Part shown: in pieces, positions 1 to 64,000 of the stretch
Numbering within the stretch: position 1 is the first letter of the stretch
Layout: each line of letters starts with the position of its first letter
NCBI RefSeq assembly: GCF_014695975.1
Contig: NZ_JACJPI010000081.1
Location: 248,001-312,000 of the forward strand
Origin: Leptolyngbya sp. FACHB-321
Lineage (GTDB): Bacteria > Cyanobacteriota > Cyanobacteriia > Leptolyngbyales > Leptolyngbyaceae
Length of the DNA: 64,000 nt
Direction: 5' to 3'
Program-made: the position numbers and the translations under genes
Notes under the pieces: model-generated
Databases searched by the model: none
What the model was told of the DNA's origin: nothing
Seen by the model: the letters and a program-made list of their open reading frames with translations, nothing else

Positions 1-126
1 AACCGTTGCAGACTCTGGTTGAGGGACGTTGAGCGTTGCCTGGGGCGCTTGCGCTGAAGCAGCCAAGACCGCCGTACTCAAAAGGGCAGGACTCAGCAGC
101 AACGAATGAACAAACCGTTTGAACAT
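1..126 (-). CDS. N-terminus of a probable iron-uptake-type porin (truncated by the window edge)
   Basis: Only the first 42 codons are inside the window. They start at ATG 126 with a good ribosome binding site (GAGGAAG read on the minus strand just upstream). They encode a signal peptide: MFKRF, then a hydrophobic stretch with LLLSPALLSTAVLAA, then SAQA as the probable cleavage site, followed by a Pro/Thr-rich start of the mature protein. This resembles the N-termini of cyanobacterial outer-membrane porins of the iron-uptake (SLH plus OprB) group, but the diagnostic SLH and barrel regions lie outside the window. A near-consensus Fur box about 120 bp upstream and the iron genes that follow support an iron role. 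Export is clear; the porin identity is inference. Confidence 0.55.
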   Translation of the reverse strand, partial: MFKRFVHSLLLSPALLSTAVLAASAQAPQATLNVPQPESATV

Positions 127-243
127 GAATACACTTCCTCACACAATTGAAAGACATAACCCCTACTCCCAGGTAAGCCACGGCACACAAGACGATCGCC
201 ATTAGCTGGGACTCTACTGTCTCGTCAATTATTGCACTAAAAT

Positions 244-262
244 AGGAATGATAATCATTCTT
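244..262. promoter_or_regulatory. Fur box upstream of the porin-like gene
   Basis: Positions 247-259 read AATGATAATCATT, an exact match to the 13-bp core of the classical Fur consensus; the flanking bases match less well. The site lies about 118 bp upstream of the start of the minus-strand porin-like gene and 460 bp from the plus-strand oxidase gene. It predicts iron-repressed expression of the porin. Confidence 0.75.
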
Positions 263-599
263 ATTCGTTTGCAGCCGCTCAAAGAATAGACTAGAGCGTC
301 TGTCCTCCGCTTACTATCCCCCCCTCCCCCTTGGTGGAAGAAGCAGGCAGAGGGATCTAGTCCTTCTTGAGCAGGCATGGTGCTGCCTTTAAAATTAGAA
401 CGTAGGATGCAGCGTACACTTCTGCTGAGTAAGAACCGCGTCGCTAGCGGTTGTAACTGCCTTTCCCTCATGTTCGGTGAACACAATCTGGTTAGTCCTT
501 ATAGCAGCAGCTTTGCACAATCACCTATTGCCAAGTAGGGATTGTAAGCGCCTTTCACTATTACGAAGAGGCTCCAGATTAGAAGGCCTGCGTGCTCTA

Positions 600-640
600 A
601 ATGACAATAATTGACAGTAAGCTTTTTTAGCCTTTATACT
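600..640 (+). promoter_or_regulatory. Sigma-70-type promoter with overlapping Fur-like box for the multicopper oxidase
   Basis: A TTGACA -35 element (611-616) and a TATACT -10 element (635-640) are separated by 18 bp and lead into the oxidase gene at 722. Positions 600-612 read AATGACAATAATT, 11 of 13 matches to the Fur core, and overlap the -35 box by two bases. Binding there would block RNA polymerase. The promoter hexamers are clear; the Fur site is a candidate. Confidence 0.6.
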
Positions 641-721
641 CTGTGTTTGTCGGAACCTTTTTGAAATTCATTTTCAAGAAGCTGTCATTTCAACTACACC
701 TCAGGAACGGCTGGTTTCGTT

Positions 722-1762
722 ATGCCCGATCGCTATGCTCTTGATCTCGAACGTTGGAGTCGGCGTAGCGTGTTGAAGGTCGGGTTAGCGGGAGCTGGGT
801 TAGTGGGGGGCGCGATCGCGCTGCGGACGCTTTGGCAATCACGATCGCAGCTTGTTCACGTACCAATGTCCGAGCCGGCGATCGCTGAGCCAAAAGGGTT
901 TACTCCGCTTACTACATTGCGGCAGTTTGACTACGGTAGTGTAACGACGGAAAACGGGCGTACCGTGCGCGAGTTTCGCGTGGAAGCACAAACTTCGACC
1001 GTACAGCTGAACAGTGCGACCTCCTTTATCACCTGGAACCTAAATGGGCGGGTGCCAGGACCTACATTTCGCGCGACTGAGGGCGATCGCATTCGCGTCA
1101 TCTTCTACAATCGCGCTGGGCACTCCCACTCACTGCACTTTCATGGTGTACACAAATCAGAAATGGATGGCATCAAACCTGTCCGCAACGGTGGTGTGTT
1201 CATCTACGAATTTGATGCTGAGCCGTTTGGTGTGCATCTCTATCACTGTCATATTGCTCCTGTAACGCGGCACATCGGCAAAGGCTTATACGGGATGTTT
1301 ATTATTGATCCGCCGACCCCTCGTCCCCCAGCCGATGAAATGGTGCTGATCATGGCTGGGTATGATGTAAATGACGATCAGAAAAACGAGCTTTATGCGT
1401 TTAATGGGATGCCACACTACTACATGAACCATCCCATTCGCATTCAGAAAGACCAACTTATTCGGCTGTATGTGCTGAATATGATTGAGTTTGACCCGGT
1501 TGCCACGTTCCATCTACACGCCAACTTGTTTCAGGTGTATCGCACGGGACGGCATTTACAACCCGATGACGAAACAGATGTCATCACGATGGGGACGGCA
1601 GAGCGGCACATTCTAGAGTTTGCCTACCGCTACCCTGGCAAATTTATGTTTCACCCACACCAGGACGACATTGCTGAAGCAGGCTGTATGGGTCTGTTTG
1701 AAGTGGTCGATCGCACTGCGTCTAACCCTTCGTCTAACACGACTGAAGCCCATGCTATGTAA
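722..1762 (+). CDS. Tat-exported two-domain multicopper oxidase (probable ferroxidase)
   Basis: A 346-residue protein with a twin-arginine signal (SRRSVLK, residues 13-19) followed by a hydrophobic segment, so it is exported folded. Four copper-binding clusters are visible: HFHG near residue 139, YHCH near 175 with a downstream His and GLYG (type-1 copper in domain 1, as in copper nitrite reductases), HLHA near 264 and HPHQ near 310. The last motif has Pro in place of the type-1 Cys, so domain 2 carries only trinuclear-cluster ligands. This is the pattern of trimeric two-domain oxidases, shorter than three-domain laccases of about 500 residues. The FTR1 permease and Fur-like box nearby suggest it oxidises ferrous iron for uptake; other phenolic or metal substrates remain possible. 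Confidence 0.85.
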   Translation: MPDRYALDLERWSRRSVLKVGLAGAGLVGGAIALRTLWQSRSQLVHVPMSEPAIAEPKGFTPLTTLRQFDYGSVTTENGRTVREFRVEAQTSTVQLNSATSFITWNLNGRVPGPTFRATEGDRIRVIFYNRAGHSHSLHFHGVHKSEMDGIKPVRNGGVFIYEFDAEPFGVHLYHCHIAPVTRHIGKGLYGMFIIDPPTPRPPADEMVLIMAGYDVNDDQKNELYAFNGMPHYYMNHPIRIQKDQLIRLYVLNMIEFDPVATFHLHANLFQVYRTGRHLQPDDETDVITMGTAERHILEFAYRYPGKFMFHPHQDDIAEAGCMGLFEVVDRTASNPSSNTTEAHAM

Positions 1763-2087
1763 CCAGTTCAAGCACGTCCTCTAAAGTTACTCTTAAGAAT
1801 AATTCTCAGAGATTTAGGGAATTTTGTTGACAAGCATTACAGCAAGCCATCAAAATATAGCTCACAAAGATTACTGGTAATTAGTTGCAATAAGAACAAT
1901 GTCAGACTGCTGCTTATCTCCCAGAATGAGTGAGCTTCAAGCCTGGAACTTCAGCGCTGATTCGCTGCAACCCAGATAAAGCAGTGCTTTTGCATTTTTT
2001 GCTGCCGCTTTACCCTCCTGATTCTGAACCAGCTTCGGAACATTTTTTGCCGTCTTCTTGCCAATCTTAAGTAAAAAGTGAAAACGT
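1763..2087. other. Intergenic region upstream of the iron-associated lipoprotein gene
   Basis: A 325-bp gap between same-strand genes. It contains the small palindrome AGAATAATTCT (1796-1806), only 8 of 13 to the Fur core, and a TTGACA hexamer at 1827-1832 without a convincing -10. The lipoprotein may therefore have its own promoter. A minus-strand frame across 1937-2230 overlaps the signal-peptide coding region and is rejected. Confidence 0.5.
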
Positions 2088-3104
2088 ATGTCCTTTTTCA
2101 AGTTCTTTGCTTTGCTGTTTGCCTCAATGAGTTTGACGGTGCTGATTTCGTGCAGTACGCCACCATCCGATACGGCTTCTGCACCCGCTAGCCCGTCCCC
2201 TGCCCAGAGCAGCATGGCGATGGATGGCATGGCTCATGGTGGCAAACCCAAGATCAATATCAATACTGCCATTCTGTCTGAGCTCGATAAATTTGAAGCG
2301 CAGCTTGGTGTGCCAGCATTGTCCAACAAAATTCAGGCAAGCCGCCCCTATGGTAAGCCCGAAGAGTTGGTGTCAAAGAATGTCATCACTCAAGCACAGT
2401 TTAACCAGATTAAAGACATGGTGACGATTGAAGACATCGTGCTGACTGGAGAAGCGAAAGATGTCGATTACATGACCAAGCTGGGTTTGATGAAAGGGCA
2501 CTTACTGGTTGCTAAAGAACTACTGGATCTGCAAAAGTCCGACCAGGCAGAACCGCACATTGGGCATCCTGTAGAAGAAATTTATGCGGATGTTGAAGAC
2601 CAGCTTACAGAACGCAACGTGAAGGAATTTAAGACAACGTTGATTACGTTTCAAGATTTGGTAAGAGCTGGCGCGAAGGATACTGCCAAAATCAACAGTG
2701 AGTTCAAGACCTCAATGCAGGCTGTAGATGACGCGATCGCCACCTTACCTGCCACGCAACGTCAGTCACCAGCGTTTGTAATGCAAGTGATTAATGGGTT
2801 GTTGGATACCGCCAATGCTGAGTATGGTGCCGCGATCGCAAACGGCAAAATTACCCAGGCGATCGAATACCAGGATTCACGCGGGTTTATGGCATATGCC
2901 AATGAACTCTATAAGGGCATTGCGACTCAAGTCGAGAAACAAAGCCCTGACACGCATAAAGCGATTCAGGAAACCATGGCTGAACTGACAACCGTTTGGC
3001 CTGCACCCATTCCACCTGCGGCTGCGGTCAAAACACCGACTCAAGTTTCACAATTGATCAAAACCGTTGAGACAGACACTCGCAAAGTAGCCAAAGCCTC
3101 TTAG
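2088..3104 (+). CDS. Iron-transport-associated lipoprotein with ComEA-like helix-hairpin-helix and imelysin/EfeO-like helical domain
   Basis: A 338-residue lipoprotein: signal peptide with the lipobox LISC near residue 22, then an Ala/Pro/Ser linker and a short Met/His-rich stretch (MAMDGMAHGG, about 44-53) suited to metal binding. Residues 55-110 resemble a ComEA-type helix-hairpin-helix (ININTA, RPYGKPEELV), but the usual LPGIG hairpin is changed. The remaining 200 residues are mostly helical, with HIGHPVEEIY and other acidic/His clusters reminiscent of periplasmic iron-binding imelysin/EfeO proteins. Its position between the oxidase and the FTR1 permease suggests an iron-delivery or assembly partner. 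The M75 or EfeO assignment is tentative. Confidence 0.75.
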   Translation: MSFFKFFALLFASMSLTVLISCSTPPSDTASAPASPSPAQSSMAMDGMAHGGKPKININTAILSELDKFEAQLGVPALSNKIQASRPYGKPEELVSKNVITQAQFNQIKDMVTIEDIVLTGEAKDVDYMTKLGLMKGHLLVAKELLDLQKSDQAEPHIGHPVEEIYADVEDQLTERNVKEFKTTLITFQDLVRAGAKDTAKINSEFKTSMQAVDDAIATLPATQRQSPAFVMQVINGLLDTANAEYGAAIANGKITQAIEYQDSRGFMAYANELYKGIATQVEKQSPDTHKAIQETMAELTTVWPAPIPPAAAVKTPTQVSQLIKTVETDTRKVAKAS

Positions 3105-3165
3105 GTCATTGCGACCAGAGACTGATTTGGTAGTGGGCAGATCTGGCAGTGGACAAGTCTGGGTA

Positions 3166-3208
3166 GGGGCGAACGGCTGTTCGCTCCCACTGCATGGAGA
3201 TTTTTTTG
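3166..3208 (+). terminator. Hairpin plus T-run between lipoprotein and FTR1 genes
   Basis: GGGGCGAAC (3166-3174) pairs with GTTCGCTCC (3179-3187) around a GGCT loop, with one G-U pair; a T7 run follows after about 12 bases. The gap makes it a weak intrinsic terminator or an attenuator rather than a strong stop. Confidence 0.35.
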
Positions 3209-3323
3209 TAAAAACCGCTTTAAGCTGGTAAGGGTCTATCGTTTCTTTTTATGAAGCACAGGGGATAGGACGAGTGAAACTCAGCCCCTTGCTGCTCACT
3301 GTCATCCTCTCAAGCGCCGCCCT

Positions 3324-4277
3324 ATGGACTTTACCTCTGCCTTCCCGTCTTTTATCATTACCCTGCGCGAAGGGGTAGAAGCCGCTCTCGTCGTCGGCAT
3401 TGTGCTTGCCTACCTCAAAAAAGCAAAGCAGTCACACCTCAATTCCTGGGTCTATGGTGGCATTGCGGGTGGGCTGGTAGTCAGTGCGCTCGTCGGTGTT
3501 CTTTTTGGCTGGGTAATCCAGTCTTTGGGGTCGTCGAACCAGAAGTATGCCCCTGTCTTTGAGCCTTTGCTGGAAGGGGTCTTTAGCGTGGCAGCGATCG
3601 TCATGTTGAGCTGGATGCTGGTTTGGATGACGCAGCAGGCTCGTTTGCTTAAAGGTCAGATTGAAGGCGCGATCGATGCGACTCTAACAGGTGGCACAGC
3701 AGCCAGATGGGGCATTTTTGGACTGATCTTTTTCGCTGTTTTACGGGAAGGTTTTGAAACCGTTCTGTTTGTTGCCGCCAACTTTCAGCAGGGGCTAGCC
3801 CCCGCACTAGGGGCACTGGCTGGGCTTATGTGTGCAGTTGCGATCGGTGTACTCCTGTTCCGGTTAGGCGTGAAGATTAACCTCCGTGCGTTTTTTCTGG
3901 TTATGGGCGTTTTTCTGCTGCTGATTGTGGCAGGGTTGGTTGTCTCTGCTTTAGGGCATTTAGATACGGCTGTCAGTACACTTGCCCAACTTGATCGCCA
4001 GTCTGAACGTCTTTGCTTTTACTACGAACGCTTTGCCAAGTTTCCCTCTTGCATTCTGGGTCCAATGGTATGGAACACCAGTAAAGTACTGCCTGAGAGG
4101 CAGTTTCCAGGCATAGTTCTGCATACGCTGTTTGGCTATGAAGATAAGCTCTACGTTGTGCAGGCTGTTGGCTATATTCTCTTCCTTCTCACCATTGGCA
4201 GTATCTACCTCAAAAGCGTGACGGGATGGATGCCGTTTGCGAAACGTACTTCAGTGGAGTCGACGGCTAACAAATGA
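3324..4277 (+). CDS. FTR1-family high-affinity iron permease
   Basis: A 317-residue polytopic inner-membrane protein with about seven hydrophobic segments and both hallmark REGxE iron-translocation motifs: LREGVEA at residues 14-20 and LREGFET near 140-146. This is the FTR1/EfeU family, which moves ferric iron, usually coupled to a ferroxidase; the multicopper oxidase two genes upstream fits that role. Length is normal. The ATG at 3324 lacks a visible ribosome binding site, whereas a GTG at 3274 in another frame has one and starts a 34-codon hydrophobic frame overlapping the permease start. The permease may be translationally coupled to that leader. Confidence 0.9.
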   Translation: MDFTSAFPSFIITLREGVEAALVVGIVLAYLKKAKQSHLNSWVYGGIAGGLVVSALVGVLFGWVIQSLGSSNQKYAPVFEPLLEGVFSVAAIVMLSWMLVWMTQQARLLKGQIEGAIDATLTGGTAARWGIFGLIFFAVLREGFETVLFVAANFQQGLAPALGALAGLMCAVAIGVLLFRLGVKINLRAFFLVMGVFLLLIVAGLVVSALGHLDTAVSTLAQLDRQSERLCFYYERFAKFPSCILGPMVWNTSKVLPERQFPGIVLHTLFGYEDKLYVVQAVGYILFLLTIGSIYLKSVTGWMPFAKRTSVESTANK

Positions 4278-4600
4278 TTATCCCGATGAGCGATCGCGAT
4301 CGTCTTTGTTTTGGGCAGAGCTTACTAGAACAGACGTTACTCTTAATATGTCTAGTTGACGACGCTTAAGCAGCTAGAGAGAGGCGTTGACACGACATGG
4401 GCTGAGTGCTGCTAGAGCCTCATGCTGTGATGTGTTCTATTATACATTGCTTAATAAAGAAACTACGTTCTCTATGTCTTGAGAGAGAAAACAGATTCCT
4501 TTAACCATATCTTGGTTAAGCCCAGGTTAAGATAAGCGCACACTGCTGCATTACGCCATCAGCAGGGAATGCTAATGCTTAGAAGCAAGGATGCCTGAAG
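4278..4600. other. Intergenic region downstream of the FTR1 gene
   Basis: About 320 bp, AT-rich in its second half, with a TATTATACAT-like stretch near 4438-4447 that may be a -10 region and a doubled GGTTAAG (about 4513 and 4524) ahead of the next gene. I see no RNA gene or strong terminator. Confidence 0.4.
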
Positions 4601-4840
4601 ATGAACCAATCTGATTTTCTCTACCCCAAAGCGCGTTACCGGGGCGTCGTCAAGCCCGAAAATCTAGTATTCAACGCCAACCTGCAAGAGTTTTCGCAAC
4701 GAGTGAGCTATATTTCTTGCCTTGAGTCAGGTGGCAAACTTACGCCGGAAGAGTCTTACCAAGAGATTAAGTCACTCTGGAAGCAACTCAAGCAAAGCAA
4801 ACGTCAGCTTGGGATCGGCAAGTCTGAGCAGCAGCCATAG
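4601..4840 (+). CDS. Small conserved cyanobacterial protein (DUF7219-like)
   Basis: A 79-residue soluble protein with no signal peptide or membrane segment. The sequence FLYPKARYRG, then KPENLVFNANLQEF, then GGKLTPEESY and a Lys/Gln-rich C-terminus matches, from memory, a family found throughout cyanobacteria and carried in databases as DUF7219. Function is unknown. The strong conservation that I recall, and codon use like its neighbours, make it a real gene. It stands alone between the FTR1 gene and the convergent sulfolipid genes. Confidence 0.75.
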   Translation: MNQSDFLYPKARYRGVVKPENLVFNANLQEFSQRVSYISCLESGGKLTPEESYQEIKSLWKQLKQSKRQLGIGKSEQQP

Positions 4841-4977
4841 TCGTTCTGTAAAGTGGGCAAGTGCAAACAGCGTCAGAATCAGTTAGCCCCTTCACGTTCA
4901 GCATGACCGGCTTGATGAAGCAATGCGTACTGATTCCTGATCATCCGCTGACTTAGCCCATTTAATACCCGCTTACT

Positions 4978-5006
4978 ATTACTACTGATTAGTGATTAGT
5001 AGTAAT
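4978..5006. terminator. Hairpin between convergent genes
   Basis: ATTACTACT (4978-4986) pairs perfectly with AGTAGTAAT (4998-5006) around an 11-base loop. It lies downstream of both the small protein gene (plus) and sqdX (minus). It is AT-rich and has no clear T-run, so its terminator role is tentative. Confidence 0.35.
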
Positions 5007-5071
5007 TAGGGGGGTGGCAGAAGCGTCTTTGAAAACATTGATCGCTGAACCCGATCGAAATTTTCTCGTCC

Positions 5072-6184
5072 TCAAGCCGCAACAACAGACTGGTAGTAAT
5101 TACGAAGTTGACGCGTTGCGGCTTCCCAACTCCAGCGTTCGGCTTCACGACGGGCATTACGACGGAGCATTTCGCGCTCTTCAGCGTTTGCCAGCAGGCG
5201 TTGGGTGGCAACGATCGCCCCTTGCTCATCCATCGGATCAAACAAGTAACCGTTCACGCCATCCTGCACAATATCGGGAATGCCGCCAGAACGAGCTGCG
5301 ACGACTGGACAACCCGCTGCCATTGCTTCTAACAACACTAAACCGAGCGTTTCAGTGCGCGACGGAAACACAAACGCATCTGATGAGGCAAAGGCAGATG
5401 CCAGGTCTCGTCCTTGTAAATAGCCAACAAAATGTGTGGCAGTGCCTGCAAAATGTTGTTCTAGCGCCTGCCGATGCGGACCATCACCGACCAACGCAAG
5501 CCTCGCATTGGGGATGGACTCTAAAACAGGCTTGATACGATCGATTTCTTTTTCTGGCGACAGGCGACCGACATACAGCAGCAGCGGGCTTTCGGAATGC
5601 CCCTGACTCAGGCGCGATCGCATCTCCGGGTTCACCAGGTATGGCTGAAATGTCTCCGTATCCACACCACGCTGCCAGACATTGACGCGCTCAATACCAT
5701 GTTCGGTCAACGCTTGCCGCATAGCAGTAGAGGTACAAAGGTTTAACCGCGCCTGGTTATGCCCTGCTTTAAGCAACTCCCACATCAAACCCTCTAGCAT
5801 TCCCAAGCCATAGTGCTGGAGGTACTCTGGCAAATGGGTGTGGTACGACGCTAGCAATGGAATACGAAGCGTTTTACTGTAAAACAGTCCTGCTAACCCT
5901 AAAACTGCTGGGTTAACAACATGAATCAGATCCGGTTTAAAACGCTCGACCGCATAGCCAATGGAAGGACGCGGTAGCGCCAGCTTTAACTCTGGGTAAA
6001 GCGGTAGTGGAAAGCCTGAAACCCCATGAATCTGCGCGCCCTTGTACTCGGTTAGCCCACCATCGGGTGAAATGACCAGCACCTGGTCGCCCAACCGCTG
6101 TAAATATTCCACGGTGTAGCGCAGTCGCGTTACAATGCCGTCCACTTTGGGTAAAAAGGTTTCGGTGAACAGGGCGATTCGCAT
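5072..6184 (-). CDS. sqdX: Sulfoquinovosyltransferase SqdX (GT4 glycosyltransferase)
   Basis: A 370-residue GT-B-fold glycosyltransferase. The N-terminus MRIALFTETFLPKVDGI and the C-terminal donor site (YVGRLSPEKE, then PSRTETLGLVLLEAMAAGCP with the E-x7-E motif) are those of the GT4 family, and the overall sequence is that of cyanobacterial SqdX. It transfers sulfoquinovose from UDP-sulfoquinovose to diacylglycerol, making the thylakoid lipid SQDG. sqdB, whose product makes the donor, lies just upstream on the same strand. Length is normal for the family. Confidence 0.92.
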   Translation of the reverse strand: MRIALFTETFLPKVDGIVTRLRYTVEYLQRLGDQVLVISPDGGLTEYKGAQIHGVSGFPLPLYPELKLALPRPSIGYAVERFKPDLIHVVNPAVLGLAGLFYSKTLRIPLLASYHTHLPEYLQHYGLGMLEGLMWELLKAGHNQARLNLCTSTAMRQALTEHGIERVNVWQRGVDTETFQPYLVNPEMRSRLSQGHSESPLLLYVGRLSPEKEIDRIKPVLESIPNARLALVGDGPHRQALEQHFAGTATHFVGYLQGRDLASAFASSDAFVFPSRTETLGLVLLEAMAAGCPVVAARSGGIPDIVQDGVNGYLFDPMDEQGAIVATQRLLANAEEREMLRRNARREAERWSWEAATRQLRNYYQSVVAA

Positions 6185-6253
6185 AGGTGCAACAGTAAGT
6201 GAATGGGATAACTTGCAAGTAGCAGCGATCGCGTCTGCTTAAAGCTCCTATGG

Positions 6254-6538
6254 TCAGGGCAGTATGCAGATACTATGAATGTCGATCGATGTGATGACTC
6301 CGCCTAGCAATACACCCCCGCCTTCAGCAAAGCAGTCCAGTCGGTGACAATTTTCGGCGACCTGTGCCACGTTGAAGTCGCCCACAGATACCGTCGACCT
6401 TTGAGCAAGCGTCTGGTCGTCCTGGTAGCTAGTGTCCAAAACGACCCATTCGGGAAACAGATGATGGGTGCTAACCGCTGTAAACATGGCACCCGGAAGC
6501 ACGACCAAAACCAGAAGCGTGAGCACGCGACTGCTCAT
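6254..6538 (-). CDS. Small predicted membrane or exported protein between sqdB and sqdX
   Basis: A 94-residue frame starting 16 bp after the sqdB stop and ending 69 bp before sqdX, all on one strand, so probably in one operon. Residues 4-22 (RVLTLLVLVVLPGAMFTAV) form a signal peptide or membrane anchor; the rest is short, polar in the middle, and ends in a hydrophobic stretch. A GGGAACGG sequence upstream of ATG 6538 may act as a ribosome binding site. I do not recognise the family. Operon position and the N-terminal segment support a real gene; a function in sulfolipid synthesis is only suggested by location. Confidence 0.55.
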   Translation of the reverse strand: MSSRVLTLLVLVVLPGAMFTAVSTHHLFPEWVVLDTSYQDDQTLAQRSTVSVGDFNVAQVAENCHRLDCFAEGGGVLLGGVITSIDIHSICILP

Positions 6539-6554
6539 AGCAAATGACCGTTCC

Positions 6555-8088
<1,534 letters not shown>

Positions 8089-8856
8089 ATGACGTATTGC
8101 CTCGGCATCCTTTCTCACGCTGGCTTAGTTATGGCTGCCGACTCTCGCACCAATGCTGGGGTTGATTACATTTCCACGCACCAAAAGCTTTTTGATTTTT
8201 CTAATCCCGGTGAGCGAGTCATCCTCATCTGCACAGCTGGTAATTTGTCCACGACACAGGGTGCACTAACGTTGCTACGGCGCGATTTGCTTGCTAACGA
8301 AGCGGTCAATTTACATACCTTACCGACTCTGTACGAAGTGGCACGGTATGTCGGTAGTAAAGCGCGACAGATTCAGGAACAAGACCGTCCCTGGTTGGAA
8401 AAAGATGGGATTGATTTCAAGTGTACGTTTCTTGTTGGTGGGCAGGTGCGTGGCGAAGAACCCGCCCTGTTTTTGGTCTATAGCCAGGGAAACTGCATTC
8501 AAGCTTCGAAAGAAACCCCGTTTTTGCAAGTTGGGGAAGCAAAGTATGGTAAGCCAATCCTCGATCGCATTCTTGACTTTAATACGCCCCTTGAAGCGGC
8601 GGCAAAATGTGCGCTGCTGTCGATCGACTCGACGATGAAATCCAACATTTCGGTCGGACCACCCATTAATGTAGTGATGTATGAAACGGATACATTCAAG
8701 ATCCGCTATGAACTCAAATTAAGTTTGGGCGCACCGTACCTGGCGCAAATTCGCAAAAAATGGGAAATCTCGTTAAACGAAGCCTTTGATCGAATGCCCA
8801 ATATCGACTGGGAACATTACCAGGAGCTTCCAGTCGATCCTGATGCTACCGATTGA
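8089..8856 (+). CDS. Anbu-type proteasome-like peptidase
   Basis: A 255-residue Ntn-hydrolase of the proteasome beta-subunit superfamily. It begins MTYCLGI: removal of Met exposes the nucleophilic Thr2. MAADSRTNAGVDY and the Lys at residue 33 (HQKLF) give the Asp and Lys that support the N-terminal Thr. This is the Anbu (BPH) group of self-compartmentalising, proteasome-related proteins, which assemble rings or open helices; substrates are unknown. The gene is followed 41 bp later by an exported L,D-transpeptidase. The transglutaminase-like and alpha-E-domain genes often found next to Anbu in proteobacteria are not adjacent here. Confidence 0.88.
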   Translation: MTYCLGILSHAGLVMAADSRTNAGVDYISTHQKLFDFSNPGERVILICTAGNLSTTQGALTLLRRDLLANEAVNLHTLPTLYEVARYVGSKARQIQEQDRPWLEKDGIDFKCTFLVGGQVRGEEPALFLVYSQGNCIQASKETPFLQVGEAKYGKPILDRILDFNTPLEAAAKCALLSIDSTMKSNISVGPPINVVMYETDTFKIRYELKLSLGAPYLAQIRKKWEISLNEAFDRMPNIDWEHYQELPVDPDATD

Positions 8857-8897
8857 TGTTTTGTCGCCTCATGTTTTACCGAGTGATGTTTGACTGA

Positions 8898-9464
8898 ATG
8901 ATGAATGTTGAAGCATGGCGATCGCGGTTGGTCATTGCGGGTGCGGCAGCCTTACTGCTGGGTCAGGGTGCCGCGAGGGGGCAGGCGATCGTTATAACTC
9001 CCTTACCGCCGCCCGCGTTGCTGACAACCTTACCGCCCTTACCTGCACTTAATTCCACTCAAGCGGATGCTGCTCTTGCTGTCCGTTTGGTGGTGAAACT
9101 GGGTCAACGACGGGTCTATGTTTATCGCGGTGAGCAAGTGTTAGCAAAATACCAGATTGCGATCGGGAAGCGCGGCTGGGAAACACCAACGGGCAATTTT
9201 CAAGTCTTGTCAAAGGAGAAAAACCCCGTTTTTAAGAGCTTTAGAACGGGTAAGCTGATTAAGCCGGGACCAGAAAATCCGTTAGGTGTGCGTTGGATTG
9301 GCATCTGGACGGATGGCAAAACACAACTTGGCTTTCACGGCACCAATCAGGAAGAACTGTTAGGTCAAGCGGTTTCCCACGGTTGCATTCGGATGCGTAA
9401 CCGAGATGTGACAGCCATGTTTGATTTAGTCAGCCTTGGCACAGAGGTTGTTGTGGAACGGTGA
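8898..9464 (+). CDS. Exported L,D-transpeptidase (YkuD domain)
   Basis: A 188-residue protein with an N-terminal signal peptide (hydrophobic AGAAALLLGQGAARG to about residue 29), a Pro/Leu-rich linker, and a YkuD domain from about residue 58. The catalytic signature is present: GFHGT, then SHGCIRM with the nucleophile Cys near residue 163. Enzymes of this family make 3-3 crosslinks in peptidoglycan or attach proteins to it, in the periplasm. Two adjacent ATGs (8898 and 8901) could start it. It may be co-transcribed with the Anbu-type gene 41 bp upstream. Confidence 0.9.
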   Translation: MMNVEAWRSRLVIAGAAALLLGQGAARGQAIVITPLPPPALLTTLPPLPALNSTQADAALAVRLVVKLGQRRVYVYRGEQVLAKYQIAIGKRGWETPTGNFQVLSKEKNPVFKSFRTGKLIKPGPENPLGVRWIGIWTDGKTQLGFHGTNQEELLGQAVSHGCIRMRNRDVTAMFDLVSLGTEVVVER

Positions 9465-9524
9465 AGGGGTGAAGAGGTGAACGGCTACCAAAGCTGGAAT
9501 TCTACATGGTGGACGTATTGTGCG

Positions 9525-10592
9525 TTAGCTGATTTCGCCCAGCGATTGGATTTGGCGATCGGTATAGCCAGCGGCTTTTAACGGCTCAATGATATCAAGC
9601 TGTAAGTCAGGTACATAGCAAACGATTAGACTCGCTTCAGACTCTGGTACTAGTCGCACCTCACCGATGCCAGCAGGTAGAATGCAGGACTCTCCCTGTT
9701 GTAGCTGTTCGGTACCGTTCGCAAATTCTAGCTGCACTGGAGCACCCACATTGGATAAGGTGACGCAGCGCTGAGGATGAGAGGATTCAATGTAGGGTTC
9801 GGTTAGCGTCCAGCGTTCTAGGGCAAAGTAGGGTCCGGCACAGCAAAGAGTCCGTTGATTGCCGCCCGTCTCTAATGTTAAGCCTGGGTTAGGACGCGGT
9901 TGATAATGAGTTTTGAGTTCGTCTAATGCAGCGTTGATGTTGGCATACCACTGCTCCTGGTCATGCTGCTGACCGTATAAATCAGTAGGCATTACCATTT
10001 GACCGAGATCGGAGGTTTGCTGCACTTCAAACACGAGAGCGTCTGGTCCAAACGAATGAATAATGCCACCAGGAACGTAAATTGTATCGCCTGCTTGAAT
10101 CGGGTAGCGTGACATCACCGCGTCGTAATCCTGCGCGACGAAGGCGTCAAAGAGCTGCTGCCGCGAAAAATCGGCTTTCAGCCCTACCAAAATAGTTGCG
10201 CCGGGCGCTGCCCAAAGAATATGCCACGCTTCCGTTTTGCCATTTGGTTCGTGATGCACTCGTGCTGCCGTCTCATCATCTGCATGGAGATGCACAGGCA
10301 GCATATGAGACGCATCAATGAACTTCTCAAGTAGGGGGAAATGAGGACCACGCCAACCCTTGCCTACAAGTTCATCGGGATACGTCAGCGTTAAGTCATG
10401 TAGCGATCGCCCCACCAATGAGCCGTTCGTCACTGTCCCCGTAGTGTCACGATAATCGCTGATTTCCCAGGTTTCGGCAATAATGCCATCGGGCAGCCCC
10501 GGCTTATGAAGATGCTCTGGAATCAGCCGATCGCCAAAAACATAGTGTCGTATATGTGCCGTGAGTTTAAGTGGATACCAGTGCATTTGCAT
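9525..10592 (-). CDS. manA: Class I mannose-6-phosphate isomerase (ManA-like)
   Basis: A 355-residue cupin-fold sugar isomerase. WYPLKLTAHIRHYVFGDRL opens it, followed by ETWEISDY, the metal-binding PVHLHADDETAA near residues 98-109 and TEAWHI, as in type I phosphomannose isomerases. The second cupin is less conserved, as is common in this group. It interconverts fructose-6-phosphate and mannose-6-phosphate, feeding GDP-mannose and polysaccharide synthesis. It ends convergently with the L,D-transpeptidase gene, 60 bp away. The starting ATG at 10592 has a second ATG two codons later. Confidence 0.85.
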   Translation of the reverse strand: MQMHWYPLKLTAHIRHYVFGDRLIPEHLHKPGLPDGIIAETWEISDYRDTTGTVTNGSLVGRSLHDLTLTYPDELVGKGWRGPHFPLLEKFIDASHMLPVHLHADDETAARVHHEPNGKTEAWHILWAAPGATILVGLKADFSRQQLFDAFVAQDYDAVMSRYPIQAGDTIYVPGGIIHSFGPDALVFEVQQTSDLGQMVMPTDLYGQQHDQEQWYANINAALDELKTHYQPRPNPGLTLETGGNQRTLCCAGPYFALERWTLTEPYIESSHPQRCVTLSNVGAPVQLEFANGTEQLQQGESCILPAGIGEVRLVPESEASLIVCYVPDLQLDIIEPLKAAGYTDRQIQSLGEIS

Positions 10593-10689
10593 TGTCTGCT
10601 ATGAACGATCGGGACTAAAGATAGCCGCTCACTTCAGGCTATCTTACGCCTTGCTAAAGGTTTCATCGCGAGTGCGGATGGCTTCTAAT

Positions 10690-11946
10690 CTATGCCTTTT
10701 GATCGAGACGAATTGCTTGTTCCAGTGCCGTTTTTTCTCTTGTTCTAGCAGCATAGGGTTGCAGCTTGACAGCATCCCAGCCAGTAAGTAGCCGTAGATC
10801 GGTCAAGCTGATGCCTCGCATGAGTAGATCGATGCACCAGGTTTGCTGGGCTTGCTCGATCACAGGCGGTTTGCCATCTGGTGCCAGCAAGCCCTCCGCG
10901 ACCGTTTGCCAGAGTTGGCGCAGTTCACTTTCTGCTAGTGGCTGCTCTGCCTGGTTCAAGAACATGGCTGGCTGATTGTCCTTGCGGCTTCGGAGCCATT
11001 GAGTCAGGGGGTTGCGCGTGTAGGAGCCGTAGCGTTTGCCCATAATCCATTGATTGACAGGCACCTGGCGCATTGCTCCTTGAGTGATGTGCAGGCTTTG
11101 CTGATGCGGATCGCTGCTGTGGTGCGATCGTTCCAAGCGGCTTACCTCTGCCGGACTCAACCCAGCACCAAATAGAACGTAGACGATCGCATACTCCTGT
11201 AGCCCTAGCTTTTTGGCACGCTGCAAAAGGGCATGGACTAAGGGTGCAGGTAAATCGGCGATCGGTTCGGTGGCTATTGCAGGCTCTAGTACCTCTAGGC
11301 TTGCAAAGGGGACAAGGCCTGAAAAGGCTGGCGTTAGGTCTGATGAAGGCGATACTGCTCCTTGCAAAAACAGGGTCACCAAATTCTCTAGAAAATCGTC
11401 CCGATCGTGCCAAAGCTGGTGAAATTCGCTGGTGAATTCAATGACGGCATAGCCCAGCAGCATACCATTAAGTAAACTTGCTAGCTTTTCAGCGGGAAGA
11501 TGGGTGTTGAGCTGTCCCCGCTTGATTACCGTCTCAAAATATTTGGCAACATAGCGATTTGCCTGGGTAAAGCCCCGCCCGATCGCCTCTCGGTTTTTAG
11601 CGGGATATTGCCCTGCTTCGCCAACGACCGATCGCACTACCGCAGGCACCTGATCGATCGCGGCTAAACAGGCAGTTGCGTAGTCTTTGAGCGCCTGATA
11701 AATGCTACTAGTCTGATTTGCCTGCCGGATCAACGTTTGTCCTAGATCGGCGAAAACGCCAGCATCTTCAATCACTGCCAGCAGCAGCCCATGCTTGTTA
11801 CCAAAATGGCGGAATAAGGTCACTTCATTGACTTCCGCCAATTCCGCTATTTGGCGCGTGGTGGTATCGGTTACACCCTGAACGGCAAACAACTCTAACG
11901 CGGCATGAATTAAACGCTGTCGAGTTGGGTTTCGTTGAGCAGGCAT
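10690..11946 (-). CDS. TetR-family regulator fused to a degenerate tyrosine-recombinase-like domain
   Basis: A 418-residue protein, about twice the usual TetR length. Residues 1-55 form the TetR helix-turn-helix (TTRQIAELAEVNEVTLFRHF) and residues to about 195 a TetR-type helical ligand/dimer domain. From about 220 the sequence follows the tyrosine-recombinase catalytic fold: VLFGAGLSPAEVSRL at the position of the first catalytic Arg (Ser here), a beta-rich SLHITQ..VPVNQ stretch, and LLMRGISLTDLRLLTGWD with PYA at the end. The catalytic Arg and the His-x-x-Arg are missing; Trp and Tyr equivalents remain, so it should be inactive. ATG 11946 is preferred to TTG 11952. It is divergent from desC, with an operator 9 bp upstream of its start. 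Confidence 0.85.
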   Translation of the reverse strand: MPAQRNPTRQRLIHAALELFAVQGVTDTTTRQIAELAEVNEVTLFRHFGNKHGLLLAVIEDAGVFADLGQTLIRQANQTSSIYQALKDYATACLAAIDQVPAVVRSVVGEAGQYPAKNREAIGRGFTQANRYVAKYFETVIKRGQLNTHLPAEKLASLLNGMLLGYAVIEFTSEFHQLWHDRDDFLENLVTLFLQGAVSPSSDLTPAFSGLVPFASLEVLEPAIATEPIADLPAPLVHALLQRAKKLGLQEYAIVYVLFGAGLSPAEVSRLERSHHSSDPHQQSLHITQGAMRQVPVNQWIMGKRYGSYTRNPLTQWLRSRKDNQPAMFLNQAEQPLAESELRQLWQTVAEGLLAPDGKPPVIEQAQQTWCIDLLMRGISLTDLRLLTGWDAVKLQPYAARTREKTALEQAIRLDQKA

Positions 11947-11954
11947 GGGCAAAA

Positions 11955-12017
11955 TGTAAGTAACACTTGCAATATTTAGAGTTCGCTGTTAGGCTACAGG
12001 TGTAAGTAACACTTGCA
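11955..12017. promoter_or_regulatory. Two identical 17-bp operators in the tetR-desC intergenic region
   Basis: TGTAAGTAACACTTGCA occurs exactly at 11955-11971 and again at 12001-12017. Each copy is an imperfect palindrome, TGYAAGT-N3-ACTTRCA, of the size bound by TetR dimers. The 46-bp spacing is about 4.4 helical turns. The first copy ends 8 bp before the regulator's ATG, suggesting autorepression; both lie upstream of desC (start 12185). Confidence 0.75.
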
Positions 12018-12184
12018 TTCTTCTACTGTAATCGTTTCTTTGGCAAACGAGCCACTGGCTCATCGTTGCGGAGCGTCTCGCTACTGGAGGACCGTTGTCC
12101 TGAAAGACAGTTGCTAGAGAGCTAGCCTGCCAAGATTGCCTCGTCGGAAACTGGTTTGTTTTGGTCATCTCGCAAAGGACTTTC

Positions 12185-13030
12185 ATGACTTCTACTTCTC
12201 TTGAAACTGCCGCCGAAAGTAAGCAACCGCTAGCCCTCAGTTGGGTAAATGTGGTGTTTTTTGGAGCGTTTCACGCACTGGCTCTATTGGCACCGTGGTT
12301 TTTCTCCTGGTCGGCATTGGGGACGGCTATCTTTCTCCACTGGCTGTTCGGTAGTATTGGCATTTGCCTGGGCTACCACCGTCTGTTAACGCACCGTAGT
12401 TTCCAGGTGCCCAAGTGGCTGGAACGGACGATTACGCTCATTGGTGCCCTGGCGCTACAGGGTGGTCCAACCTTTTGGGTCGCTGGACACCGGATGCACC
12501 ACCTGTACACCGAAGATAACGAAAAAGACCCCTACTCTGCTCAGAAGGGTTTTTGGTGGAGCCACATGATGTGGTTGTTCTACCCGCAAGCGCGCTTTTT
12601 CGATCGCGAGTCGTATCGGCAGTTTGCACCAGACATTGATAAAGATCCGTTTTACCGCTTTTTAGATCGCTACTTTTTGTTGCTTCAGGTGCCTGTAGGC
12701 GTAACGCTTTACCTGTTGGGCGGGTGGTCGTTTGTCATCTACGGTGTGTTTCTAAGAGCGGTCTTGCTCTGGCATAGTACCTGGTTAATTAACTCAGCAA
12801 GCCACATGAGCGGCTATCGTACCTTTGAGCCTGAAGATAACTCTCGCAACCTTTGGTGGGCAGCCATTCTGACCTATGGCGAAGGCTGGCACAATAACCA
12901 CCATGCTTACCCCAATGTGGCAAAAGCAGGGCTGAAATGGTGGGAAATTGATATGACCTGGTGGTCGATCGCTGTTCTCAAACGTTTGGGTCTGGCAAAG
13001 AGAGTTGTCATGCCGCAGCAAACTAATTGA
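12185..13030 (+). CDS. desC: Acyl-lipid Δ9 fatty acid desaturase (DesC type)
   Basis: A 281-residue membrane di-iron desaturase. The three His boxes are present: HRLLTH (about residue 65), HRMHH (about 101) and HNNHH (about 236), with hydrophobic segments between them. This is the Δ9 acyl-CoA/acyl-lipid group; cyanobacterial members introduce the first double bond into membrane lipid acyl chains. ATG 12185 is preceded by AAAGGA at good spacing, so the upstream eight codons in frame are excluded. The divergent TetR-fusion gene and the paired operators suggest control of desaturation. Confidence 0.93.
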   Translation: MTSTSLETAAESKQPLALSWVNVVFFGAFHALALLAPWFFSWSALGTAIFLHWLFGSIGICLGYHRLLTHRSFQVPKWLERTITLIGALALQGGPTFWVAGHRMHHLYTEDNEKDPYSAQKGFWWSHMMWLFYPQARFFDRESYRQFAPDIDKDPFYRFLDRYFLLLQVPVGVTLYLLGGWSFVIYGVFLRAVLLWHSTWLINSASHMSGYRTFEPEDNSRNLWWAAILTYGEGWHNNHHAYPNVAKAGLKWWEIDMTWWSIAVLKRLGLAKRVVMPQQTN

Positions 13031-13075
13031 TTCAGTCGGCTTCATTCAGCAAGTTAATTGGTTGATGATGCCAAA

Positions 13076-13115
13076 AGAGAGAGGGCGATCGTACTGCGAT
13101 CGCCCTCTCTCTTCG
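13076..13115. terminator. Bidirectional terminator with a HIP1-containing stem
   Basis: A perfect 16-bp stem (13076-13091 with 13097-13112) around a 5-base loop TACTG, lying between the convergent desC and rpe genes. The stem includes GGGCGATCG and its complement, so a HIP1-type core is built into each arm. A T-rich tail is weak on the plus side. Confidence 0.75.
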
Positions 13116-13146
13116 TTTATGCCGTTGTGCCATTAATGGACAGGTT

Positions 13147-13857
13147 CTAGACCGTTGCCAACTCCGGAGTGGGGCGCTTGCTGTTACGGATGCCTGCGAT
13201 TGCTTCAGCGTAATCGGGTGCATTGAAGACAGCAGAGCCAGCGACGATCGCATTCGCTCCTGCTTCTATAACCTGCCAGGTATTGTTAGCTTTCAAACCA
13301 CCATCAACCTCAATCCAGGGATCAAGTCCGCGTTCATCGCATATTTGGCGCAGCTTGCGGATTTTGGGCAGAACACCAGGGATAAAGCTCTGTCCGCCAA
13401 AGCCAGGGTTGACGCTCATGATCAGCACCAGATCGCATAGATCCAGCACATGTTCGATGAGTTCGAGCGGGCTGCCGGGGTTCAGTACAACGCCTGCTTT
13501 CTTGCCCAGTTCTTTGATTTGTCCCAACGTGCGGTGCAGGTGCGGCGACGCATTGTGTTCGCAGTGGACGTAGATGTGGTCAGCTCCGGCTTTCGCAAAG
13601 TCCTCAACGTACTTTTCTGGTTCCACAATCATCAGGTGGACATCGAGCGGCTTCTGCGTCACAGGGCGAATTGCTTCTACAATCAACGGTCCGATCGTTA
13701 TATTAGGAACAAACCGACCATCCATCACATCGACATGAATCCAATCTGCTCCGGCAGCGTCGATCGCGCGAATTTCTTCACCTAAACGGCTGAAGTCGGC
13801 TGATAGAATCGAGGGAGCAATGACAATCGGTTTTTGACTGGATGGCGTTTGGGTCAT
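13147..13857 (-). CDS. rpe: Ribulose-phosphate 3-epimerase
   Basis: A 236-residue TIM-barrel enzyme with the family signatures [10 protein letters not shown] at the start, [20 protein letters not shown], and [12 protein letters not shown], all carrying the metal and phosphate-binding residues. It interconverts ribulose-5-phosphate and xylulose-5-phosphate in the Calvin cycle and pentose phosphate pathway. Length is normal for the family. It is convergent with desC and ends 32 bp from the shared terminator. Confidence 0.95.
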
Positions 13858-13942
13858 GGCTGGGTGGTTCTCCTAGCAGCGCTGTATTGTAGTTAGTTTA
13901 ACAAACTGTGATTCAAGTCCCTCATCTTGTGGAGAAACCTTC

Positions 13943-15664
13943 GTGATGCGGCGGCAAGTTTTGAGGCAACCTGCTCTTAGCCAACACCTTCTGAGACCGC
14001 TAACCTGGGTTGCTGGAGGCTTCAGCACGATCGCGCTAAGTACGATCGCACTAAGTGCAACAGCAGGAACCGATGACTTTTTGCAGTCAAGCTCGGTTGG
14101 TGCTGCTGGTATTGATGCACTGCGGCTGCACGCTCCCCCTTACAACTTAATTGGGCGCAAAATTGCGATCGGGCAGGTAGAAATTGGTCGTCCTGGTCAG
14201 TTTGGCGTTGACAAAGCAGTAACCCAAAATCAGGCTGTGCCGTTGACGCGGGTGTTTTTTCGCGATGCGCCTGCCCGTATTAACACGAATGTTGACAGTC
14301 ATGCGCAACATGTTGCCAGTATTATGATTGGCGCTGTGAAAGGTCTGCGGGGTGTGGCTCCGGGTGCACGGCTGTATTCATCAGCGGCAGGCACGCCTAA
14401 GCGCTACGGTCAACCCGAAGAATGTCTTTCAGCGCAGTACATAGCGGAGCAGAATGGCGGTGATGTCCGGGCAATTAACTTCAGTTTTGGTGAAGCGCTA
14501 CGTCAAGATCCACGCCCCAACCCACTGCTAGACGGCAACGCACTGCTGACTCAGTGCATCGACTGGTCTACCCGCATTCACAACGTGCTGTATGTTGTTG
14601 CTGGCAACCAGGGCAAGGGCGGCATTTCGATTCCAACCGACAACTTTAACGGCATCAACGTTGCATTTACGACGCGGCTGGAAGGGATTTTTCGCAAGCT
14701 GGATTTTGCCAATTTGGGCGATGCATCAGGGTCAGGGGCGGCGATCGCAGGCATTGAAACAAACGTGGGTGCTCGACGCGCGATTGGGTTAGTGGCTCCT
14801 GGCAATGATGTAAGTCTCGTGGCGCTAAATGGGAATTTGACGACCTCCAGCGGCACCAGTTTTGCGGCTCCCCATGTAACGGCAACGGTAGCGCTGCTGC
14901 AAGAGTACGGCGATCGTCAGCTGCGCGTTAGCTGCAAACAGCCTGGATGTAGCCTACCCTGGACGCTAGATGCCCGGCGGGCACAGGTAATGAAAGCTGT
15001 CTTGCTTAACTCAGCCGATAAAATTCAGGATGCAGGCGACGGTTTAGCGCTTGGCATGAGCCGTACCATTCTTGACAAAAACAATCGTAGTTGGGTCGAG
15101 TCGGATGCGTACCGCGATCGTAGCCTGCCGCTGAACACGCAAATGGGGGTCGGGCAACTCAATGCTTTTCGCGCTTATCAGCAGTTTAGCCCCGGACAAT
15201 ACAGCCCAGAAACAACTGTTCCGGCGATCGGGTGGGACTATCGCACGGTCGGAGTAACGGTTCAAGGCGAAGGGATGAAGGCTAACAACGTAGAAGCAGA
15301 AGCACCACTGTTTCAGGATTATGTGCTGGAGAAGCCGTTACAGAAGGGCAGCTATGTTTCAGCGACATTAGTGTGGCATCGCCTGGTGGAACTGGTAGAC
15401 AAAAACAACAACGGGGAGTTTGATTTGGAAGAGAGCTTTCGCGATCGTGGTTTAAACACGCTGACTCTCTACCTGATGCGTGCCGATGACAACGATATCA
15501 AGCAAAGCCTATGGTCATCCATTAGCGATGTCGATAGTGTGCAGCATCTCTTTCATCCAGTGCCCGCTACGGGACGCTACAAAATCCGCGTCCAGTTTCA
15601 GCGCCAGGCCAATGACCCAATCCAGCCCTATGCCGTCGCCTGGTGGACAGTACCAGCGCGGTAA
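13943..15664 (+). CDS. Exported S8-family (subtilisin-like) peptidase with Glu at the catalytic Asp position
   Basis: A 573-residue protein with an N-terminal hydrophobic signal region (GGFSTIALSTIALSATAG). The catalytic His (SHAQHVASI, about residue 119), oxyanion Asn (VVAGNQG) and Ser (GTSFAAPHV, about 305) are clear. The first catalytic position, usually Asp-x-Gly, reads IGQVEIGRPG, with Glu near residue 79. The C-terminal 200 residues form a beta-rich accessory domain. It probably acts in the periplasm or outside the cell. GTG 13943 and ATG 13946 are both possible after the GGAG at 13931-13934. Confidence 0.85.
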   Translation: MMRRQVLRQPALSQHLLRPLTWVAGGFSTIALSTIALSATAGTDDFLQSSSVGAAGIDALRLHAPPYNLIGRKIAIGQVEIGRPGQFGVDKAVTQNQAVPLTRVFFRDAPARINTNVDSHAQHVASIMIGAVKGLRGVAPGARLYSSAAGTPKRYGQPEECLSAQYIAEQNGGDVRAINFSFGEALRQDPRPNPLLDGNALLTQCIDWSTRIHNVLYVVAGNQGKGGISIPTDNFNGINVAFTTRLEGIFRKLDFANLGDASGSGAAIAGIETNVGARRAIGLVAPGNDVSLVALNGNLTTSSGTSFAAPHVTATVALLQEYGDRQLRVSCKQPGCSLPWTLDARRAQVMKAVLLNSADKIQDAGDGLALGMSRTILDKNNRSWVESDAYRDRSLPLNTQMGVGQLNAFRAYQQFSPGQYSPETTVPAIGWDYRTVGVTVQGEGMKANNVEAEAPLFQDYVLEKPLQKGSYVSATLVWHRLVELVDKNNNGEFDLEESFRDRGLNTLTLYLMRADDNDIKQSLWSSISDVDSVQHLFHPVPATGRYKIRVQFQRQANDPIQPYAVAWWTVPAR

Positions 15665-15793
15665 AGCCTCTTTTCAACCGGTCAGCCGTTTTTGTCAACA
15701 GCGAAGGCGATGTCAACCTTAAGGTGATGTAACCCTGGTCAAAGCTCCAAAAGAAGCTGCTCTCTTAGTGCTGAGCGGAATTACTGATACCGG

Positions 15794-17269
15794 TTAATGA
15801 CTCTGTGGTAAAACCGTTGCGAGATTCAAGTGCGGTTCAACGGCATCTGCCAGGGCATTCAGCATCAGTTCGCGCTGTTCTCGGTAATTGGGTACGCCGG
15901 TTGGCAGCGACTTTAAGCCGCGCTGCTGGCGTAAACGGTTGAGCCAGGCACGTCGCCAGGGACCGTTGTCAAAGATGCCGTGCAGATACGCACCCCAAAC
16001 TGACTGGGTTTCATCCACTACGCCAAGATTGGGATCATCAAAGAGCAACTGGATCGTTTCGCCTTCAATGAGGCGCGTCCTGCCCTGGTGAATTTCATAA
16101 CCTGCGACCGGTAGCCCTTCTTGCGGAAAATTGGAGGTCACCTGTCGCTGGCGGGCAATTTTTTGTCCAGCAATGACGGTTTTCAGCGGAAGTAGCCCTA
16201 GCCCTTTAAAGCGTCCTTCCTGCCCTTCGATGCCTTCTGGATCTGCCAGGATTTTGCCCAACATTTGGTAGCCGCCGCAGATGCCCAGCACAGTGCCGCC
16301 TGCTGCGACGTAGTTCTGAATTTCTTCTGCCATGCCAGCTTTATGCAGCACGATGAGGTCAGCGATCGTCGTTTTGGAGCCAGGAATAATCACCGCATCA
16401 GGGTAACCCAACGGTTGTTTCGGGTTGATGTATTTTACTGAAACTGTAGGTTCTGCCTCCAGTGGGTCGAAGTCAGTAAAGTTTGAAATGCGGGGCAAGC
16501 GGATGACAGCAATATTGAGGTCGGCAGTGGGATTGCTGGCACGACCGTCAATGATGCTTAACGAATCTTCGGCTGGGAAACTCTGATCTAACCAGGGAAT
16601 CACACCAATGACGGGAATACCCGTGCGCTCTTGCAGCCAGTCGATGCCAGATTGGAGCAACGATCGCTGTCCCCTAAACTTGTTGATGACAACCCCTTTG
16701 ATCAGGGCACGCTCATCGTCATCTAACAGTTCCAGCGTGCCTACAACGTGAGCAAAGGCACCACCACGATCGATATCTACAACCAGAATCGTGGGCGCAT
16801 TCAAATGCTTGGCGATCCGCATATTGGTGAGATCGCGATGCTTGAGGTTAATTTCTGCCGGACTGCCAGCACCTTCGCAAACCAACAGATCAAACTCTTC
16901 ACTTAAGCGACGCAGAGATTCTTCGATCGCCTGCCAGCCCATGTCAAAATATTCTTCGTAATACTCTGCGGCTCCTACTTTGCCAACGGCTTTGCCTTTA
17001 ATGATGACTTGGGAAGTCATATCGCCCTGGGGCTTCAGCAGAATGGGGTTCATTTCAACCCAGGGAGAAATCCCAGCCGCCCATGCCTGCACTGCCTGAG
17101 CGTGACCAATCTCACCACCGCTAGCAGTGACATAGGCATTAAGCGCCATGTTTTGCCCTTTAAACGGCGCCACTCGCCAGCCGCGACGGTTGAGAATACG
17201 ACAAATGGCAGCCGTTAACAGCGATTTTCCTGCGTGAGACGTGGTGCCCACGACCATAATGGCTTTCAT
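15794..17269 (-). CDS. cobQ: Cobyric acid synthase CobQ
   Basis: A 491-residue glutamine-dependent amidotransferase. The N-terminal dethiobiotin-synthetase-like domain starts with the P-loop VGTTSHAGKS and keeps PFKGQNMALNA; the C-terminal class I glutaminase-like domain has LGICGGYQMLG (nucleophile Cys near residue 330) and YLHGIFDN. It amidates side chains of adenosyl-cobyrinic acid a,c-diamide in cobalamin synthesis. No other cobalamin gene is adjacent, and I see no cobalamin riboswitch upstream. Confidence 0.95.
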   Translation of the reverse strand: MKAIMVVGTTSHAGKSLLTAAICRILNRRGWRVAPFKGQNMALNAYVTASGGEIGHAQAVQAWAAGISPWVEMNPILLKPQGDMTSQVIIKGKAVGKVGAAEYYEEYFDMGWQAIEESLRRLSEEFDLLVCEGAGSPAEINLKHRDLTNMRIAKHLNAPTILVVDIDRGGAFAHVVGTLELLDDDERALIKGVVINKFRGQRSLLQSGIDWLQERTGIPVIGVIPWLDQSFPAEDSLSIIDGRASNPTADLNIAVIRLPRISNFTDFDPLEAEPTVSVKYINPKQPLGYPDAVIIPGSKTTIADLIVLHKAGMAEEIQNYVAAGGTVLGICGGYQMLGKILADPEGIEGQEGRFKGLGLLPLKTVIAGQKIARQRQVTSNFPQEGLPVAGYEIHQGRTRLIEGETIQLLFDDPNLGVVDETQSVWGAYLHGIFDNGPWRRAWLNRLRQQRGLKSLPTGVPNYREQRELMLNALADAVEPHLNLATVLPQSH

Positions 17270-17412
17270 GCAAGATTCCCTTGAAACGTTGTGAAGGATA
17301 AAGGATGAAGGCTGAGGGATGAAAAACTACTAGAGTTGTTTTGTTTAGATCTTCGCAACGTATAAGTGGTCAGCAATGCGTTCAGGTCCTCCTTCATCTC
17401 TCAGCCTTAAAC

Positions 17413-17820
17413 TTAAATGGGCAGCCGAAACCAACGATTCCAGGCATGGTGTAGGCGATCGCTAAACGTCGGTGTCATGCGTACAGATCCTTGCTCCTGC
17501 CATTTTTGTACCAGTTGGCGACCCAGCGGTGTGACTCGAAAACTGTCTGTTAACCCCTGTCCATCCACTTCTCGCCGTAGTAGACCAACCTGAATTAACC
17601 AGAGCAGCTCTGCCTCTGCAATTAGCTCAGAGAGAGGAGCCTGGGTGTAACCATGTTTCAGCCCAGCCTGCCCCGTGATTGCGTTTAACGAAACACTTTG
17701 CTGCACCATTGTGTTGTACAACGTGAGCTGAAAGGGCGCACATCGCATCGCTCGTTCTGCTCGCAACACGGTGCGATCGGGGTAATCAATTGTTTTGCGA
17801 GTGCTAGATGTGGCAGTCAT
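17413..17820 (-). CDS. Conserved cyanobacterial protein (Npun_F0494-like family)
   Basis: A 135-residue soluble protein. It has the pattern I associate with the Npun_F0494 family: RTVLRAERAMRCAPFQLTLY near residue 17, a central ITGQAGLKHGYT segment, then WLIQVGLLRREVDGQGLTDSFR with TPLGRQL. The middle and C-terminal parts could form a winged-helix-like fold, but I do not assign a function. It lies upstream of cobQ on the same strand, 143 bp away. Confidence 0.8.
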   Translation of the reverse strand: MTATSSTRKTIDYPDRTVLRAERAMRCAPFQLTLYNTMVQQSVSLNAITGQAGLKHGYTQAPLSELIAEAELLWLIQVGLLRREVDGQGLTDSFRVTPLGRQLVQKWQEQGSVRMTPTFSDRLHHAWNRWFRLPI

Positions 17821-18459
17821 CGCAGTTAAAGCTCCTTGCTGTTAAAAATCCAGGTAGGAGTAGGCGCATCCTAAAGTAAGCAAAGGTTTAACGGTTGCTT
17901 GCTGTCTCCATAGTATGCGTTTTATTTGCGTCCCGCATAGATATACAACTAGAGGTTGCTGTCTAACACAAGACCTGGCTGAACTTAATCAGTGAGAGTT
18001 CGGGGAGCGATCGAGGCAATTTAGTTACCTTTGATACATCTTTTCTTAATCTGCATTGCTAAAAGTAAGCTCATGGCTTTGCTATTGGCATTGAGCTTTC
18101 AGCAAGTGGCTCTGTGTTGACGCGATTGATGGGGGCATTAACTGACGGTTTTCTGAGTGAGCTGGAGTACTTAGAGCAACGGTTTAGTCAGGTAGCAAGT
18201 GATCAGGGGGCTAAACAATTTAACCGCCTCTAGGGTTCCAGTCTAAGCACCTCGCTTAGATGATCGGTCTGAGAGAGGCAAGCTGCTGAAAAGGCATCTT
18301 TTGATAAAAGTTGTCTGGTAGTTACACGGCGGGATCAAAGCCCGGGAGAAACAGGTAGCCAGGTGCAATGGCGACTGTACTTCTGGGCTTTTTGCTGATG
18401 TTGCCTTTTTTCTGGTCGAAAATAATTTGTCAATGGTTAGTTTTTCTGTAAGGAATGAA
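17821..18459. other. Long leader and promoter region of the ABC importer operon
   Basis: The first 400 bp hold the promoter of the operon by position and a 34-codon frame (18129-18233) without a ribosome binding site. The rest is the guanidine-I riboswitch and its terminator. No other gene is visible. Confidence 0.6.
18226..18393 (+). ncRNA. Guanidine-I (ykkC) riboswitch with terminator expression platform
   Basis: The two conserved ykkC elements are present in order. CTCTAGGGTTCC (from 18227 on) opens a helix closed by GCCTC (18226-18230) and GAGGC (18275-18279), with an internal hairpin TCTAAGC/GCTTAGA (242-248 with 254-260 of this kilobase) and GGTCTGAGAGAG before closure. About 50 bases later comes ACACGGCGGGATCAAAGC and then CCGGGAGA (18324-18349). 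Downstream, GGGCTT with T5 (18385-18393) can pair with AAGCCC inside the aptamer, giving a terminator that ligand binding would prevent: an ON switch. It lies 67 bp before the ABC importer genes. The sequence looks like the guanidine class rather than the ppGpp or PRPP subtypes, but subtype rests on few positions. Confidence 0.85.
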
Positions 18460-19509
18460 ATGAAGTTACGATCGCTGCTTTCTAATCTTGGACTTTTTCT
18501 CGTCAGCCTAGTGTTGATTGTGAGCTGTAGTAATCCTGCTAGCCAGATGTCTACCCAATCTGACAGCACGCCAGCACCATCAGGCAGTGCAGCGAGTATA
18601 CGTCTAGGCTTTAGCGCGTGGCCTGGTTGGTTTCCCTGGCAGGTGGCTCAAGACGAAAAAATTTTTGAGAAAAACAAAATAGCAGTTGATCTTAAATGGT
18701 TCGATGGCTATACAGAATCACTTAGCACCTTGACTGCTGGACAAATTGACGCGAACTCGCAAACGTTGAATGACACTATTAGCGCTGTCGCTGGTGGTGC
18801 TGATCAGGTTGTGGTTTTGGTGAATGACAACTCGACGGGCAACGACAAAATCATTGTGCGAGAAGGTATTAACTCGATCGCTGACTTAAAGGGCAAAAAA
18901 GTTGCGGCGGAAGAAGGCACGGTAGATCACTTCTTACTGCTTTTGGGGCTAAAGAAGGCAGGCTTGGGACCGAAGGATATTAACTTTCAACCACTGGAAA
19001 CAGGCAAAGCCGCCGCCGCTTTTGTTGCAGGGCAAGTTGATGCTGTTGGCGTTTTTGCACCCTTCACCACCCAGGCGCTTAAACGTCCTAACAGCAAAGA
19101 GCTGTTTAGCTCAAAGGACTTTCCAGGAGCGATTCCCGATCATCTTGTCTTTACCCGCCAATTTGTGAATACAAAGCCCGATCAGGTGCAGGCGCTAGTA
19201 GACTCCTGGTTTGAGACACAAGCCTATATCAAGGCAAATCCTGCTAAAGCGATCGAAATTATGGCGAAGCGAGGCGGGGTTTCTGTTGCTGAGTACAAGG
19301 AGTACGCAAACGGCACCAAGATTTTTACTGTTGAAGACAACTTAAAAGCGTTTCAGCCCGGTAAGGATATGGGTTCTCTTACCTTCGCAGCGCAAGAAAT
19401 GACTAATTTCCTCAATGAAGCTGGTTTGGTGACAACAAAGCCGGACTTGAGCAAACTGTTTGACGATCGCTTTGTCAAGGCATACGCCGCTAAAGCCAAG
19501 AAAGCCTGA
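18460..19509 (+). CDS. ABC importer substrate-binding lipoprotein (NMT1/SsuA/TauA type), probable guanidine-responsive
   Basis: A 349-residue lipoprotein: signal peptide with lipobox LIVSC (Cys about residue 23), Ser/Thr linker, then a periplasmic-binding domain of the nitrate/sulfonate/taurine type (IRLGFSAWPGW, GQIDANSQTLND, ADLKGKKVAAEEG). ATG 18460 with AAGGA just upstream is chosen over a TTG 11 codons earlier. It is the first gene after the guanidine-I riboswitch and is followed by its permease and ATPase. Family alone would suggest sulfonates, taurine or thiamine precursors; the riboswitch argues for guanidine or a related compound. Confidence 0.9.
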   Translation: MKLRSLLSNLGLFLVSLVLIVSCSNPASQMSTQSDSTPAPSGSAASIRLGFSAWPGWFPWQVAQDEKIFEKNKIAVDLKWFDGYTESLSTLTAGQIDANSQTLNDTISAVAGGADQVVVLVNDNSTGNDKIIVREGINSIADLKGKKVAAEEGTVDHFLLLLGLKKAGLGPKDINFQPLETGKAAAAFVAGQVDAVGVFAPFTTQALKRPNSKELFSSKDFPGAIPDHLVFTRQFVNTKPDQVQALVDSWFETQAYIKANPAKAIEIMAKRGGVSVAEYKEYANGTKIFTVEDNLKAFQPGKDMGSLTFAAQEMTNFLNEAGLVTTKPDLSKLFDDRFVKAYAAKAKKA

Positions 19510-19556
19510 AGAGTTGTTAGTTTTTGGTTTTTAGTCTTTAGGCGGCTGCCTCTGAT

Positions 19557-19599
19557 TAACAATTAACAACTAACAACTAGAAACTAACAACCAACAACC
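19557..19599 (+). repeat. Short tandem AACAAC/TAACAAC repeats
   Basis: The spacer before the permease gene is built of imperfect 7-8 base units of the form TAACAAC (about five copies). It resembles the short tandem repeats common in filamentous cyanobacterial spacers. There is no sign of coding. Confidence 0.5.
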
Positions 19600-19604
19600 T
19601 CCCC

Positions 19605-20459
19605 ATGAGCCACCCCAGCACCCCGATCAACTCTGACCGCTCTAGCAGACCCGCAAAATCGCTGCGATCGACTGTTTTTTGGCGCTTGGCTGAAGACATT
19701 CCATCCTCCATGACCTGGAGCTTGATGACGGTTTCGATTCTGTTGCCACTGGTGCTGTGGTGGCTGGTAACTGCCTTTGGCGTGATCGATCCAAAGTTTT
19801 TGCCCTCTCCCGCAAATGTCATCGAAGCGTTTCAACGACTTTGGAGTACAGGCGATCTGCAAAAGGATACGGTCGCCAGTCTGTGGCGGGTTGGAGTTGG
19901 CTTTTCCCTGGCGGCACTCTTCTCCATTCCTCTTGGCGTGTTAATGGGCAGCTTTGCCAGCATTCGCGCTCTGTTGGAGCCTCTCTTTGGGTTGGTGCGT
20001 TACATGCCTGCACCAGCGTTCATTCCACTGCTGATTTTGTATCTAAGCATTGGTGAAGAGCCGAAGATCATGCTGATCTTTATTGGTGTCTTTTTCTTCA
20101 ACTCTCTCATGGTGATGGACACCGTGAAATTTGTGCCCAAAGAGTTGATCGAAGCCACGTATATGTTGGGCGGTAACCGCTTACAGACGCTGTTACAAGT
20201 GATTGCTCCCTACGTGTTACCGGGCATTATTGATGCTTGCCGAATCAACCTTGCAGCCGCGTGGCAGTTAGTGATTGTTTCTGAACTCATTGCGGCAACC
20301 GAGGGCATCGGTCGTCGTATTAGCGTAGCCGGTCGCTTTTTGAGAACAGATGAAATCTTTGTCGGGCTGATTGTCATTGGAGTCATCGGCTTGGTGCTGG
20401 ATTTGCTGTTTCAGTATGCACTTCGGGTTTCCTGTAGTTGGGCAAGCCAGAAGCGGTGA
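19605..20459 (+). CDS. ABC importer permease (SsuC/TauC type)
   Basis: A 284-residue inner-membrane protein with about six membrane segments. The EAA-like loop that contacts the ATPase is visible at about residues 180-200 (ELIEATYMLGGNRLQTLLQV), placing it in the nitrate/sulfonate/taurine permease family. It follows the binding protein by 95 bp and precedes the ATPase by 156 bp on the same strand. The spacer repeats show no terminator, so one operon under the guanidine-I riboswitch is likely. Confidence 0.92.
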   Translation: MSHPSTPINSDRSSRPAKSLRSTVFWRLAEDIPSSMTWSLMTVSILLPLVLWWLVTAFGVIDPKFLPSPANVIEAFQRLWSTGDLQKDTVASLWRVGVGFSLAALFSIPLGVLMGSFASIRALLEPLFGLVRYMPAPAFIPLLILYLSIGEEPKIMLIFIGVFFFNSLMVMDTVKFVPKELIEATYMLGGNRLQTLLQVIAPYVLPGIIDACRINLAAAWQLVIVSELIAATEGIGRRISVAGRFLRTDEIFVGLIVIGVIGLVLDLLFQYALRVSCSWASQKR

Positions 20460-20615
20460 TTTGAAGGCAAGAGGTAAAAGGCAAAAGGGAAAAGGCAGGA
20501 ACGTGTAGCGCTTAACCTTAACCTCTAAATTTTTTAACTCAAAACTCTCTAGCACAACGGCACGAAGTGCTACTCAAAACTTTCTTTTCATCCTTCCCCT
20601 TTAGAGGTTTAATCC

Positions 20616-21401
20616 ATGTACTTACAAGTCAACAGTCTGTATAAAAATTTTGAAACTAAACAGGGCACTTTGGTTGTGCTGAAAGATATTAATATGCTGA
20701 TCGAGCAGGGTGAGTTTATCTGTGCAGTCGGTGCATCAGGATCGGGTAAATCAACGCTGCTGCGACAAATTGCGGGATTGGACAAGCCCACTACAGGCGA
20801 AGTTAAAATCGACAACCAGATTGTCAAGGGACCAGGACCCGATCGCGGCATGGTGTTTCAGCACTATACGTTGTATCCATGGATGAATGTGCAAGAGAAT
20901 GCTGAGTTTGGGTTGAAGCTGCAAGGGCTGTCGAAAAAAGCGCGGCGAGAAAAAGCCAGCACTTATTTAGATGTTGTAGGGCTGTCAAAGTTTGCTAAAG
21001 CGTTGCCCAAGGAATTATCAGGTGGTATGAAGCAACGGGTGGCGATCGCCCGTGCGCTTGCCTCTGAACCAAAAGTATTGCTGATGGATGAACCCTTTGG
21101 CTCGCTTGATGTGCATACCAAAGAAGCCATGCACGAGTTTATGCTTGATCTCTGGCAGCGTACCCGCATTACCGTTTTTATGATTACTCACGATGTGGAA
21201 GAAGCGGTCTTCTTGTCGAACCGGATTTATGCGCTAGGGGCGCGTCCTGGTACGGTACGTAAGGAAATGGTGATTCAGTTGCCCGATCGCAGTCACGCGG
21301 TTAAACGCCACGCTGTTTTTCACGATTACCGGGATGAACTGATGGAACTGCTACGTAAGCATGGACAGGAAGCGGTGGAAGCGGTAGCAGTTGCCGTCTA
21401 G
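20616..21401 (+). CDS. ABC importer ATP-binding protein (SsuB/TauB type)
   Basis: A 261-residue ATPase with Walker A GASGSGKST (about residues 41-49), Q-loop, signature LSGGMKQR, Walker B VLLMDEPFG and the switch His in MITHDVEEA. It belongs to the nitrate/sulfonate/taurine importer group and energises the permease encoded just upstream. Last gene of the riboswitch-controlled operon; the next gene is a Nudix hydrolase 130 bp on. In Synechocystis-like genomes such importers sit next to guanidine hydrolase and its nickel chaperones; those genes are not adjacent here. Confidence 0.95.
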   Translation: MYLQVNSLYKNFETKQGTLVVLKDINMLIEQGEFICAVGASGSGKSTLLRQIAGLDKPTTGEVKIDNQIVKGPGPDRGMVFQHYTLYPWMNVQENAEFGLKLQGLSKKARREKASTYLDVVGLSKFAKALPKELSGGMKQRVAIARALASEPKVLLMDEPFGSLDVHTKEAMHEFMLDLWQRTRITVFMITHDVEEAVFLSNRIYALGARPGTVRKEMVIQLPDRSHAVKRHAVFHDYRDELMELLRKHGQEAVEAVAVAV

Positions 21402-21531
21402 CGATGGCACTTGGTAAGCGTCGGGCGCAGTAAAGGTTTTGGAAGAAACATAGAGGACACAGATGTAGTTTTTTGCGTCAAAATAGATTAAATTTCTCGC
21501 CACTATTGTTTTATCAGTGTCAAAAAAGCGC

Positions 21532-21969
21532 ATGGCTGATTCTACGATCGCGAAGGACGAAGCCTTTGGTATTGTCCCAATTCTGCATACCGATACGACC
21601 GATCAGTTTCTCCTCATTCAGCACCACGCCGGACATTGGGGCTTTCCCAAAGGGCACGCCGATCCGGGTGAATCGGCTTTGCAAGCAGCGTGCCGTGAAT
21701 TTCTAGAAGAGACGGGTATTGCAGACTACAGCCTGATTGATGGCGTATCGTTCTCCGAGCAGTATCCGTTCACACGCGGCAAGCAGAAGTTTGAGAAAAC
21801 GGTGATCTACTTTCTTGCCTGGGTGCAGTCGGCAACTGTCCACTGCCAGGAAAAAGAGATTCAGGCATACGTCTGGGCTGATTACGAGCAGGCGATCGCC
21901 CGGCTGAGCTTTGATGGCGCGAAGCAAGTGTTGCGAGAAGTCCAGCAGTATTTAAAGAGTGGTTCTTAA
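21532..21969 (+). CDS. Nudix hydrolase
   Basis: A 145-residue Nudix protein. The full Nudix box is visible: GHADPGESALQAACREFLEETGI, here given as GHADPGESAL followed by REFLEETGI, about residues 42-64. The N-terminus (FGIVPILH) and the WGFPKGH before the box resemble diadenosine tetraphosphate hydrolases, which cleave Ap4A-type or other nucleoside-diphosphate-linked compounds. ATG 21532 is preferred; GTG 21517 in the same frame is possible. It stands alone between the importer operon and a minus-strand gene. Confidence 0.88.
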   Translation: MADSTIAKDEAFGIVPILHTDTTDQFLLIQHHAGHWGFPKGHADPGESALQAACREFLEETGIADYSLIDGVSFSEQYPFTRGKQKFEKTVIYFLAWVQSATVHCQEKEIQAYVWADYEQAIARLSFDGAKQVLREVQQYLKSGS

Positions 21970-22008
21970 GAGGGCAGAAGGAAACTCAAGACTCCATCTT
22001 CTCACCCC

Positions 22009-22290
22009 TTACTCAAAAAGCGGTTCAAATTGTTCCGACTCCAGTACGATTTCGCCGTGGTCAGGCACCCAGGCAAGCCATTGGTTGTCAGCGGTTTGGC
22101 AGAGCAAGAGAGCCTCATCTGAGCTGTAGGCGCTAGGCGGTTGCAAGAGCTTCACCCATACTGAGGCTGCGATCGCGGGTTGATTAACAAGCGCCGCAGA
22201 CGGTAGAGCAGAGCGATCGATGGCATCTCGCCATAGCCGCTCTAGCCCTTGTCGCTGTAAGCAAAGTCGAAATTCCGTTTCAAGTCTCAT
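22009..22290 (-). CDS. Small hypothetical protein
   Basis: A 93-residue acidic protein from ATG 22290 (the frame is open to a GTG at 22341). No signal peptide or membrane segment. The N-terminus MRLETEFRLCLQRQGLERLW is helical, and the C-terminus is beta-like and acidic (LAWVPDHGEIVLESEQFEPL). I do not recognise a family. It is convergent with the Nudix gene and divergent from prxQ. Its codon use and sensible hydrophobicity pattern suggest a real gene. Confidence 0.6.
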   Translation of the reverse strand: MRLETEFRLCLQRQGLERLWRDAIDRSALPSAALVNQPAIAASVWVKLLQPPSAYSSDEALLLCQTADNQWLAWVPDHGEIVLESEQFEPLFE

Positions 22291-22595
22291 GGTTCTTCGT
22301 TGGCATCTGCGCCAGAGTGAGGAGGCTGAATTCAGAGGCACTCAGACATTGCTAGTGCCAAAAAACACGATCGCAGTAGCCATATTGCTTCAACCACTAT
22401 CAGTGCTAGCGCTAAACAACCCCTTTGCGGCGGAATCAAGGCGCAGAAAATTGAATCCGTATCTTATGCTACAGAATTTTTCGCAAGCTGTGGTGATTTT
22501 GTTTTAGAACGTTATATGCCACCTGGTACGCACCAAAGCAGCACGATCGGTACTACAATCCAAAATGATCCTGTATCAGCAAGGAATGTAATCGT

Positions 22596-23045
22596 ATGCC
22601 TTTATCTGTGGGTGATACCGCTCCAAATTTCACCGTCAAAGATACCATTGGCAAAACTGTCACTCTGTCTGAATATGCAGGCAAAACTATTGTCTTGTAC
22701 TTCTATCCCAAAGACGACACGCCCGGCTGTACGAAAGAAGCCTGTAGCTTTCGAGATAACTACCAGCAATACCTGAGCCAGGGTATTACTGTCTTTGGGG
22801 TCAGCATGGATGATTCAGCCTCGCATCAGCAATTTACCGAAAAGTTTAACCTGCCGTTTCCGCTGTTGGCAGATGTGGATGGGGCTATCACGAGAGCGTA
22901 CGATGTATTGGGCGATCGCAACGGGACGCTTTACTCTCAGCGTGTGACTTACATCATCGGCGGCGATGGCAAAATTGCTCAGGTTTATACCTCCATCCAA
23001 ACCGAGAGCCACGCTAGCGATATTCTGTCTGCGATCGGGGCTTAA
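22596..23045 (+). CDS. bcp: Peroxiredoxin of the PrxQ/Bcp type
   Basis: A 149-residue thiol peroxidase. The peroxidatic Cys45 sits in DDTPGCTKEAC and the resolving Cys50 is five residues on, the spacing that marks atypical two-Cys PrxQ/Bcp enzymes. GDTAPNFTVKD and VLYFYPKD are family signatures. It reduces hydrogen and alkyl peroxides with electrons from thioredoxin, in the cytosol. Single gene; the upstream region has an AAGGAATG ribosome-binding stretch. Confidence 0.95.
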   Translation: MPLSVGDTAPNFTVKDTIGKTVTLSEYAGKTIVLYFYPKDDTPGCTKEACSFRDNYQQYLSQGITVFGVSMDDSASHQQFTEKFNLPFPLLADVDGAITRAYDVLGDRNGTLYSQRVTYIIGGDGKIAQVYTSIQTESHASDILSAIGA

Positions 23046-23064
23046 ACGGTGTTAGGCAGCTATT

Positions 23065-23210
23065 AGCGATCAGCAATCAGCCGTCAGCACTAGAGCAGAA
23101 TATACCGGTGCCGTAAAAGGCTTTAGCTGTAGCATTCAGGCTGAGCTCTTTCTTGTGTTATGAACTGCCAGATGTGTAGCCTTGATGGCTGATTGCTGAC
23201 GGCTGCTTGC
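23065..23210. repeat. Inverted pair of a GCTGACGGCTG-type spacer repeat
   Basis: CAGCCGTCAGCA (23078-23089) and its exact complement TGCTGACGGCTG (23194-23205) flank the spacer between bcp and the next gene. Related words recur at 23921-23998 and 55852-55872. This looks like a dispersed non-coding repeat family. Confidence 0.5.
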
Positions 23211-23232
23211 CAAAACTACTTTTCATCCCCCC

Positions 23233-23910
23233 ATGCACGCTCTTTCTATTCCTACCTGGATCATTCATATCTCTAGCGTCATTGAATGGATTGCTGCCCT
23301 CTGGCTCATCTGGACGTATGGTCAAGTCAGCCGGAATCCTGCCTGGTATGGTTTATCGATCGCCATGCTGCCTGCTCTCGTCAGCGCGATGTGCGCCTGT
23401 ACCTGGCACTTTTTTGACAATCCTGCCTCGCTAGACTGGTTGGTGATGCTGCAAGCCTCGATGACAGTAGTAGGCAACTGTACGCAAATGGTAGCGGCTT
23501 GGTGGATCTGGCGATCGGCAGAAGCACAGCGTTCAGCAGCTAAACCGTCGTCTCTCAACGCTATACTGCCATTGCCAATATTACTGCTGCTGCCCTCTGT
23601 CTTTCCGATCGCTAAAGAAACGCTGTTTGCGGTTTCGCTCTTCCCCTATCTTGGCTTTCTCTGGTTTCTCACGCGCTCTGGTCAAACGCCTCGGCTAGCC
23701 TTGATTGGCTTCTACGCGCTGCTAGTGTTTGTAGCCATTACCATTCCAGCAGGGCTTTACGCTAAAACGGCTTACGGTGCCAATTTAGCAGATGTCGATT
23801 GGCTCCATGGTGGTGCAGAATCGTTTCTTACACTGTCGAATATTCTCGTGGTGTTGGGCTTTCGGCAGGCTATTCTCGATCGACAATTGTCGCCAATGCT
23901 TGAACCGTAG
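23233..23910 (+). CDS. DUF2499 (Ycf49-like) - DUF3593 fusion membrane protein
   Basis: A 225-residue integral membrane protein with about six membrane segments. The N-terminal half (HALSIPTWIIHISSVIEWI to about residue 95) matches the Ycf49/DUF2499 family; the C-terminal half (LFAVSLFPYLGFLWFLTRS, then ANLADVDWLHGGAESFLTLS) matches DUF3593. In cyanobacteria I know these as neighbouring genes, so a fusion supports a joint function. Biochemical function is unknown; conservation in cyanobacteria and plastids suggests a photosynthetic-membrane role. Confidence 0.85.
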   Translation: MHALSIPTWIIHISSVIEWIAALWLIWTYGQVSRNPAWYGLSIAMLPALVSAMCACTWHFFDNPASLDWLVMLQASMTVVGNCTQMVAAWWIWRSAEAQRSAAKPSSLNAILPLPILLLLPSVFPIAKETLFAVSLFPYLGFLWFLTRSGQTPRLALIGFYALLVFVAITIPAGLYAKTAYGANLADVDWLHGGAESFLTLSNILVVLGFRQAILDRQLSPMLEP

Positions 23911-23964
23911 GACTTGGAGAGCGGTCAGCAGCCATTAACCGCCAGCCCTGGACTCATTACTGAA

Positions 23965-23998
23965 AGCTGACAGCCGAAAGCTGAAAACTGTCAGCTTC
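23965..23998. repeat. Hairpin in the spacer before tsaB
   Basis: AAGCTGACAG (23965-23974) pairs perfectly with CTGTCAGCTT (23989-23998) around a 14-base loop. It shares the CTGACAG/GCTGAC words of the spacer repeat near 23.1 kb. Terminator function for the upstream gene is possible, but there is no T-run. Confidence 0.45.
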
Positions 23999-24033
23999 AT
24001 AACGCCTAAAATCATCCCATCACGCTTCTAGCC

Positions 24034-24690
24034 TTGAAATTTGACTCCGCACAGTACGGTTTAGCAATTCATACAGCCAGCCCAGAGTTAGGGTTGGCGA
24101 TCGACAATTTTGTGGGTGATGCGCGATCGCAAGTCTGGGATCTCGGACGCGACCTGTCTACCCATCTACACGTACACCTTGCTGCCTTTTTGCAACCTCA
24201 AGCTTGGGCAGATCTAGCATTTGTGGCGGTTGCTCAGGGACCTGGCGGTTTTACTGGCACACGGTTGGGTGTTGTCACTGCACGTACTCTAGCGCAGCAG
24301 CTAGAACTTCCCTTGTTTGCTGTTTCGACGCTAGCAGCAGTGGCACATGCTCAAGCCATCCAGGTAGAGAGCCTACAACACACTAACATTGCCGTGCAAA
24401 TGCTGGCACAACGGGGTGAAGTGTTCGGCGCTATCTACCAGTCGTCCCCTGACGGACTGCACACCCTCCTTCCAGATGCCGTGATGAGTTTAGAACACTG
24501 GCAACAAACCCTTGCAGCCTGGACAAGTCCATACCAGCTCATTCAAGCAACGGGCGGCTTGGGCACGTCTGTCTCTAGCGTTCTAGCACTGGCACAGCAT
24601 GATCGACAACAGGGGCTAAAACCCCATTGGTCAGAGGTACTCCCCTTTTACGGGCAGCATCCTGTCGTGAGCCATGCCCCGAAGTCTTAG
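24034..24690 (+). CDS. tsaB: tRNA threonylcarbamoyladenosine biosynthesis protein TsaB
   Basis: A 218-residue ASKHA-fold protein. GLAIHTASPELGLAI opens the actin-like core, and VAQGPGGFTGTRLGV is the family signature. TsaB forms a complex with TsaD and TsaE that makes the t6A modification at position 37 of ANN-decoding tRNAs. The start is TTG 24034; no ATG is close. Its TAG stop (24688-24690) overlaps the stop of the convergent ABC permease gene. Confidence 0.9.
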   Translation: MKFDSAQYGLAIHTASPELGLAIDNFVGDARSQVWDLGRDLSTHLHVHLAAFLQPQAWADLAFVAVAQGPGGFTGTRLGVVTARTLAQQLELPLFAVSTLAAVAHAQAIQVESLQHTNIAVQMLAQRGEVFGAIYQSSPDGLHTLLPDAVMSLEHWQQTLAAWTSPYQLIQATGGLGTSVSSVLALAQHDRQQGLKPHWSEVLPFYGQHPVVSHAPKS

Positions 24691-25853
24691 CGCGACACAC
24701 TCCGTGGATCGAGGGCATCGCGTAGCCCATCGCCCAACAGGTTAAATGCCAGCACTGTCAGGATGATCAGCAACGTCGGGGGCCAAATCAGCCAGGGTTG
24801 CAGCACCAAAATGGAGGCATTCGTCGCCAGTGAAAGCATATTGCCCCAGGATGGATCGGGCTGTTGAATACCCAACCCAATCAGGCTCAGAATCGACTCC
24901 GCTACGATGAAGTCTGGAATGGAAAGCGTTGCTGCAATGACAATATAGCTAGCTGTTTGGGGCAACACATGACGGACAATGATGTAGAGTGATCGTCCAC
25001 CCATTGCCCGCGCTGCCTGCACAAACTCGCGCTCCTTGATCGACAGCACTTGTCCTCGAATCACCCGCGCCAAGCCAGCCCACCGGATGAACGACGTAAT
25101 CAAAATAATTAACAAAAAGCGTTGAGCGCTACTAAGTCCTGGCGGCAACACAGCCGCTAAAGCGACCAGCAAATAAATGCTGGGAATCGTCATCAGCACT
25201 TCAACTAAGCGCATTAAGCCGCTATCAACCCAACCGCCAAAGTAGCCAGAAATGCCGCCCACTAGCATCCCCAGCGGAAAGGCAATAATGATGCCCACTA
25301 GCCCGATGCTGAGGCTGATGCGTGCGCCGTAAAGCAACCGACTGAACTGGTCCCGTGCCCCTTCGTCCGTGCCCAGCAAATTAAACTTGCCTGGTCCAGC
25401 CGTACCAAACAAATGCCAATTGCCTGGAATGCCTGGAAGCAGTTCTACCTCATCAAACTTAGGGTCTGTGAGAGAAAAGCGCGTGGGCAGCGGTAGCTTG
25501 AGCTGAAACAGGCGATAGGGGTCTCCTGCTACAAACAGCCGCAGCGGTGATGGTTGGCTACGATCGACCAAAAGCTGTCGATCGCCTGTTTTCAGATCCA
25601 CTGGACCTTGAGTGGTTGGATAAACATGAGGACCAACAAACGCACCAGACTGATCCCGCCAATAAATCTGGGTCGGCGGCAACAGTGCGCCATCTTTTTG
25701 AGGAGTGCACGCACGTAGTTGTATGGATGCACTATCGCAGGGGCTGTAGGGAGCAATGAATTCGGCTGCAATTGCGGACACATAAAAGACAAGCAGCAAA
25801 ATCGCACCCAACCGAGCCAGAGGATTCTTCTTAAGGCGTTGCCACCAATTCAT
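24687..25853 (-). CDS. ABC transporter permease of the DppC/OppC type
   Basis: A 388-residue inner-membrane protein: one N-terminal membrane segment, a periplasmic insertion of about 130 residues with two Cys (PYSPCDSASIQLRAC), then five or six membrane segments. EFVQAARAMGGRSLYIIVRHVLP is given here as EFVQAARAMGG, the EAA loop for the ATPase. It belongs to the dipeptide/oligopeptide/nickel permease family. No DppB partner, ATPase or binding protein lies next to it, so it is an orphan component whose partners must be encoded elsewhere. Confidence 0.9.
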   Translation of the reverse strand: MNWWQRLKKNPLARLGAILLLVFYVSAIAAEFIAPYSPCDSASIQLRACTPQKDGALLPPTQIYWRDQSGAFVGPHVYPTTQGPVDLKTGDRQLLVDRSQPSPLRLFVAGDPYRLFQLKLPLPTRFSLTDPKFDEVELLPGIPGNWHLFGTAGPGKFNLLGTDEGARDQFSRLLYGARISLSIGLVGIIIAFPLGMLVGGISGYFGGWVDSGLMRLVEVLMTIPSIYLLVALAAVLPPGLSSAQRFLLIILITSFIRWAGLARVIRGQVLSIKEREFVQAARAMGGRSLYIIVRHVLPQTASYIVIAATLSIPDFIVAESILSLIGLGIQQPDPSWGNMLSLATNASILVLQPWLIWPPTLLIILTVLAFNLLGDGLRDALDPRSVSR

Positions 25854-26579
25854 ATCGCAAAGCTAAGGGCTAAGGAACCTGGAGCACTGGCTAAGAAAAC
25901 CTCAGATGGTAATCAAGCTTTGTAGAATCGTACTCCGAATCCGTTCAAACTTAGCACAGCGGGGGAGAAGGACGGGAGTCAGGGAAAGCAAAAAGTAGAA
26001 GCGAGTGAGAGTAATACAGCGGAACGTCTTCTTCTCTCCTTACTAAAAAACTCAAAAAGTTCCGACTTAACTACTTTTTGCAATTCTTATCTTTGGGCGG
26101 AGTTTTCCCCATTGATTCCACAGGCTTTCCACAGATTTGGGTGGTTTTTCCACAGGTAGGCGCTCGTTTTCCACAGCCAGTAGCGACAGAATCAGACTTT
26201 AACGTCTTGAAGTTCGCCTCAAGGAGTGCCTTCTGTAGAACGAAGAAAATGTTCTTGAGGATGAAGCAATGTTGCGGGGATCACGTCTAAAGTTTGTTGT
26301 TGGCATGAGCATTCCTTTTCTGCCTTTGCAAAGGGAGCCGGGCAGCATTGACAAGGCAGCCTGCCTCTAGGCACAATGAATCACTCACCTGCACAGGCGC
26401 TCTGAAACCCAAATCGACAAGACTTTGACTGGGAGAATCGAGCGGTTGCTGCTGTTGGTGCCTCAGTTTTAATGCTGTAGCACCCAATTCTTGGCGGCTT
26501 ACTTTTTATCAGGGTGCAAAGTTGAACCATTTTTTGATCGCTTCACTGCCAACTTGCTCCCGCATCTCCTGAGGTTCTT
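25854..26579. other. Gene-free region of about 725 bp containing the DnaA boxes
   Basis: No credible coding frame. The 70-codon frame at 26078-26290 is simply the DnaA boxes read in one frame (repeated Phe-Pro), and the minus-strand frame at 26287-26487 has no ribosome binding site or family likeness. The region is flanked by divergent genes. Confidence 0.6.
26041..26175. other. DnaA-box array; candidate replication origin
   Basis: Five same-orientation matches to the cyanobacterial DnaA box TTTTCCACA lie in 73 bp: 26103-26111 (8/9), 26114-26122 (7/9), 26125-26133 (8/9), 26146-26154 (9/9) and 26167-26175 (9/9). Start-to-start distances are 11, 11, 21 and 21 bp, so all boxes face the same side of the helix. 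An AT-rich stretch (26041-26090) lies on one side and could unwind. Genes point away in both directions. dnaA or dnaN are not adjacent. Confidence 0.6.
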
Positions 26580-26780
26580 ATGCATACAACTGTTAGCATT
26601 CTGGCTGAAATCCCTGAAGAACTTCACAACGCACTAACTCTCTACCTCGAAACACATCCTGATTGGGATCAAGATCGCGTCTTTGCGGCTGCATTGTCCC
26701 TCTTTTTGTTGCAAAATGGAGAGTGCGATCGCCGCGCCGCACGGGTTTATTTAGATGCTCTGTTTAACCATGCTGTGTAG
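26580..26780 (+). CDS. DUF2811 family small protein
   Basis: A 66-residue protein starting MHTTVSILAEIPEELHNAL and ending RRAARVYLDALF, which matches the cyanobacterial DUF2811 family as I remember it. It is predicted to be alpha-helical and cytosolic, with no membrane segment. Function unknown. A TGAGG sequence lies seven bases before ATG 26580. It is the first gene on the right side of the DnaA-box region and precedes hemJ by 122 bp. Confidence 0.85.
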   Translation: MHTTVSILAEIPEELHNALTLYLETHPDWDQDRVFAAALSLFLLQNGECDRRAARVYLDALFNHAV

Positions 26781-26902
26781 TAATAGCAAATTTGTGATCG
26801 TAAGTTTGAGCTTGCAGCTTTAAGTTTGCAAATTTGCGATCGAAGACTTTATTAAAAAGCTCAAAGCAGAAGTTGAAAGCAAGAAATTAAGAGGGCTGAT
26901 TC

Positions 26903-27490
26903 ATGGCGTATTACTGGTTTAAGGCGTTTCATCTTGTTGGCATTGTGTGTTGGTTTGCGGGGATGTTTTACCTGCCCCGTTTGTTTGTCTACCATGCTGA
27001 AGCAAACGAACAGCCAGAACCCGCTCGTAGCATTTTGAAAAGCCAGTATCAGATCATGGAGAAACGCCTCTACAGCGTTATCATGACACCCGCAATGCTG
27101 TTAACTGTGGCAATGGCGATCGGGCTAGTTACAACCGAACCCGATGTGCTTAAGCAGCCCTGGATGCACGCAAAGCTTGCCTGCGTGGTGCTGTTAATTG
27201 GCTATCACCACTACTGCAAGCGACTGATGAAGCAGTTAGCAGCAGATGAATGCAAGATGACCGGGCAACATTTCCGCTGGTTCAATGAATTTCCGACGGT
27301 GTTTTTTATCGTTGTCGTCATGCTGGCAGTGTTCAAAAACAATTTGCCCACTGACCTAACCGTATGGGGCATTGTAGCGATGGTAATCAGCTTTGCGATC
27401 GCCATTCAACTCTATGCGCGCAAGCGCCGCCTAGCTAAAGAGCGGGCAGCAGTAGAGTCGGATGGTTTATTGGGTAATGCTAGTTCTTAA
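26903..27490 (+). CDS. hemJ: Protoporphyrinogen IX oxidase HemJ
   Basis: A 195-residue membrane protein with about four to five membrane segments. It begins MAYYWFKAFHLVGIVCWFAG, with the conserved His10, and keeps FYLPRLFVYH and MEKRLYSVIMTP, the HemJ signatures. It oxidises protoporphyrinogen IX to protoporphyrin IX in haem and chlorophyll synthesis and binds haem itself. This is the usual cyanobacterial isozyme. A perfect hairpin terminator follows at 27557. Confidence 0.93.
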   Translation: MAYYWFKAFHLVGIVCWFAGMFYLPRLFVYHAEANEQPEPARSILKSQYQIMEKRLYSVIMTPAMLLTVAMAIGLVTTEPDVLKQPWMHAKLACVVLLIGYHHYCKRLMKQLAADECKMTGQHFRWFNEFPTVFFIVVVMLAVFKNNLPTDLTVWGIVAMVISFAIAIQLYARKRRLAKERAAVESDGLLGNASS

Positions 27491-27556
27491 TGCAGGTGCT
27501 TGATTACTGGTTGCGTTTGCACTTTGCAAGAAAAAGAAATTTCTAAAAGCAACAAA

Positions 27557-27582
27557 AAAAGGGGAGCGATCGCTCCCCTTTT
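27557..27582. terminator. Bidirectional terminator centred on a HIP1 octamer
   Basis: A perfect 26-bp palindrome: AAAAGGGGA on the left, GCGATCGC in the centre, TCCCCTTTT on the right. It lies between convergent hemJ and psaC and gives a GC stem with a T-run on either strand. HIP1 forms the top of the stem. Confidence 0.85.
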
Positions 27583-27626
27583 GACTTTGAACTTACATGG
27601 ATTAAACAAACGTAATAACGACGTTT

Positions 27627-28228
<602 letters not shown>

Positions 28229-29221
28229 TTACAACCCCTTACTCCCCAACTTCAGTAAGACACTGTTCCGCAGGGCATCGAATAGAAGGTAGGGGGGATC
28301 CGCATCTGGTTTGCGCTGAACGGCTCGTCTCACTCTCCATAAAGCCAAACTTAATGACCAGGAAAGATCGGCCAAGGCGGCGTATAGAAAACCGTGATTC
28401 TTCACGAAATAGCGTCGGCGAGAATCAAAGAGATACTGTGGCAATCGCTTAGGAGTGTCATCTCTGGTTGTTACCCCAGTACTGGCTCCTGCAATATGCA
28501 TAACGCTGCCTTCAGGGACATACCAGCAAGACCAACCTTTCCGTTTAGCCTGGAGGCAAAAATCTGTCTCTTCGTAATAGAGGAAATATCCTTCATCCAT
28601 CAAACCTGCCGACTCAAATACCTCCCGCCGGATCATCATACTTGCCCCAGGCAACCAATCTACCTGCTGTGGCTCGTTGGTCATTGTTTGGGACACAACC
28701 CACTTAGCTAAGAGCTTTGACACAATTCCTAAGCGCATACCACTCTCTAGCTCACTCAACAGAGAGGGAAAGCGAAAGGCTGTAGACCAGTTCGTCCCAT
28801 CTGGATTTTCAAGCTTGCTGCCGACAATGCCAACCTCTGGATGTTGCTCCATAAAGCTTGTGAGAGCCTTAAATACACCAGGACGCGCCTGCGTGTCTGA
28901 ATTGAGTAGTAGGTAATAGGAGGGTGGGTTAGGAGCCTGAAGTGTTGGGCGAATTGCCAGATTATTGCCATAGGCGAAACCACCATTATGGTCTGAGGGC
29001 AAGACTGAAGCCCATTTTCCCCAACCATTGGTTTCAATAGCTGCATCAATTAATTCTGCGGAGTGATCTCCAGAGGCATTATCCACCACAACAACAGAGG
29101 TGTCTGGACGCGATCGCACTTCACTTTCAAGCGAGCGCAAGCAGTCGATGGTTAGACGGGCGGTGCGGTAGTTAACGATGACAACCAGTAAAGAACCTGA
29201 ATTAGTGTTTGGATGGGTCAT
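28229..29221 (-). CDS. Family 2 glycosyltransferase
   Basis: A 330-residue GT-A-fold enzyme. VVIVNYRTARLTIDCLRSL opens it; VVVDNASGDHS and LLLNSDTQ give the nucleotide-sugar and Asp-x-Asp-type metal site, and YYEETDFCLQAKRKGW is typical of the rhamnosyltransferase-like GT2 group. It would add a sugar to a polysaccharide, lipid or natural product. It lies 86 bp downstream of the NRPS-like gene on the same strand, so it might decorate that product, but this is only positional. Confidence 0.9.
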   Translation of the reverse strand: MTHPNTNSGSLLVVIVNYRTARLTIDCLRSLESEVRSRPDTSVVVVDNASGDHSAELIDAAIETNGWGKWASVLPSDHNGGFAYGNNLAIRPTLQAPNPPSYYLLLNSDTQARPGVFKALTSFMEQHPEVGIVGSKLENPDGTNWSTAFRFPSLLSELESGMRLGIVSKLLAKWVVSQTMTNEPQQVDWLPGASMMIRREVFESAGLMDEGYFLYYEETDFCLQAKRKGWSCWYVPEGSVMHIAGASTGVTTRDDTPKRLPQYLFDSRRRYFVKNHGFLYAALADLSWSLSLALWRVRRAVQRKPDADPPYLLFDALRNSVLLKLGSKGL

Positions 29222-29307
29222 ATCTATAGAGTAGAAATTTAGTGGGTCATGACTGAACCGTTCACTCAGTTTTAGTTAACTGATCTGGGCTTGGCTGGGG
29301 AAAGGCT

Positions 29308-32300
29308 CTATGAAGCAAGGGTCTTTTCTGGCTGTTGTGCAATACTCGGCAACGGTTGAGTTTTGGCTATCTTTGCAAGTGCCGCATCAATGTAAGACTG
29401 CATGTTTTCAGCCATGACCTGGACATTAGGTTCTTGCAACATACTGGAATGACCACCGGGGCTATGGTAAACCTTCACCCCCTCAGTTGAACGATTGCCC
29501 CATCCCAACAGCGGATCACTGTACATATCTGCATAGGGGGTATCGTCAATGAGAGTGCCGTCAAAGCTACTGCTTTTCTGCGTCGCTAAGGTAAGAAACA
29601 CTTCTCCTTGATAGGGAGCCTGAGGAATATATTCTCTTTCAGCAAACTTTAAGACAATCCGAACGGAGAGGTTATGCAGGAAGGACGGGATGGGTAGATT
29701 CCGATCCAGACAATACCTGAACAGCTTGATCTTGGTTTGATTTTGAACCTTCTGAAGTTTTGATCGGACTTCATAGGTGATCACGTTGTAAATCTTCTGA
29801 CTAGCTTTGCCCAGAATACGGAGTAGCTGCTGCGGGTTCAGTGGTTGTCCTTGGTTTAAGGATTGCGAAAAGCTGCTTAAACGTTGATTGGCAATCAAAC
29901 CACTCCGCATCGTTGCTTCTACATCTGCCGTGTCAAGCAGCGCTACCATTGCAATGGTTTGACCCTGATTTTGCAGTTGTCGAGCCATTTCAAAGGCTAA
30001 GAAGCCACCGACGCATAAACCACCTAGTAGGTAGGGTCCTTCTGGTTGAACTGTGCGGATTTGTTCGATGTAGTAAGCTGCCATCTCTACAACGCGAGTG
30101 TGCAAAATGGGATGATGCTCTTGGCTGTAGGGTTGGATGCCATAAACGGGATGCTCTGGCTTCAAGCAGTACGCCAGATTGCGGTAGAGCAAGGTTTCGC
30201 CCTCGCCATCATGGATGAAGAACACTGGGGGTTTGCTTCCACCTTTTCTAAGTAAGACAACCGAGTTGGGTCTATCCAATTGCCCTGGTTGACTGAGTAA
30301 AGCCGCTAGTTGGGCGATCGTTGGCTCGGTCAGTAGGGTGCTCAGGGGGAGCGTTTGACCGAACACTGCCTCGATTTGAATCATCAGAGAGGCAGCTAGT
30401 AGGGAATGTCCTCCTACTTCAAAGAAATTGTCATGGATGCCGATCGGGCTGACGCCCAGCACCGTTTCCCAAATAGTTGTCAATTGCTGCTCCCACTCGT
30501 CTCGCGGAGCAACGAATGCTTTGTAACCTGCAATGTTTTCAGGCGTTGGCAGTGGTAAAGCACGCCGATCGACTTTTTGATTGATGTTGACTGGCATCGC
30601 ATCTAGCACTACAAAGGCAGATGGCACCATGTAATCTGGTAGTTTTTCTTGCAGTAGGCTGCGAATATTCTCGATCGGCGGTTTCTGAGCTTGATCAAGC
30701 ACTACGTAAGCGACCAAGCTCTTTTCACCCTGTTCCATTGCACGCGCGCCCAGTTCCCGTGCCATGACAACGCCTTCACGTACACCGGGCGCCTGACGCA
30801 GTGTTGCTTCGATCTCGCCTAGCTCAATCCGAATGCCGCGCAATTTGATCTGAAAATCAGCCCGCCCCAGCATTTCTAGATTGCCATCCATGTCAAACCG
30901 TCCAATATCTCCAGTGCGGTAAAAGCGGCAGCCATCGATCGTGACAAATTTTTCCTGCGTGAGCGCTTCCCGCTGCAAATATCCCTGCGTAACGCCAGCT
31001 CCACCAATATAAATTTCACCGGGAATACCGATCGGCACGAGATTTAGGTGCGAATCATAGAGGCGAACAGAAACATTTGTAAAGGGTTTGCCAACTCGAC
31101 TTTTTACCGGTTGATCATTGACTACCGGGTAGCTGCAACCCATACAGCTCACCTCACTACAGCCATAGATGACATAGACTTCTGCTGACTGAAAGATACG
31201 CTTCATCGTTTCAAGTAACGCGGTAGGCACCATGTCACCGCCTGTAGAAACGTGTTTGAGCTGCTGGAATGATTGAAGATCCAGGTTGTTGTCCTGGACG
31301 TAGGTCAGAAGCTTTTGCAACAAACTGGGTGATGTGTGAATGACAGTTGCCTGTTGCAGCGTTTGCACCATGCGCTGGAAATCTAAGATATGCTCTCGTT
31401 CCAAGATCACAAGCTTGCCACCTGCCACTAACGGTGACAGTAGCTCAAACATGGTGATGCTAAAGGTGAAGCGCGCGATCGCTGGCATAACATCGTGGCA
31501 GTCAAAACCAAAGCGCTCCTGTGCCGACAAAATGTACTGCACCAAGTTGCCGTGGCTTGTTATGACGCCCTTTGGCTTACCCGTTGTACCGGAGGTGTAA
31601 ACCAAATGAGACGTTTGCTCAAGGCGAACCTCAATTTCGGGGTTGTGCGTGGGGAATTGGTGTAGCAACGTCCATTCTTGGTCAAGGCAAAGAATGTGGT
31701 CTGTGATCGCTGGTAAGCGCGGCAAAAGATGGGACTGCGTTAGCAAGACCTTGGGTTGAGTCTCTTCCAGAATAGTGGTCAGACGCTCAATGGGATGGGT
31801 TGGATCAAGCGGTAGATAAACACCACCAGCTTTGAAAATACCCAGCAACGTTACTACAATTTCCAACGATGGTTCTACACAAACTGCCACTCGTACGTCA
31901 GCACTGACACCAGCTTGAACCAGGTAATGAGCGACCTGGTTAGCGCGTTGGTTTAGCTCTACGTAGGTAAGTTGCTGGTTATTGAATGTGAGCGCGATCG
32001 CCTCTGGTTGCTGAATAGCATGAGCCTCAATCAGTTGATGGATTAGAGTTTGAGGATACGAAATGGTGGCGCTTTGCCATTCCACCAACAGTTGTTGTAT
32101 TTCTACCTGGGTCAACAATGGCAGTTCCGCGATCGTGCAGTCCTGATCGTTGACGATGCTTTGGAGCAGCACTTGTAAATGACCCGATAACCGCTGAATG
32201 GTCTCTGCGTGAAAGAGGCTAGCGTTGTACTGCCAAACTCCTGTAACGCTTCCTTTTCGCTGGAGCAAGATTAGATGTAAATCAGGACCATCAGAGGCTA

Positions 32301-32931
32301 CGGATGCTTGCAATGGAAAGTCTGCCAGCCATTGTTCTTTACCGCCAATGCGTAAAAAATCTTCTATAAACGTAACAGCGACTGGTAATGAGGAGCGATC
32401 GTTGGATGGCTTCTCTAACTGAGCTGGAACCACTGGCAGTGCCATTGCTTGAACAGCACTCAGTGCGGTGGAGATTTGTTTAATTAAGGCATGAACCTTT
32501 AATTCGCTGTGAATCTGAGTGCAGGTTTCTGTTTTGCGAGTGCCACTGTTTGCATCGGTTGAAATGGTTAGCGCTAAGTCAATGGTTTCTTGCTGAGTGT
32601 AGCGATATAGCAGAGCGTTAAAAGCTGCTAACAAAAGCGATCGTTCATCAACACCGTCCTGCTGTGCTTGCGCCTGTAACGTCTCTACCAGGCAATCTGG
32701 CAGGGTGAGCGCACAATATTTGGGCTGGTAGATAGTAGCAGGCGTCTTCAGAAAATCACTTGGCAATGCAAAAGTAGATAGTTCTAAATTAGCCGTTGAC
32801 CCTAAGCCCGCGTTCTCTAGCAATGGGGTTTGTCGATTTGCTGTCGTTAAATCTGCTCTTTCTGCCGTTGCTTTAGCGCTGCTAGTTGCATCTTCAGTAG
32901 AGGAAAGCACGTCTTGATTAATGGCAACCAC
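29308..32931 (-). CDS. NRPS-like enzyme: partial C - A - T - TE
   Basis: A 1207-residue protein. Residues 1-60 are unstructured; 70-285 resemble only part of a condensation domain, without HHxxxDG. The A domain (about 290-790) has VYTSGTTGKPKG, RTGDIGRF and a C-terminal NQKVDRR with the catalytic Lys. Its A4 motif reads FSITMFELL, with Ser at the position of the Asp that binds the amino group, so the substrate is probably a keto, hydroxy or aryl acid. The carrier domain has GGHSLLA (Ser about 842). The thioesterase has GGLCVGG, with Cys for the usual Ser nucleophile (about 972). GTG start. Divergent hppD and tyrA suggest a 4-hydroxyphenylpyruvate-derived substrate. Confidence 0.9.
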   Translation of the reverse strand: MVAINQDVLSSTEDATSSAKATAERADLTTANRQTPLLENAGLGSTANLELSTFALPSDFLKTPATIYQPKYCALTLPDCLVETLQAQAQQDGVDERSLLLAAFNALLYRYTQQETIDLALTISTDANSGTRKTETCTQIHSELKVHALIKQISTALSAVQAMALPVVPAQLEKPSNDRSSLPVAVTFIEDFLRIGGKEQWLADFPLQASVASDGPDLHLILLQRKGSVTGVWQYNASLFHAETIQRLSGHLQVLLQSIVNDQDCTIAELPLLTQVEIQQLLVEWQSATISYPQTLIHQLIEAHAIQQPEAIALTFNNQQLTYVELNQRANQVAHYLVQAGVSADVRVAVCVEPSLEIVVTLLGIFKAGGVYLPLDPTHPIERLTTILEETQPKVLLTQSHLLPRLPAITDHILCLDQEWTLLHQFPTHNPEIEVRLEQTSHLVYTSGTTGKPKGVITSHGNLVQYILSAQERFGFDCHDVMPAIARFTFSITMFELLSPLVAGGKLVILEREHILDFQRMVQTLQQATVIHTSPSLLQKLLTYVQDNNLDLQSFQQLKHVSTGGDMVPTALLETMKRIFQSAEVYVIYGCSEVSCMGCSYPVVNDQPVKSRVGKPFTNVSVRLYDSHLNLVPIGIPGEIYIGGAGVTQGYLQREALTQEKFVTIDGCRFYRTGDIGRFDMDGNLEMLGRADFQIKLRGIRIELGEIEATLRQAPGVREGVVMARELGARAMEQGEKSLVAYVVLDQAQKPPIENIRSLLQEKLPDYMVPSAFVVLDAMPVNINQKVDRRALPLPTPENIAGYKAFVAPRDEWEQQLTTIWETVLGVSPIGIHDNFFEVGGHSLLAASLMIQIEAVFGQTLPLSTLLTEPTIAQLAALLSQPGQLDRPNSVVLLRKGGSKPPVFFIHDGEGETLLYRNLAYCLKPEHPVYGIQPYSQEHHPILHTRVVEMAAYYIEQIRTVQPEGPYLLGGLCVGGFLAFEMARQLQNQGQTIAMVALLDTADVEATMRSGLIANQRLSSFSQSLNQGQPLNPQQLLRILGKASQKIYNVITYEVRSKLQKVQNQTKIKLFRYCLDRNLPIPSFLHNLSVRIVLKFAEREYIPQAPYQGEVFLTLATQKSSSFDGTLIDDTPYADMYSDPLLGWGNRSTEGVKVYHSPGGHSSMLQEPNVQVMAENMQSYIDAALAKIAKTQPLPSIAQQPEKTLAS

Positions 32932-33744
32932 GGTAGAACTCCTACGTTTAGAGAGCAGATTGATTTAAGTTTGCTGTCATGAGTAACTTGCCTGCATAGT
33001 CAAGAGCAACAGCAAGTTACCAACGATTGTGAAAAGAGAAAGCAGTTGGTGTTGCTAGATAGAGCCAGCGCTCAAAATGCTTAAGAGTTCATACGGCTTT
33101 TATCTATACAGGTTCAAAGCTGAAGAAATCTGTAGCCGTTTGAATCTCTAAGTTAGGTAATCAAATGAATTTGATCGCCGCCAGAAAGAGCAGTTAGCAG
33201 TTAACGTTTTGCAGTGACTAACGTTCTGTATTGACACTTGCTTAACTAAAAAACTGCCGTTACTTGCTCCTCTGAATCGATCGCCTTGAGGAACACCAAG
33301 CCCAATTCATCTGGAAGCTAACACGGCTTTATCTGCTGTAACTAGCGTCTGTTCAAAAAGTTCACTGGGAAAACACATACTACTGATGTCATGCCAGGAC
33401 TTACGGCATAGAAAACAATGGCGATGCCTGGTTTCGCAATGTTTTCACGGGCTTGCCAGTAAAAATAAGGAGAAAGATGGATTTAAACTTTCTGTGAATT
33501 CTCGGAGAAAGACGTCCTAAATTAAGGAAATCTCGTCCTACACCTGTAGCTGGGTGAGCCTCTAAGGGCTTCCAGCACTGACCAGATGAATCTTCACAAA
33601 CTCCTGCTTTTTGATGAAGACTAAGTGGTTCTACTTGTTTTTCTTTCCCTGCCTTAAATAGAGTGAGCTAAATCTAGCTAAGAACTCGTTGCGTGCCTTA
33701 AGGCTTGGTTTATTCGTTCCATTATTAGTACTAGAGGCAATAGG
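32932..33744. other. Large divergent promoter region, NRPS-like gene to hppD
   Basis: About 813 bp without a credible gene. It contains an inverted repeat GTAACTTGC (32983-32991) / GCAAGTTAC (33012-33020), with a similar GTTACTTGC near 33259, and a strong ribosome-binding AAGGAGA (about 33468) followed by a six-codon frame MDLNFL at 33477. The repeat is a candidate operator. Confidence 0.5.
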
Positions 33745-34830
33745 ATGAGTGATATCTATTCAATCAAAGGTGTTGACCATCTGGAGTTTTATGTTGGTAA
33801 TGCCAAGCAAGCGGCGATCGTTTACGCTCAGTGCTTTGGCTTTACAACAACTGCCTACCGAGGGTTAGAAACGGGCGATCGCAAAGTAACCTCTTATGTC
33901 TTAGAGCAGGGAGAGATTCGCTTTGTTTTGAGTTCAGCATTAAGCCCAGAGTATCCCATAGCGCAAAGCGTTTTGAAGCATGGAGACACCATCGCTATCA
34001 TTGCTTTGCAAGTTTCAGATGTCGCTACTGCCTATCAGCAAGCAATTGCTTGTGGTGCGATCGGTGCGATTCCACCAACAGATCATGAAGATGAGCATGG
34101 TGTTTTACGCTATGCCGCTATTCGTTCGTTTGGTGATGTGCTAGTTAAATTTGTTGATCGCAGCAATTACGGCGATAACTTTGCACCTGGCTTTGCTGCA
34201 CGCGCCAATACACCTAGCAATGCCGCTGGGTTAAAACGCATTGATCATATTGTTGGAAATGTTGAATACGGCGCAATGGATCAATGGGTCAACTTTTTTG
34301 TGAAGACAATGGGCTTCGATGTGCGAATGCATTTTGATGATCAGGCGATCTCTACTGAATATTCAGCCTTGATGTCAAAAGTGCTAGAAAACGGTAGCAA
34401 AACTATTATTAATATCAATGAGCCAGCACCTGGTCGGCGTAAATCGCAGATTCAAGAATATTTAGATTTCCATTATGGGCCGGGAATTCAGCATCTTGGT
34501 TTGGCAACCGATGATATTGTCCAAACTGTCATTTATTTAAAACAGGCTGGCGTTGAATTTCTGCCGATTCCCAAAACGTATTATGACGGGTTAGAAGCTT
34601 GGGTGAAGGAGCTTGAAATTCCCGTTGAGCAGTTAGCAGCGTTAGGGATTCTCGTTGACCGCGATGAAGACGGTTATCTCCTGCAACTGTTTACAAAGCC
34701 AATGGGCGATCGACCCACCCTATTTTTTGAAGTTATTGAGCGTCACGGCTCACGAGGCTTTGGAGCCGGAAACTTTAAATCTCTGTTTGTGGCACTAGAG
34801 CGCGAACAAGCACTCCGAGGCAATCTCTAA
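33745..34830 (+). CDS. hppD: 4-hydroxyphenylpyruvate dioxygenase
   Basis: A 361-residue vicinal-oxygen-chelate enzyme with two glyoxalase-like halves. The iron ligands are in RIDHIVGNV (His about 168), GIQHLGLATDD (His about 249) and LFFEVIERHG (Glu about 329). The C-terminal GFGAGNFKSLFVALEREQ carries the Phe residues of true HPPD rather than 4-hydroxymandelate synthase. It converts 4-hydroxyphenylpyruvate to homogentisate, the tocopherol precursor. A T-protein-like tyrA follows 75 bp on, which would supply its substrate. Whether it serves tocopherol or the NRPS-like pathway is open. Confidence 0.93.
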   Translation: MSDIYSIKGVDHLEFYVGNAKQAAIVYAQCFGFTTTAYRGLETGDRKVTSYVLEQGEIRFVLSSALSPEYPIAQSVLKHGDTIAIIALQVSDVATAYQQAIACGAIGAIPPTDHEDEHGVLRYAAIRSFGDVLVKFVDRSNYGDNFAPGFAARANTPSNAAGLKRIDHIVGNVEYGAMDQWVNFFVKTMGFDVRMHFDDQAISTEYSALMSKVLENGSKTIININEPAPGRRKSQIQEYLDFHYGPGIQHLGLATDDIVQTVIYLKQAGVEFLPIPKTYYDGLEAWVKELEIPVEQLAALGILVDRDEDGYLLQLFTKPMGDRPTLFFEVIERHGSRGFGAGNFKSLFVALEREQALRGNL

Positions 34831-34905
34831 CGCAACAACGCTTGAACCTAAGAGCATTCATTGCTGGTGCCTTCAGGAACGATCCCCTTTTTATTGGTAG
34901 TCATC

Positions 34906-36054
34906 ATGCCCACACCTGAAAAACTTCAACAGCTTGACCAGACATTAATTACACTGCTAGGCGAACGGCTCGCTCTCTTAGCAGCGCTAGAAACGCCCTC
35001 TATGCAAGAGCAACTCACCCGCTACCAAGCTCAACTGGCAGTGGCTGGTATTCCAGAGCATCTCTGGAGCAGCGTCATCACTGGCTGCATGGCAACGTTA
35101 GCCAAAAAAACGTCACTTAGCGCGATCGTTGAACCACGTAAGATTACGATCGTGGGTGGTCATGGCTTAATGGGACGCTTTTTTGTCGATCGCCTGTCTA
35201 ATGCCGGGCATGATGTGAGAGTGCTGGAATATGACGGCTGGGGGCAGGCTGAAACTTTACTGGGCACTGCCGATCTGGTGTTGCTGTGTGTGCCGCTGAA
35301 AGCAACTCTCGCTGTGATTCGGAAGGTTGCTCCTTACCTTTCCCCCACTACTACGCTGGCAGACATCGCCAGTACCAAAAGTGCGGCGGTGCAAACGATG
35401 CTGGACAGTCATCCGGGACCTGTTGTTGGTCTTCATCCCATGTTTGGTCCAGGCGGAAAATCCTTTTTGGGGCAAAAAGTAGTTGTCTGCCCAGGGCGCA
35501 AGCCTGCCGCCTACCAGTGGTTGCTGCATTTGATTGAGGCAGATGGTGGCAACCTAATTCACTCTACGCCAGAAGAACACGATCGCATGATGGTAGCAGT
35601 GCAGGCAATTCGCTTCTTTTCTAATTTCACACTGGGAACGTTTCTAGCAGAAGAAGGCATTGACATTGAGCGTAGCCTGACATTCGCCAGCCCGCTTTAC
35701 CGCCTCGAAATTAATACAGTGAGCCGCCTCCTGGCACAAGACGCAGCACTCTATATCGACATTCTATTGGCATCAGAGGAGCGTTGCGAAGCCATAGAGC
35801 GGTTAGTAAATGTGTACGATCGACTTTCTAAACTGTTGGCTCAGGGCGATCGCGCCGCTTTAATTGCTGAGTTTGAAGCTGCTCGTGAGGCATTCTCCGG
35901 TCAAGCAACGCGGGCGCTAGAGGAGAGCAACCACGTTATCAATCATCTCAGCACCTTTTTAGCGGCAAACGAAAGCAAGGCTAATGTCGTTGAGCCAAGC
36001 GTTACATCGGAGCCGAGCGTTACACCAGCCTACGTACAAGTACGCGCGGCATGA
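34906..36054 (+). CDS. tyrA: Prephenate dehydrogenase with N-terminal chorismate-mutase-like segment (T-protein type)
   Basis: A 382-residue protein. Residues 1-65 resemble the first helix of AroQ chorismate mutase (LQQLDQTLITLLGERLALL), but the usual catalytic Arg and Lys are not evident, so mutase activity is doubtful. The dehydrogenase starts ITIVGGHGLMGRFF and keeps GLHPMFGPGG, closely like the E. coli T-protein, and ends in the helical dimer domain. It would make 4-hydroxyphenylpyruvate. Cyanobacteria generally use a shorter arogenate dehydrogenase, so this is probably a second, pathway-specific enzyme. ATG 34906 is preferred to TTG 34861. Confidence 0.88.
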   Translation: MPTPEKLQQLDQTLITLLGERLALLAALETPSMQEQLTRYQAQLAVAGIPEHLWSSVITGCMATLAKKTSLSAIVEPRKITIVGGHGLMGRFFVDRLSNAGHDVRVLEYDGWGQAETLLGTADLVLLCVPLKATLAVIRKVAPYLSPTTTLADIASTKSAAVQTMLDSHPGPVVGLHPMFGPGGKSFLGQKVVVCPGRKPAAYQWLLHLIEADGGNLIHSTPEEHDRMMVAVQAIRFFSNFTLGTFLAEEGIDIERSLTFASPLYRLEINTVSRLLAQDAALYIDILLASEERCEAIERLVNVYDRLSKLLAQGDRAALIAEFEAAREAFSGQATRALEESNHVINHLSTFLAANESKANVVEPSVTSEPSVTPAYVQVRAA

Positions 36055-36127
36055 GCTTTCCCACTCCGCGATCGTCATTAGCTCTTTGATTCATCTTTGA
36101 TTCAAACGAGGACAACCCTGATCCTGT

Positions 36128-36760
36128 TTAAGGATTAAGCGTTTCGATTAATCGACGGAGGTTAGACCGCGCTTGCTGCTCATACTGATGATGAAAAAAG
36201 TCTGTCTGAAACAGGCGCGATCGATCAAGAAACTGCTCTAGAATATCGGCTCGCTTTGCCCGATATAGTGCCTCTGGCACCCAATTGTACTCATAGCGAA
36301 TGTTGTCTTCGTAGCGATCGAACTCAGCGATTGGACTACCCAGAATGGCTAGATCAATGTCGACTAACAGCACTGCATCCTCGTCCTTCGGTGTCGTGTC
36401 GTGCTTTGTTGCCAAAATAAGCTGACTCACTGCTTCTACTAACGACTGGGATACCTGTCCACACTGCAACCATTGCACTGCCAGCGCCGCACTACGCTCC
36501 TCGTTATCAGAGGCACGCGGATCGTAAATGACATCATGAAAGTAGAGTGCCAGTTCTATAGCATTGGGTTGATGAGCCAGCGATCGCACGGCTTCCCATT
36601 TTGCAAAGCAGTCCTCAAGATGTGCCAGCGTATGGTACGCCCGATGCGGTTCGCAATAGGCAGCTACAATCTGCTCAAAGAGTGGTTCAGGTATAGATCT
36701 TGCTCCTACTTCCTGCCACAGCTGGCACCAACGCGGCAATATGTCTAATTGCTGTATCAA
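36128..36760 (-). CDS. HD-domain predicted metal-dependent phosphohydrolase
   Basis: A 210-residue helical protein. YHTLAHLEDCF, ALYFHDVIYDP (the HD pair) and HDTTPKDEDAVLLVDIDLAILG show the His and Asp ligands of an HD-superfamily hydrolase of the uncharacterised COG4339 type. Natural substrates are unknown; related proteins act on nucleotides. The start is TTG 36760, as no ATG lies upstream in frame. It is convergent with tyrA, 73 bp away. Confidence 0.85.
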   Translation of the reverse strand: MIQQLDILPRWCQLWQEVGARSIPEPLFEQIVAAYCEPHRAYHTLAHLEDCFAKWEAVRSLAHQPNAIELALYFHDVIYDPRASDNEERSAALAVQWLQCGQVSQSLVEAVSQLILATKHDTTPKDEDAVLLVDIDLAILGSPIAEFDRYEDNIRYEYNWVPEALYRAKRADILEQFLDRSRLFQTDFFHHQYEQQARSNLRRLIETLNP

Positions 36761-37142
36761 AGCTGTCTGCGCTCCCGAGAAAGAGTCCTCTTAACTCTAG
36801 GCATGGCAAGATTCTAGCCAAGGGCTGTACGTCAGCAGCACAATGAGATCACTAGCATAATCGTGGCTATGGGGTGAAGATAAAATTTCTTGCGTATGGA
36901 CAAAGCCCTCCAAACTTTCTTTCTCCTAAACTTAAGCACTGTTGAACGAGATGGTAAGCAGCACAGTGCTAACGTTATTTAATCTCGCTCTTTCAGCATA
37001 GTAAAATGATAGAAATTGTTGTCTAGAATACAACCTCTGAGGGAGGACTCAGCCTTACGCATTCCGTACTATCAGAGCATGAATAGGAAATACGCTGTAC
37101 GTCCTATCCAAACTTCATAACTTTTAGAAACGGAGTACGAAC
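36761..37142. other. Intergenic region upstream of the CsbD-like gene
   Basis: About 380 bp, AT-rich toward the 3' end, containing by position the promoter of the CsbD-like gene. I see no small frame with a ribosome binding site and no RNA motif. Confidence 0.45.
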
Positions 37143-37331
37143 ATGGGTTTAGATGAAAAAGCTAAGGCTGCCGCTAAAAACGTTGAAGGCAAAGTTCAAG
37201 ATGCTGTTGGCGATGTGACAGGTGATCCTCAAGCCCAAGCTGAAGGCAAAGCAAAACAAGGGGAAGCCCAAGCCCGTAACGCCAAAGAAGATCTGAAAGA
37301 TGGTGTTAAGCGCACTCTCGACAACGTTTAG
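37143..37331 (+). CDS. CsbD-family stress-related small protein
   Basis: A 62-residue, highly charged, Lys/Ala/Asp/Gln-rich protein: MGLDEKAKAAAKNVEGKVQD, then AVGDVTGDPQ and AEGKAKQ repeats. This is the CsbD family, small hydrophilic proteins induced by general stress in many bacteria; the molecular role is unknown. GAAACGGAG lies nine bases before ATG 37143. A terminator hairpin follows 50 bp after the stop, so it is a single-gene transcript. Confidence 0.92.
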   Translation: MGLDEKAKAAAKNVEGKVQDAVGDVTGDPQAQAEGKAKQGEAQARNAKEDLKDGVKRTLDNV

Positions 37332-37382
37332 AAGAACGACGATTCTGAATCACGGCTAATAAAATCTAACCGCTCAAAAAGC

Positions 37383-37412
37383 AAAAGGGACATCACGCGA
37401 TGTTCCTTTTTT
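37383..37412 (+). terminator. Intrinsic terminator of the CsbD-like gene
   Basis: AAAAGGGACATC (37383-37394) pairs with GATGTTCCTTTT (37399-37410), with one G-T pair and a 4-base loop, ending in T6. Good intrinsic terminator. Confidence 0.85.
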
Positions 37413-37742
37413 GTGACGATTCGGTAGTCGGCAAGAGTCGGTCTTTTAAGTGAGCTATTGCGTTGATACTAATTTTTACTGGTAGTGATTGCTTGCAAGG
37501 TTACACAGCAGCTTTCTTCTCTATGGCTACATCTTGCAGTTAAGTGTTCTATTTCATCTCAGTTTGAAAGCGCTCTCTAGAGGGGTTTCTGCTGTTGTCT
37601 GCTGACTACTAAACACACCTCTACATTGCTAAGCCTCTTCAAATTGATGCTGCCATACTTTTTCTAAACCAAAGATTGATTTTGTGACTGAGCAGATTTT
37701 TAGTACGATGCTGTCTAGTGACTTAGCGTTCTGTGGTTTTTT
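37413..37742. other. Intergenic region upstream of trpD
   Basis: About 330 bp without a recognisable gene. No trp attenuator is visible: there is no leader peptide with Trp codons and no terminator-antiterminator pair. Confidence 0.45.
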
Positions 37743-38843
37743 GTGGCACAAAGTACTGACCTGAATTTGAATACACCAGTTGCCTTGCTTAAAGATTTCG
37801 GTGAGTGGTCTGACTTGCTTCAGCAGTTGCTCGATCGCCAATCGCTATCAACAGAACAGGCATCACTTCTGATGCAAGGCTGGTTAAGTGAAGCCGTCCC
37901 GCCTATTTTGGCAGGTGCAATCCTGATGGCAATTCAGTTTAAGGGAGTGTCCGCAGACGAGTTAGTTGGCATGGCGCGGGTGCTGCAAGGGCAAGCGTCT
38001 CAGCTTTCTGCATCCTATAAGACGGTATCAACGCCCGTCATCGATACCTGCGGCACTGGTGGTGATGGAGCAGGCACGTTCAATATCTCGACGGCAGTTG
38101 CTCTTGTAGCAGCAGCGGCTGGAGTTCTAGTTGCCAAACATGGGAATCGTTCTGCTTCTAGTCTCGTTGGTTCTGCAGATGTCCTTGAAGCCCTAGGCGT
38201 TAACTTAGCAGCGCCATTAGAAAAAATTCAAGCCGCTATCCATGCAGTTGGCATTACTTTTCTCTTTGCACCGGGTTGGCATCCTGCATTAAAGGCTGTG
38301 GCTCCCATGCGTCGATCGTTGAAAGTGCGGACAGTTTTCAACCTGCTGGGACCGTTGGTTAATCCTATGAGTCCAACAGGGCAGGTGTTGGGGGTTTATG
38401 ACGCTAGCTTGCTTAAAACCGTGGCGGACGCATTACAGCAGTTGGGTGTACGTCGTGCGATCGTGCTGCATGGTCGTGAAAAATTGGATGAGGCTGGGCT
38501 AGGAAACTTGACTGATCTGGCGGTGTTGTCCAATCAGACTGTAAGTTTAACCAGCGTAAATCCTGTTGCACTGGGTATTGAGCCTGCTCCACTGAGCGCG
38601 ATTGCGGGCGGTAACGTACAGCAGAATGCTGAGATTTTACGTGCAGTGCTGCAAGGTAAGGGAACGCAAGCGCAGCAAGATGTAGTGGCACTTAATGCTG
38701 CCTTCGCACTCCAGGTTGGTGAGGCGTTGCCGGAGACTGCTACCGCTTATGCGGATGGTCTTGCTATTGCCAGAGACATTCTAAGTAGTGGCGCTGCCTG
38801 GAGCAAACTAGAGCAACTGGTAGAGTTTCTTCAAAGCGGTTAA
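37743..38843 (+). CDS. trpD: Anthranilate phosphoribosyltransferase
   Basis: A 366-residue enzyme with the type 3 phosphoribosyltransferase signatures [26 protein letters not shown] and [18 protein letters not shown]. It joins anthranilate and PRPP in tryptophan synthesis. GTG 37743 is the start; there is no ATG near it and no clear ribosome binding site. Single gene, convergent with the retropepsin-like gene. The length is slightly above the usual 340 residues because of the N-terminus. Confidence 0.94.
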
Positions 38844-38931
38844 CGGCTGTGTGCCTCAATCACTGCTTACTATTCACTAGGGAAGCCTTCTTAGAATTAG
38901 TAGGGGTGTTGCATTCCCTCGATCTAAACCT

Positions 38932-39840
38932 TTACCGTTGCCTAAATTCAACTACATTTCGTTTGACGGTGACATCATAATCAGCAAAAAAGTCATGCCC
39001 CAGCAAACCTATATCAAGTGCTGAGTTGCCGATCGCTACAACAACGCCTTTAACCACGGCACGACCGACTGCGATCGAGTCGAGGTACGCTAGGGGAACT
39101 TCTACACCTCTCTCACTAGCAGTATTTACCTTTGCTTTGCCAACAATGCCGAGACCCAAAGCGGACGCCATTTCACGGGTAATGACAGTGCCACTGGCTC
39201 CTGTATCAACAATCATTTCAAAGGTGCGGTTGCCATTGAAGGTGACATCAATAATTGGTGTGCCACCAGCGCGACGCTTGATTCTAGCTACGTAGACACC
39301 ACTAGCACTGGGAGGGGGATTTGTAATGACTGCTGCTGGCTTGTTGTCAAACGTGCTGTAACTACGGGGTACCATCGGTAACACACCAGTGTCAGCCACA
39401 ATTTCACCCACTCCAGCACGGGCTGCCTGTTTTTTAGCGGCAGCAAGGTTCCGCTGATACTGCGTGAGCTTTGTTTGAGCGGTTGATCGATAGGGGCTAG
39501 AGCGTGGTATCGATCGCATGAGTTGAATAGCTTGCTGCCAGCGACTCACAACCAGATTCCAGTCATCCTGGGACTGCGCTGAAATAGCAATGTTGCCAGC
39601 ACTATCAGCTTTTTCCAAAGCAAGCTTGTAAGCATCAGCCCTGGACGTAGCTGCGGGTGGCTGTGTGGTTGGTGAAGGTTTTACTGGGCTAGCAGCCGGA
39701 ACTGGGGAAGCGACAGCAGCAACCTCTGTGCTCTCAGTAGCCGCTTTGATTGTTGTAGTGCGGCTACAGGCTGTGCTACCCAGCACAACCACGCTCGTTA
39801 GCATGAGCAGCATGGCATTAGAGCAAGAGAACTTTAGCAT
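38932..39840 (-). CDS. Retropepsin-like aspartic protease lipoprotein
   Basis: A 302-residue protein: signal peptide with lipobox GSTAC (Cys about 25), a Thr/Ala/Pro linker, a helical region (about 65-125), and a C-terminal single-lobed aspartic protease domain with the active site VDTGASGTVI near residue 212 and IGLLGHDFF near 280. This is the clan AA retropepsin-like type known in bacteria, which acts as a dimer. The location is probably the periplasm, lipid-anchored. Substrate unknown. Convergent with trpD, 88 bp away. Confidence 0.87.
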   Translation of the reverse strand: MLKFSCSNAMLLMLTSVVVLGSTACSRTTTIKAATESTEVAAVASPVPAASPVKPSPTTQPPAATSRADAYKLALEKADSAGNIAISAQSQDDWNLVVSRWQQAIQLMRSIPRSSPYRSTAQTKLTQYQRNLAAAKKQAARAGVGEIVADTGVLPMVPRSYSTFDNKPAAVITNPPPSASGVYVARIKRRAGGTPIIDVTFNGNRTFEMIVDTGASGTVITREMASALGLGIVGKAKVNTASERGVEVPLAYLDSIAVGRAVVKGVVVAIGNSALDIGLLGHDFFADYDVTVKRNVVEFRQR

Positions 39841-40170
39841 GGGCTAAGAAAACTCACAAAGAGCATGGGCTAAGAAAACTCATGAAAAATATACGAGTGC
39901 AAGCACGGTACAAAGCTAAAAGCGCGATCGCCCACTTGCTGGAAATAAATTCACGCTTTTACCATAGGGTTCCGCACTAAGGCTGCTGAACTAACTCACT
40001 CTACGAAAATAACAAAGAAAAATTGGATTCGTTGTGCCGTCCTACGCCATCACCCTTAACTCTTTCACCTCCTCACTAACTGAGATCAACTGCCGTCTGT
40101 TTGTGCTGAACTCCTGGCGCTGATTGAGCATGGCATAATAAACGATCAGTATCCGATTGCAAAAGTGATT
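39841..40170. other. Divergent region, retropepsin-like gene to carA
   Basis: About 330 bp holding both promoters by position. An imperfect duplication GCATGGGCTAAGAAAACTCA occurs twice at about 39837-39886. No small gene or RNA motif seen. Confidence 0.5.
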
Positions 40171-41325
40171 ATGGTTTCTCCCACTCAGCCTGCGTTGCTG
40201 GTCTTGGCGGATGGTACGTCTTATCAGGGGTTGTCGTTTGGGGCAACTGGCACCGCGATCGGCGAGGTTGTGTTTAATACGGGTATGACGGGCTATCAAG
40301 AAGTGTTGACCGACCCAAGCTATTGTGGTCAGATTGTGACCTTTACGTATCCCGAACTGGGTAATACAGGTGTGAATCCTGACGATGAAGAATCAGCTCA
40401 CCCTCAAGTGCGAGGAACGATCGCCCGTAACGTTTGTTTTAAGCCTAGCAACTGGCGATCAACTCAATCCCTGCCTGATTATTTGAAGCAGCACAACATT
40501 CTGGCAATTTACGGCATTGATACCCGTGCCCTGACCCGTAAGCTTCGTTCTGCTGGAGCAATGAATGGGGCAATCTCGACGGAAATGCTAGATCCCGCAG
40601 AACTGCTGGCGTATGTGCAAGATGCACCTAGCATGGCAGGGCTAAACCTTGTGCGCGAGGTCAGTACTAAAGCTAGTTATGAGTGGTCAGACAGCACAGA
40701 TGCAATTTGGGAGTTTGGACCGATTACCGAGTCTACCGATGCGGCACCACTTACCGTCGTTGCGATCGACTTCGGCATTAAGCGTAATATTCTGCGCCGT
40801 CTTGCCAGCTATGGTTGCCGTGTAATTGTCGTGCCAGCAAACACTCCACCAGAGGAAATCCTCAAGTACAACCCAGATGGCATCTTTCTTTCTAACGGAC
40901 CGGGCGACCCTGCGGCTGTAAGCGAAGGCATTGCGACGACCAAAGCACTGCTAACCAGCCAAAAGCCCATTTTTGGCATTTGTATGGGACATCAAATTTT
41001 GGGGCTTTCGCTTGGGGCAGAGACGTTTAAGCTCAAGTTTGGTCATCGGGGGTTGAATCAACCCTGTGGACTGAATCAACAAGTGGAGATTACTAGCCAG
41101 AACCACGGCTTTGCGATCGCCGCCGAGTCTTTAACTGCTGCCGATGTCGAAATTACGCACCTGAATCTGAACGATCAGACAGTAGCTGGATTACGCCACA
41201 AATCGCTTCCCTTATTCTCGGTGCAGTACCACCCCGAAGCCAGCCCTGGACCTCATGATGCTGACTACCTGTTCGATCGCTTTGTGCAAACAATGCGTGC
41301 TCAAGTACCAATAAAAGCAACATAA
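40171..41325 (+). CDS. carA: Carbamoyl-phosphate synthase small subunit
   Basis: A 384-residue protein. The N-terminal domain ([32 protein letters not shown]) is the CarA-specific half; the C-terminal class I glutaminase has [11 protein letters not shown] (Cys nucleophile about 270) and [11 protein letters not shown]. It hydrolyses glutamine and passes ammonia to CarB for arginine and pyrimidine synthesis. ATG 40171 is chosen over GTG 40165. carB is not adjacent, as usual in cyanobacteria. Confidence 0.96.
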
Positions 41326-41609
41326 CAGCAGTGAGCAAACCTCCCTGCCGTCGATCGTAGCTGTGTAGTTCGTAGCCGTGTAGTTAGCTTTGCCCGTTGC
41401 CGCTCCATTTTTACTGTCAGCCTTGAATCTGAGTGGTGTGCCTGCTGACTTTCACCAGCTTTTCTTCGTTAATCCAGGCTTTTGTGTCTCTGATCTGCCA
41501 CTATTCGCTAAAATATTGGCATTTAAGCGCCATATCCGCAGTAGCAAACTTGCTAGCCAGGATGTATACTTAAACGTCGAATCAAGGACTAAACAGCTAG
41601 GAGGGCTTT

Positions 41610-41981
41610 ATTCCGGAACCACTAACCCTGACAGTCAGCTTAAGAGGCACGCGCGAAGTTAGGGACAATAACTACCAGTTATTTCGCCTCACCGGTCTTT
41701 TGGATGCTTTCTCAGAGCCTACCTTTCGTAAGGTGCTTACCAAATGTATTGAGGAAGGACCAAAACACATCATTTTGGATCTATCAACCATCGATTTCGT
41801 TGATAGCTCTGGTTTAGGTGCCTTAGTGCAGCTTGCCAAAAAAGCTCAAACGACCGAGGGAACATTGCAGATTGTTACCAATCCTCGTGTTACTCAGACG
41901 GTAAAGCTTGTACGTTTAGAGCAGTTTCTGTCACTTCAAACGTCGGTAGATGTAGCGATCGAAAACGTCAAAGTCAATTAA
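41610..41981 (+). CDS. STAS-domain anti-sigma factor antagonist, probably starting at ATT
   Basis: A 123-residue protein if translation starts at ATT 41610. A full Shine-Dalgarno AGGAGGG lies at 41599-41605, five bases upstream, and an in-frame TAG at 41598 excludes earlier starts. The frame then reads IPEPLTLTVSLRGTREVRD, giving the first strands of a STAS domain, which a TTG start at 41700 would remove. DFVDSSGLGALVQL carries the phosphorylatable Ser of SpoIIAA/RsbV-like antagonists. It would bind an anti-sigma factor kinase in the cytosol. CTG 41628 is another alternative start. Confidence 0.8.
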   Translation: MPEPLTLTVSLRGTREVRDNNYQLFRLTGLLDAFSEPTFRKVLTKCIEEGPKHIILDLSTIDFVDSSGLGALVQLAKKAQTTEGTLQIVTNPRVTQTVKLVRLEQFLSLQTSVDVAIENVKVN

Positions 41982-42303
41982 TTGCCCGTTTCTCAATTGC
42001 TTCAACGGCATGGAGCTATGAGCTAGGCTCTTCATTAAGATGGAGTAAAGCAGTGGCTTTCTAGTCTCTGCCATTTTGATGCGGACAACGATTTGCCTGA
42101 ATCGAAAGTCTGGACAACGTTAAAACCCTTTTGTAAACCAACTGTGTCTACTACGGTTTTTGGCAACTAGGCTTGTAAGGCTGGTTAACCTGATAAGCCT
42201 AGAGCAACATTGCCGCCGTCTCTCGACTTGGTGCCCAGATGTTCAGCGCTTATCGACCTCAGCACGAATGAAAGCAATGTCGATTTGCCACTCTTTTCAC
42301 CAA
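41982..42303. other. Region between the STAS gene and the exported dehydratase gene
   Basis: About 320 bp. The frame of the next gene is open from a TTG at 42160, but the N-terminal part has no family likeness. No hairpin or RNA motif recognised. Confidence 0.45.
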
Positions 42304-42729
42304 ATGCGGCAACAAAGCCGACCCAGGCTTATTAACCTCGCTCTAGGGTTGGTAGCGGCGATTGCGTTAATGGTTTGCCCAACCGCTGCTGCGATCGCAA
42401 ATCAATCAACTGTTCCAACAACGCCTACACATGACGCTATGGCTACTCCTGCCCCATTATCTAAAGAAGAACTAAATGTGGCGTTGAGCCAAATTAGCGA
42501 CTGGAGTATTAAGGATGGTAAGCTTCATCGTCAGTTTCAATTTGCGTCCTTTGTTGAAGCGTTTGGCTTTATGTCAAGCGTTGCGTTAGTTGCAGAAGCT
42601 GCTGGGCATCATCCAGAATGGTTTAACGTCTACAACCGCGTCACGATTGACCTGACTACTCATGATGCTGGTGGAATTACAAGCAAAGACATTGAGTTGG
42701 CTAGTAAAGTAGACAAACTGGCAAAGTGA
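42304..42729 (+). CDS. Exported 4a-hydroxytetrahydrobiopterin dehydratase-like protein
   Basis: A 141-residue protein from ATG 42304 (earlier in-frame ATGs at 42268 and 42277, TTG at 42160). Residues 10-32 ([22 protein letters not shown]) are a signal peptide or anchor. The remainder is a pterin-4a-carbinolamine dehydratase domain: [24 protein letters not shown], and [16 protein letters not shown] with the His-His-Pro-x-Trp active-site motif. The usual enzyme is cytosolic and about 100 residues; export is odd for a pterin-recycling role. It may have another function in the periplasm or thylakoid lumen. Confidence 0.85.
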
Positions 42730-43106
42730 GATCAGTGCAATTGTCTCCTTACTTACGGCTAACAAAATTGACTTGTACCGAGGGTAATGGCTCTGCCCAA
42801 AACATAACGGCTATAGCAGAGTATGCGAAGGTTGTAGCTACTGTCGGTTGACAGCAACGATCGCCAAAAACAAGAAAGAAGCCCCCGGAGGTCGCTGGGG
42901 GCTTTTGTGTGTGAAGAAGTAATGAAGCGAGTGGTTCAAATGTACTAAATTCGCTTGTACTTGTCAACCTTCTGTAAATTTTGAGGGGCAGTGCAATTTT
43001 CCAGGCAGGATGAAAAAACTGCGGAATGACTGCTACTGGGTGTGGAGAATTGAGAGACGGATTTCTTTCTGTTGTGATCGCTCTGCTTGCCCCCATCAAA
43101 CTTTTT
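42730..43106. other. Spacer with terminator between dehydratase and small membrane protein genes
   Basis: About 377 bp. Apart from the terminator at 42879-42906 I see no feature. Minus-strand frames here (42749-43127) run through the terminator and are rejected. Confidence 0.5.
42879..42906 (+). terminator. Intrinsic terminator downstream of the dehydratase gene
   Basis: AAGCCCCC (42879-42886) pairs with GGGGGCTT (42897-42904) around a 10-base loop, followed by TT. The GC-rich stem makes a good terminator. Confidence 0.8.
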
Positions 43107-43349
43107 ATGTCGTACCCCTCTTTTCAAGCCTCGCAGAATTCAGCGCTTCCAGTAGTAGCCGTGTCACCCCAGCCTGTACCCAATGCTCCTCTAATCGGCT
43201 TTCTCGTCATCGCGTTTGCTCTCAGTCTTGTGCTTACATCCTTTGGCTATAAGAAGTATCGTGCTTATCGGCGATCGCGTTTGCTAAAGCGACAGATTGC
43301 CATACTAGAAGCAATGTGGCGCATTAGCTCAGCGAAACGAGAGCGCTGA
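43107..43349 (+). CDS. Small single-span membrane protein
   Basis: An 80-residue protein from ATG 43107 (the frame is open upstream to 43026). A short Ser/Pro/Val-rich N-terminus is followed by one membrane segment (LIGFLVIAFALSLVLTSFGY) and a strongly basic helical tail (YRAYRRSRLLKRQIAILEAMW). The charge pattern predicts the tail in the cytosol. I do not recognise a family. No clear ribosome binding site, so existence is likely but not certain. Confidence 0.5.
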   Translation: MSYPSFQASQNSALPVVAVSPQPVPNAPLIGFLVIAFALSLVLTSFGYKKYRAYRRSRLLKRQIAILEAMWRISSAKRER

Positions 43350-43659
43350 AACCTCTGACGCAAGTTTTACTACAGCGACACCTTAGTGTTCTGTCAAGCG
43401 TTTTGAAGGGTAGATGCCAGTGATAAAACGGTTAGTAACATACTGAATTCTATAAGAATGAAGGCTTTAAGCCTAAGCAGCCTTTGCCATTGCTAATCCA
43501 GTTTAGATTCGCATTCCCTTTATCCTGCATTGTTTAGTTAAGCATCTCTTGGTTAAGCATCTCGACAGTGGCTCTTGACGAGAACTGCTTACGTCGAAGC
43601 CTCACCCTAAGTTGTTGTAACGCTTTCCATTAGGAAAGGCGGTGGTACATTGGTTGCCC
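43350..43659. other. Spacer between convergent genes
   Basis: About 310 bp between the small membrane protein gene (plus) and the kinase-like gene (minus). It contains a doubled GTTAAGCATCTC (about 43534 and 43552) and no clear terminator. Confidence 0.4.
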
Positions 43660-45159
43660 CTAACGAGGTTCGCTAGCTTCAGCTTTTTGTGGCAGGCTGA
43701 TCACATAACGGTAGCCTGATTCAGGAGAGCTTTGAATAGTAATTTGTCCATTGTGCATTTCAGCGATTTGACGACTGAGCAGCAAGCCGAGGTTTCGATG
43801 GGGATTGGCTACTAACACTTCTTCCTGGGCATCGTGCAACCGAGTAACAGGCTCTGCTGTCTTCATGATCGATACCTCACTGATAGCAGCTTCTTTTTCT
43901 ACTAGACGAGACGCACGGTGAATTTCTGGTGATTCTACAGTAGTGCTGCTAGCGATCGACAGAGGCAAGGGTAGCGAGGCACCATTCACCTCGCTGTACG
44001 GCAGACCTTCTCCTAACCAAGGATGGGACACCCATACAGAAATAGTAAGATTGCCACTCCGGTAGGACACATGGATACGAATATTGCTGCTAGTACTGGA
44101 GGCTTGAATCACGCTAAAGATCAGATGGTAAAGCATCTGACGGACTTTATCTTTGTCCAACATCCAAATGCGACGACCAGGTTCAACTGAGAGACGAATC
44201 TGCTGTTCGCGGCGACGCGCTGCCTGTTCTAGTGTGTTGATTGCCTGCTGACAGAGCATTTCAATATCTACAGAGGCAAGCTGTAGCTGATTGCTATCTC
44301 TAGAATTTGACAATTCTAAAATCTCATTGACTAGCGACAGTAGGTATTGTCCACTATGGTGAATGATGCCTAAATACTCTTTTTGTTTGCTTGTGAGGGG
44401 ACCATAAATTTCACTAGTTAGCACGCTTGCCATGCCCATGACTGATGTCAGTGGCGTGCAGAGTTCTTGCGTCAGTTGGCTCAGGAGTTCTGCTTTAAGC
44501 TGACTGGCGATCGACGGACTGGCAGCAGTCGTAGTTGTGACAGTCGTTTTAGCTGCCTGCTTGCGAATATCGCTTTTGGCAACCGCTAATGCCATTGCCG
44601 CTCGGCTCACTGCTTGCTGGCGCTCAAATTCGCTGATGCTCCAGCGGGCAGTCAGCACTAAAAATTCGATTTCCTGATTAGTAAAGCTGTGGGGTCTTAA
44701 GTCCATTACAGCAAGAGTCCCAATGCATACACCACCCGATGTGATAAGCGGTACCCCTAGATACGCTCGTACGCCATATTGTTGCGTTAGGAGGCTATGA
44801 GCAAAAGCGGGATGGGCAAACGTGTCATCGATTGCTAAGACCTGGTGACTATCAACTACATGAGCGCAGAAAGACTCAGAACGGGGAAACTGGCGGGAGG
44901 TTGCCAAGTCATTCATTAGCCCTAGCCGAGACAAGCCAACAGAAGCCTTAAAATGTTGCTGCTGCTGATCCATCAAGCTCAGGATGCAGATGGGCGTATT
45001 GAGCGAGTGGACGGCTGTCTGAGTGGCTTCGTCGAAGACAGGGAGGGTTACGGTTTCTAAGAGATTTAATGCTGCGATCGCCAACATACGTCGCTGCTCT
45101 CGTGTTGAGACAGTTTCACCATCAAGGCGACAAAACAACCGATTGTCAGGATGTATCAT
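43660..45159 (-). CDS. GAF-domain pseudo-histidine kinase
   Basis: A 499-residue soluble protein. Residues 25-185 form a GAF domain (PICILSLMDQQQQHFKA, FCAHVVDSHQVLAIDD, AYLGVPLI). A HisKA-like helix follows near 218-285, but the phosphoacceptor position reads LTQELCTPLTSV: Gln replaces the His of the normal SHELRTPL (about residue 228). The ATPase part keeps the fold (VRQMLYHLIFSVIQ, GLLLSRQIAEMHNGQI) but lacks the N-box Asn and the DxGxG ATP-binding motif. It should not autophosphorylate and may act as a sensor or scaffold. It may be first of its own transcript. Confidence 0.88.
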   Translation of the reverse strand: MIHPDNRLFCRLDGETVSTREQRRMLAIAALNLLETVTLPVFDEATQTAVHSLNTPICILSLMDQQQQHFKASVGLSRLGLMNDLATSRQFPRSESFCAHVVDSHQVLAIDDTFAHPAFAHSLLTQQYGVRAYLGVPLITSGGVCIGTLAVMDLRPHSFTNQEIEFLVLTARWSISEFERQQAVSRAAMALAVAKSDIRKQAAKTTVTTTTAASPSIASQLKAELLSQLTQELCTPLTSVMGMASVLTSEIYGPLTSKQKEYLGIIHHSGQYLLSLVNEILELSNSRDSNQLQLASVDIEMLCQQAINTLEQAARRREQQIRLSVEPGRRIWMLDKDKVRQMLYHLIFSVIQASSTSSNIRIHVSYRSGNLTISVWVSHPWLGEGLPYSEVNGASLPLPLSIASSTTVESPEIHRASRLVEKEAAISEVSIMKTAEPVTRLHDAQEEVLVANPHRNLGLLLSRQIAEMHNGQITIQSSPESGYRYVISLPQKAEASEPR

Positions 45160-45442
45160 TCCGACCTCTATCCCCCGTATGTCACCGTACAGCCCTCGCT
45201 AAACCTGAAGGGCTTTTAACTATACTCATCGTTCCCTAACATTTGCTGGGATGAACGCTGGTAAGGCAACGGAGATTACTGAACTTTCGACCTCATCGCT
45301 GTTTTCGGGCGGGAAGGAATACGGAGGGGACAAGAGATGGTGAATGTGACAAGCAAAGTAAAAGGTGGCGCTTAGAGTACAAGATAGCGCTCAAAATATG
45401 TGTAGTTACTCTCTACTGCCGCTATTTGCAATGTCTACTTCT

Positions 45443-46117
45443 TTAACGGATCGTTAAATCTAAAAGCGGTTGACCTGTTAGGCAAGCCCAATGGCACGCA
45501 AACAAATCAGGGGTTTGAACCTTGAGGCTGGCAATCGCTGGTGCTGCTGGAAAGGGAAATAGGCGATCGAAGCACACCGCGCCATCCTGCCAGCCAAACT
45601 GCATCAGGTAAACGGCAGGCAACGCATTAAGCGATCGCAACAATCGCTGACCGAGCGCATAAAGAGGTTGCCGTTGGTAATCTGAGAGATGGACAGGTTG
45701 TATGTATCCTGACGCTGATGCCGCGTTTACCAAGTCTGCACCCTGAGCGCTGCCGATCACTTCGCCATAGAGCGCGCCTTTTGCCGTAAGGACGATGGGT
45801 AGCCAGAATGTACCGTCACCCGTAATGTATTGCCACGCCTCAAGCTGTTTGCGTAAGCCAGCTACATCACGGCAGGCTGCATAAAGTGTCTGTGCTGGAA
45901 ACACTAACTTCTCTGGTACAGAAAGTGTCAGTGGGCAAAGGAGATGAACGCCCACTATTCCAGCATCAACAGACAGATCAGAAGCTGAGATCACCTTCAC
46001 ATCTGTTGTCTCTAAACTAGTACTAGACCCAACACTTATGGCGCGTTCCAACGCAGACACTATCGTTGTAGTCTCTGCTGAACCGACAGACTCAACAACA
46101 ATTAGCACCTGAGTCAT
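45443..46117 (-). CDS. Hypothetical protein, third gene of a redox operon
   Basis: A 224-residue protein with no signal peptide or membrane segment; alternating hydrophobic strands suggest an alpha/beta fold. MTQVLIVVESVGSAETTTIV opens it; later DGTFWLPIVLTAKGALYGEV and VYLMQFGWQDGAVCFDRLFPFP stand out as conserved-looking. I do not recognise the family. It starts 6 bp after the coiled-coil gene's stop on the same strand, so it is translated from the same message as the thioredoxin-reductase-like enzyme. Confidence 0.75.
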   Translation of the reverse strand: MTQVLIVVESVGSAETTTIVSALERAISVGSSTSLETTDVKVISASDLSVDAGIVGVHLLCPLTLSVPEKLVFPAQTLYAACRDVAGLRKQLEAWQYITGDGTFWLPIVLTAKGALYGEVIGSAQGADLVNAASASGYIQPVHLSDYQRQPLYALGQRLLRSLNALPAVYLMQFGWQDGAVCFDRLFPFPAAPAIASLKVQTPDLFACHWACLTGQPLLDLTIR

Positions 46118-46123
46118 TAAACC

Positions 46124-46672
46124 TTAAGCATTCCCAAAGCTGGGAAAAGCAGCATCCATGCCTTTTGGAAAGCTAGGTAGGTCAAGATGAGTTTGACGAC
46201 GGGTTCTTACTGCCAGACGGTAGCTAACGCTTTGTAGCTCGGCATGAAGCTGACGATTTTCGCGCTGAATTTGAGTTACTTTTTCGCGAATGGGCACCAT
46301 CCGTTCGGCAAATTTTTGACGATAAATTTTAGGCAGTTCCTGGACAACCTGCTCCAACATGCGGGAGCGATCGGTCAGTTCTTGCACCGATTGCCGTAAC
46401 TGATAGACTTCTGCATCGCGATCGGCAATCTGTTCCTGATAGAACGTTACTTGTTGTTCTACACCTTGCAGTTGTTCGCGCAGGGCACGCACTTCGGATA
46501 AGTGGCGCTCTGACACTTCAGGGCTAGGCATAAAGCTAGCGTTGCCTTTGACTAGGCGAAAAAGCTCCTGGGATAGCTGCTGCACAAGGTTATCGCGCAT
46601 CTGTAGCTCTTCGCGGAGGCGGGCTGCCTCAGTTTGCAGATTGGGTAGTGTTTGACTCTCAGAATAGGTCAC
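46124..46672 (-). CDS. Coiled-coil protein (Npun_F5560-like)
   Basis: A 182-residue protein, almost entirely coiled coil: LQTEAARLREELQMRDNLVQ, then QLSQELFRLVKGN, RALREQLQGVEQQVTFYQEQ, and a C-terminal QRENRQLHAELQSVSYRLA. It matches, from memory, a cyanobacteria-specific family named after Npun_F5560, of unknown function. It overlaps the stop of the upstream oxidoreductase gene by 4 bp, so the two are translationally coupled, and precedes the hypothetical gene by 6 bp. Confidence 0.8.
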   Translation of the reverse strand: MTYSESQTLPNLQTEAARLREELQMRDNLVQQLSQELFRLVKGNASFMPSPEVSERHLSEVRALREQLQGVEQQVTFYQEQIADRDAEVYQLRQSVQELTDRSRMLEQVVQELPKIYRQKFAERMVPIREKVTQIQRENRQLHAELQSVSYRLAVRTRRQTHLDLPSFPKGMDAAFPSFGNA

Positions 46673-47691
46673 AGCTTTAGAACTCCGGTTTCAATAGCAT
46701 CAGGTTGGCTCAAGTTAGATTCCCAACGGCGCGGGGCAGAGGTGCGGCGAATCTCCCGCCAAATTGCGGTTGCAGCTAATGTACCATCTGCAACTGCAAT
46801 TGATACCTGATTTATGCCTTCTTTTAAATCACCAACAGCAAAGAGGCGAGGATGAGAGGTGCGACACATCGTATCGGTAACTAAGTTCTCACCCTTCCAC
46901 TGCAAGTCCAATTCTTTGAGATACTCGTTGAAGTAGTGCGAACCCATAGCCACAAGCCCTGTTTCTAGCTCTACCGTTGAGCCATCAGTAAGCGCAACAC
47001 CTGTCATTTCGTGGTTATGCCCGAGAAACTTGGCGATCGGTATCTCTACTAATGGGTAGCCATGCTCTTGCAATTTTTGACGCATCGCTTCGCCCACCTC
47101 ACACAGTCCTTGCGTAAAGACAGTGATGTAGGGTGTAAACCAGTTCAACACAAACGCTGTATTAATAGCTGCTTCAGACCCAACAAACAGTCCGCACTGC
47201 TTGTCGGCAATCTCATAGCCATCACAAATCATGCAGACGTGCAGATTGTAGCCTGCGTAGTCGTACACGTTTTGCATATCGTCAAGGTGGGGCAGTTGAT
47301 CGATAATGCCGCTTGCTGCCACCACATACTTACTGCGAAACACAGGGTAGATGCTGTCTTGCTTGCCGACCTTTACCTTGACTGCAAAAGTTTCACCTTC
47401 ATCGCGTACTGCTTCAACAAAACCAGCGAGGTAGTCACCCCCTAAAGAGAGTACGTGCTGCTGCCCCTGCTGCAAGAGTGTACGCCCAGGCGTATCAGGG
47501 GAAAGCCCCAGATAATTTCGTAAGTCCTGCATCCAGAACGATCGCCCTCGACCTTTCTCAATGACTAAGCAAGAAAGCCGATAGCGTTGCAAATACATTG
47601 CCGCCGCCAGCCCGCCCGCACCACCGCCCACGATAATGACATCATAGAGGTGGTCCAGCCGCTGATCCAGATTCTTTTTGGAAAGCTTCAT
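46669..47691 (-). CDS. Thioredoxin-reductase-like flavoprotein disulfide oxidoreductase
   Basis: A 340-residue two-dinucleotide-binding protein. The FAD site YDVIIVGGGAGGLAAAMYL lies near residues 16-35, a Cys pair HVCMICDGYE near 150-155 is at the place of the TrxR CATC motif, and the second FAD motif RLFAVGDLKEG is near 290. It resembles the deep-branching cyanobacterial thioredoxin-reductase-like group rather than classical NTR, since the NADPH-binding GGGxxA motif reads GLFVGSEAA. Partner and electron donor are unknown. First gene of an operon with the coiled-coil and hypothetical proteins. Confidence 0.87.
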   Translation of the reverse strand: MKLSKKNLDQRLDHLYDVIIVGGGAGGLAAAMYLQRYRLSCLVIEKGRGRSFWMQDLRNYLGLSPDTPGRTLLQQGQQHVLSLGGDYLAGFVEAVRDEGETFAVKVKVGKQDSIYPVFRSKYVVAASGIIDQLPHLDDMQNVYDYAGYNLHVCMICDGYEIADKQCGLFVGSEAAINTAFVLNWFTPYITVFTQGLCEVGEAMRQKLQEHGYPLVEIPIAKFLGHNHEMTGVALTDGSTVELETGLVAMGSHYFNEYLKELDLQWKGENLVTDTMCRTSHPRLFAVGDLKEGINQVSIAVADGTLAATAIWREIRRTSAPRRWESNLSQPDAIETGVLKL

Positions 47692-47798
47692 GGGCTTACT
47701 GCATTTGAGAGACTGATTACGTTTAAAGACAATGAAGGTGAGGATTTCCCCTAACCTCTCCAGTGTAAGCAGTTTACAGCGATTTTGGGAGGCTAGAA

Positions 47799-48119
47799 CT
47801 ATGCCTCTACCGCTTCTGATTCAACTTCTGGAACTTCTTGCTTAATCGTAAGAAAACGGATCACTTCCTCGCTCAAACGCATGGCACGTTCTAGTAAAGC
47901 AACCTGGCTCCCATCACTCTGATAGTTGATTTGAATATAGATGCCTTCACGGTTCTTTTGAATTTCGTATGCGAGACGGCGCTTGCCGCGATGCTGTGTT
48001 TCTAGGACGTTCGCACCATTTTCACGCAGAATGGTTTGATACTTTTCGATCGCCTGATCAACGGCTTCTTCGTTCAGGTCGGGACGAAGAATATACATCG
48101 TTTCGTAGAAATATTCCAT
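47799..48119 (-). CDS. rpsF: 30S ribosomal protein S6
   Basis: A 106-residue protein with the S6 features [38 protein letters not shown] and an acidic C-terminus. S6 binds 16S rRNA with S18 in the platform of the small subunit. A strong AAGGAGA ribosome binding site precedes ATG 48119. It stands alone, 107 bp upstream of the oxidoreductase gene on the same strand, without the rpsR or ssb neighbours common elsewhere. Confidence 0.96.
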
Positions 48120-48436
48120 GTTCGTTAATCTCCTTATGGACTAATGGCTTCTTTAGACACGGCGAAGGCGCGAAGGCGATTCAGTGCAAGCACCACATAA
48201 GCGATCGCTGATTCCTGTTTTAGAAGCAAGGATCCATAATTCTATCGCCTTTCGGGCTGAATGGGGCAAGACGACAAACATCAGCTTAATGATGCATCAC
48301 GAATACCACCATGCCGGAAACTGTAGTGATAGGTTTAAATACGAGTCTGCTAAGGCAGAGTGATCGAGCGATTCTGTCGTCAGTGTCGAACGAATAGTTT
48401 AAAGTTTTTCTCGATGTGTGAGGAATCGTCTGAGTT
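48120..48436. other. Divergent region, rpsF to FAH-family gene
   Basis: About 317 bp with the rpsF leader and ribosome binding site at one end. No small gene or RNA motif recognised in the remainder. Confidence 0.45.
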
Positions 48437-49255
48437 ATGGCACAGCGCTACGTTCGGGTTCAAGCGGCAGATGGGCAGATTCACTACGGGCTACTCCAGC
48501 TTGGACGAGAAGTACAGGTGCTAGATGCGCCACCCTGGCTGAATGGTCATTTAACAGATTTAGAGCTGGCGGCGGAAACTTACAGCCTTCTAGCACCCTG
48601 TGCGCCCTCAAAAGTAGTGGCTGTTGGTAAAAACTATGCGGATCATGCAGCCGAAATGGGAACGCCTGTGCCTGACGAACCGCTGTTGTTTATGAAGCCA
48701 TCCACCGCTGTCATTGCTACAGATGGCATCATTCTTTATCCCTCGCAGTCGCGTCGCGTTGATTATGAGGGCGAGTTAGCGTTGGTGATTGGCGAACGTT
48801 GTGTAGACTGCACGCCCGAACAGGCGCAAGGGAAAATTTGGGGCTACACGATCGCCAATGATGTTACTGCCCGCGATCTACAGCGCAAGGATGGTCAGTG
48901 GACACGCGCTAAAGGGTTTGATACGTTTTGCCCTTTAGGTCCGTGGATTGTGCGAGATGTAAGTCCTGGCGCTCGGCTACAAACGTTTGTGAATGATGCA
49001 TCCAAACCTGTACAGTCTGCTTTTATCGATCAGATGGTTTTTCCACCAGACGTTTTGGTGTCTTACATCAGTCAAGCGATTACTTTACTGCCAGGAGATG
49101 TGGTACTAACGGGTACGCCTGAAGGTGTGGGAGCGCTGCAAGTGGGCGATCGCGTTCGTGTTGAGATCGAAGGCATTGGCTACCTTGACAACACTGTTGC
49201 GCTGCGATCGCCCGAGCCTCTGCTAGATTCTCAGCTACAAGCGGAAGACCTCTAA
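48437..49255 (+). CDS. Fumarylacetoacetate hydrolase (FAH) family protein
   Basis: A 272-residue enzyme with the FAH fold: VVAVGKNYADHAAEMG, FMKPSTAVI, the metal-binding VDYEGELALVIGERC, and TIANDVTARDLQRKDGQWTRAKG. The family includes acylpyruvases, oxaloacetate decarboxylases and ring-cleavage pathway hydratases; sequence alone does not choose between them. Homogentisate from the hppD product could lead to a fumarylacetoacetate substrate, but the genes are 14 kb apart and the short bacterial FAH type more often acts on acylpyruvates. Confidence 0.9.
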   Translation: MAQRYVRVQAADGQIHYGLLQLGREVQVLDAPPWLNGHLTDLELAAETYSLLAPCAPSKVVAVGKNYADHAAEMGTPVPDEPLLFMKPSTAVIATDGIILYPSQSRRVDYEGELALVIGERCVDCTPEQAQGKIWGYTIANDVTARDLQRKDGQWTRAKGFDTFCPLGPWIVRDVSPGARLQTFVNDASKPVQSAFIDQMVFPPDVLVSYISQAITLLPGDVVLTGTPEGVGALQVGDRVRVEIEGIGYLDNTVALRSPEPLLDSQLQAEDL

Positions 49256-49311
49256 TCGCTAAAGCTTTCCGCTTGTAAGCCGACTTGTTTGATTCTGACA
49301 AACCCTAACCC

Positions 49312-49806
49312 TTAACGAACCTGAGTATAAGCCGCATCCGAAATGGTTGGAATTTCAGCGTAGCGACCCATTGCCGACTGCACGACCGAGTAACCCACAG
49401 CCGCTACTACACCTAGAAAGATCGTGTTAAACAATGTCTGTTCTAGCAAGGTGCCTTGTAAGATCCCCGAGAGAGCATAGCGCCAGAGGATCGAAATTAA
49501 GCTCAACACGATGCCAAACAGAATTGACTGCATCGCATTAAAACGAATGAAATGCACGATCGACTCGTTTCTGACTACCAACAAAAAGAGTGCAAAAAAG
49601 ATGATCAGGGGCATGAAGCCGCCAAAACCATAGTAGGCGCTTAAAAGCGGTGCAAGCGGCAGCGCAATGGCATTGAAAATTGGACTGAGGAAGGAGCCAG
49701 ATCCAACTACTCTATAGACCATGCCAATCACGTCTAGCAGCGGTAACAAGTAAACTAAGCAAGCAAAGATCCGGTCTGTGGGAGAAATAGACCCGCGCCA
49801 AGCCAT
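49312..49806 (-). CDS. Tic20-family membrane protein
   Basis: A 164-residue protein with four membrane segments. MAWRGSISPTDRIFACLVYLLPLLD, then the central FIRFNAMQSILFGIVLSLI, are those of cyanobacterial homologues of the plastid translocon subunit Tic20. The role in cyanobacteria is not settled. ATG 49806 has a GGAG ribosome binding site eight bases upstream on its strand, so the 15 extra codons to 49851 are excluded. It is convergent with the FAH-family gene, 56 bp away. Confidence 0.92.
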   Translation of the reverse strand: MAWRGSISPTDRIFACLVYLLPLLDVIGMVYRVVGSGSFLSPIFNAIALPLAPLLSAYYGFGGFMPLIIFFALFLLVVRNESIVHFIRFNAMQSILFGIVLSLISILWRYALSGILQGTLLEQTLFNTIFLGVVAAVGYSVVQSAMGRYAEIPTISDAAYTQVR

Positions 49807-50021
49807 GTTGCATTCTCCAGAAATGAGGTGATTTTTGAGGCTTTGTTTCAAACTTCAGATATTGCTCAGGATAGCGTAATTAGCAATGGATGCCCAATTT
49901 TGACGGCTTCCTGAACAGTCTCACAAAGCTCGCTCCTACTGCGATTGTCCTTCATCATGCTGTTTGATTTTGAATGAGGCGATCGCTCCATTGACACTCT
50001 TGAGCGAGAGACGCGATCGCT

Positions 50022-50639
50022 CTAGCAGCAGTCTAACCGGGTCGCGCCAAGATACTTGGTCAGGTATGGCGAAAAGACCTCATAAATGAGCGTCAGCGGT
50101 TGACCGTGATGCCAGAACAAATAATGTCGCCCCCAGAGTGGTCCCGTTTGCCCAAATGCTAATTCCAACGGCGCTGAATGACCGTAGTAGATACCCTGCA
50201 CATCGCGATACAGTTCTGTGCGTAGACGTGCGAGGCTTGCCCAGATGGGGAGCGATCGATTTTGCAAGTAGTCATCCACATGGCTGGCTTCCCACCAGGA
50301 TGTAGCATAAGCGAGACGTTGCCCTGAAGCGGTTCGCAACCACACCTGCCGCCGTACACGCGGACCCGGCACTACCTGAAGTTGCCTTGGAGCATTGTCT
50401 TCATCCATCCCAATGGCTGACATATCAATTACGTCAACTTCTGTTGGTTCGCCAGTCAGGAGTTGCAAGTGGCGTGTGGGTGAACCGTCGCCCAGCATCA
50501 GCATTTGCCAGGTTGGTGCTAACTGGTGATGAGGGAGACCCTGCTGCACCACTTTGTCGTCTCCTTGCCAAAGGGGGTCGATCGGGTGCCAGATTGTTGG
50601 CAACGCAACGCTGTCAGGAGACTCAACCGTTGTAGACAA
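50022..50639 (-). CDS. Chorismate pyruvate-lyase family protein
   Basis: A 205-residue protein of the cyanobacterial chorismate lyase (DUF98) group. PTWQMLMLGDGSPTRHLQLL near residue 42, VRRQVWLRTASGQRLAYATSWW near 93 and GQPLTLIYEVFSP at the C-terminus are typical. It would convert chorismate to 4-hydroxybenzoate, the head-group precursor of plastoquinone in cyanobacteria. The start is TTG 50639, as no ATG lies near the expected N-terminus. Single gene. Confidence 0.88.
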   Translation of the reverse strand: MSTTVESPDSVALPTIWHPIDPLWQGDDKVVQQGLPHHQLAPTWQMLMLGDGSPTRHLQLLTGEPTEVDVIDMSAIGMDEDNAPRQLQVVPGPRVRRQVWLRTASGQRLAYATSWWEASHVDDYLQNRSLPIWASLARLRTELYRDVQGIYYGHSAPLELAFGQTGPLWGRHYLFWHHGQPLTLIYEVFSPYLTKYLGATRLDCC

Positions 50640-50813
50640 TTTTCTTTACACAACTTAACCTCATTATAATCATAGCGTCCTGGGTAAAGAAGTTTTGGGA
50701 GGAGGCGATCGGAGTTATTTATTATTGATTCTTAGAGGAAGCGGAGAGGCAAGAGAGCAGGGGAGGCAGAGGCAGCAGCTACAAAACTAAAACTTTTCCG
50801 TTCCCTCAGTTCC

Positions 50814-52172
50814 CTACTTCCGCTCTGCCCAAGCTCGCATCTTGCCGGGATTCAGCAACCCATAGGGATCAACCCTTTCCTTAAAGCGCAACTGTTCTAC
50901 GTCAACCGTCTTCCTGCCACCATCTTCTAAAACGAAGGTGTGTGGATTGGCAATGAAGGCACCATTGTCTTCGTGGTAGCGAATAATTTCTGCTAGGCGC
51001 TCTGGAGTGGTGTAACGAACAATCTGCAAGGCGGCAGGTATTGCTTCGCCACCCATCCGAATAAACTCCAGATGCATCATCACCTCATCGCCAAAATGCT
51101 GATACATCCGCTCCACCAACTTCAATTCCTTATCGGACGGAAACATGGTTTGCAGGTAGGTGAGAGATGGATCAACGCTGCGGGCATGGAGCGTGGTGTG
51201 ATTCCAGGAGTACTCAACCAGTGTGCTTCCCCTGCTCGCTTCTTGGGCGCTTTTTTGCAAACAGATAGTGCCGTTGTACTCGCTCACCAGGGCTGCAAAG
51301 GGTTCTAGAGACGATTCTGCAACTAAAACTAAAGCGCAATGACTGCCAGCAGGAATCATATTGCGAAACGCGGCGAAATAGGTGGGGATGGGATCGGCGC
51401 AGATGCAGACGAGCTTTTTGATCATGCCATCACTATCGCTAAAGACTTGCCCAAACCGAGCCGCTGTCATGAAATCGGGGAAGGCTACAATTGCCTCTGC
51501 CCAGGCATAAGCTGGTGCAAGGGGAATTTCTAGCTCTGTGATGATGCCGTTGGTGCCATAGGCGTGAGCGACTTTGTAAACATCATCGCCGCGTAGCTCA
51601 ATCACGCGAGGTTCATCTTCTACCGTAACGACTCGTACTGCAAGGAGGTTGCCGCGATCGCGAATTTGCCCATAAGTGATCGAGCCAATGCCCCCGCTGC
51701 CGCCACCAATAAAACCGCCAATCGTCGCTGTACGGTAGGTAGAAGGCAACATCCGAATCTCCCAGCCGCTACTTCGTGTCTCTTTATCCAGAGCCGCTAG
51801 CTTCACTCCTGGTTCCACACACGCGATCCCTGGTTTGACCCATTTCACTGCCTGCATTCTCGATAAGTCAAGAATAACTCCACCCTGAAGTGGCACACAC
51901 TGTCCGTAATTACCTGTCCCTGCACCACGCACCGTCAGGGGGAGCCTCCGTTTAACGCAGGCGGTTACCACCTGTATGACCGCTGCTTCTGTTGTTGGGC
52001 GCACCACAACATCGCCTCGCTTGCCGTCTAGTAGCGGTTGCAGAATAGGGCTAAAAGTGTAGTAGTCCTGCGAAAGTTTTGTGAGTTGAGCCGGGTCAGT
52101 AATGATCTCTAGTCCAGTTAACTCGGCAGAAAAGCTTTCCAGATCAGCGGGTTGAGCGGTTGTAGAAGTCAT
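50814..52172 (-). CDS. FAD-binding (GlcD-type) oxidoreductase
   Basis: A 452-residue enzyme of the vanillyl-alcohol-oxidase/GlcD superfamily. The N-terminal PCMH FAD domain has VVRPTTEAAVIQVVTACV and LTVRGAGTGNYGQ, then GGFIGGGSGGIGSITYGQIRD; the C-terminal cap ends DPYGLLNPGKMRAW. There is no Cys-rich subunit nearby. Substrates for this group are hydroxy acids such as glycolate or lactate; the exact one cannot be read here. Divergent from hemC. Confidence 0.9.
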   Translation of the reverse strand: MTSTTAQPADLESFSAELTGLEIITDPAQLTKLSQDYYTFSPILQPLLDGKRGDVVVRPTTEAAVIQVVTACVKRRLPLTVRGAGTGNYGQCVPLQGGVILDLSRMQAVKWVKPGIACVEPGVKLAALDKETRSSGWEIRMLPSTYRTATIGGFIGGGSGGIGSITYGQIRDRGNLLAVRVVTVEDEPRVIELRGDDVYKVAHAYGTNGIITELEIPLAPAYAWAEAIVAFPDFMTAARFGQVFSDSDGMIKKLVCICADPIPTYFAAFRNMIPAGSHCALVLVAESSLEPFAALVSEYNGTICLQKSAQEASRGSTLVEYSWNHTTLHARSVDPSLTYLQTMFPSDKELKLVERMYQHFGDEVMMHLEFIRMGGEAIPAALQIVRYTTPERLAEIIRYHEDNGAFIANPHTFVLEDGGRKTVDVEQLRFKERVDPYGLLNPGKMRAWAERK

Positions 52173-52554
52173 TGGCGATCGTGCAAACGTCTAAAGAGCG
52201 TGATGGCAATTCGCTTTTGCTGATTCATTCCCAGCCCCATTAACAGCAGTAGGGGATTTTTTACCAGCATTCAGCATGACACAAAGCAATACAGGGCAGG
52301 TTGCTAGGGGAGCAAGTCTATCTAAGTCTTCCAGTATGTGCCTCTGTCCATTGTCTTTAACGATACGGTCTGGGCAAGCAGTACTCTTTTGACCCGCATA
52401 GGCTCTGAAGCTTGCTGCTGTTTACACAGAATATCCTGTCTTCCAGCTTAATTATCTGTAACGCTTCACCGCTTAAGACCCACACCAAAGGAGTTACACA
52501 CTGCGGTAATGTGGAGGGAGTGACTTTTGAAGCTCGTTTCAAGCCCTGGAATTT
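52173..52554. other. Divergent region, GlcD-type gene to hemC
   Basis: About 380 bp with the hemC promoter by position. No palindrome, RNA motif or small gene recognised. Confidence 0.45.
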
Positions 52555-53526
52555 ATGTCGCCTACCGTAACTCCGATTGCCGCTCGTACGATTCGCATTG
52601 GTTCCCGCAAAAGTCAGTTAGCCCTGGTGCAAACCTATTGGGTGCAAGAGCAATTGCAAAAAGCCTTTCCAGAGAGAACCTTTGAAGTACACACTATGAG
52701 TACTCAGGGCGACAAGATTCTGGATGTAGCGCTGGCAAAAATTGGCGATAAAGGTTTATTCACGAAAGAGTTAGAAGTTGGCATGATCAATGGTGACATT
52801 GATTTTGCTGTTCATTCCCTCAAAGATTTGCCGACTCACTTGCCAGAAGGTCTGGTTCTAGGCTGCGTCACTGAGCGCGAAAACCCTGCCGATGCGCTGG
52901 TAGTTCACGAACAGCACAAAGACAAGCAGCTAGACACATTGCCACAGGGGGCGATCGTCGGTACGTCTTCGCTCCGACGCTTAGCGCAACTGCGACACCA
53001 CTATCCCCATCTCAGCTTTAAAGATGTACGGGGAAACTTGAATACGCGGCTGGCGAAGCTGGATGCAGGCGAGTATGACGCGCTGATTTTAGCGGCGGCA
53101 GGCTTGCAGCGGTTGAACATGGCAGACCGCATTCATCAATTTATTCCTGCAGAAATCTCGCTGCACGCGGTTGGGCAAGGGGCGCTTGGTATTGAATGTC
53201 GAGGCGATGATGCTGAAGTATTGTTACTGCTTAAAGCACTAGAGCATAAGCCAACAGCCTACCGTTGCTATGCGGAACGCTCTTTCTTGCGATCATTGGA
53301 AGGCGGCTGTCAAGTACCGATCGGCGTGAACACTACTCTAGAGGGCGATCAGCTGACACTACTTGGCATCGTCATCAGCCTGGATGGACAAAAAGTGGCA
53401 AAAGATAGCGTGGCTGGCTTGGCAACAGAGGCTGAGGCGCTAGGTCTGGAGCTTGCTCAACGTCTTCGCCAACAGGGCGCACAGGAGATTCTCGACGAGA
53501 TTCTGGCAACGGTACAGCGAAGTTAA
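52555..53526 (+). CDS. hemC: Porphobilinogen deaminase (hydroxymethylbilane synthase)
   Basis: A 323-residue enzyme with [18 protein letters not shown] at the start, [30 protein letters not shown] and the dipyrromethane cofactor Cys in [11 protein letters not shown] (about residue 255). It polymerises four porphobilinogens to hydroxymethylbilane in the tetrapyrrole path that also uses HemJ in this window. Length is normal. It precedes the kinase-CHASE2 gene by 110 bp on the same strand. Confidence 0.96.
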
Positions 53527-53636
53527 GAGCAGTTCTAAACCTGCAAATTTGTGTGCCACAATCGGTAGCAGCGCTGCAACTGCTCACTCAGGATGCCCTT
53601 TTTTCGCAGCCGTGAACTTCATCAAGGCTGGGCTAT

Positions 53637-55856
53637 ATGATGGGAACCCTGCTAAACGGACGTTTCAGAATCATTCAGGTTTTGGGCAGTGGTGGTTTTG
53701 GGCAGACCTATATTGCAGAAGATATTCTGCAACCCGATCGTCCTCAGTGTGTCATTAAGCACTTTAAGCCCGCTTATCAAGAACCAGGATTCTTGCAGAT
53801 CGCACGTCGCCTCTTTGCGACCGAAGTCGAGACCTTGCGAAAGTTAGGTAGCCATGACCAAATTCCTACGCTCTTAGCTGATTTTGAGGAAAACGAGGAG
53901 TTTTATCTAGCGCAAGAATACGTTGAAGGGCAGCCGTTAAGTGATGAACTGGCAGCGGCAAAACGGCTTGAGGAAGCAACCGTGACTGCTCTCCTCCGAG
54001 ACGTGCTGCAAGTTCTGACGTTTGTGCATCAAAACAATGTCATTCACCGCGATATTAAGCCCGGAAATTTGATTCGGCGGCAGCGAGACGGCAAGTTCGT
54101 GCTGATTGACTTTGGCGCTGTTAAAGAAATTCAAACGCAGATCACAAGCATGGTGCCGGGTCAGACCGAACTGACTGTAGGCATTGGCACACACGGCTAT
54201 GGACCGAGTGAGCAAATGATGGGCAAACCGCGCTACAACAGTGATTTGTATGCGCTGGGCATGACGGCAATCACGGCACTGACGGGCTTACAGCCCTTTC
54301 AACTGCCAACTCATCCTGAAACAGGCGAAGCAATTTGGTGTGACCAGGCGCAGGTAAGCCCTGGCTTGGCAGCCATTTTAACGAAAATGACGCGCTACCA
54401 CTTTAGTCAGCGTTATCAGACAGCTCAGTCAGCACTATATGCCTTAGATCATCCAACTGAGATCGTTGCAGATGACACGCAGCTACCTATGACGCTGTCA
54501 ACGTACCTGCCAACGGAGGTTCTAAACCGTGCCCTTGATCGTGCCAGTCAGCCTCAAACGGATCAACTAGCGTTAACGCACTCGCAGCCACTCTCAGAAA
54601 GCGTGTTAGGCGTTGACAATAGACCAAGGGGGAAGTTGGCAAGGGTCGCTGTGGGCATTGCCAGCTTTGCAATCACGGGGTTGATACTCGGTCTGCGCCA
54701 GTTGGGTTGGTTACAACCGCTAGAGTTGGCGGCATATGATCGCTTGGTGCAGGTTAGCCCAGACCCCGGTTTGGATCACCGCTTGCTGGTGGTGGGCATT
54801 ACCGAGGCTGATATTGCTGCTCAAAAGCGCTTTCCGGTCGCCGATCATATCCTTGCGCAGGCAATCACGACACTTCAGACTGCTAAACCTAGAGTGATTG
54901 GGCTTGATCTATTACGCGATATTCCCCAACCGCCAGGTCGTACAGAATTTTTGGCTGCAATCAACGCACCGAACGTTATTGCGATTACCAACCTGGGCAG
55001 CGCGGCTACACCGGCAGCACCAGCGCCTCCAGGAGTGCCTCTCGATCGTATTGGGTTCAACGACTTTGTACTTGACCCAGGTGATGTATTGCGGCGTAAC
55101 CTGCTGTTTGCTGACAGTGCCGTAAATCACACTGCGACTGTCGATAAACGTCCCACGACCTTTTATTCTTTTTCGTTGCGGTTGGCGCTGACCTATCTTG
55201 CCAATCAAAAACTTTCGCTTCAGCCACGCTCCAATGATCCTGGCTTGTTTCAGCTTGGCAAGACACAGTTTAGTCCGTTAGAGAGTCAGGCGGGTGGCTA
55301 CCAGGCGATCGATGCTCGCGGCTATCAAGTTTTGCTCAAATACCGGGGACGGGCGATCGCGCGGCAGGTCAGCCTAAGCGATGTTCTTAACGGCAAGGTT
55401 CAGCCTGATTGGGTGAAGGATAAAGTCGTCCTGATTGGCACAACGGCACCCAGCGGTAAAGATCTCTTTTCTACCCCCTATAGTGCTGCTAGTGACGAGA
55501 CGCCCCGCATGGCTGGAGTGTTGCTGCACGCACAGATGGTTAGCCAGCTTTTAGACGCAGCTCTGGAAGGACGATCGCTCTTCTGGTTTTGGTCTGAATG
55601 GGTTGAAGCATTATGGATTGCAGTCTGGGCAGCGATCGGTGGCGCACTAGCATGGTACATCCGGCAACCGATGGTGTTGGCATTAAGTGGTACGTTGCTC
55701 TTACTCAGTTTGGCTGTTATCGTCTTCAGCCTTTTTTTGCAACAAGGCTGGATTCCGCTTATAGCACCTGCGTTCGCAGCGACAGCGACAGGCGGTCTTG
55801 TGATTGCTTACCGTGGGTATTGGTCACAGCCGTCAGACAAGGTTGGTCGCTCGTGA
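53637..55856 (+). CDS. Serine/threonine kinase with C-terminal CHASE2 domain
   Basis: A 739-residue membrane protein. Residues 10-275 form a Hanks-type kinase: GSGGFGQTYIA loop, catalytic Lys in CVIKHF (about 41), HRDIKPGN (about 138) and DFGAVKE. A Pro/Gln linker leads to a membrane segment (about 338-355), then a CHASE2 sensor domain (LLVVGITEADI to about 640, exported), and three more membrane segments close the protein. The order, kinase first and sensor last, is the cyanobacterial arrangement. Two adjacent ATGs (53637, 53640). Confidence 0.93.
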   Translation: MMGTLLNGRFRIIQVLGSGGFGQTYIAEDILQPDRPQCVIKHFKPAYQEPGFLQIARRLFATEVETLRKLGSHDQIPTLLADFEENEEFYLAQEYVEGQPLSDELAAAKRLEEATVTALLRDVLQVLTFVHQNNVIHRDIKPGNLIRRQRDGKFVLIDFGAVKEIQTQITSMVPGQTELTVGIGTHGYGPSEQMMGKPRYNSDLYALGMTAITALTGLQPFQLPTHPETGEAIWCDQAQVSPGLAAILTKMTRYHFSQRYQTAQSALYALDHPTEIVADDTQLPMTLSTYLPTEVLNRALDRASQPQTDQLALTHSQPLSESVLGVDNRPRGKLARVAVGIASFAITGLILGLRQLGWLQPLELAAYDRLVQVSPDPGLDHRLLVVGITEADIAAQKRFPVADHILAQAITTLQTAKPRVIGLDLLRDIPQPPGRTEFLAAINAPNVIAITNLGSAATPAAPAPPGVPLDRIGFNDFVLDPGDVLRRNLLFADSAVNHTATVDKRPTTFYSFSLRLALTYLANQKLSLQPRSNDPGLFQLGKTQFSPLESQAGGYQAIDARGYQVLLKYRGRAIARQVSLSDVLNGKVQPDWVKDKVVLIGTTAPSGKDLFSTPYSAASDETPRMAGVLLHAQMVSQLLDAALEGRSLFWFWSEWVEALWIAVWAAIGGALAWYIRQPMVLALSGTLLLLSLAVIVFSLFLQQGWIPLIAPAFAATATGGLVIAYRGYWSQPSDKVGRS

Positions 55857-56063
55857 GCCGTCAGCCGTTAGCATAAAATTCAAGCTGATTGTTCTACAGC
55901 AACGTCAGCTCTTTAGAGGCACAGAAACTTTGATGAGATACCATCTGTGAGTCTTGATACTTACCAAAAGTAAGGACATCAAATGTCGTGTGTCGATCAA
56001 CAAAAACTTTCCAAAGGTCGCCGTGATCCTGGACAATCAAAGCGATCGACTTAACGAATTTTG

Positions 56064-56930
56064 ATGGACCCTCAACTCGCGCAATTAGTTGTTAATGGCA
56101 TTGCAGTGGGCAGCATTATTGCCCTGGCATCGATCGGTTTAACCCTTACCTACGGCATTCTGCGTCTTTCTAACTTTGCCCACGGCGATTTTATGACCCT
56201 GGGTGCCTACCTGACGCTGCTGGTCAATACAGCGGGACTTAACATCTGGCTCTCCATGCTAGTAGGCGCAGGGATGACGGTTCTGGCAGTGCTATTAAGT
56301 GAGAAGCTTATCTGGTCGCCTATGCGTGCCCGTCGCGCTAATTCGACCACGCTAATCATTATTTCGATCGGTCTAGCGCTATTTCTTCGCAACGGCATTA
56401 TTTTTTTATGGGGCGGCGGCAACCAGCGCTATAACCTACCCGTTTCTGAAGCGATCCCCGTGCTGGGGTTGCGGATCGCTTATTACAATCTTGTCGTCAT
56501 GGTGCTGGCAGTTGTGGCGATCGCAGCTCTTCACTATCTCTTGAAAAACACCCGCATTGGTAAAGCCATGCGTGCCGTTGCGGATGATATTGACTTGGCT
56601 CGCGTCACGGGGATCGATGTCGATCGCGTAGTTGTCTGGACTTGGATTATTGCGGGTGGTTTGACTGCGCTCGGCGGCAGTATGTTGGGCTTGGTTGAAG
56701 CAGTACGCCCCAACATGGGATGGTTTCTGATTTTGCCGTTGTTTGCGGCGGTCATCCTAGGCGGTATCGGCAATCCCTATGGCGCGATCGCTGGAGCATT
56801 CGTCATTGGCATTGCCCAAGAAGTCAGCACGTACTGGCTAGCATCAGAATACAAGCTTGCAGTCGCCCTGGTGATGATGGTGCTGGTCTTACTGTTCCGT
56901 CCGCAAGGCATCTTCAGGGGCACCCTTTGA
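56064..56930 (+). CDS. Branched-chain/neutral amino acid ABC permease (LivH/NatD type)
   Basis: A 288-residue membrane protein with about eight membrane segments. GIAVGSIIALASIGLTLTYG, the LSNFAHGDFMTLGAYL motif, and ILGGIGNPYGAIAGAF are LivH-family signatures; the cyanobacterial neutral amino acid transporter permease NatD is the closest known type. ATG 56064 is chosen over TTG 56061. The other Nat/Liv components are not adjacent, as is usual for the scattered nat genes. Confidence 0.92.
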   Translation: MDPQLAQLVVNGIAVGSIIALASIGLTLTYGILRLSNFAHGDFMTLGAYLTLLVNTAGLNIWLSMLVGAGMTVLAVLLSEKLIWSPMRARRANSTTLIIISIGLALFLRNGIIFLWGGGNQRYNLPVSEAIPVLGLRIAYYNLVVMVLAVVAIAALHYLLKNTRIGKAMRAVADDIDLARVTGIDVDRVVVWTWIIAGGLTALGGSMLGLVEAVRPNMGWFLILPLFAAVILGGIGNPYGAIAGAFVIGIAQEVSTYWLASEYKLAVALVMMVLVLLFRPQGIFRGTL

Positions 56931-56959
56931 GAGAGGGGCGATCGTGCACGAACGCTTAT

Positions 56960-56987
56960 GTAGGGGCACTACACCTAATGCCCCTAC
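56960..56987. terminator. Hairpin between convergent genes
   Basis: GTAGGGGCA (56960-56968) pairs perfectly with TGCCCCTAC (56979-56987) around a 10-base loop. It sits between the permease gene (plus) and the 47-codon gene (minus). No T-run follows; it may be a repeat-type hairpin acting as a terminator. Confidence 0.5.
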
Positions 56988-56999
56988 CAGTGAACTGAA

Positions 57000-57143
57000 T
57001 TAAATGTTCAGATAGCCTGCATATATTGCCGCCACCACAAAATTGACACCTAGCAGCAACAGTGCCCAAAAGGTGCGAAACGGATAAGGTGGTTTACCTG
57101 TTTTTGTTACGGGAGAAGCTGGTTTTTTAGCCCGAGCAGTCAT
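57000..57143 (-). CDS. 47-residue single-span membrane protein
   Basis: The gene starts at ATG 57143 with a strong TAAGGAG ribosome binding site upstream and stops at TAA 57002-57000. The first 24 residues are basic and Pro-rich (TARAKKPASPVTKTGKPPYP), then one membrane segment FWALLLLGVNFVVAAIYAGYL. The positive-inside rule puts the N-terminus in the cytosol. It looks like the small subunits of photosynthetic or NDH-1 complexes, but I cannot name it. It follows lipA by 76 bp on the same strand. Confidence 0.75.
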   Translation of the reverse strand: MTARAKKPASPVTKTGKPPYPFRTFWALLLLGVNFVVAAIYAGYLNI

Positions 57144-57219
57144 AAATAAAATCTCCTTAAGTGTCGTTTTTAAGACATACCAAAGAATTGCTAACGTTGG
57201 TTATATCCCTGGGTGAATC

Positions 57220-58158
57220 TTAACGTCTTGGCTGTGCGTCTTCTTCTCCTGCATGGTAGGAACTGCGAACCAGTGGACCCGATCGCACATGGGCAAAGCC
57301 CATTTCACGGGCAATTGCTCCCAGATAATCGAACTCGGCGGGTGTCCAGTACTTTGCAACAGGCAAGTGCTCTAGTGAAGGGCGCATATATTGCCCGATC
57401 GTGAGGCGATCGCACTCTACGGCACGTAAATCAGCTAATGTCTCCAGCACCTCTGCCTCTGTCTCACCTAGCCCCAGCATCAGCCCCGATTTCGTGGGGA
57501 TCGCTGGATTCAATGCTTTGACGACACTAAGAACACGCAGCGATCGCTCATATTTTGCCCCACGTCGCACCGGACCTTGAAGCCGCCGCACGGTTTCAAT
57601 ATTATGGTTGTAGCAAGCTGGTTGGGCACTTACGACCCTAGCAATGCGCTCCTGCTGTAAAGCATCTGGATTATCTCGTCCACCCCAAAAATCTGGAGTT
57701 AGCACCTCGACCTTCGTCTCTGGATTCTGGTAACGAATTTGGGCGATCGTCTGTGCAAACCAGCCTGCGCCCTGGTCGGGCAAATCATCGCGTGTCACTG
57801 ATGTCAGCACCACATAGCGCAGTCTCAACAAACTCACTGACTCAGCCACCTTTCGCGGCTCGTCTGGATCTAGAGGCATCGGTGCATGTCCTTTATCCAC
57901 CTGACAAAAACCGCACGATCGCGTACAGGTAGGACCCATTAGCAAGAACGTTGCCGTCTTTTGGGCATAGCACTCGCCTCGATTGGGACAACGCCCCTCT
58001 TCACAAATTGTGTGAATCTGACGCTGCTTGATAATCCGCTGCACCGTCGAAAGCTCGCTTGCCTTTCCGATTGGACGTTTTAACCATGCTGGCAGGTTCT
58101 CTAGGGACGAAGCGCGACGGGCAGCTACAGAATCAAGGGCATTTGTTTCAGCAGGCAT
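57220..58158 (-). CDS. lipA: Lipoyl synthase
   Basis: A 312-residue radical SAM enzyme. [20 protein letters not shown] carries the three Cys of the auxiliary cluster; CTRSCGFC is the CxxxCxxC of the SAM cluster; the C-terminus has [12 protein letters not shown] with the conserved Arg-Ser-Ser. It inserts two sulfurs into octanoyl groups on carrier proteins. ATG 58158 fits family length; the frame is open to 58200. Cyanobacteria often have two lipA copies; this window shows one. Confidence 0.95.
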
Positions 58159-58532
58159 AAAGTTGGGCACACTACATTGGATGAGACATTGCTGTCTCAA
58201 ATTCTAAAGGATTGCTCGTTAAAGGATTCGAGGCAGCAGTATGACTGCCCTAAATCGACGTAGCACCCTTAATCAGAAATAATTCTGACCCGTTGAGGCT
58301 ATAAACTAGATGGTGCTACAGCAGGATTACCGCTCACCCTGGATACATTTTCTTGTTTAGTTGTTACTATCTAAGTCTTCATCCTTAGCAGTATGGTTGC
58401 TAGTCCACCTTCAGCTTCTAAGCTGTCAAATGGATTAAACAATCACACTGAAGCAAGTCACACTAAACACTGTGGCGTTTCACCTTACTCATTACTCATT
58501 CACCTTGCAGTCGCTACCAGAGGAGTTCAGTT
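58159..58532. other. Divergent region, lipA to response regulator gene
   Basis: About 374 bp. It contains both promoters by position and the AGGAG ribosome binding site (58521-58525) of the response regulator. No other feature recognised. Confidence 0.5.
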
Positions 58533-59084
58533 GTGGCAAGTCACAAGATCCTGGTCATTGATGACAGCAACGTCATCCGAAACATGGTTCGGGATATGCT
58601 GCCAAAGGGCAATTTTGAAGTCCTTGAGGCTAAAGACGGCGTTCAGGGACTCAACCTAATCCGTCAGGAACGTCCTAACCTAATCATGTTAGATTTCTTG
58701 CTGCCACGACTTAGCGGTTGGGAAGTTTATCAGCAAATCCAGATTCAACAAGACTTGCAGGCGATCCCACTGGTGCTGATGTCTGGTCGCAAGGAAGAGG
58801 TCACTGAAAAACTTCAGGAACCATTTGAATACTTTGAATTTGTTCAGAAGCCGTTTGACCAAAAAGAACTGATTGATGCCATCAAAGCCGCAATGGCGAA
58901 GTCAAAGCGTCGCCCTGCTGCGGTTGCTCCTACTCCAGTAGTGGCTCCACCAAGCACTGCTGCTGCTCCGGCAGGCGATATTGAAGCATTAAACGAGAAA
59001 ATTGTGAAGATGCAAGCTGAAATTGATGGCTTGAAAAAGCAAATGAGTCAAATTCTCAACTTCATCCGCCAAAAGCTGAAATAG
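58533..59084 (+). CDS. Single-domain response regulator with C-terminal coiled coil
   Basis: A 183-residue protein. Residues 1-125 form a receiver domain: ILVIDDSNVIRN acidic pocket, phosphoacceptor Asp in LIMLDFLLP (about 54), VLMSG with the switch Ser, and VQKPFDQKEL with the conserved Lys. An Ala/Pro-rich linker is followed by a coiled coil (IEALNEKIVKMQAEIDGLKK), which may mediate oligomers. There is no DNA-binding domain. GTG 58533 has AGGAG seven bases upstream. No kinase gene is adjacent. Confidence 0.92.
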   Translation: MASHKILVIDDSNVIRNMVRDMLPKGNFEVLEAKDGVQGLNLIRQERPNLIMLDFLLPRLSGWEVYQQIQIQQDLQAIPLVLMSGRKEEVTEKLQEPFEYFEFVQKPFDQKELIDAIKAAMAKSKRRPAAVAPTPVVAPPSTAAAPAGDIEALNEKIVKMQAEIDGLKKQMSQILNFIRQKLK

Positions 59085-59238
59085 CAGTTTTACACTGGTG
59101 CGATCGTGTTTCAGGGGGCTAGGGGCTTAAAAAGCTACAAGCTTACCGCTACCTCTTAAATAAACAGTTTTTAAGGCGCTAATCAATTGCTTGATTATGT
59201 GCCAGGCAGGTCTGCCCTAAAGCTGGGCAGTGCTGAAT

Positions 59239-59571
59239 TTACTCGTCAAGCCGATAAAGTACCTGCACTTTATTGCCTGATGACGGATCGTCGGCTGGAT
59301 AAACACCAACCTGGCTAGTTCCACGCTCTGGGCGGATGAGTATTTGTACGTCATTTAACTGAAATCCCCTCTCACTACCACCTGGAACATCTGTACTGCG
59401 TTGCGGTGATAATGGCACAGGGGCGTTAGGTACTGGTCTTGTCACCGAGCGTTCTTCCAATCCATCTAAGGCTGCGGCTGAACCCATTGGTTCTGCTTGG
59501 GCATAGGCAGCAGAGCCAAAACTGCTTAGCATCAAAACGGTACCAAACACTGCGATCGCTTTGAACATCAT
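59239..59571 (-). CDS. Exported hypothetical protein
   Basis: A 110-residue protein with a clear signal peptide (MMFKAIAVFGTVLMLSSFGS, cleavage probably after AYAQA near residue 26). The mature part is Pro/Ser/Arg-rich with two low-complexity segments and ends in VGVYPADDPSSGNKVQVLYRL. No family is recognised. Probably periplasmic. Two adjacent ATGs at 59571 and 59568. Convergent with the response regulator gene. Confidence 0.75.
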   Translation of the reverse strand: MMFKAIAVFGTVLMLSSFGSAAYAQAEPMGSAAALDGLEERSVTRPVPNAPVPLSPQRSTDVPGGSERGFQLNDVQILIRPERGTSQVGVYPADDPSSGNKVQVLYRLDE

Positions 59572-60073
59572 GGCGACTCCTGACAGGATACTGTTTTACG
59601 TTGGCATTAAAGTGTCTCTAACGCTTCAGGTCATGGCACTAAGCCTTAAAACCTTTTACCTTACAAAGGGGTTCTGGGTATAGAAAGTAGCAACATGCCG
59701 CTACCAATTGATATAAGGGCTTAATGATCATTAGTAAACTTGACTAAGATTTAATAAAATGCTCTGGAATTAGCATCACGCCTACGGCAGATTAAGCCAC
59801 TTATAAAGTGATAAATGAATGTCAGGATGTAGAGTTTGAAGACGCAAGCGCTACTTTCTTTAGCTTTGGTCTAGTTTGCAAGATGCTAGCGCGTTTGAAT
59901 CTTAACGCTAGCTGCTAACTGCTTATACAAGTGGTTGCTCCTTTAGGATGGCTAGATTTAGTGCTTGGACTTGAGACAATCGATCGTAGACTATAGACTG
60001 GGGCATCTGGGCAAAGCTCAAAGATTCAACTAAGCCCAACGATTAACGTCCAAAGTCTAGAGTTTCAAGTCCT
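59572..60073. other. Divergent region of about 500 bp before the YajQ-type gene
   Basis: AT-rich stretch (59700-59760) and several CTAGC words near 59885-59915. By position it holds promoters for both flanking genes. I see no tRNA, riboswitch or small gene with a ribosome binding site. Confidence 0.45.
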
Positions 60074-60565
60074 ATGGCTGCATCCTTTTCCTTTGATGTC
60101 GTAAGTGAGTTCGATCGTCAGGAGTTAGTTAACGCCCTGGATCAAGCAACGCGCGAAATTCAGAGTCGTTATGATCTGAAAGATACTAAAACGACGCTTG
60201 AGTTAAGCGAAGACACAATTACAGTCAGCACTGACAGCCAATTTACCCTTGAAGCTGTTCATAACCTGCTGAATATGAAGGCTGCTAAACGTAATTTGTC
60301 GCTAAAGATTTTTGAGTACGGCAAAGTTGAATCGTCTAGCGGCAACCGTGTACGGCAAGAGATTACCCTGCGAAAGGGCATTAGCCAGGAGATTGCCAAG
60401 CAAATTTCCAAGCTGATTCGGGATGAGTTCAACAAAGTGCAGCCATCGATTCAAGGTGATTCGGTACGGGTGAGTGCTAAGGCAAAAGACGATTTGCAAG
60501 CTGTAATGCAGCGTCTTAAGCAAGAAGAGTTACCCGTCGCGTTGCAATTTACTAACTATCGGTAG
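60074..60565 (+). CDS. YajQ-family nucleotide-binding protein
   Basis: A 163-residue protein matching YajQ over its whole length: [20 protein letters not shown] at the start, [28 protein letters not shown] and [16 protein letters not shown] at the C-terminus. Some members bind cyclic di-GMP and modulate transcription; that is established for Xanthomonas, not for cyanobacteria. Cytosolic. Followed 61 bp later by the AI-2E-type transporter gene. Confidence 0.93.
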
Positions 60566-60626
60566 GGGTGACTGCGAAGTCTAGGGTGTAGGGTAGAGGG
60601 TGTAGAGTAAAGAACTACGGGTGCCC

Positions 60627-61877
60627 ATGTCGGATCACCAGGCTGAAGCTCACGAGGTACATAAGGGACGTTTGCGGCTCTGGTGGGAAACGCTTTCTCC
60701 ACTTGCAAAGGCGTTACTCATTCTGTTAGCGGCTCCGCTGTTGGTGCTGAACGGTTGGGCGCTCTTTGCGATCGCTGATTACTTCCATTCTCTCATTGTC
60801 ATCTTGGTAGCGGCCTCGCTGATTGCTTTCCTGCTTAACTACCCTGTCAGCCTTATGCAGCGACAGGGGGTGCCACGTGGACGAGCCGCAATCGTTGTAT
60901 TCTTGCTGGCATTGTCGCTCTTGTTAGCGGGTGGCATTACATTACTGCCGAGTGCGCTTGATCAAGCCCGTCAACTGGTAGCACGCTTACCTGAATGGTT
61001 TGACTCAGGACAGCGGCAACTCATTATCCTCAATCAACAGCTAGAAGGGACAAACCTACCGCTTGATTTAAGCCTCTTGGCAGAACAGGTAAACGATCGC
61101 CTTAAGAGTCAGTTGCAGCTTATTGCGGCACAGGCGTTAAGCGTTGCTGTCTTCACTGTTACCAGCTTGTTAGATGTGTTGCTCACGCTGGTGTTGACAT
61201 TTTATCTGTTACAAAATGGCGATTTGCTCTGGGAGAGTCTTGTAGAATGGCTACCTGTAAGAGTGCAAAAGCCGTTTTCAGAAACGCTGCGCTTGAGCTT
61301 TCAGAACTACTTTTTAAGTCAGTTCATCCTGTCCACTTGTATGGGGTCAATTTTAACCCTCATCTTTTTGTGGCTAGCCGTCCCCTTCGGGTTGCTGTTC
61401 GGATTAACGATCGGTGCGATGGCGCTTGTGCCTTTTGGTGGCTCTGTTGGTATTGCATTGGTAACTCTACTCGTAGCCCTGCGAGACATCGGCTTAGGCG
61501 TTAAGGTGCTAGCCGCGTCGTTATTAGTGCAGCAGATTCTCGAAAATTTAGTGGCACCACGAGTACTGGGTAGTGTTACTGGGCTGAATCCAGTCTGGAT
61601 TTTTGTCTCGATTTTAACGGGTGCGCGTGTCGGTGGACTCTTGGGCGTGATTGTAGCCGTACCAACTGCTGTCGTTCTTAAAAATATTCTTGTGGCGATG
61701 CGATCGTCCAGAGGAATGGGTGTCAGTCAGTCGCATAGCAGCCAGTCTAACCCTGCGATAAATGGTGAATCGCCGACTCAACCAAAAGAGACAATCGCGC
61801 CTCTCGACACATCCCATATTGAACTTGTAGAGCCTGAGGAATCGATCGTTCGTGATGCACCTACACTCAGAAATTAA
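60627..61877 (+). CDS. AI-2E family transporter (PerM-like)
   Basis: A 416-residue polytopic membrane protein with about eight membrane segments. PVSLMQRQGVPRGRAAIVVF near residue 75, the long periplasmic loop with SALDQARQLVARLPEWFDSG, and LVAPRVLGSVTGLNPVWIFVS near 312 are family signatures. The C-terminal 60 residues are polar, acidic and not conserved. Exported substrates are mostly unknown. ATG 60627 is chosen over GTG 60621. Confidence 0.92.
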   Translation: MSDHQAEAHEVHKGRLRLWWETLSPLAKALLILLAAPLLVLNGWALFAIADYFHSLIVILVAASLIAFLLNYPVSLMQRQGVPRGRAAIVVFLLALSLLLAGGITLLPSALDQARQLVARLPEWFDSGQRQLIILNQQLEGTNLPLDLSLLAEQVNDRLKSQLQLIAAQALSVAVFTVTSLLDVLLTLVLTFYLLQNGDLLWESLVEWLPVRVQKPFSETLRLSFQNYFLSQFILSTCMGSILTLIFLWLAVPFGLLFGLTIGAMALVPFGGSVGIALVTLLVALRDIGLGVKVLAASLLVQQILENLVAPRVLGSVTGLNPVWIFVSILTGARVGGLLGVIVAVPTAVVLKNILVAMRSSRGMGVSQSHSSQSNPAINGESPTQPKETIAPLDTSHIELVEPEESIVRDAPTLRN

Positions 61878-61985
61878 TTGGTATTCCGAGAATCGGAGTA
61901 AGGGCTGTTGTATGGAATGCACCTCTGATACTTAGCATTCGCACGGCAGCGCTCTTAAACTGATTTTTGCACTTTAGCTTTTAGC

Positions 61986-62924
61986 TTAACCGTCGGCTGT
62001 AATTTGGGCGATGAGCGCTTTTAGTGTTGCTTCTGCCCGATCGTTTTCTACTTGGCAAGTACCAGCATTGGCGTGTCCACCGCCACCATAGGTAAGCATT
62101 AACTCACCAATGTTCGTCTTAGACGAGCGATTAAAGATCGATTTTCCGGTAGCAAAAACGGTATTGAGCTGCTGCCGTCCCCACATGACATGAATTGAAA
62201 TATTGGTTTTTGGAAAGAGTGCATAAACCATGAATCGATTGCCAGCGTAAATCACCGCTTCATTACGTAGATCAAGCACGACTAAATTTTGATGGACTGT
62301 TGCACACGCTTGAATTTGAGCCTTGAAGCGTGACTCTTGTTCAAAGTACAGTTCAACCCGTTCTTGTACATCTGGCAAAGTGAGAATTTCGTCGATGGGC
62401 TGTGTTTTGCAGCAGTCAATTAACTGCATCATTAAGTTGTAGTTAGAAACGCGAAAATCCTTGAAGCGACCTAAACCTGTCCTCGCGTCCATTAAGAAGT
62501 TTAATAATGTCCAACCTTTGGGATTGAGTACTTCCTCGATCGAAAATTGAGCAGAATCAGCTTTGTCAACGGCTGCCATCATCAGCGGCGAAACATTAGG
62601 AAAGCGCTCGTGCCCACCAAAATGCTCGTAAACGACTCTGGCGGCTGAAGGAGCGTTGGGTTTGATGATGTAATTCTCTTTTTGCCCCTGATTTCTCAGC
62701 GTTTCACTGGAGTGATGGTCAAAGACTAAATGAGCACTTTCGACGTAGGGTAAATTGGTCGTGATGTCATTTGCCGTAATCTCAATCTTGCCATCCTGCA
62801 TATCTTTAGGATGAACAAACTTGATCTCATCAATCATGTCCAGTTCCTTCAGCAGAACAGCACAGACCAGCCCATCAAAGTCGCTTCTAGTCACTAACCG
62901 ATACTTTGTATTCGCTGATATCAT
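61986..62924 (-). CDS. DHH-family phosphoesterase (exopolyphosphatase-like)
   Basis: A 312-residue protein. VTRSDFDGLVCAVLL (first metal motif), HLVFDHHSSE (the DHH motif) and GELMLTYGGGGHANAGTCQ (DHHA1 end) are visible. Such enzymes hydrolyse polyphosphate, pApA or small nucleotides using Mn ions. ATG 62924 has AGAGGA upstream, so nine codons to 62951 are excluded. Cytosolic. It is convergent with the transporter gene, 108 bp away. Confidence 0.9.
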   Translation of the reverse strand: MISANTKYRLVTRSDFDGLVCAVLLKELDMIDEIKFVHPKDMQDGKIEITANDITTNLPYVESAHLVFDHHSSETLRNQGQKENYIIKPNAPSAARVVYEHFGGHERFPNVSPLMMAAVDKADSAQFSIEEVLNPKGWTLLNFLMDARTGLGRFKDFRVSNYNLMMQLIDCCKTQPIDEILTLPDVQERVELYFEQESRFKAQIQACATVHQNLVVLDLRNEAVIYAGNRFMVYALFPKTNISIHVMWGRQQLNTVFATGKSIFNRSSKTNIGELMLTYGGGGHANAGTCQVENDRAEATLKALIAQITADG

Positions 62925-63236
62925 GTGCGTCCTCTTTTCTTCAGCAATCATCTATTTTCAAGGTTCCCAAGATGCTGCTGGTTTGCACACCCTTGAGAAA
63001 CTCCTGGGAAGCAGCAGCACTGAAAACAGACAAACTCTAGTCGATTAACTGCAAGTTCTTGTTGGGTGATGCGTCGGTTAAAGGATAGTAAGTATAGGCA
63101 AGCAGAAATGCTGTGAGCCTCATTGCAGAAGCGTTATGCCAGCACGATCGCTAACCCGCGGGACTTTTGTCAGGCAGCACCTCTTTAGTCCTTTACCGAT
63201 CGACATCACGACTAAGCAGCGATTACTGTAACTCTG
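62925..63236. other. Spacer between Vipp1 and DHH genes
   Basis: About 312 bp between same-strand genes. Apart from the ribosome binding site of the DHH gene I recognise nothing. Confidence 0.4.
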
Positions 63237-63992
63237 CTAGAGTTCTCGCATTTGCCGACGTAGATTATCTAGCTCTCGATCGGTTTCAGAGTTGTTAGCT
63301 GTCTGGCTTGCTGGAAGCTGAGCCGTTGGAGAACCGCCAGTGAGTTGGTTTCTCATTGCGGCAAGTTCGGCTTCTACTTCGTCGGCTTCCCCAAGGGCAG
63401 CAATACGTTTTTCCAAATCATCAGTGCCAAGTTCAGCAACGGCTTCCGATTGGGCTTCAAGCTGCAAAACTTTTTCTTCCATACGCTCAAAAGCCGAAAT
63501 TGCGCTGCCTGTGCCAACTCGTCCCATCATGTCGTTAATCTGCTGGGATGCTTTTGCCGATCGCGCTCTAGCAATATACAAATCTTTCTTAGTCTTAGCT
63601 TCAGAGATTTTGCTCTCCAGCTTCATCATGTTTTGTTTAAGCTGAGTCACGATCGTGGATTGCTGTTCAATCTGCGAACGCATTGCCTCTGCCGTATCCT
63701 GGTAAGACTTTCGTCGCGTTAATGCTTCTCGTGCCAGTGTCTCTTCGCCTTTTTGCAACGCTAGCTGTGCCCGACGGTACCATTCATCAGCCGTTGTTTG
63801 TGCCTGAGAGCATTGTCGTTCTGTGCGCTTTTGGGTTGCGATCGCTTGTGCTACAGCCTGCCGCAGTTGGATCAAATCCTCCTGCATATCCAGCACGGCT
63901 TGCTCCAGGATTTTCTCCGGATCTTCGGCACCGCTTACCAAGCTGTTCAGGTTAGCGCGAATCACCCGCATGATTCGGTCGAAAAGTCCCAT
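63237..63992 (-). CDS. vipp1: Vipp1/IM30 (PspA family membrane-remodelling protein)
   Basis: A 251-residue coiled-coil protein. It begins MGLFDRIMRVIRANLNSLVS (amphipathic helix 0), continues with EDPEKILEQAVLDMQEDL and long PspA-like helices, and has a C-terminal extension ending DRELDNLRRQMREL, the feature that separates Vipp1 from PspA. Vipp1 oligomers maintain and shape thylakoid membranes. The start lies 8 bp from the window edge, so its promoter is outside. Confidence 0.93.
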   Translation of the reverse strand: MGLFDRIMRVIRANLNSLVSGAEDPEKILEQAVLDMQEDLIQLRQAVAQAIATQKRTERQCSQAQTTADEWYRRAQLALQKGEETLAREALTRRKSYQDTAEAMRSQIEQQSTIVTQLKQNMMKLESKISEAKTKKDLYIARARSAKASQQINDMMGRVGTGSAISAFERMEEKVLQLEAQSEAVAELGTDDLEKRIAALGEADEVEAELAAMRNQLTGGSPTAQLPASQTANNSETDRELDNLRRQMREL

Positions 63993-64000
63993 ATGCTCTC

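Follow-up and report, generated by a model that had tools for sequence, protein, structure and literature searches.

The closest described counterpart of the locus analysed here is the operon of Synechocystis sp. PCC 6803, where the genes follow the order gdmH-ghaA-ghaB-importer, corresponding to sll1077-sll1082 in the available text of PMC8390497 and PMC10094980. Its importer consists of an SsuA_fam binding protein, a permease and an NrtD/SsuB-type ATPase and stands under a guanidine-I riboswitch (PMC8390497; PMC10094980; PMC12186494, each in the part available). The laboratory strain Synechococcus elongatus PCC 7942 is reported to have no homologue of the guanidine-degrading enzyme (PMC8390497). 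The carboxylase pathway of Pseudomonas syringae, Klebsiella and Raoultella comprises, in the accessible portions of PMC11410670 and PMC12186494, a guanidine carboxylase with diagnostic aspartates, the CgdA/CgdB pair, an importer and guanidine switches. The window, i.e., the whole stretch of 64,000 nucleotides (64 kb) of Leptolyngbya sp. FACHB-321 DNA that was analysed, carries an importer of the Synechocystis kind under a guanidine-I switch, a likeness to Sll1080-1082 that is one of gene families and operon order rather than of compared sequences. Unlike in Synechocystis, the importer is alone, no GdmH was found in the genome and the genes for breakdown are unlinked and belong to the carboxylase type. 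We conclude with considerable confidence that a guanidine-I riboswitch, acting as an ON switch by transcription termination, controls a three-gene guanidinium ABC importer in this window, and that breakdown would proceed via an unlinked carboxylase and a deiminase pair behind a second switch. The aptamer was identified by score, the terminator by folding and comparison and the proteins by gene family; from these, the gene content of the same genome and the linkage in relatives, we infer ligand binding, the direction and cargo of transport and the flux through the pathway. A guanidine-I switch in front of an ABC guanidine importer is a known arrangement, and the unlinked carboxylase-type breakdown genes are an instructive layout.

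The guanidine-I aptamer is located at 18219-18350 on the forward strand, where cmscan aligns RF00442 over the full model (1-107) with 66.7 bits (gathering score 63) and an E-value of 1.2e-9. It is the sole Rfam match at gathering scores within the window, and a permissive Rfam scan of 18000-18600 to an E-value of 10 found no competing family except for one chance-level match on the opposite strand. The preliminary description had assigned positions 18226-18393 to a guanidine-I (ykkC) riboswitch and had proposed an Infernal search with RF00442; both the class and the coordinates proved right, the RF00442 match starting 7 bases earlier, inside the unpaired flank. Read from the letters, the closing helix P1 pairs GCCTCT at 18226-18231 with AGAGGC at 18274-18279. 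In the alignment, the GAGAG, ACACGG and GCCCGGGAGA segments agree with the RF00442 consensus, and the ACACGG...GGGA...GCCCGGGAG segment of the aptamer lies at 18324-18348 on the forward strand, while a few more capital positions near CUGGUCC deviate. The margin over the gathering score is just 3.7 bits, and the score is the fourth-lowest among 60 guanidine-I matches of the order; the second aptamer of the same genome reaches 76.3 bits. The RNA resembles RF00442 guanidine-I riboswitches in its full-length, over-threshold match, its conserved segments and an ON terminator that borrows the 3' end of the aptamer, and differs from them in one odd base of the P3 loop and a modest score. Judged by its sequence, the RNA is real and correctly classed as guanidine-I, and it would be expected to bind guanidine.

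The intrinsic terminator is predicted at 18337-18393 on the forward strand. Its stem of 12 pairs joins AAAGCCCGGGAG (18337-18348), which is the 3' end of the aptamer, with CTTCTGGGCTTT (18380-18391), and is followed by a short T-run at 18389-18393, of which just two T extend beyond the stem. The hairpin has a folding energy of -29.5 kcal/mol and a z-score of -4.0, which none of 200 shuffles equalled. The leader as a whole folds with a z-score of -3.5, and in its minimum-energy fold the terminator hairpin replaces P3, as expected of the ligand-free OFF state. The same architecture is widespread in the order: 57 of 60 leaders contain, downstream of the aptamer, a pairing partner for its 3' end that is equalled by no more than 5 of 100 shuffles (1 of 100 for the window), the failing leaders being one each from G009, G025 and G004. 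Such a partner together with a T-rich tail is found in 39 of the 60 leaders, and a strict literal terminator pattern in 27, against 1.4% of shuffles; the window passes at both levels. A simple scanner reported no terminator at 17820-18460, although its loop limit of 3-8 cannot detect such a branched hairpin, and no sigma-70 promoter was found there by simple scanning. The folds and the comparison of 60 leaders support the earlier proposal of an ON switch whose terminator uses the aptamer 3' end. Without guanidine, the terminator would capture the 3' end of the aptamer and transcription would stop ahead of the lipoprotein gene. If guanidine is present, the aptamer would retain its P3 region, the terminator would be blocked and the importer would be made.

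The odd base of the P3 loop is C18336 (18336-18336, forward strand). The loop reads ATCAAA in the window and mostly ANAAAA in the other aptamers, and among 125 distinct aptamers, obtained by merging the repeats of 141 records, 124 have A at this place and the window alone has C. The conserved third base of the loop is replaced in the window; this is a consensus position rather than an exclusion criterion from the literature. The substitution may leave the switch weaker or retuned, or it may reflect a sequencing error. Residues of the guanidine-I pocket are given in the available text of PMC6031431 and PMC11661666, and those listed in the accessible part of the latter apparently exclude the loop place of C18336. 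We regard it as unlikely that the window carries a weakened switch, in which the changed P3 loop lowers guanidine sensing and the importer is mostly off or otherwise controlled. This reading draws on the single C against 124 distinct aptamers with A and on the fourth-lowest score of the order, but the locus retains its pocket segments, terminator and three open genes, 66.7 bits still exceeds the curated cut-off and the loop place seems to lie outside the pocket residues of PMC11661666, as far as its available text goes. That the window RNA is instead a ppGpp or PRPP riboswitch (ykkC subtype 2) we consider next to inconceivable. The ykkC scaffold is common to both, and the base that separates guanidine-I from ppGpp/PRPP aptamers is A46, which is replaced by a pyrimidine in subtypes 2a and 2b in the part of PMC6031431 that is available. 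The window reads GGTCTGAGAGAGG and has both A of GAGAG, the segment expected to hold the marker, and the genes that accompany relatives of this locus belong to guanidine metabolism and not to purine or amino acid synthesis. The subtype was rejected for its wrong marker base and the lack of a rival Rfam match, a comparison that reaches as far as the content of Rfam and the published marker base. Returning to guanidine-I as the preferred class, the two switches of this genome, which are unlike in the P3 loop, form a natural pair for testing the effect of the loop on sensitivity.

Behind the switch, three genes of the SsuA/TauA superfamily follow on the forward strand, in agreement with the SsuABC/TauABC-like importer described earlier. 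The first encodes a substrate-binding lipoprotein of 349 aa (18460-19509), with a LIVSC lipobox, read by eye, in its signal peptide and 250.3 bits to TIGR01728 (SsuA_fam; cut-off 163.5). The second encodes an ABC permease of 284 aa (19605-20459; PF00528), which is TauC/SaoP/SsuC-like by NCBIfam but under the equivalog cut-offs, and the third an ABC ATPase of 261 aa (20616-21401; PF00005), whose nearest NCBIfam models are SaoA/TauB/NrtCD-like, again under the cut-offs. A NUDIX hydrolase gene (21517-21969, forward strand; PF00293) may be a read-through cistron behind the importer and was kept outside the counted unit. Among 80 named loci (the best 80 of 233 relatives of the binding protein, with homologues 66-85% identical), seven have a NUDIX gene downstream of the importer genes or among them, and in L160 and L176 it is placed between the permease and ATPase genes.

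The binding protein passes the broad SsuA_fam model only. It falls under the specific cut-offs for SsuA (89.8 versus 299) and TauA (72.3 versus 304), and its top specific model is TIGR03427, named 'putative urea ABC transporter substrate-binding protein', at 163.8 versus a cut-off of 333.9; this model, which describes a 'uca' binding protein of the carboxylase type, beats the SsuA and TauA models yet stays below its own cut-off. The predicted fold (model pLDDT 83.5) is that of SsuA and TauA, with Z of about 30, and the closest solved folds, SsuA, TauA, CmpA and NrtA, bind anions. Compared with the alkanesulfonate- and taurine-binding proteins SsuA and TauA, the window protein is alike in fold and domain family and differs by an identity of 23-26% to the E. 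coli proteins in structural alignment and by an acidic, tryptophan-rich conserved set. Within five genomes of the same genus it is 85-87% identical. W54, W57, W60, D82, D105, D123, D129, E151, E152, D156 and D227 are identical in all 88 binding proteins compared. In 14 divergent homologues (26-34% identical) from fetched riboswitch loci, W54, D123, D129, E151 and D227 are retained in all and D105 in 13. E. coli SsuA, in contrast, aligns Q with E151, K with E152, S with D156 and P with D105 and D123. Such an acidic, tryptophan-rich set would be appropriate for binding a flat cation, the candidate pocket residues being drawn from alignment, and common descent may account for part of the acidic residues that the two importer classes share.

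The case for the cargo comes mainly from gene neighborhoods. In 36 of the 80 named loci (best 80 of 233), GdmH, HypA or HypB genes lie immediately upstream of the importer, which is the Synechocystis operon order in whole or in part; GdmH itself is visible in 32 of these, and the other four start or break nearby. In another 32 loci, the first feature upstream of the binding protein is a guanidine-I switch. As read from the table, 20 of these contain cgdA, cgdB or carboxylase genes within the stretch, which are often divergent and have a switch of their own; two have GdmH and ten have neither, several of the last lying on short contigs. The remaining named loci among the best 80 of 233 comprise six others, five at a contig edge and one in which the gene picker failed. 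These counts include L156 as switch-led, although its switch lies solely on the opposite strand and faces a divergent cgdA; L097, in which the switch is followed by a small frame and then the binding protein, is among the others; and L100 is a hydrolase locus in which a second switch precedes the binding protein. The two surveys are not independent, since the genome survey (G handles) includes the contigs of at least 11 of the 80 named loci. The ORF picker of the first locus survey dropped genes lying under longer overlapping frames, and its counts are lower bounds; in G009:C141 and G025, which it showed as gaps, the binding protein and GdmH are found 77 and about 110 bases, respectively, behind the switches. 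Binding proteins of GdmH-HypA-HypB loci behind guanidine-I are 66-83% identical to that of the window, the 83% being L100. In a quick tree of 88 binding proteins, the contexts are clustered without forming single clades (26 changes, against a shuffled mean of 40.6); when only hydrolase- and carboxylase-linked rows are considered, 6 changes are needed.

The importer thus accompanies two distinct routes for the breakdown of free guanidine, which is our strongest argument that guanidine is the likely cargo, a reading of both direction and cargo based on linkage in many relatives, residues and model scores. The earlier preference for guanidine over sulfonates gains from this linkage and from the 'uca' model, which outscores the SsuA and TauA models from below its own cut-off. 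A sulfonate, taurine or nitrate importer placed behind a guanidine switch by chance would account for SsuA_fam being the sole cut-off passed and for SsuA and TauA being the best folds. It would leave unexplained the repeated linkage to GdmH or carboxylase-route genes, the low specific scores for SsuA and taurine relative to the higher 'uca' score and the acidic residues where the aligned loop of SsuA has Q, K and S, and we consider it very improbable. Somewhat less remote, though still distinctly improbable, is an importer for a guanidine derivative, such as methylguanidine or creatinine, with the switch sensing guanidine freed from it. Creatininase-like, metallo-hydrolase-like and type III glutamine synthetase genes are found in related operons of another importer class, which makes substrates beyond free guanidine plausible in the wider family; beside the importer class of the window, however, the enzymes recognised among neighbors, not all of which could be named, are those of free-guanidine breakdown. 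With free guanidine as the preferred cargo, the most likely role of the pump is guanidine uptake for use as a nitrogen source.

The second importer class, whose binding protein is about 30% identical to that of the window, occurs in the guanidine-I loci L052, L057, L068, L071 and L096 and may import guanidine derivatives. It is positioned after GdmH in L068 and L071. L071 and L052 each contain a type III glutamine synthetase gene that exceeds its cut-off, L071 also has creatininase-like and metallo-hydrolase-like genes under their cut-offs, and L096 has a biuret hydrolase-like gene, likewise under its cut-off. At L074:2461-5443, a guanidine-I switch precedes genes for a binding protein, an unnamed protein of 333 aa and a creatininase (369.9 versus 235 bits), and at G025:C1:3215019-3217364 two adjacent binding-protein genes (78 and 74% identical to that of the window) lie behind GdmH.

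The same genome contains two guanidine-I switches, and the second, on another contig, precedes two genes that exceed the UAAP1 and UAAP2 cut-offs (TIGR03425, 299.2 versus 205.95; TIGR03424, 343.2 versus 284.7). By family match, this pair is taken as the putative subunits CgdA and CgdB of carboxyguanidine deiminase. The carboxylase gene lies on a third contig, has no switch and encodes 1198 aa (1908 bits). Guanidine carboxylase is told from urea carboxylase by Asp at the positions of K. lactis 1330 and 1584 (PMC11410670, in the part available), and in the alignment N1330 corresponds to D698 and D1584 to the aspartate of GLGD, so that the protein has both aspartates of guanidine carboxylase. A search with a GdmH query of 395 aa at an E-value of 1e-60, which finds GdmH in 11 of 42 genomes, found none in this genome (G000, 97% complete) or in the other six genomes of the genus. 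The preliminary description had regarded the operon as split, with the guanidine hydrolase and nickel chaperone genes missing from the locus; the split stands, given the importer, deiminase-like pair and carboxylase on three contigs, while a hydrolase merely located elsewhere does not, as no GdmH was found.

A nickel hydrolase route in this genome was considered and rejected: its single arginase-family gene passes the agmatinase model TIGR01230 with 299.8 bits, has no guanidine-I match nearby and is not matched by GdmH, the query of which itself barely reaches the TIGR01230 cut-off (174.5 versus 174.3). A canonical allophanate hydrolase was not found in the genome either, the best TIGR02713 match scoring 230 bits versus 511; the gene behind this match is GatA (685.5 versus 481.1) and was discarded as a candidate. 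The allophanate hydrolase of a relative gave partial matches only, at 28-45% identity. On contig C71 of this genome (L045:7047-9150), an AtzE-family amidase is encoded next to a separate gene for an allophanate-hydrolase C-domain, and a 68% relative of the C-domain gene lies directly behind the carboxylase in G006; the amidase and the C-domain gene are tentatively the best candidates for a substitute. We propose that imported guanidine would be carboxylated by the unlinked guanidine carboxylase and that the product would be deiminated by the CgdA/CgdB-like pair under the second riboswitch on another contig, with allophanate hydrolysis as the last step performed, tentatively, by the AtzE-type amidase. 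Compared with the pathway of P. syringae, Klebsiella and Raoultella, the genes here are dispersed over three contigs, the carboxylase is without a riboswitch and no canonical allophanate hydrolase was found; in view of the last two, the pathway may be incomplete.

Across 42 genomes, the order has 60 guanidine-I matches in 34, 59 over the gathering score and one below it (62.3 bits, G008). At strict E-values, these family genomes include 11 with GdmH, 22 with the carboxylase, 21 with CgdB and 25 with an importer of the window type. GdmH and the carboxylase occur together in none of the 42, for which the chance would be 4e-5 if the two were independent and relatedness were ignored. The window-type importer is found with GdmH in eight genomes, with the carboxylase in 14 and with neither in three, and it is absent from eight carboxylase genomes and three GdmH genomes; at least some of the genomes that lack it carry the divergent importer class behind a switch. 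All 33 genomes with GdmH or the carboxylase have a guanidine-I switch, as does one further genome (69% complete) with neither enzyme. These results suggest that the hydrolase and carboxylase routes exclude each other and yet share the importer. In the genus of the window, the carboxylase and CgdB are on different contigs in all six genomes with both, and the scattering of the genes appears to characterise the lineage, the draft state of the assemblies being a caution.

A wider picture is possible and is offered tentatively: the importer may be an exchangeable front end, with its own or a borrowed switch, that has repeatedly been joined to either of two exclusive routes, while in the Stenomitos group, which includes the present cyanobacterium, the regulon would be scattered, with uptake and deimination switched by guanidine, the ATP-consuming carboxylase off the switch and C18336 perhaps setting a threshold different from that of the deiminase switch. 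If the guanidine reading holds, the 'aliphatic sulfonate' importer of many cyanobacteria would be renamed a guanidine importer, and the named invariant residues would be assigned to a probable guanidinium pocket. The import of free guanidine is relevant to the nitrogen cycle and to cyanobacteria engineered to produce guanidine or ethylene.

Upstream of many switches there is also a motif, GTAN8TAC, which we take to be the consensus of an NtcA-type site. It occurs within 300 bases upstream of 69 of 123 distinct switches, against a shuffled mean of 10.2; with repeats unmerged, it occurs at 72 of 139 switches, against a shuffled mean of 12.2 and 100 of 2448 random windows (4%) of the same loci. 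Within 300 bases upstream of the two switches of the present genome the motif is missing, and it plays no part in our reading of the window. Many cyanobacteria may combine control by nitrogen status with control by guanidine, and in the genus of the window the motif precedes just three of 15 switches, those of G034:C114, G036:C10 and G039:C541.
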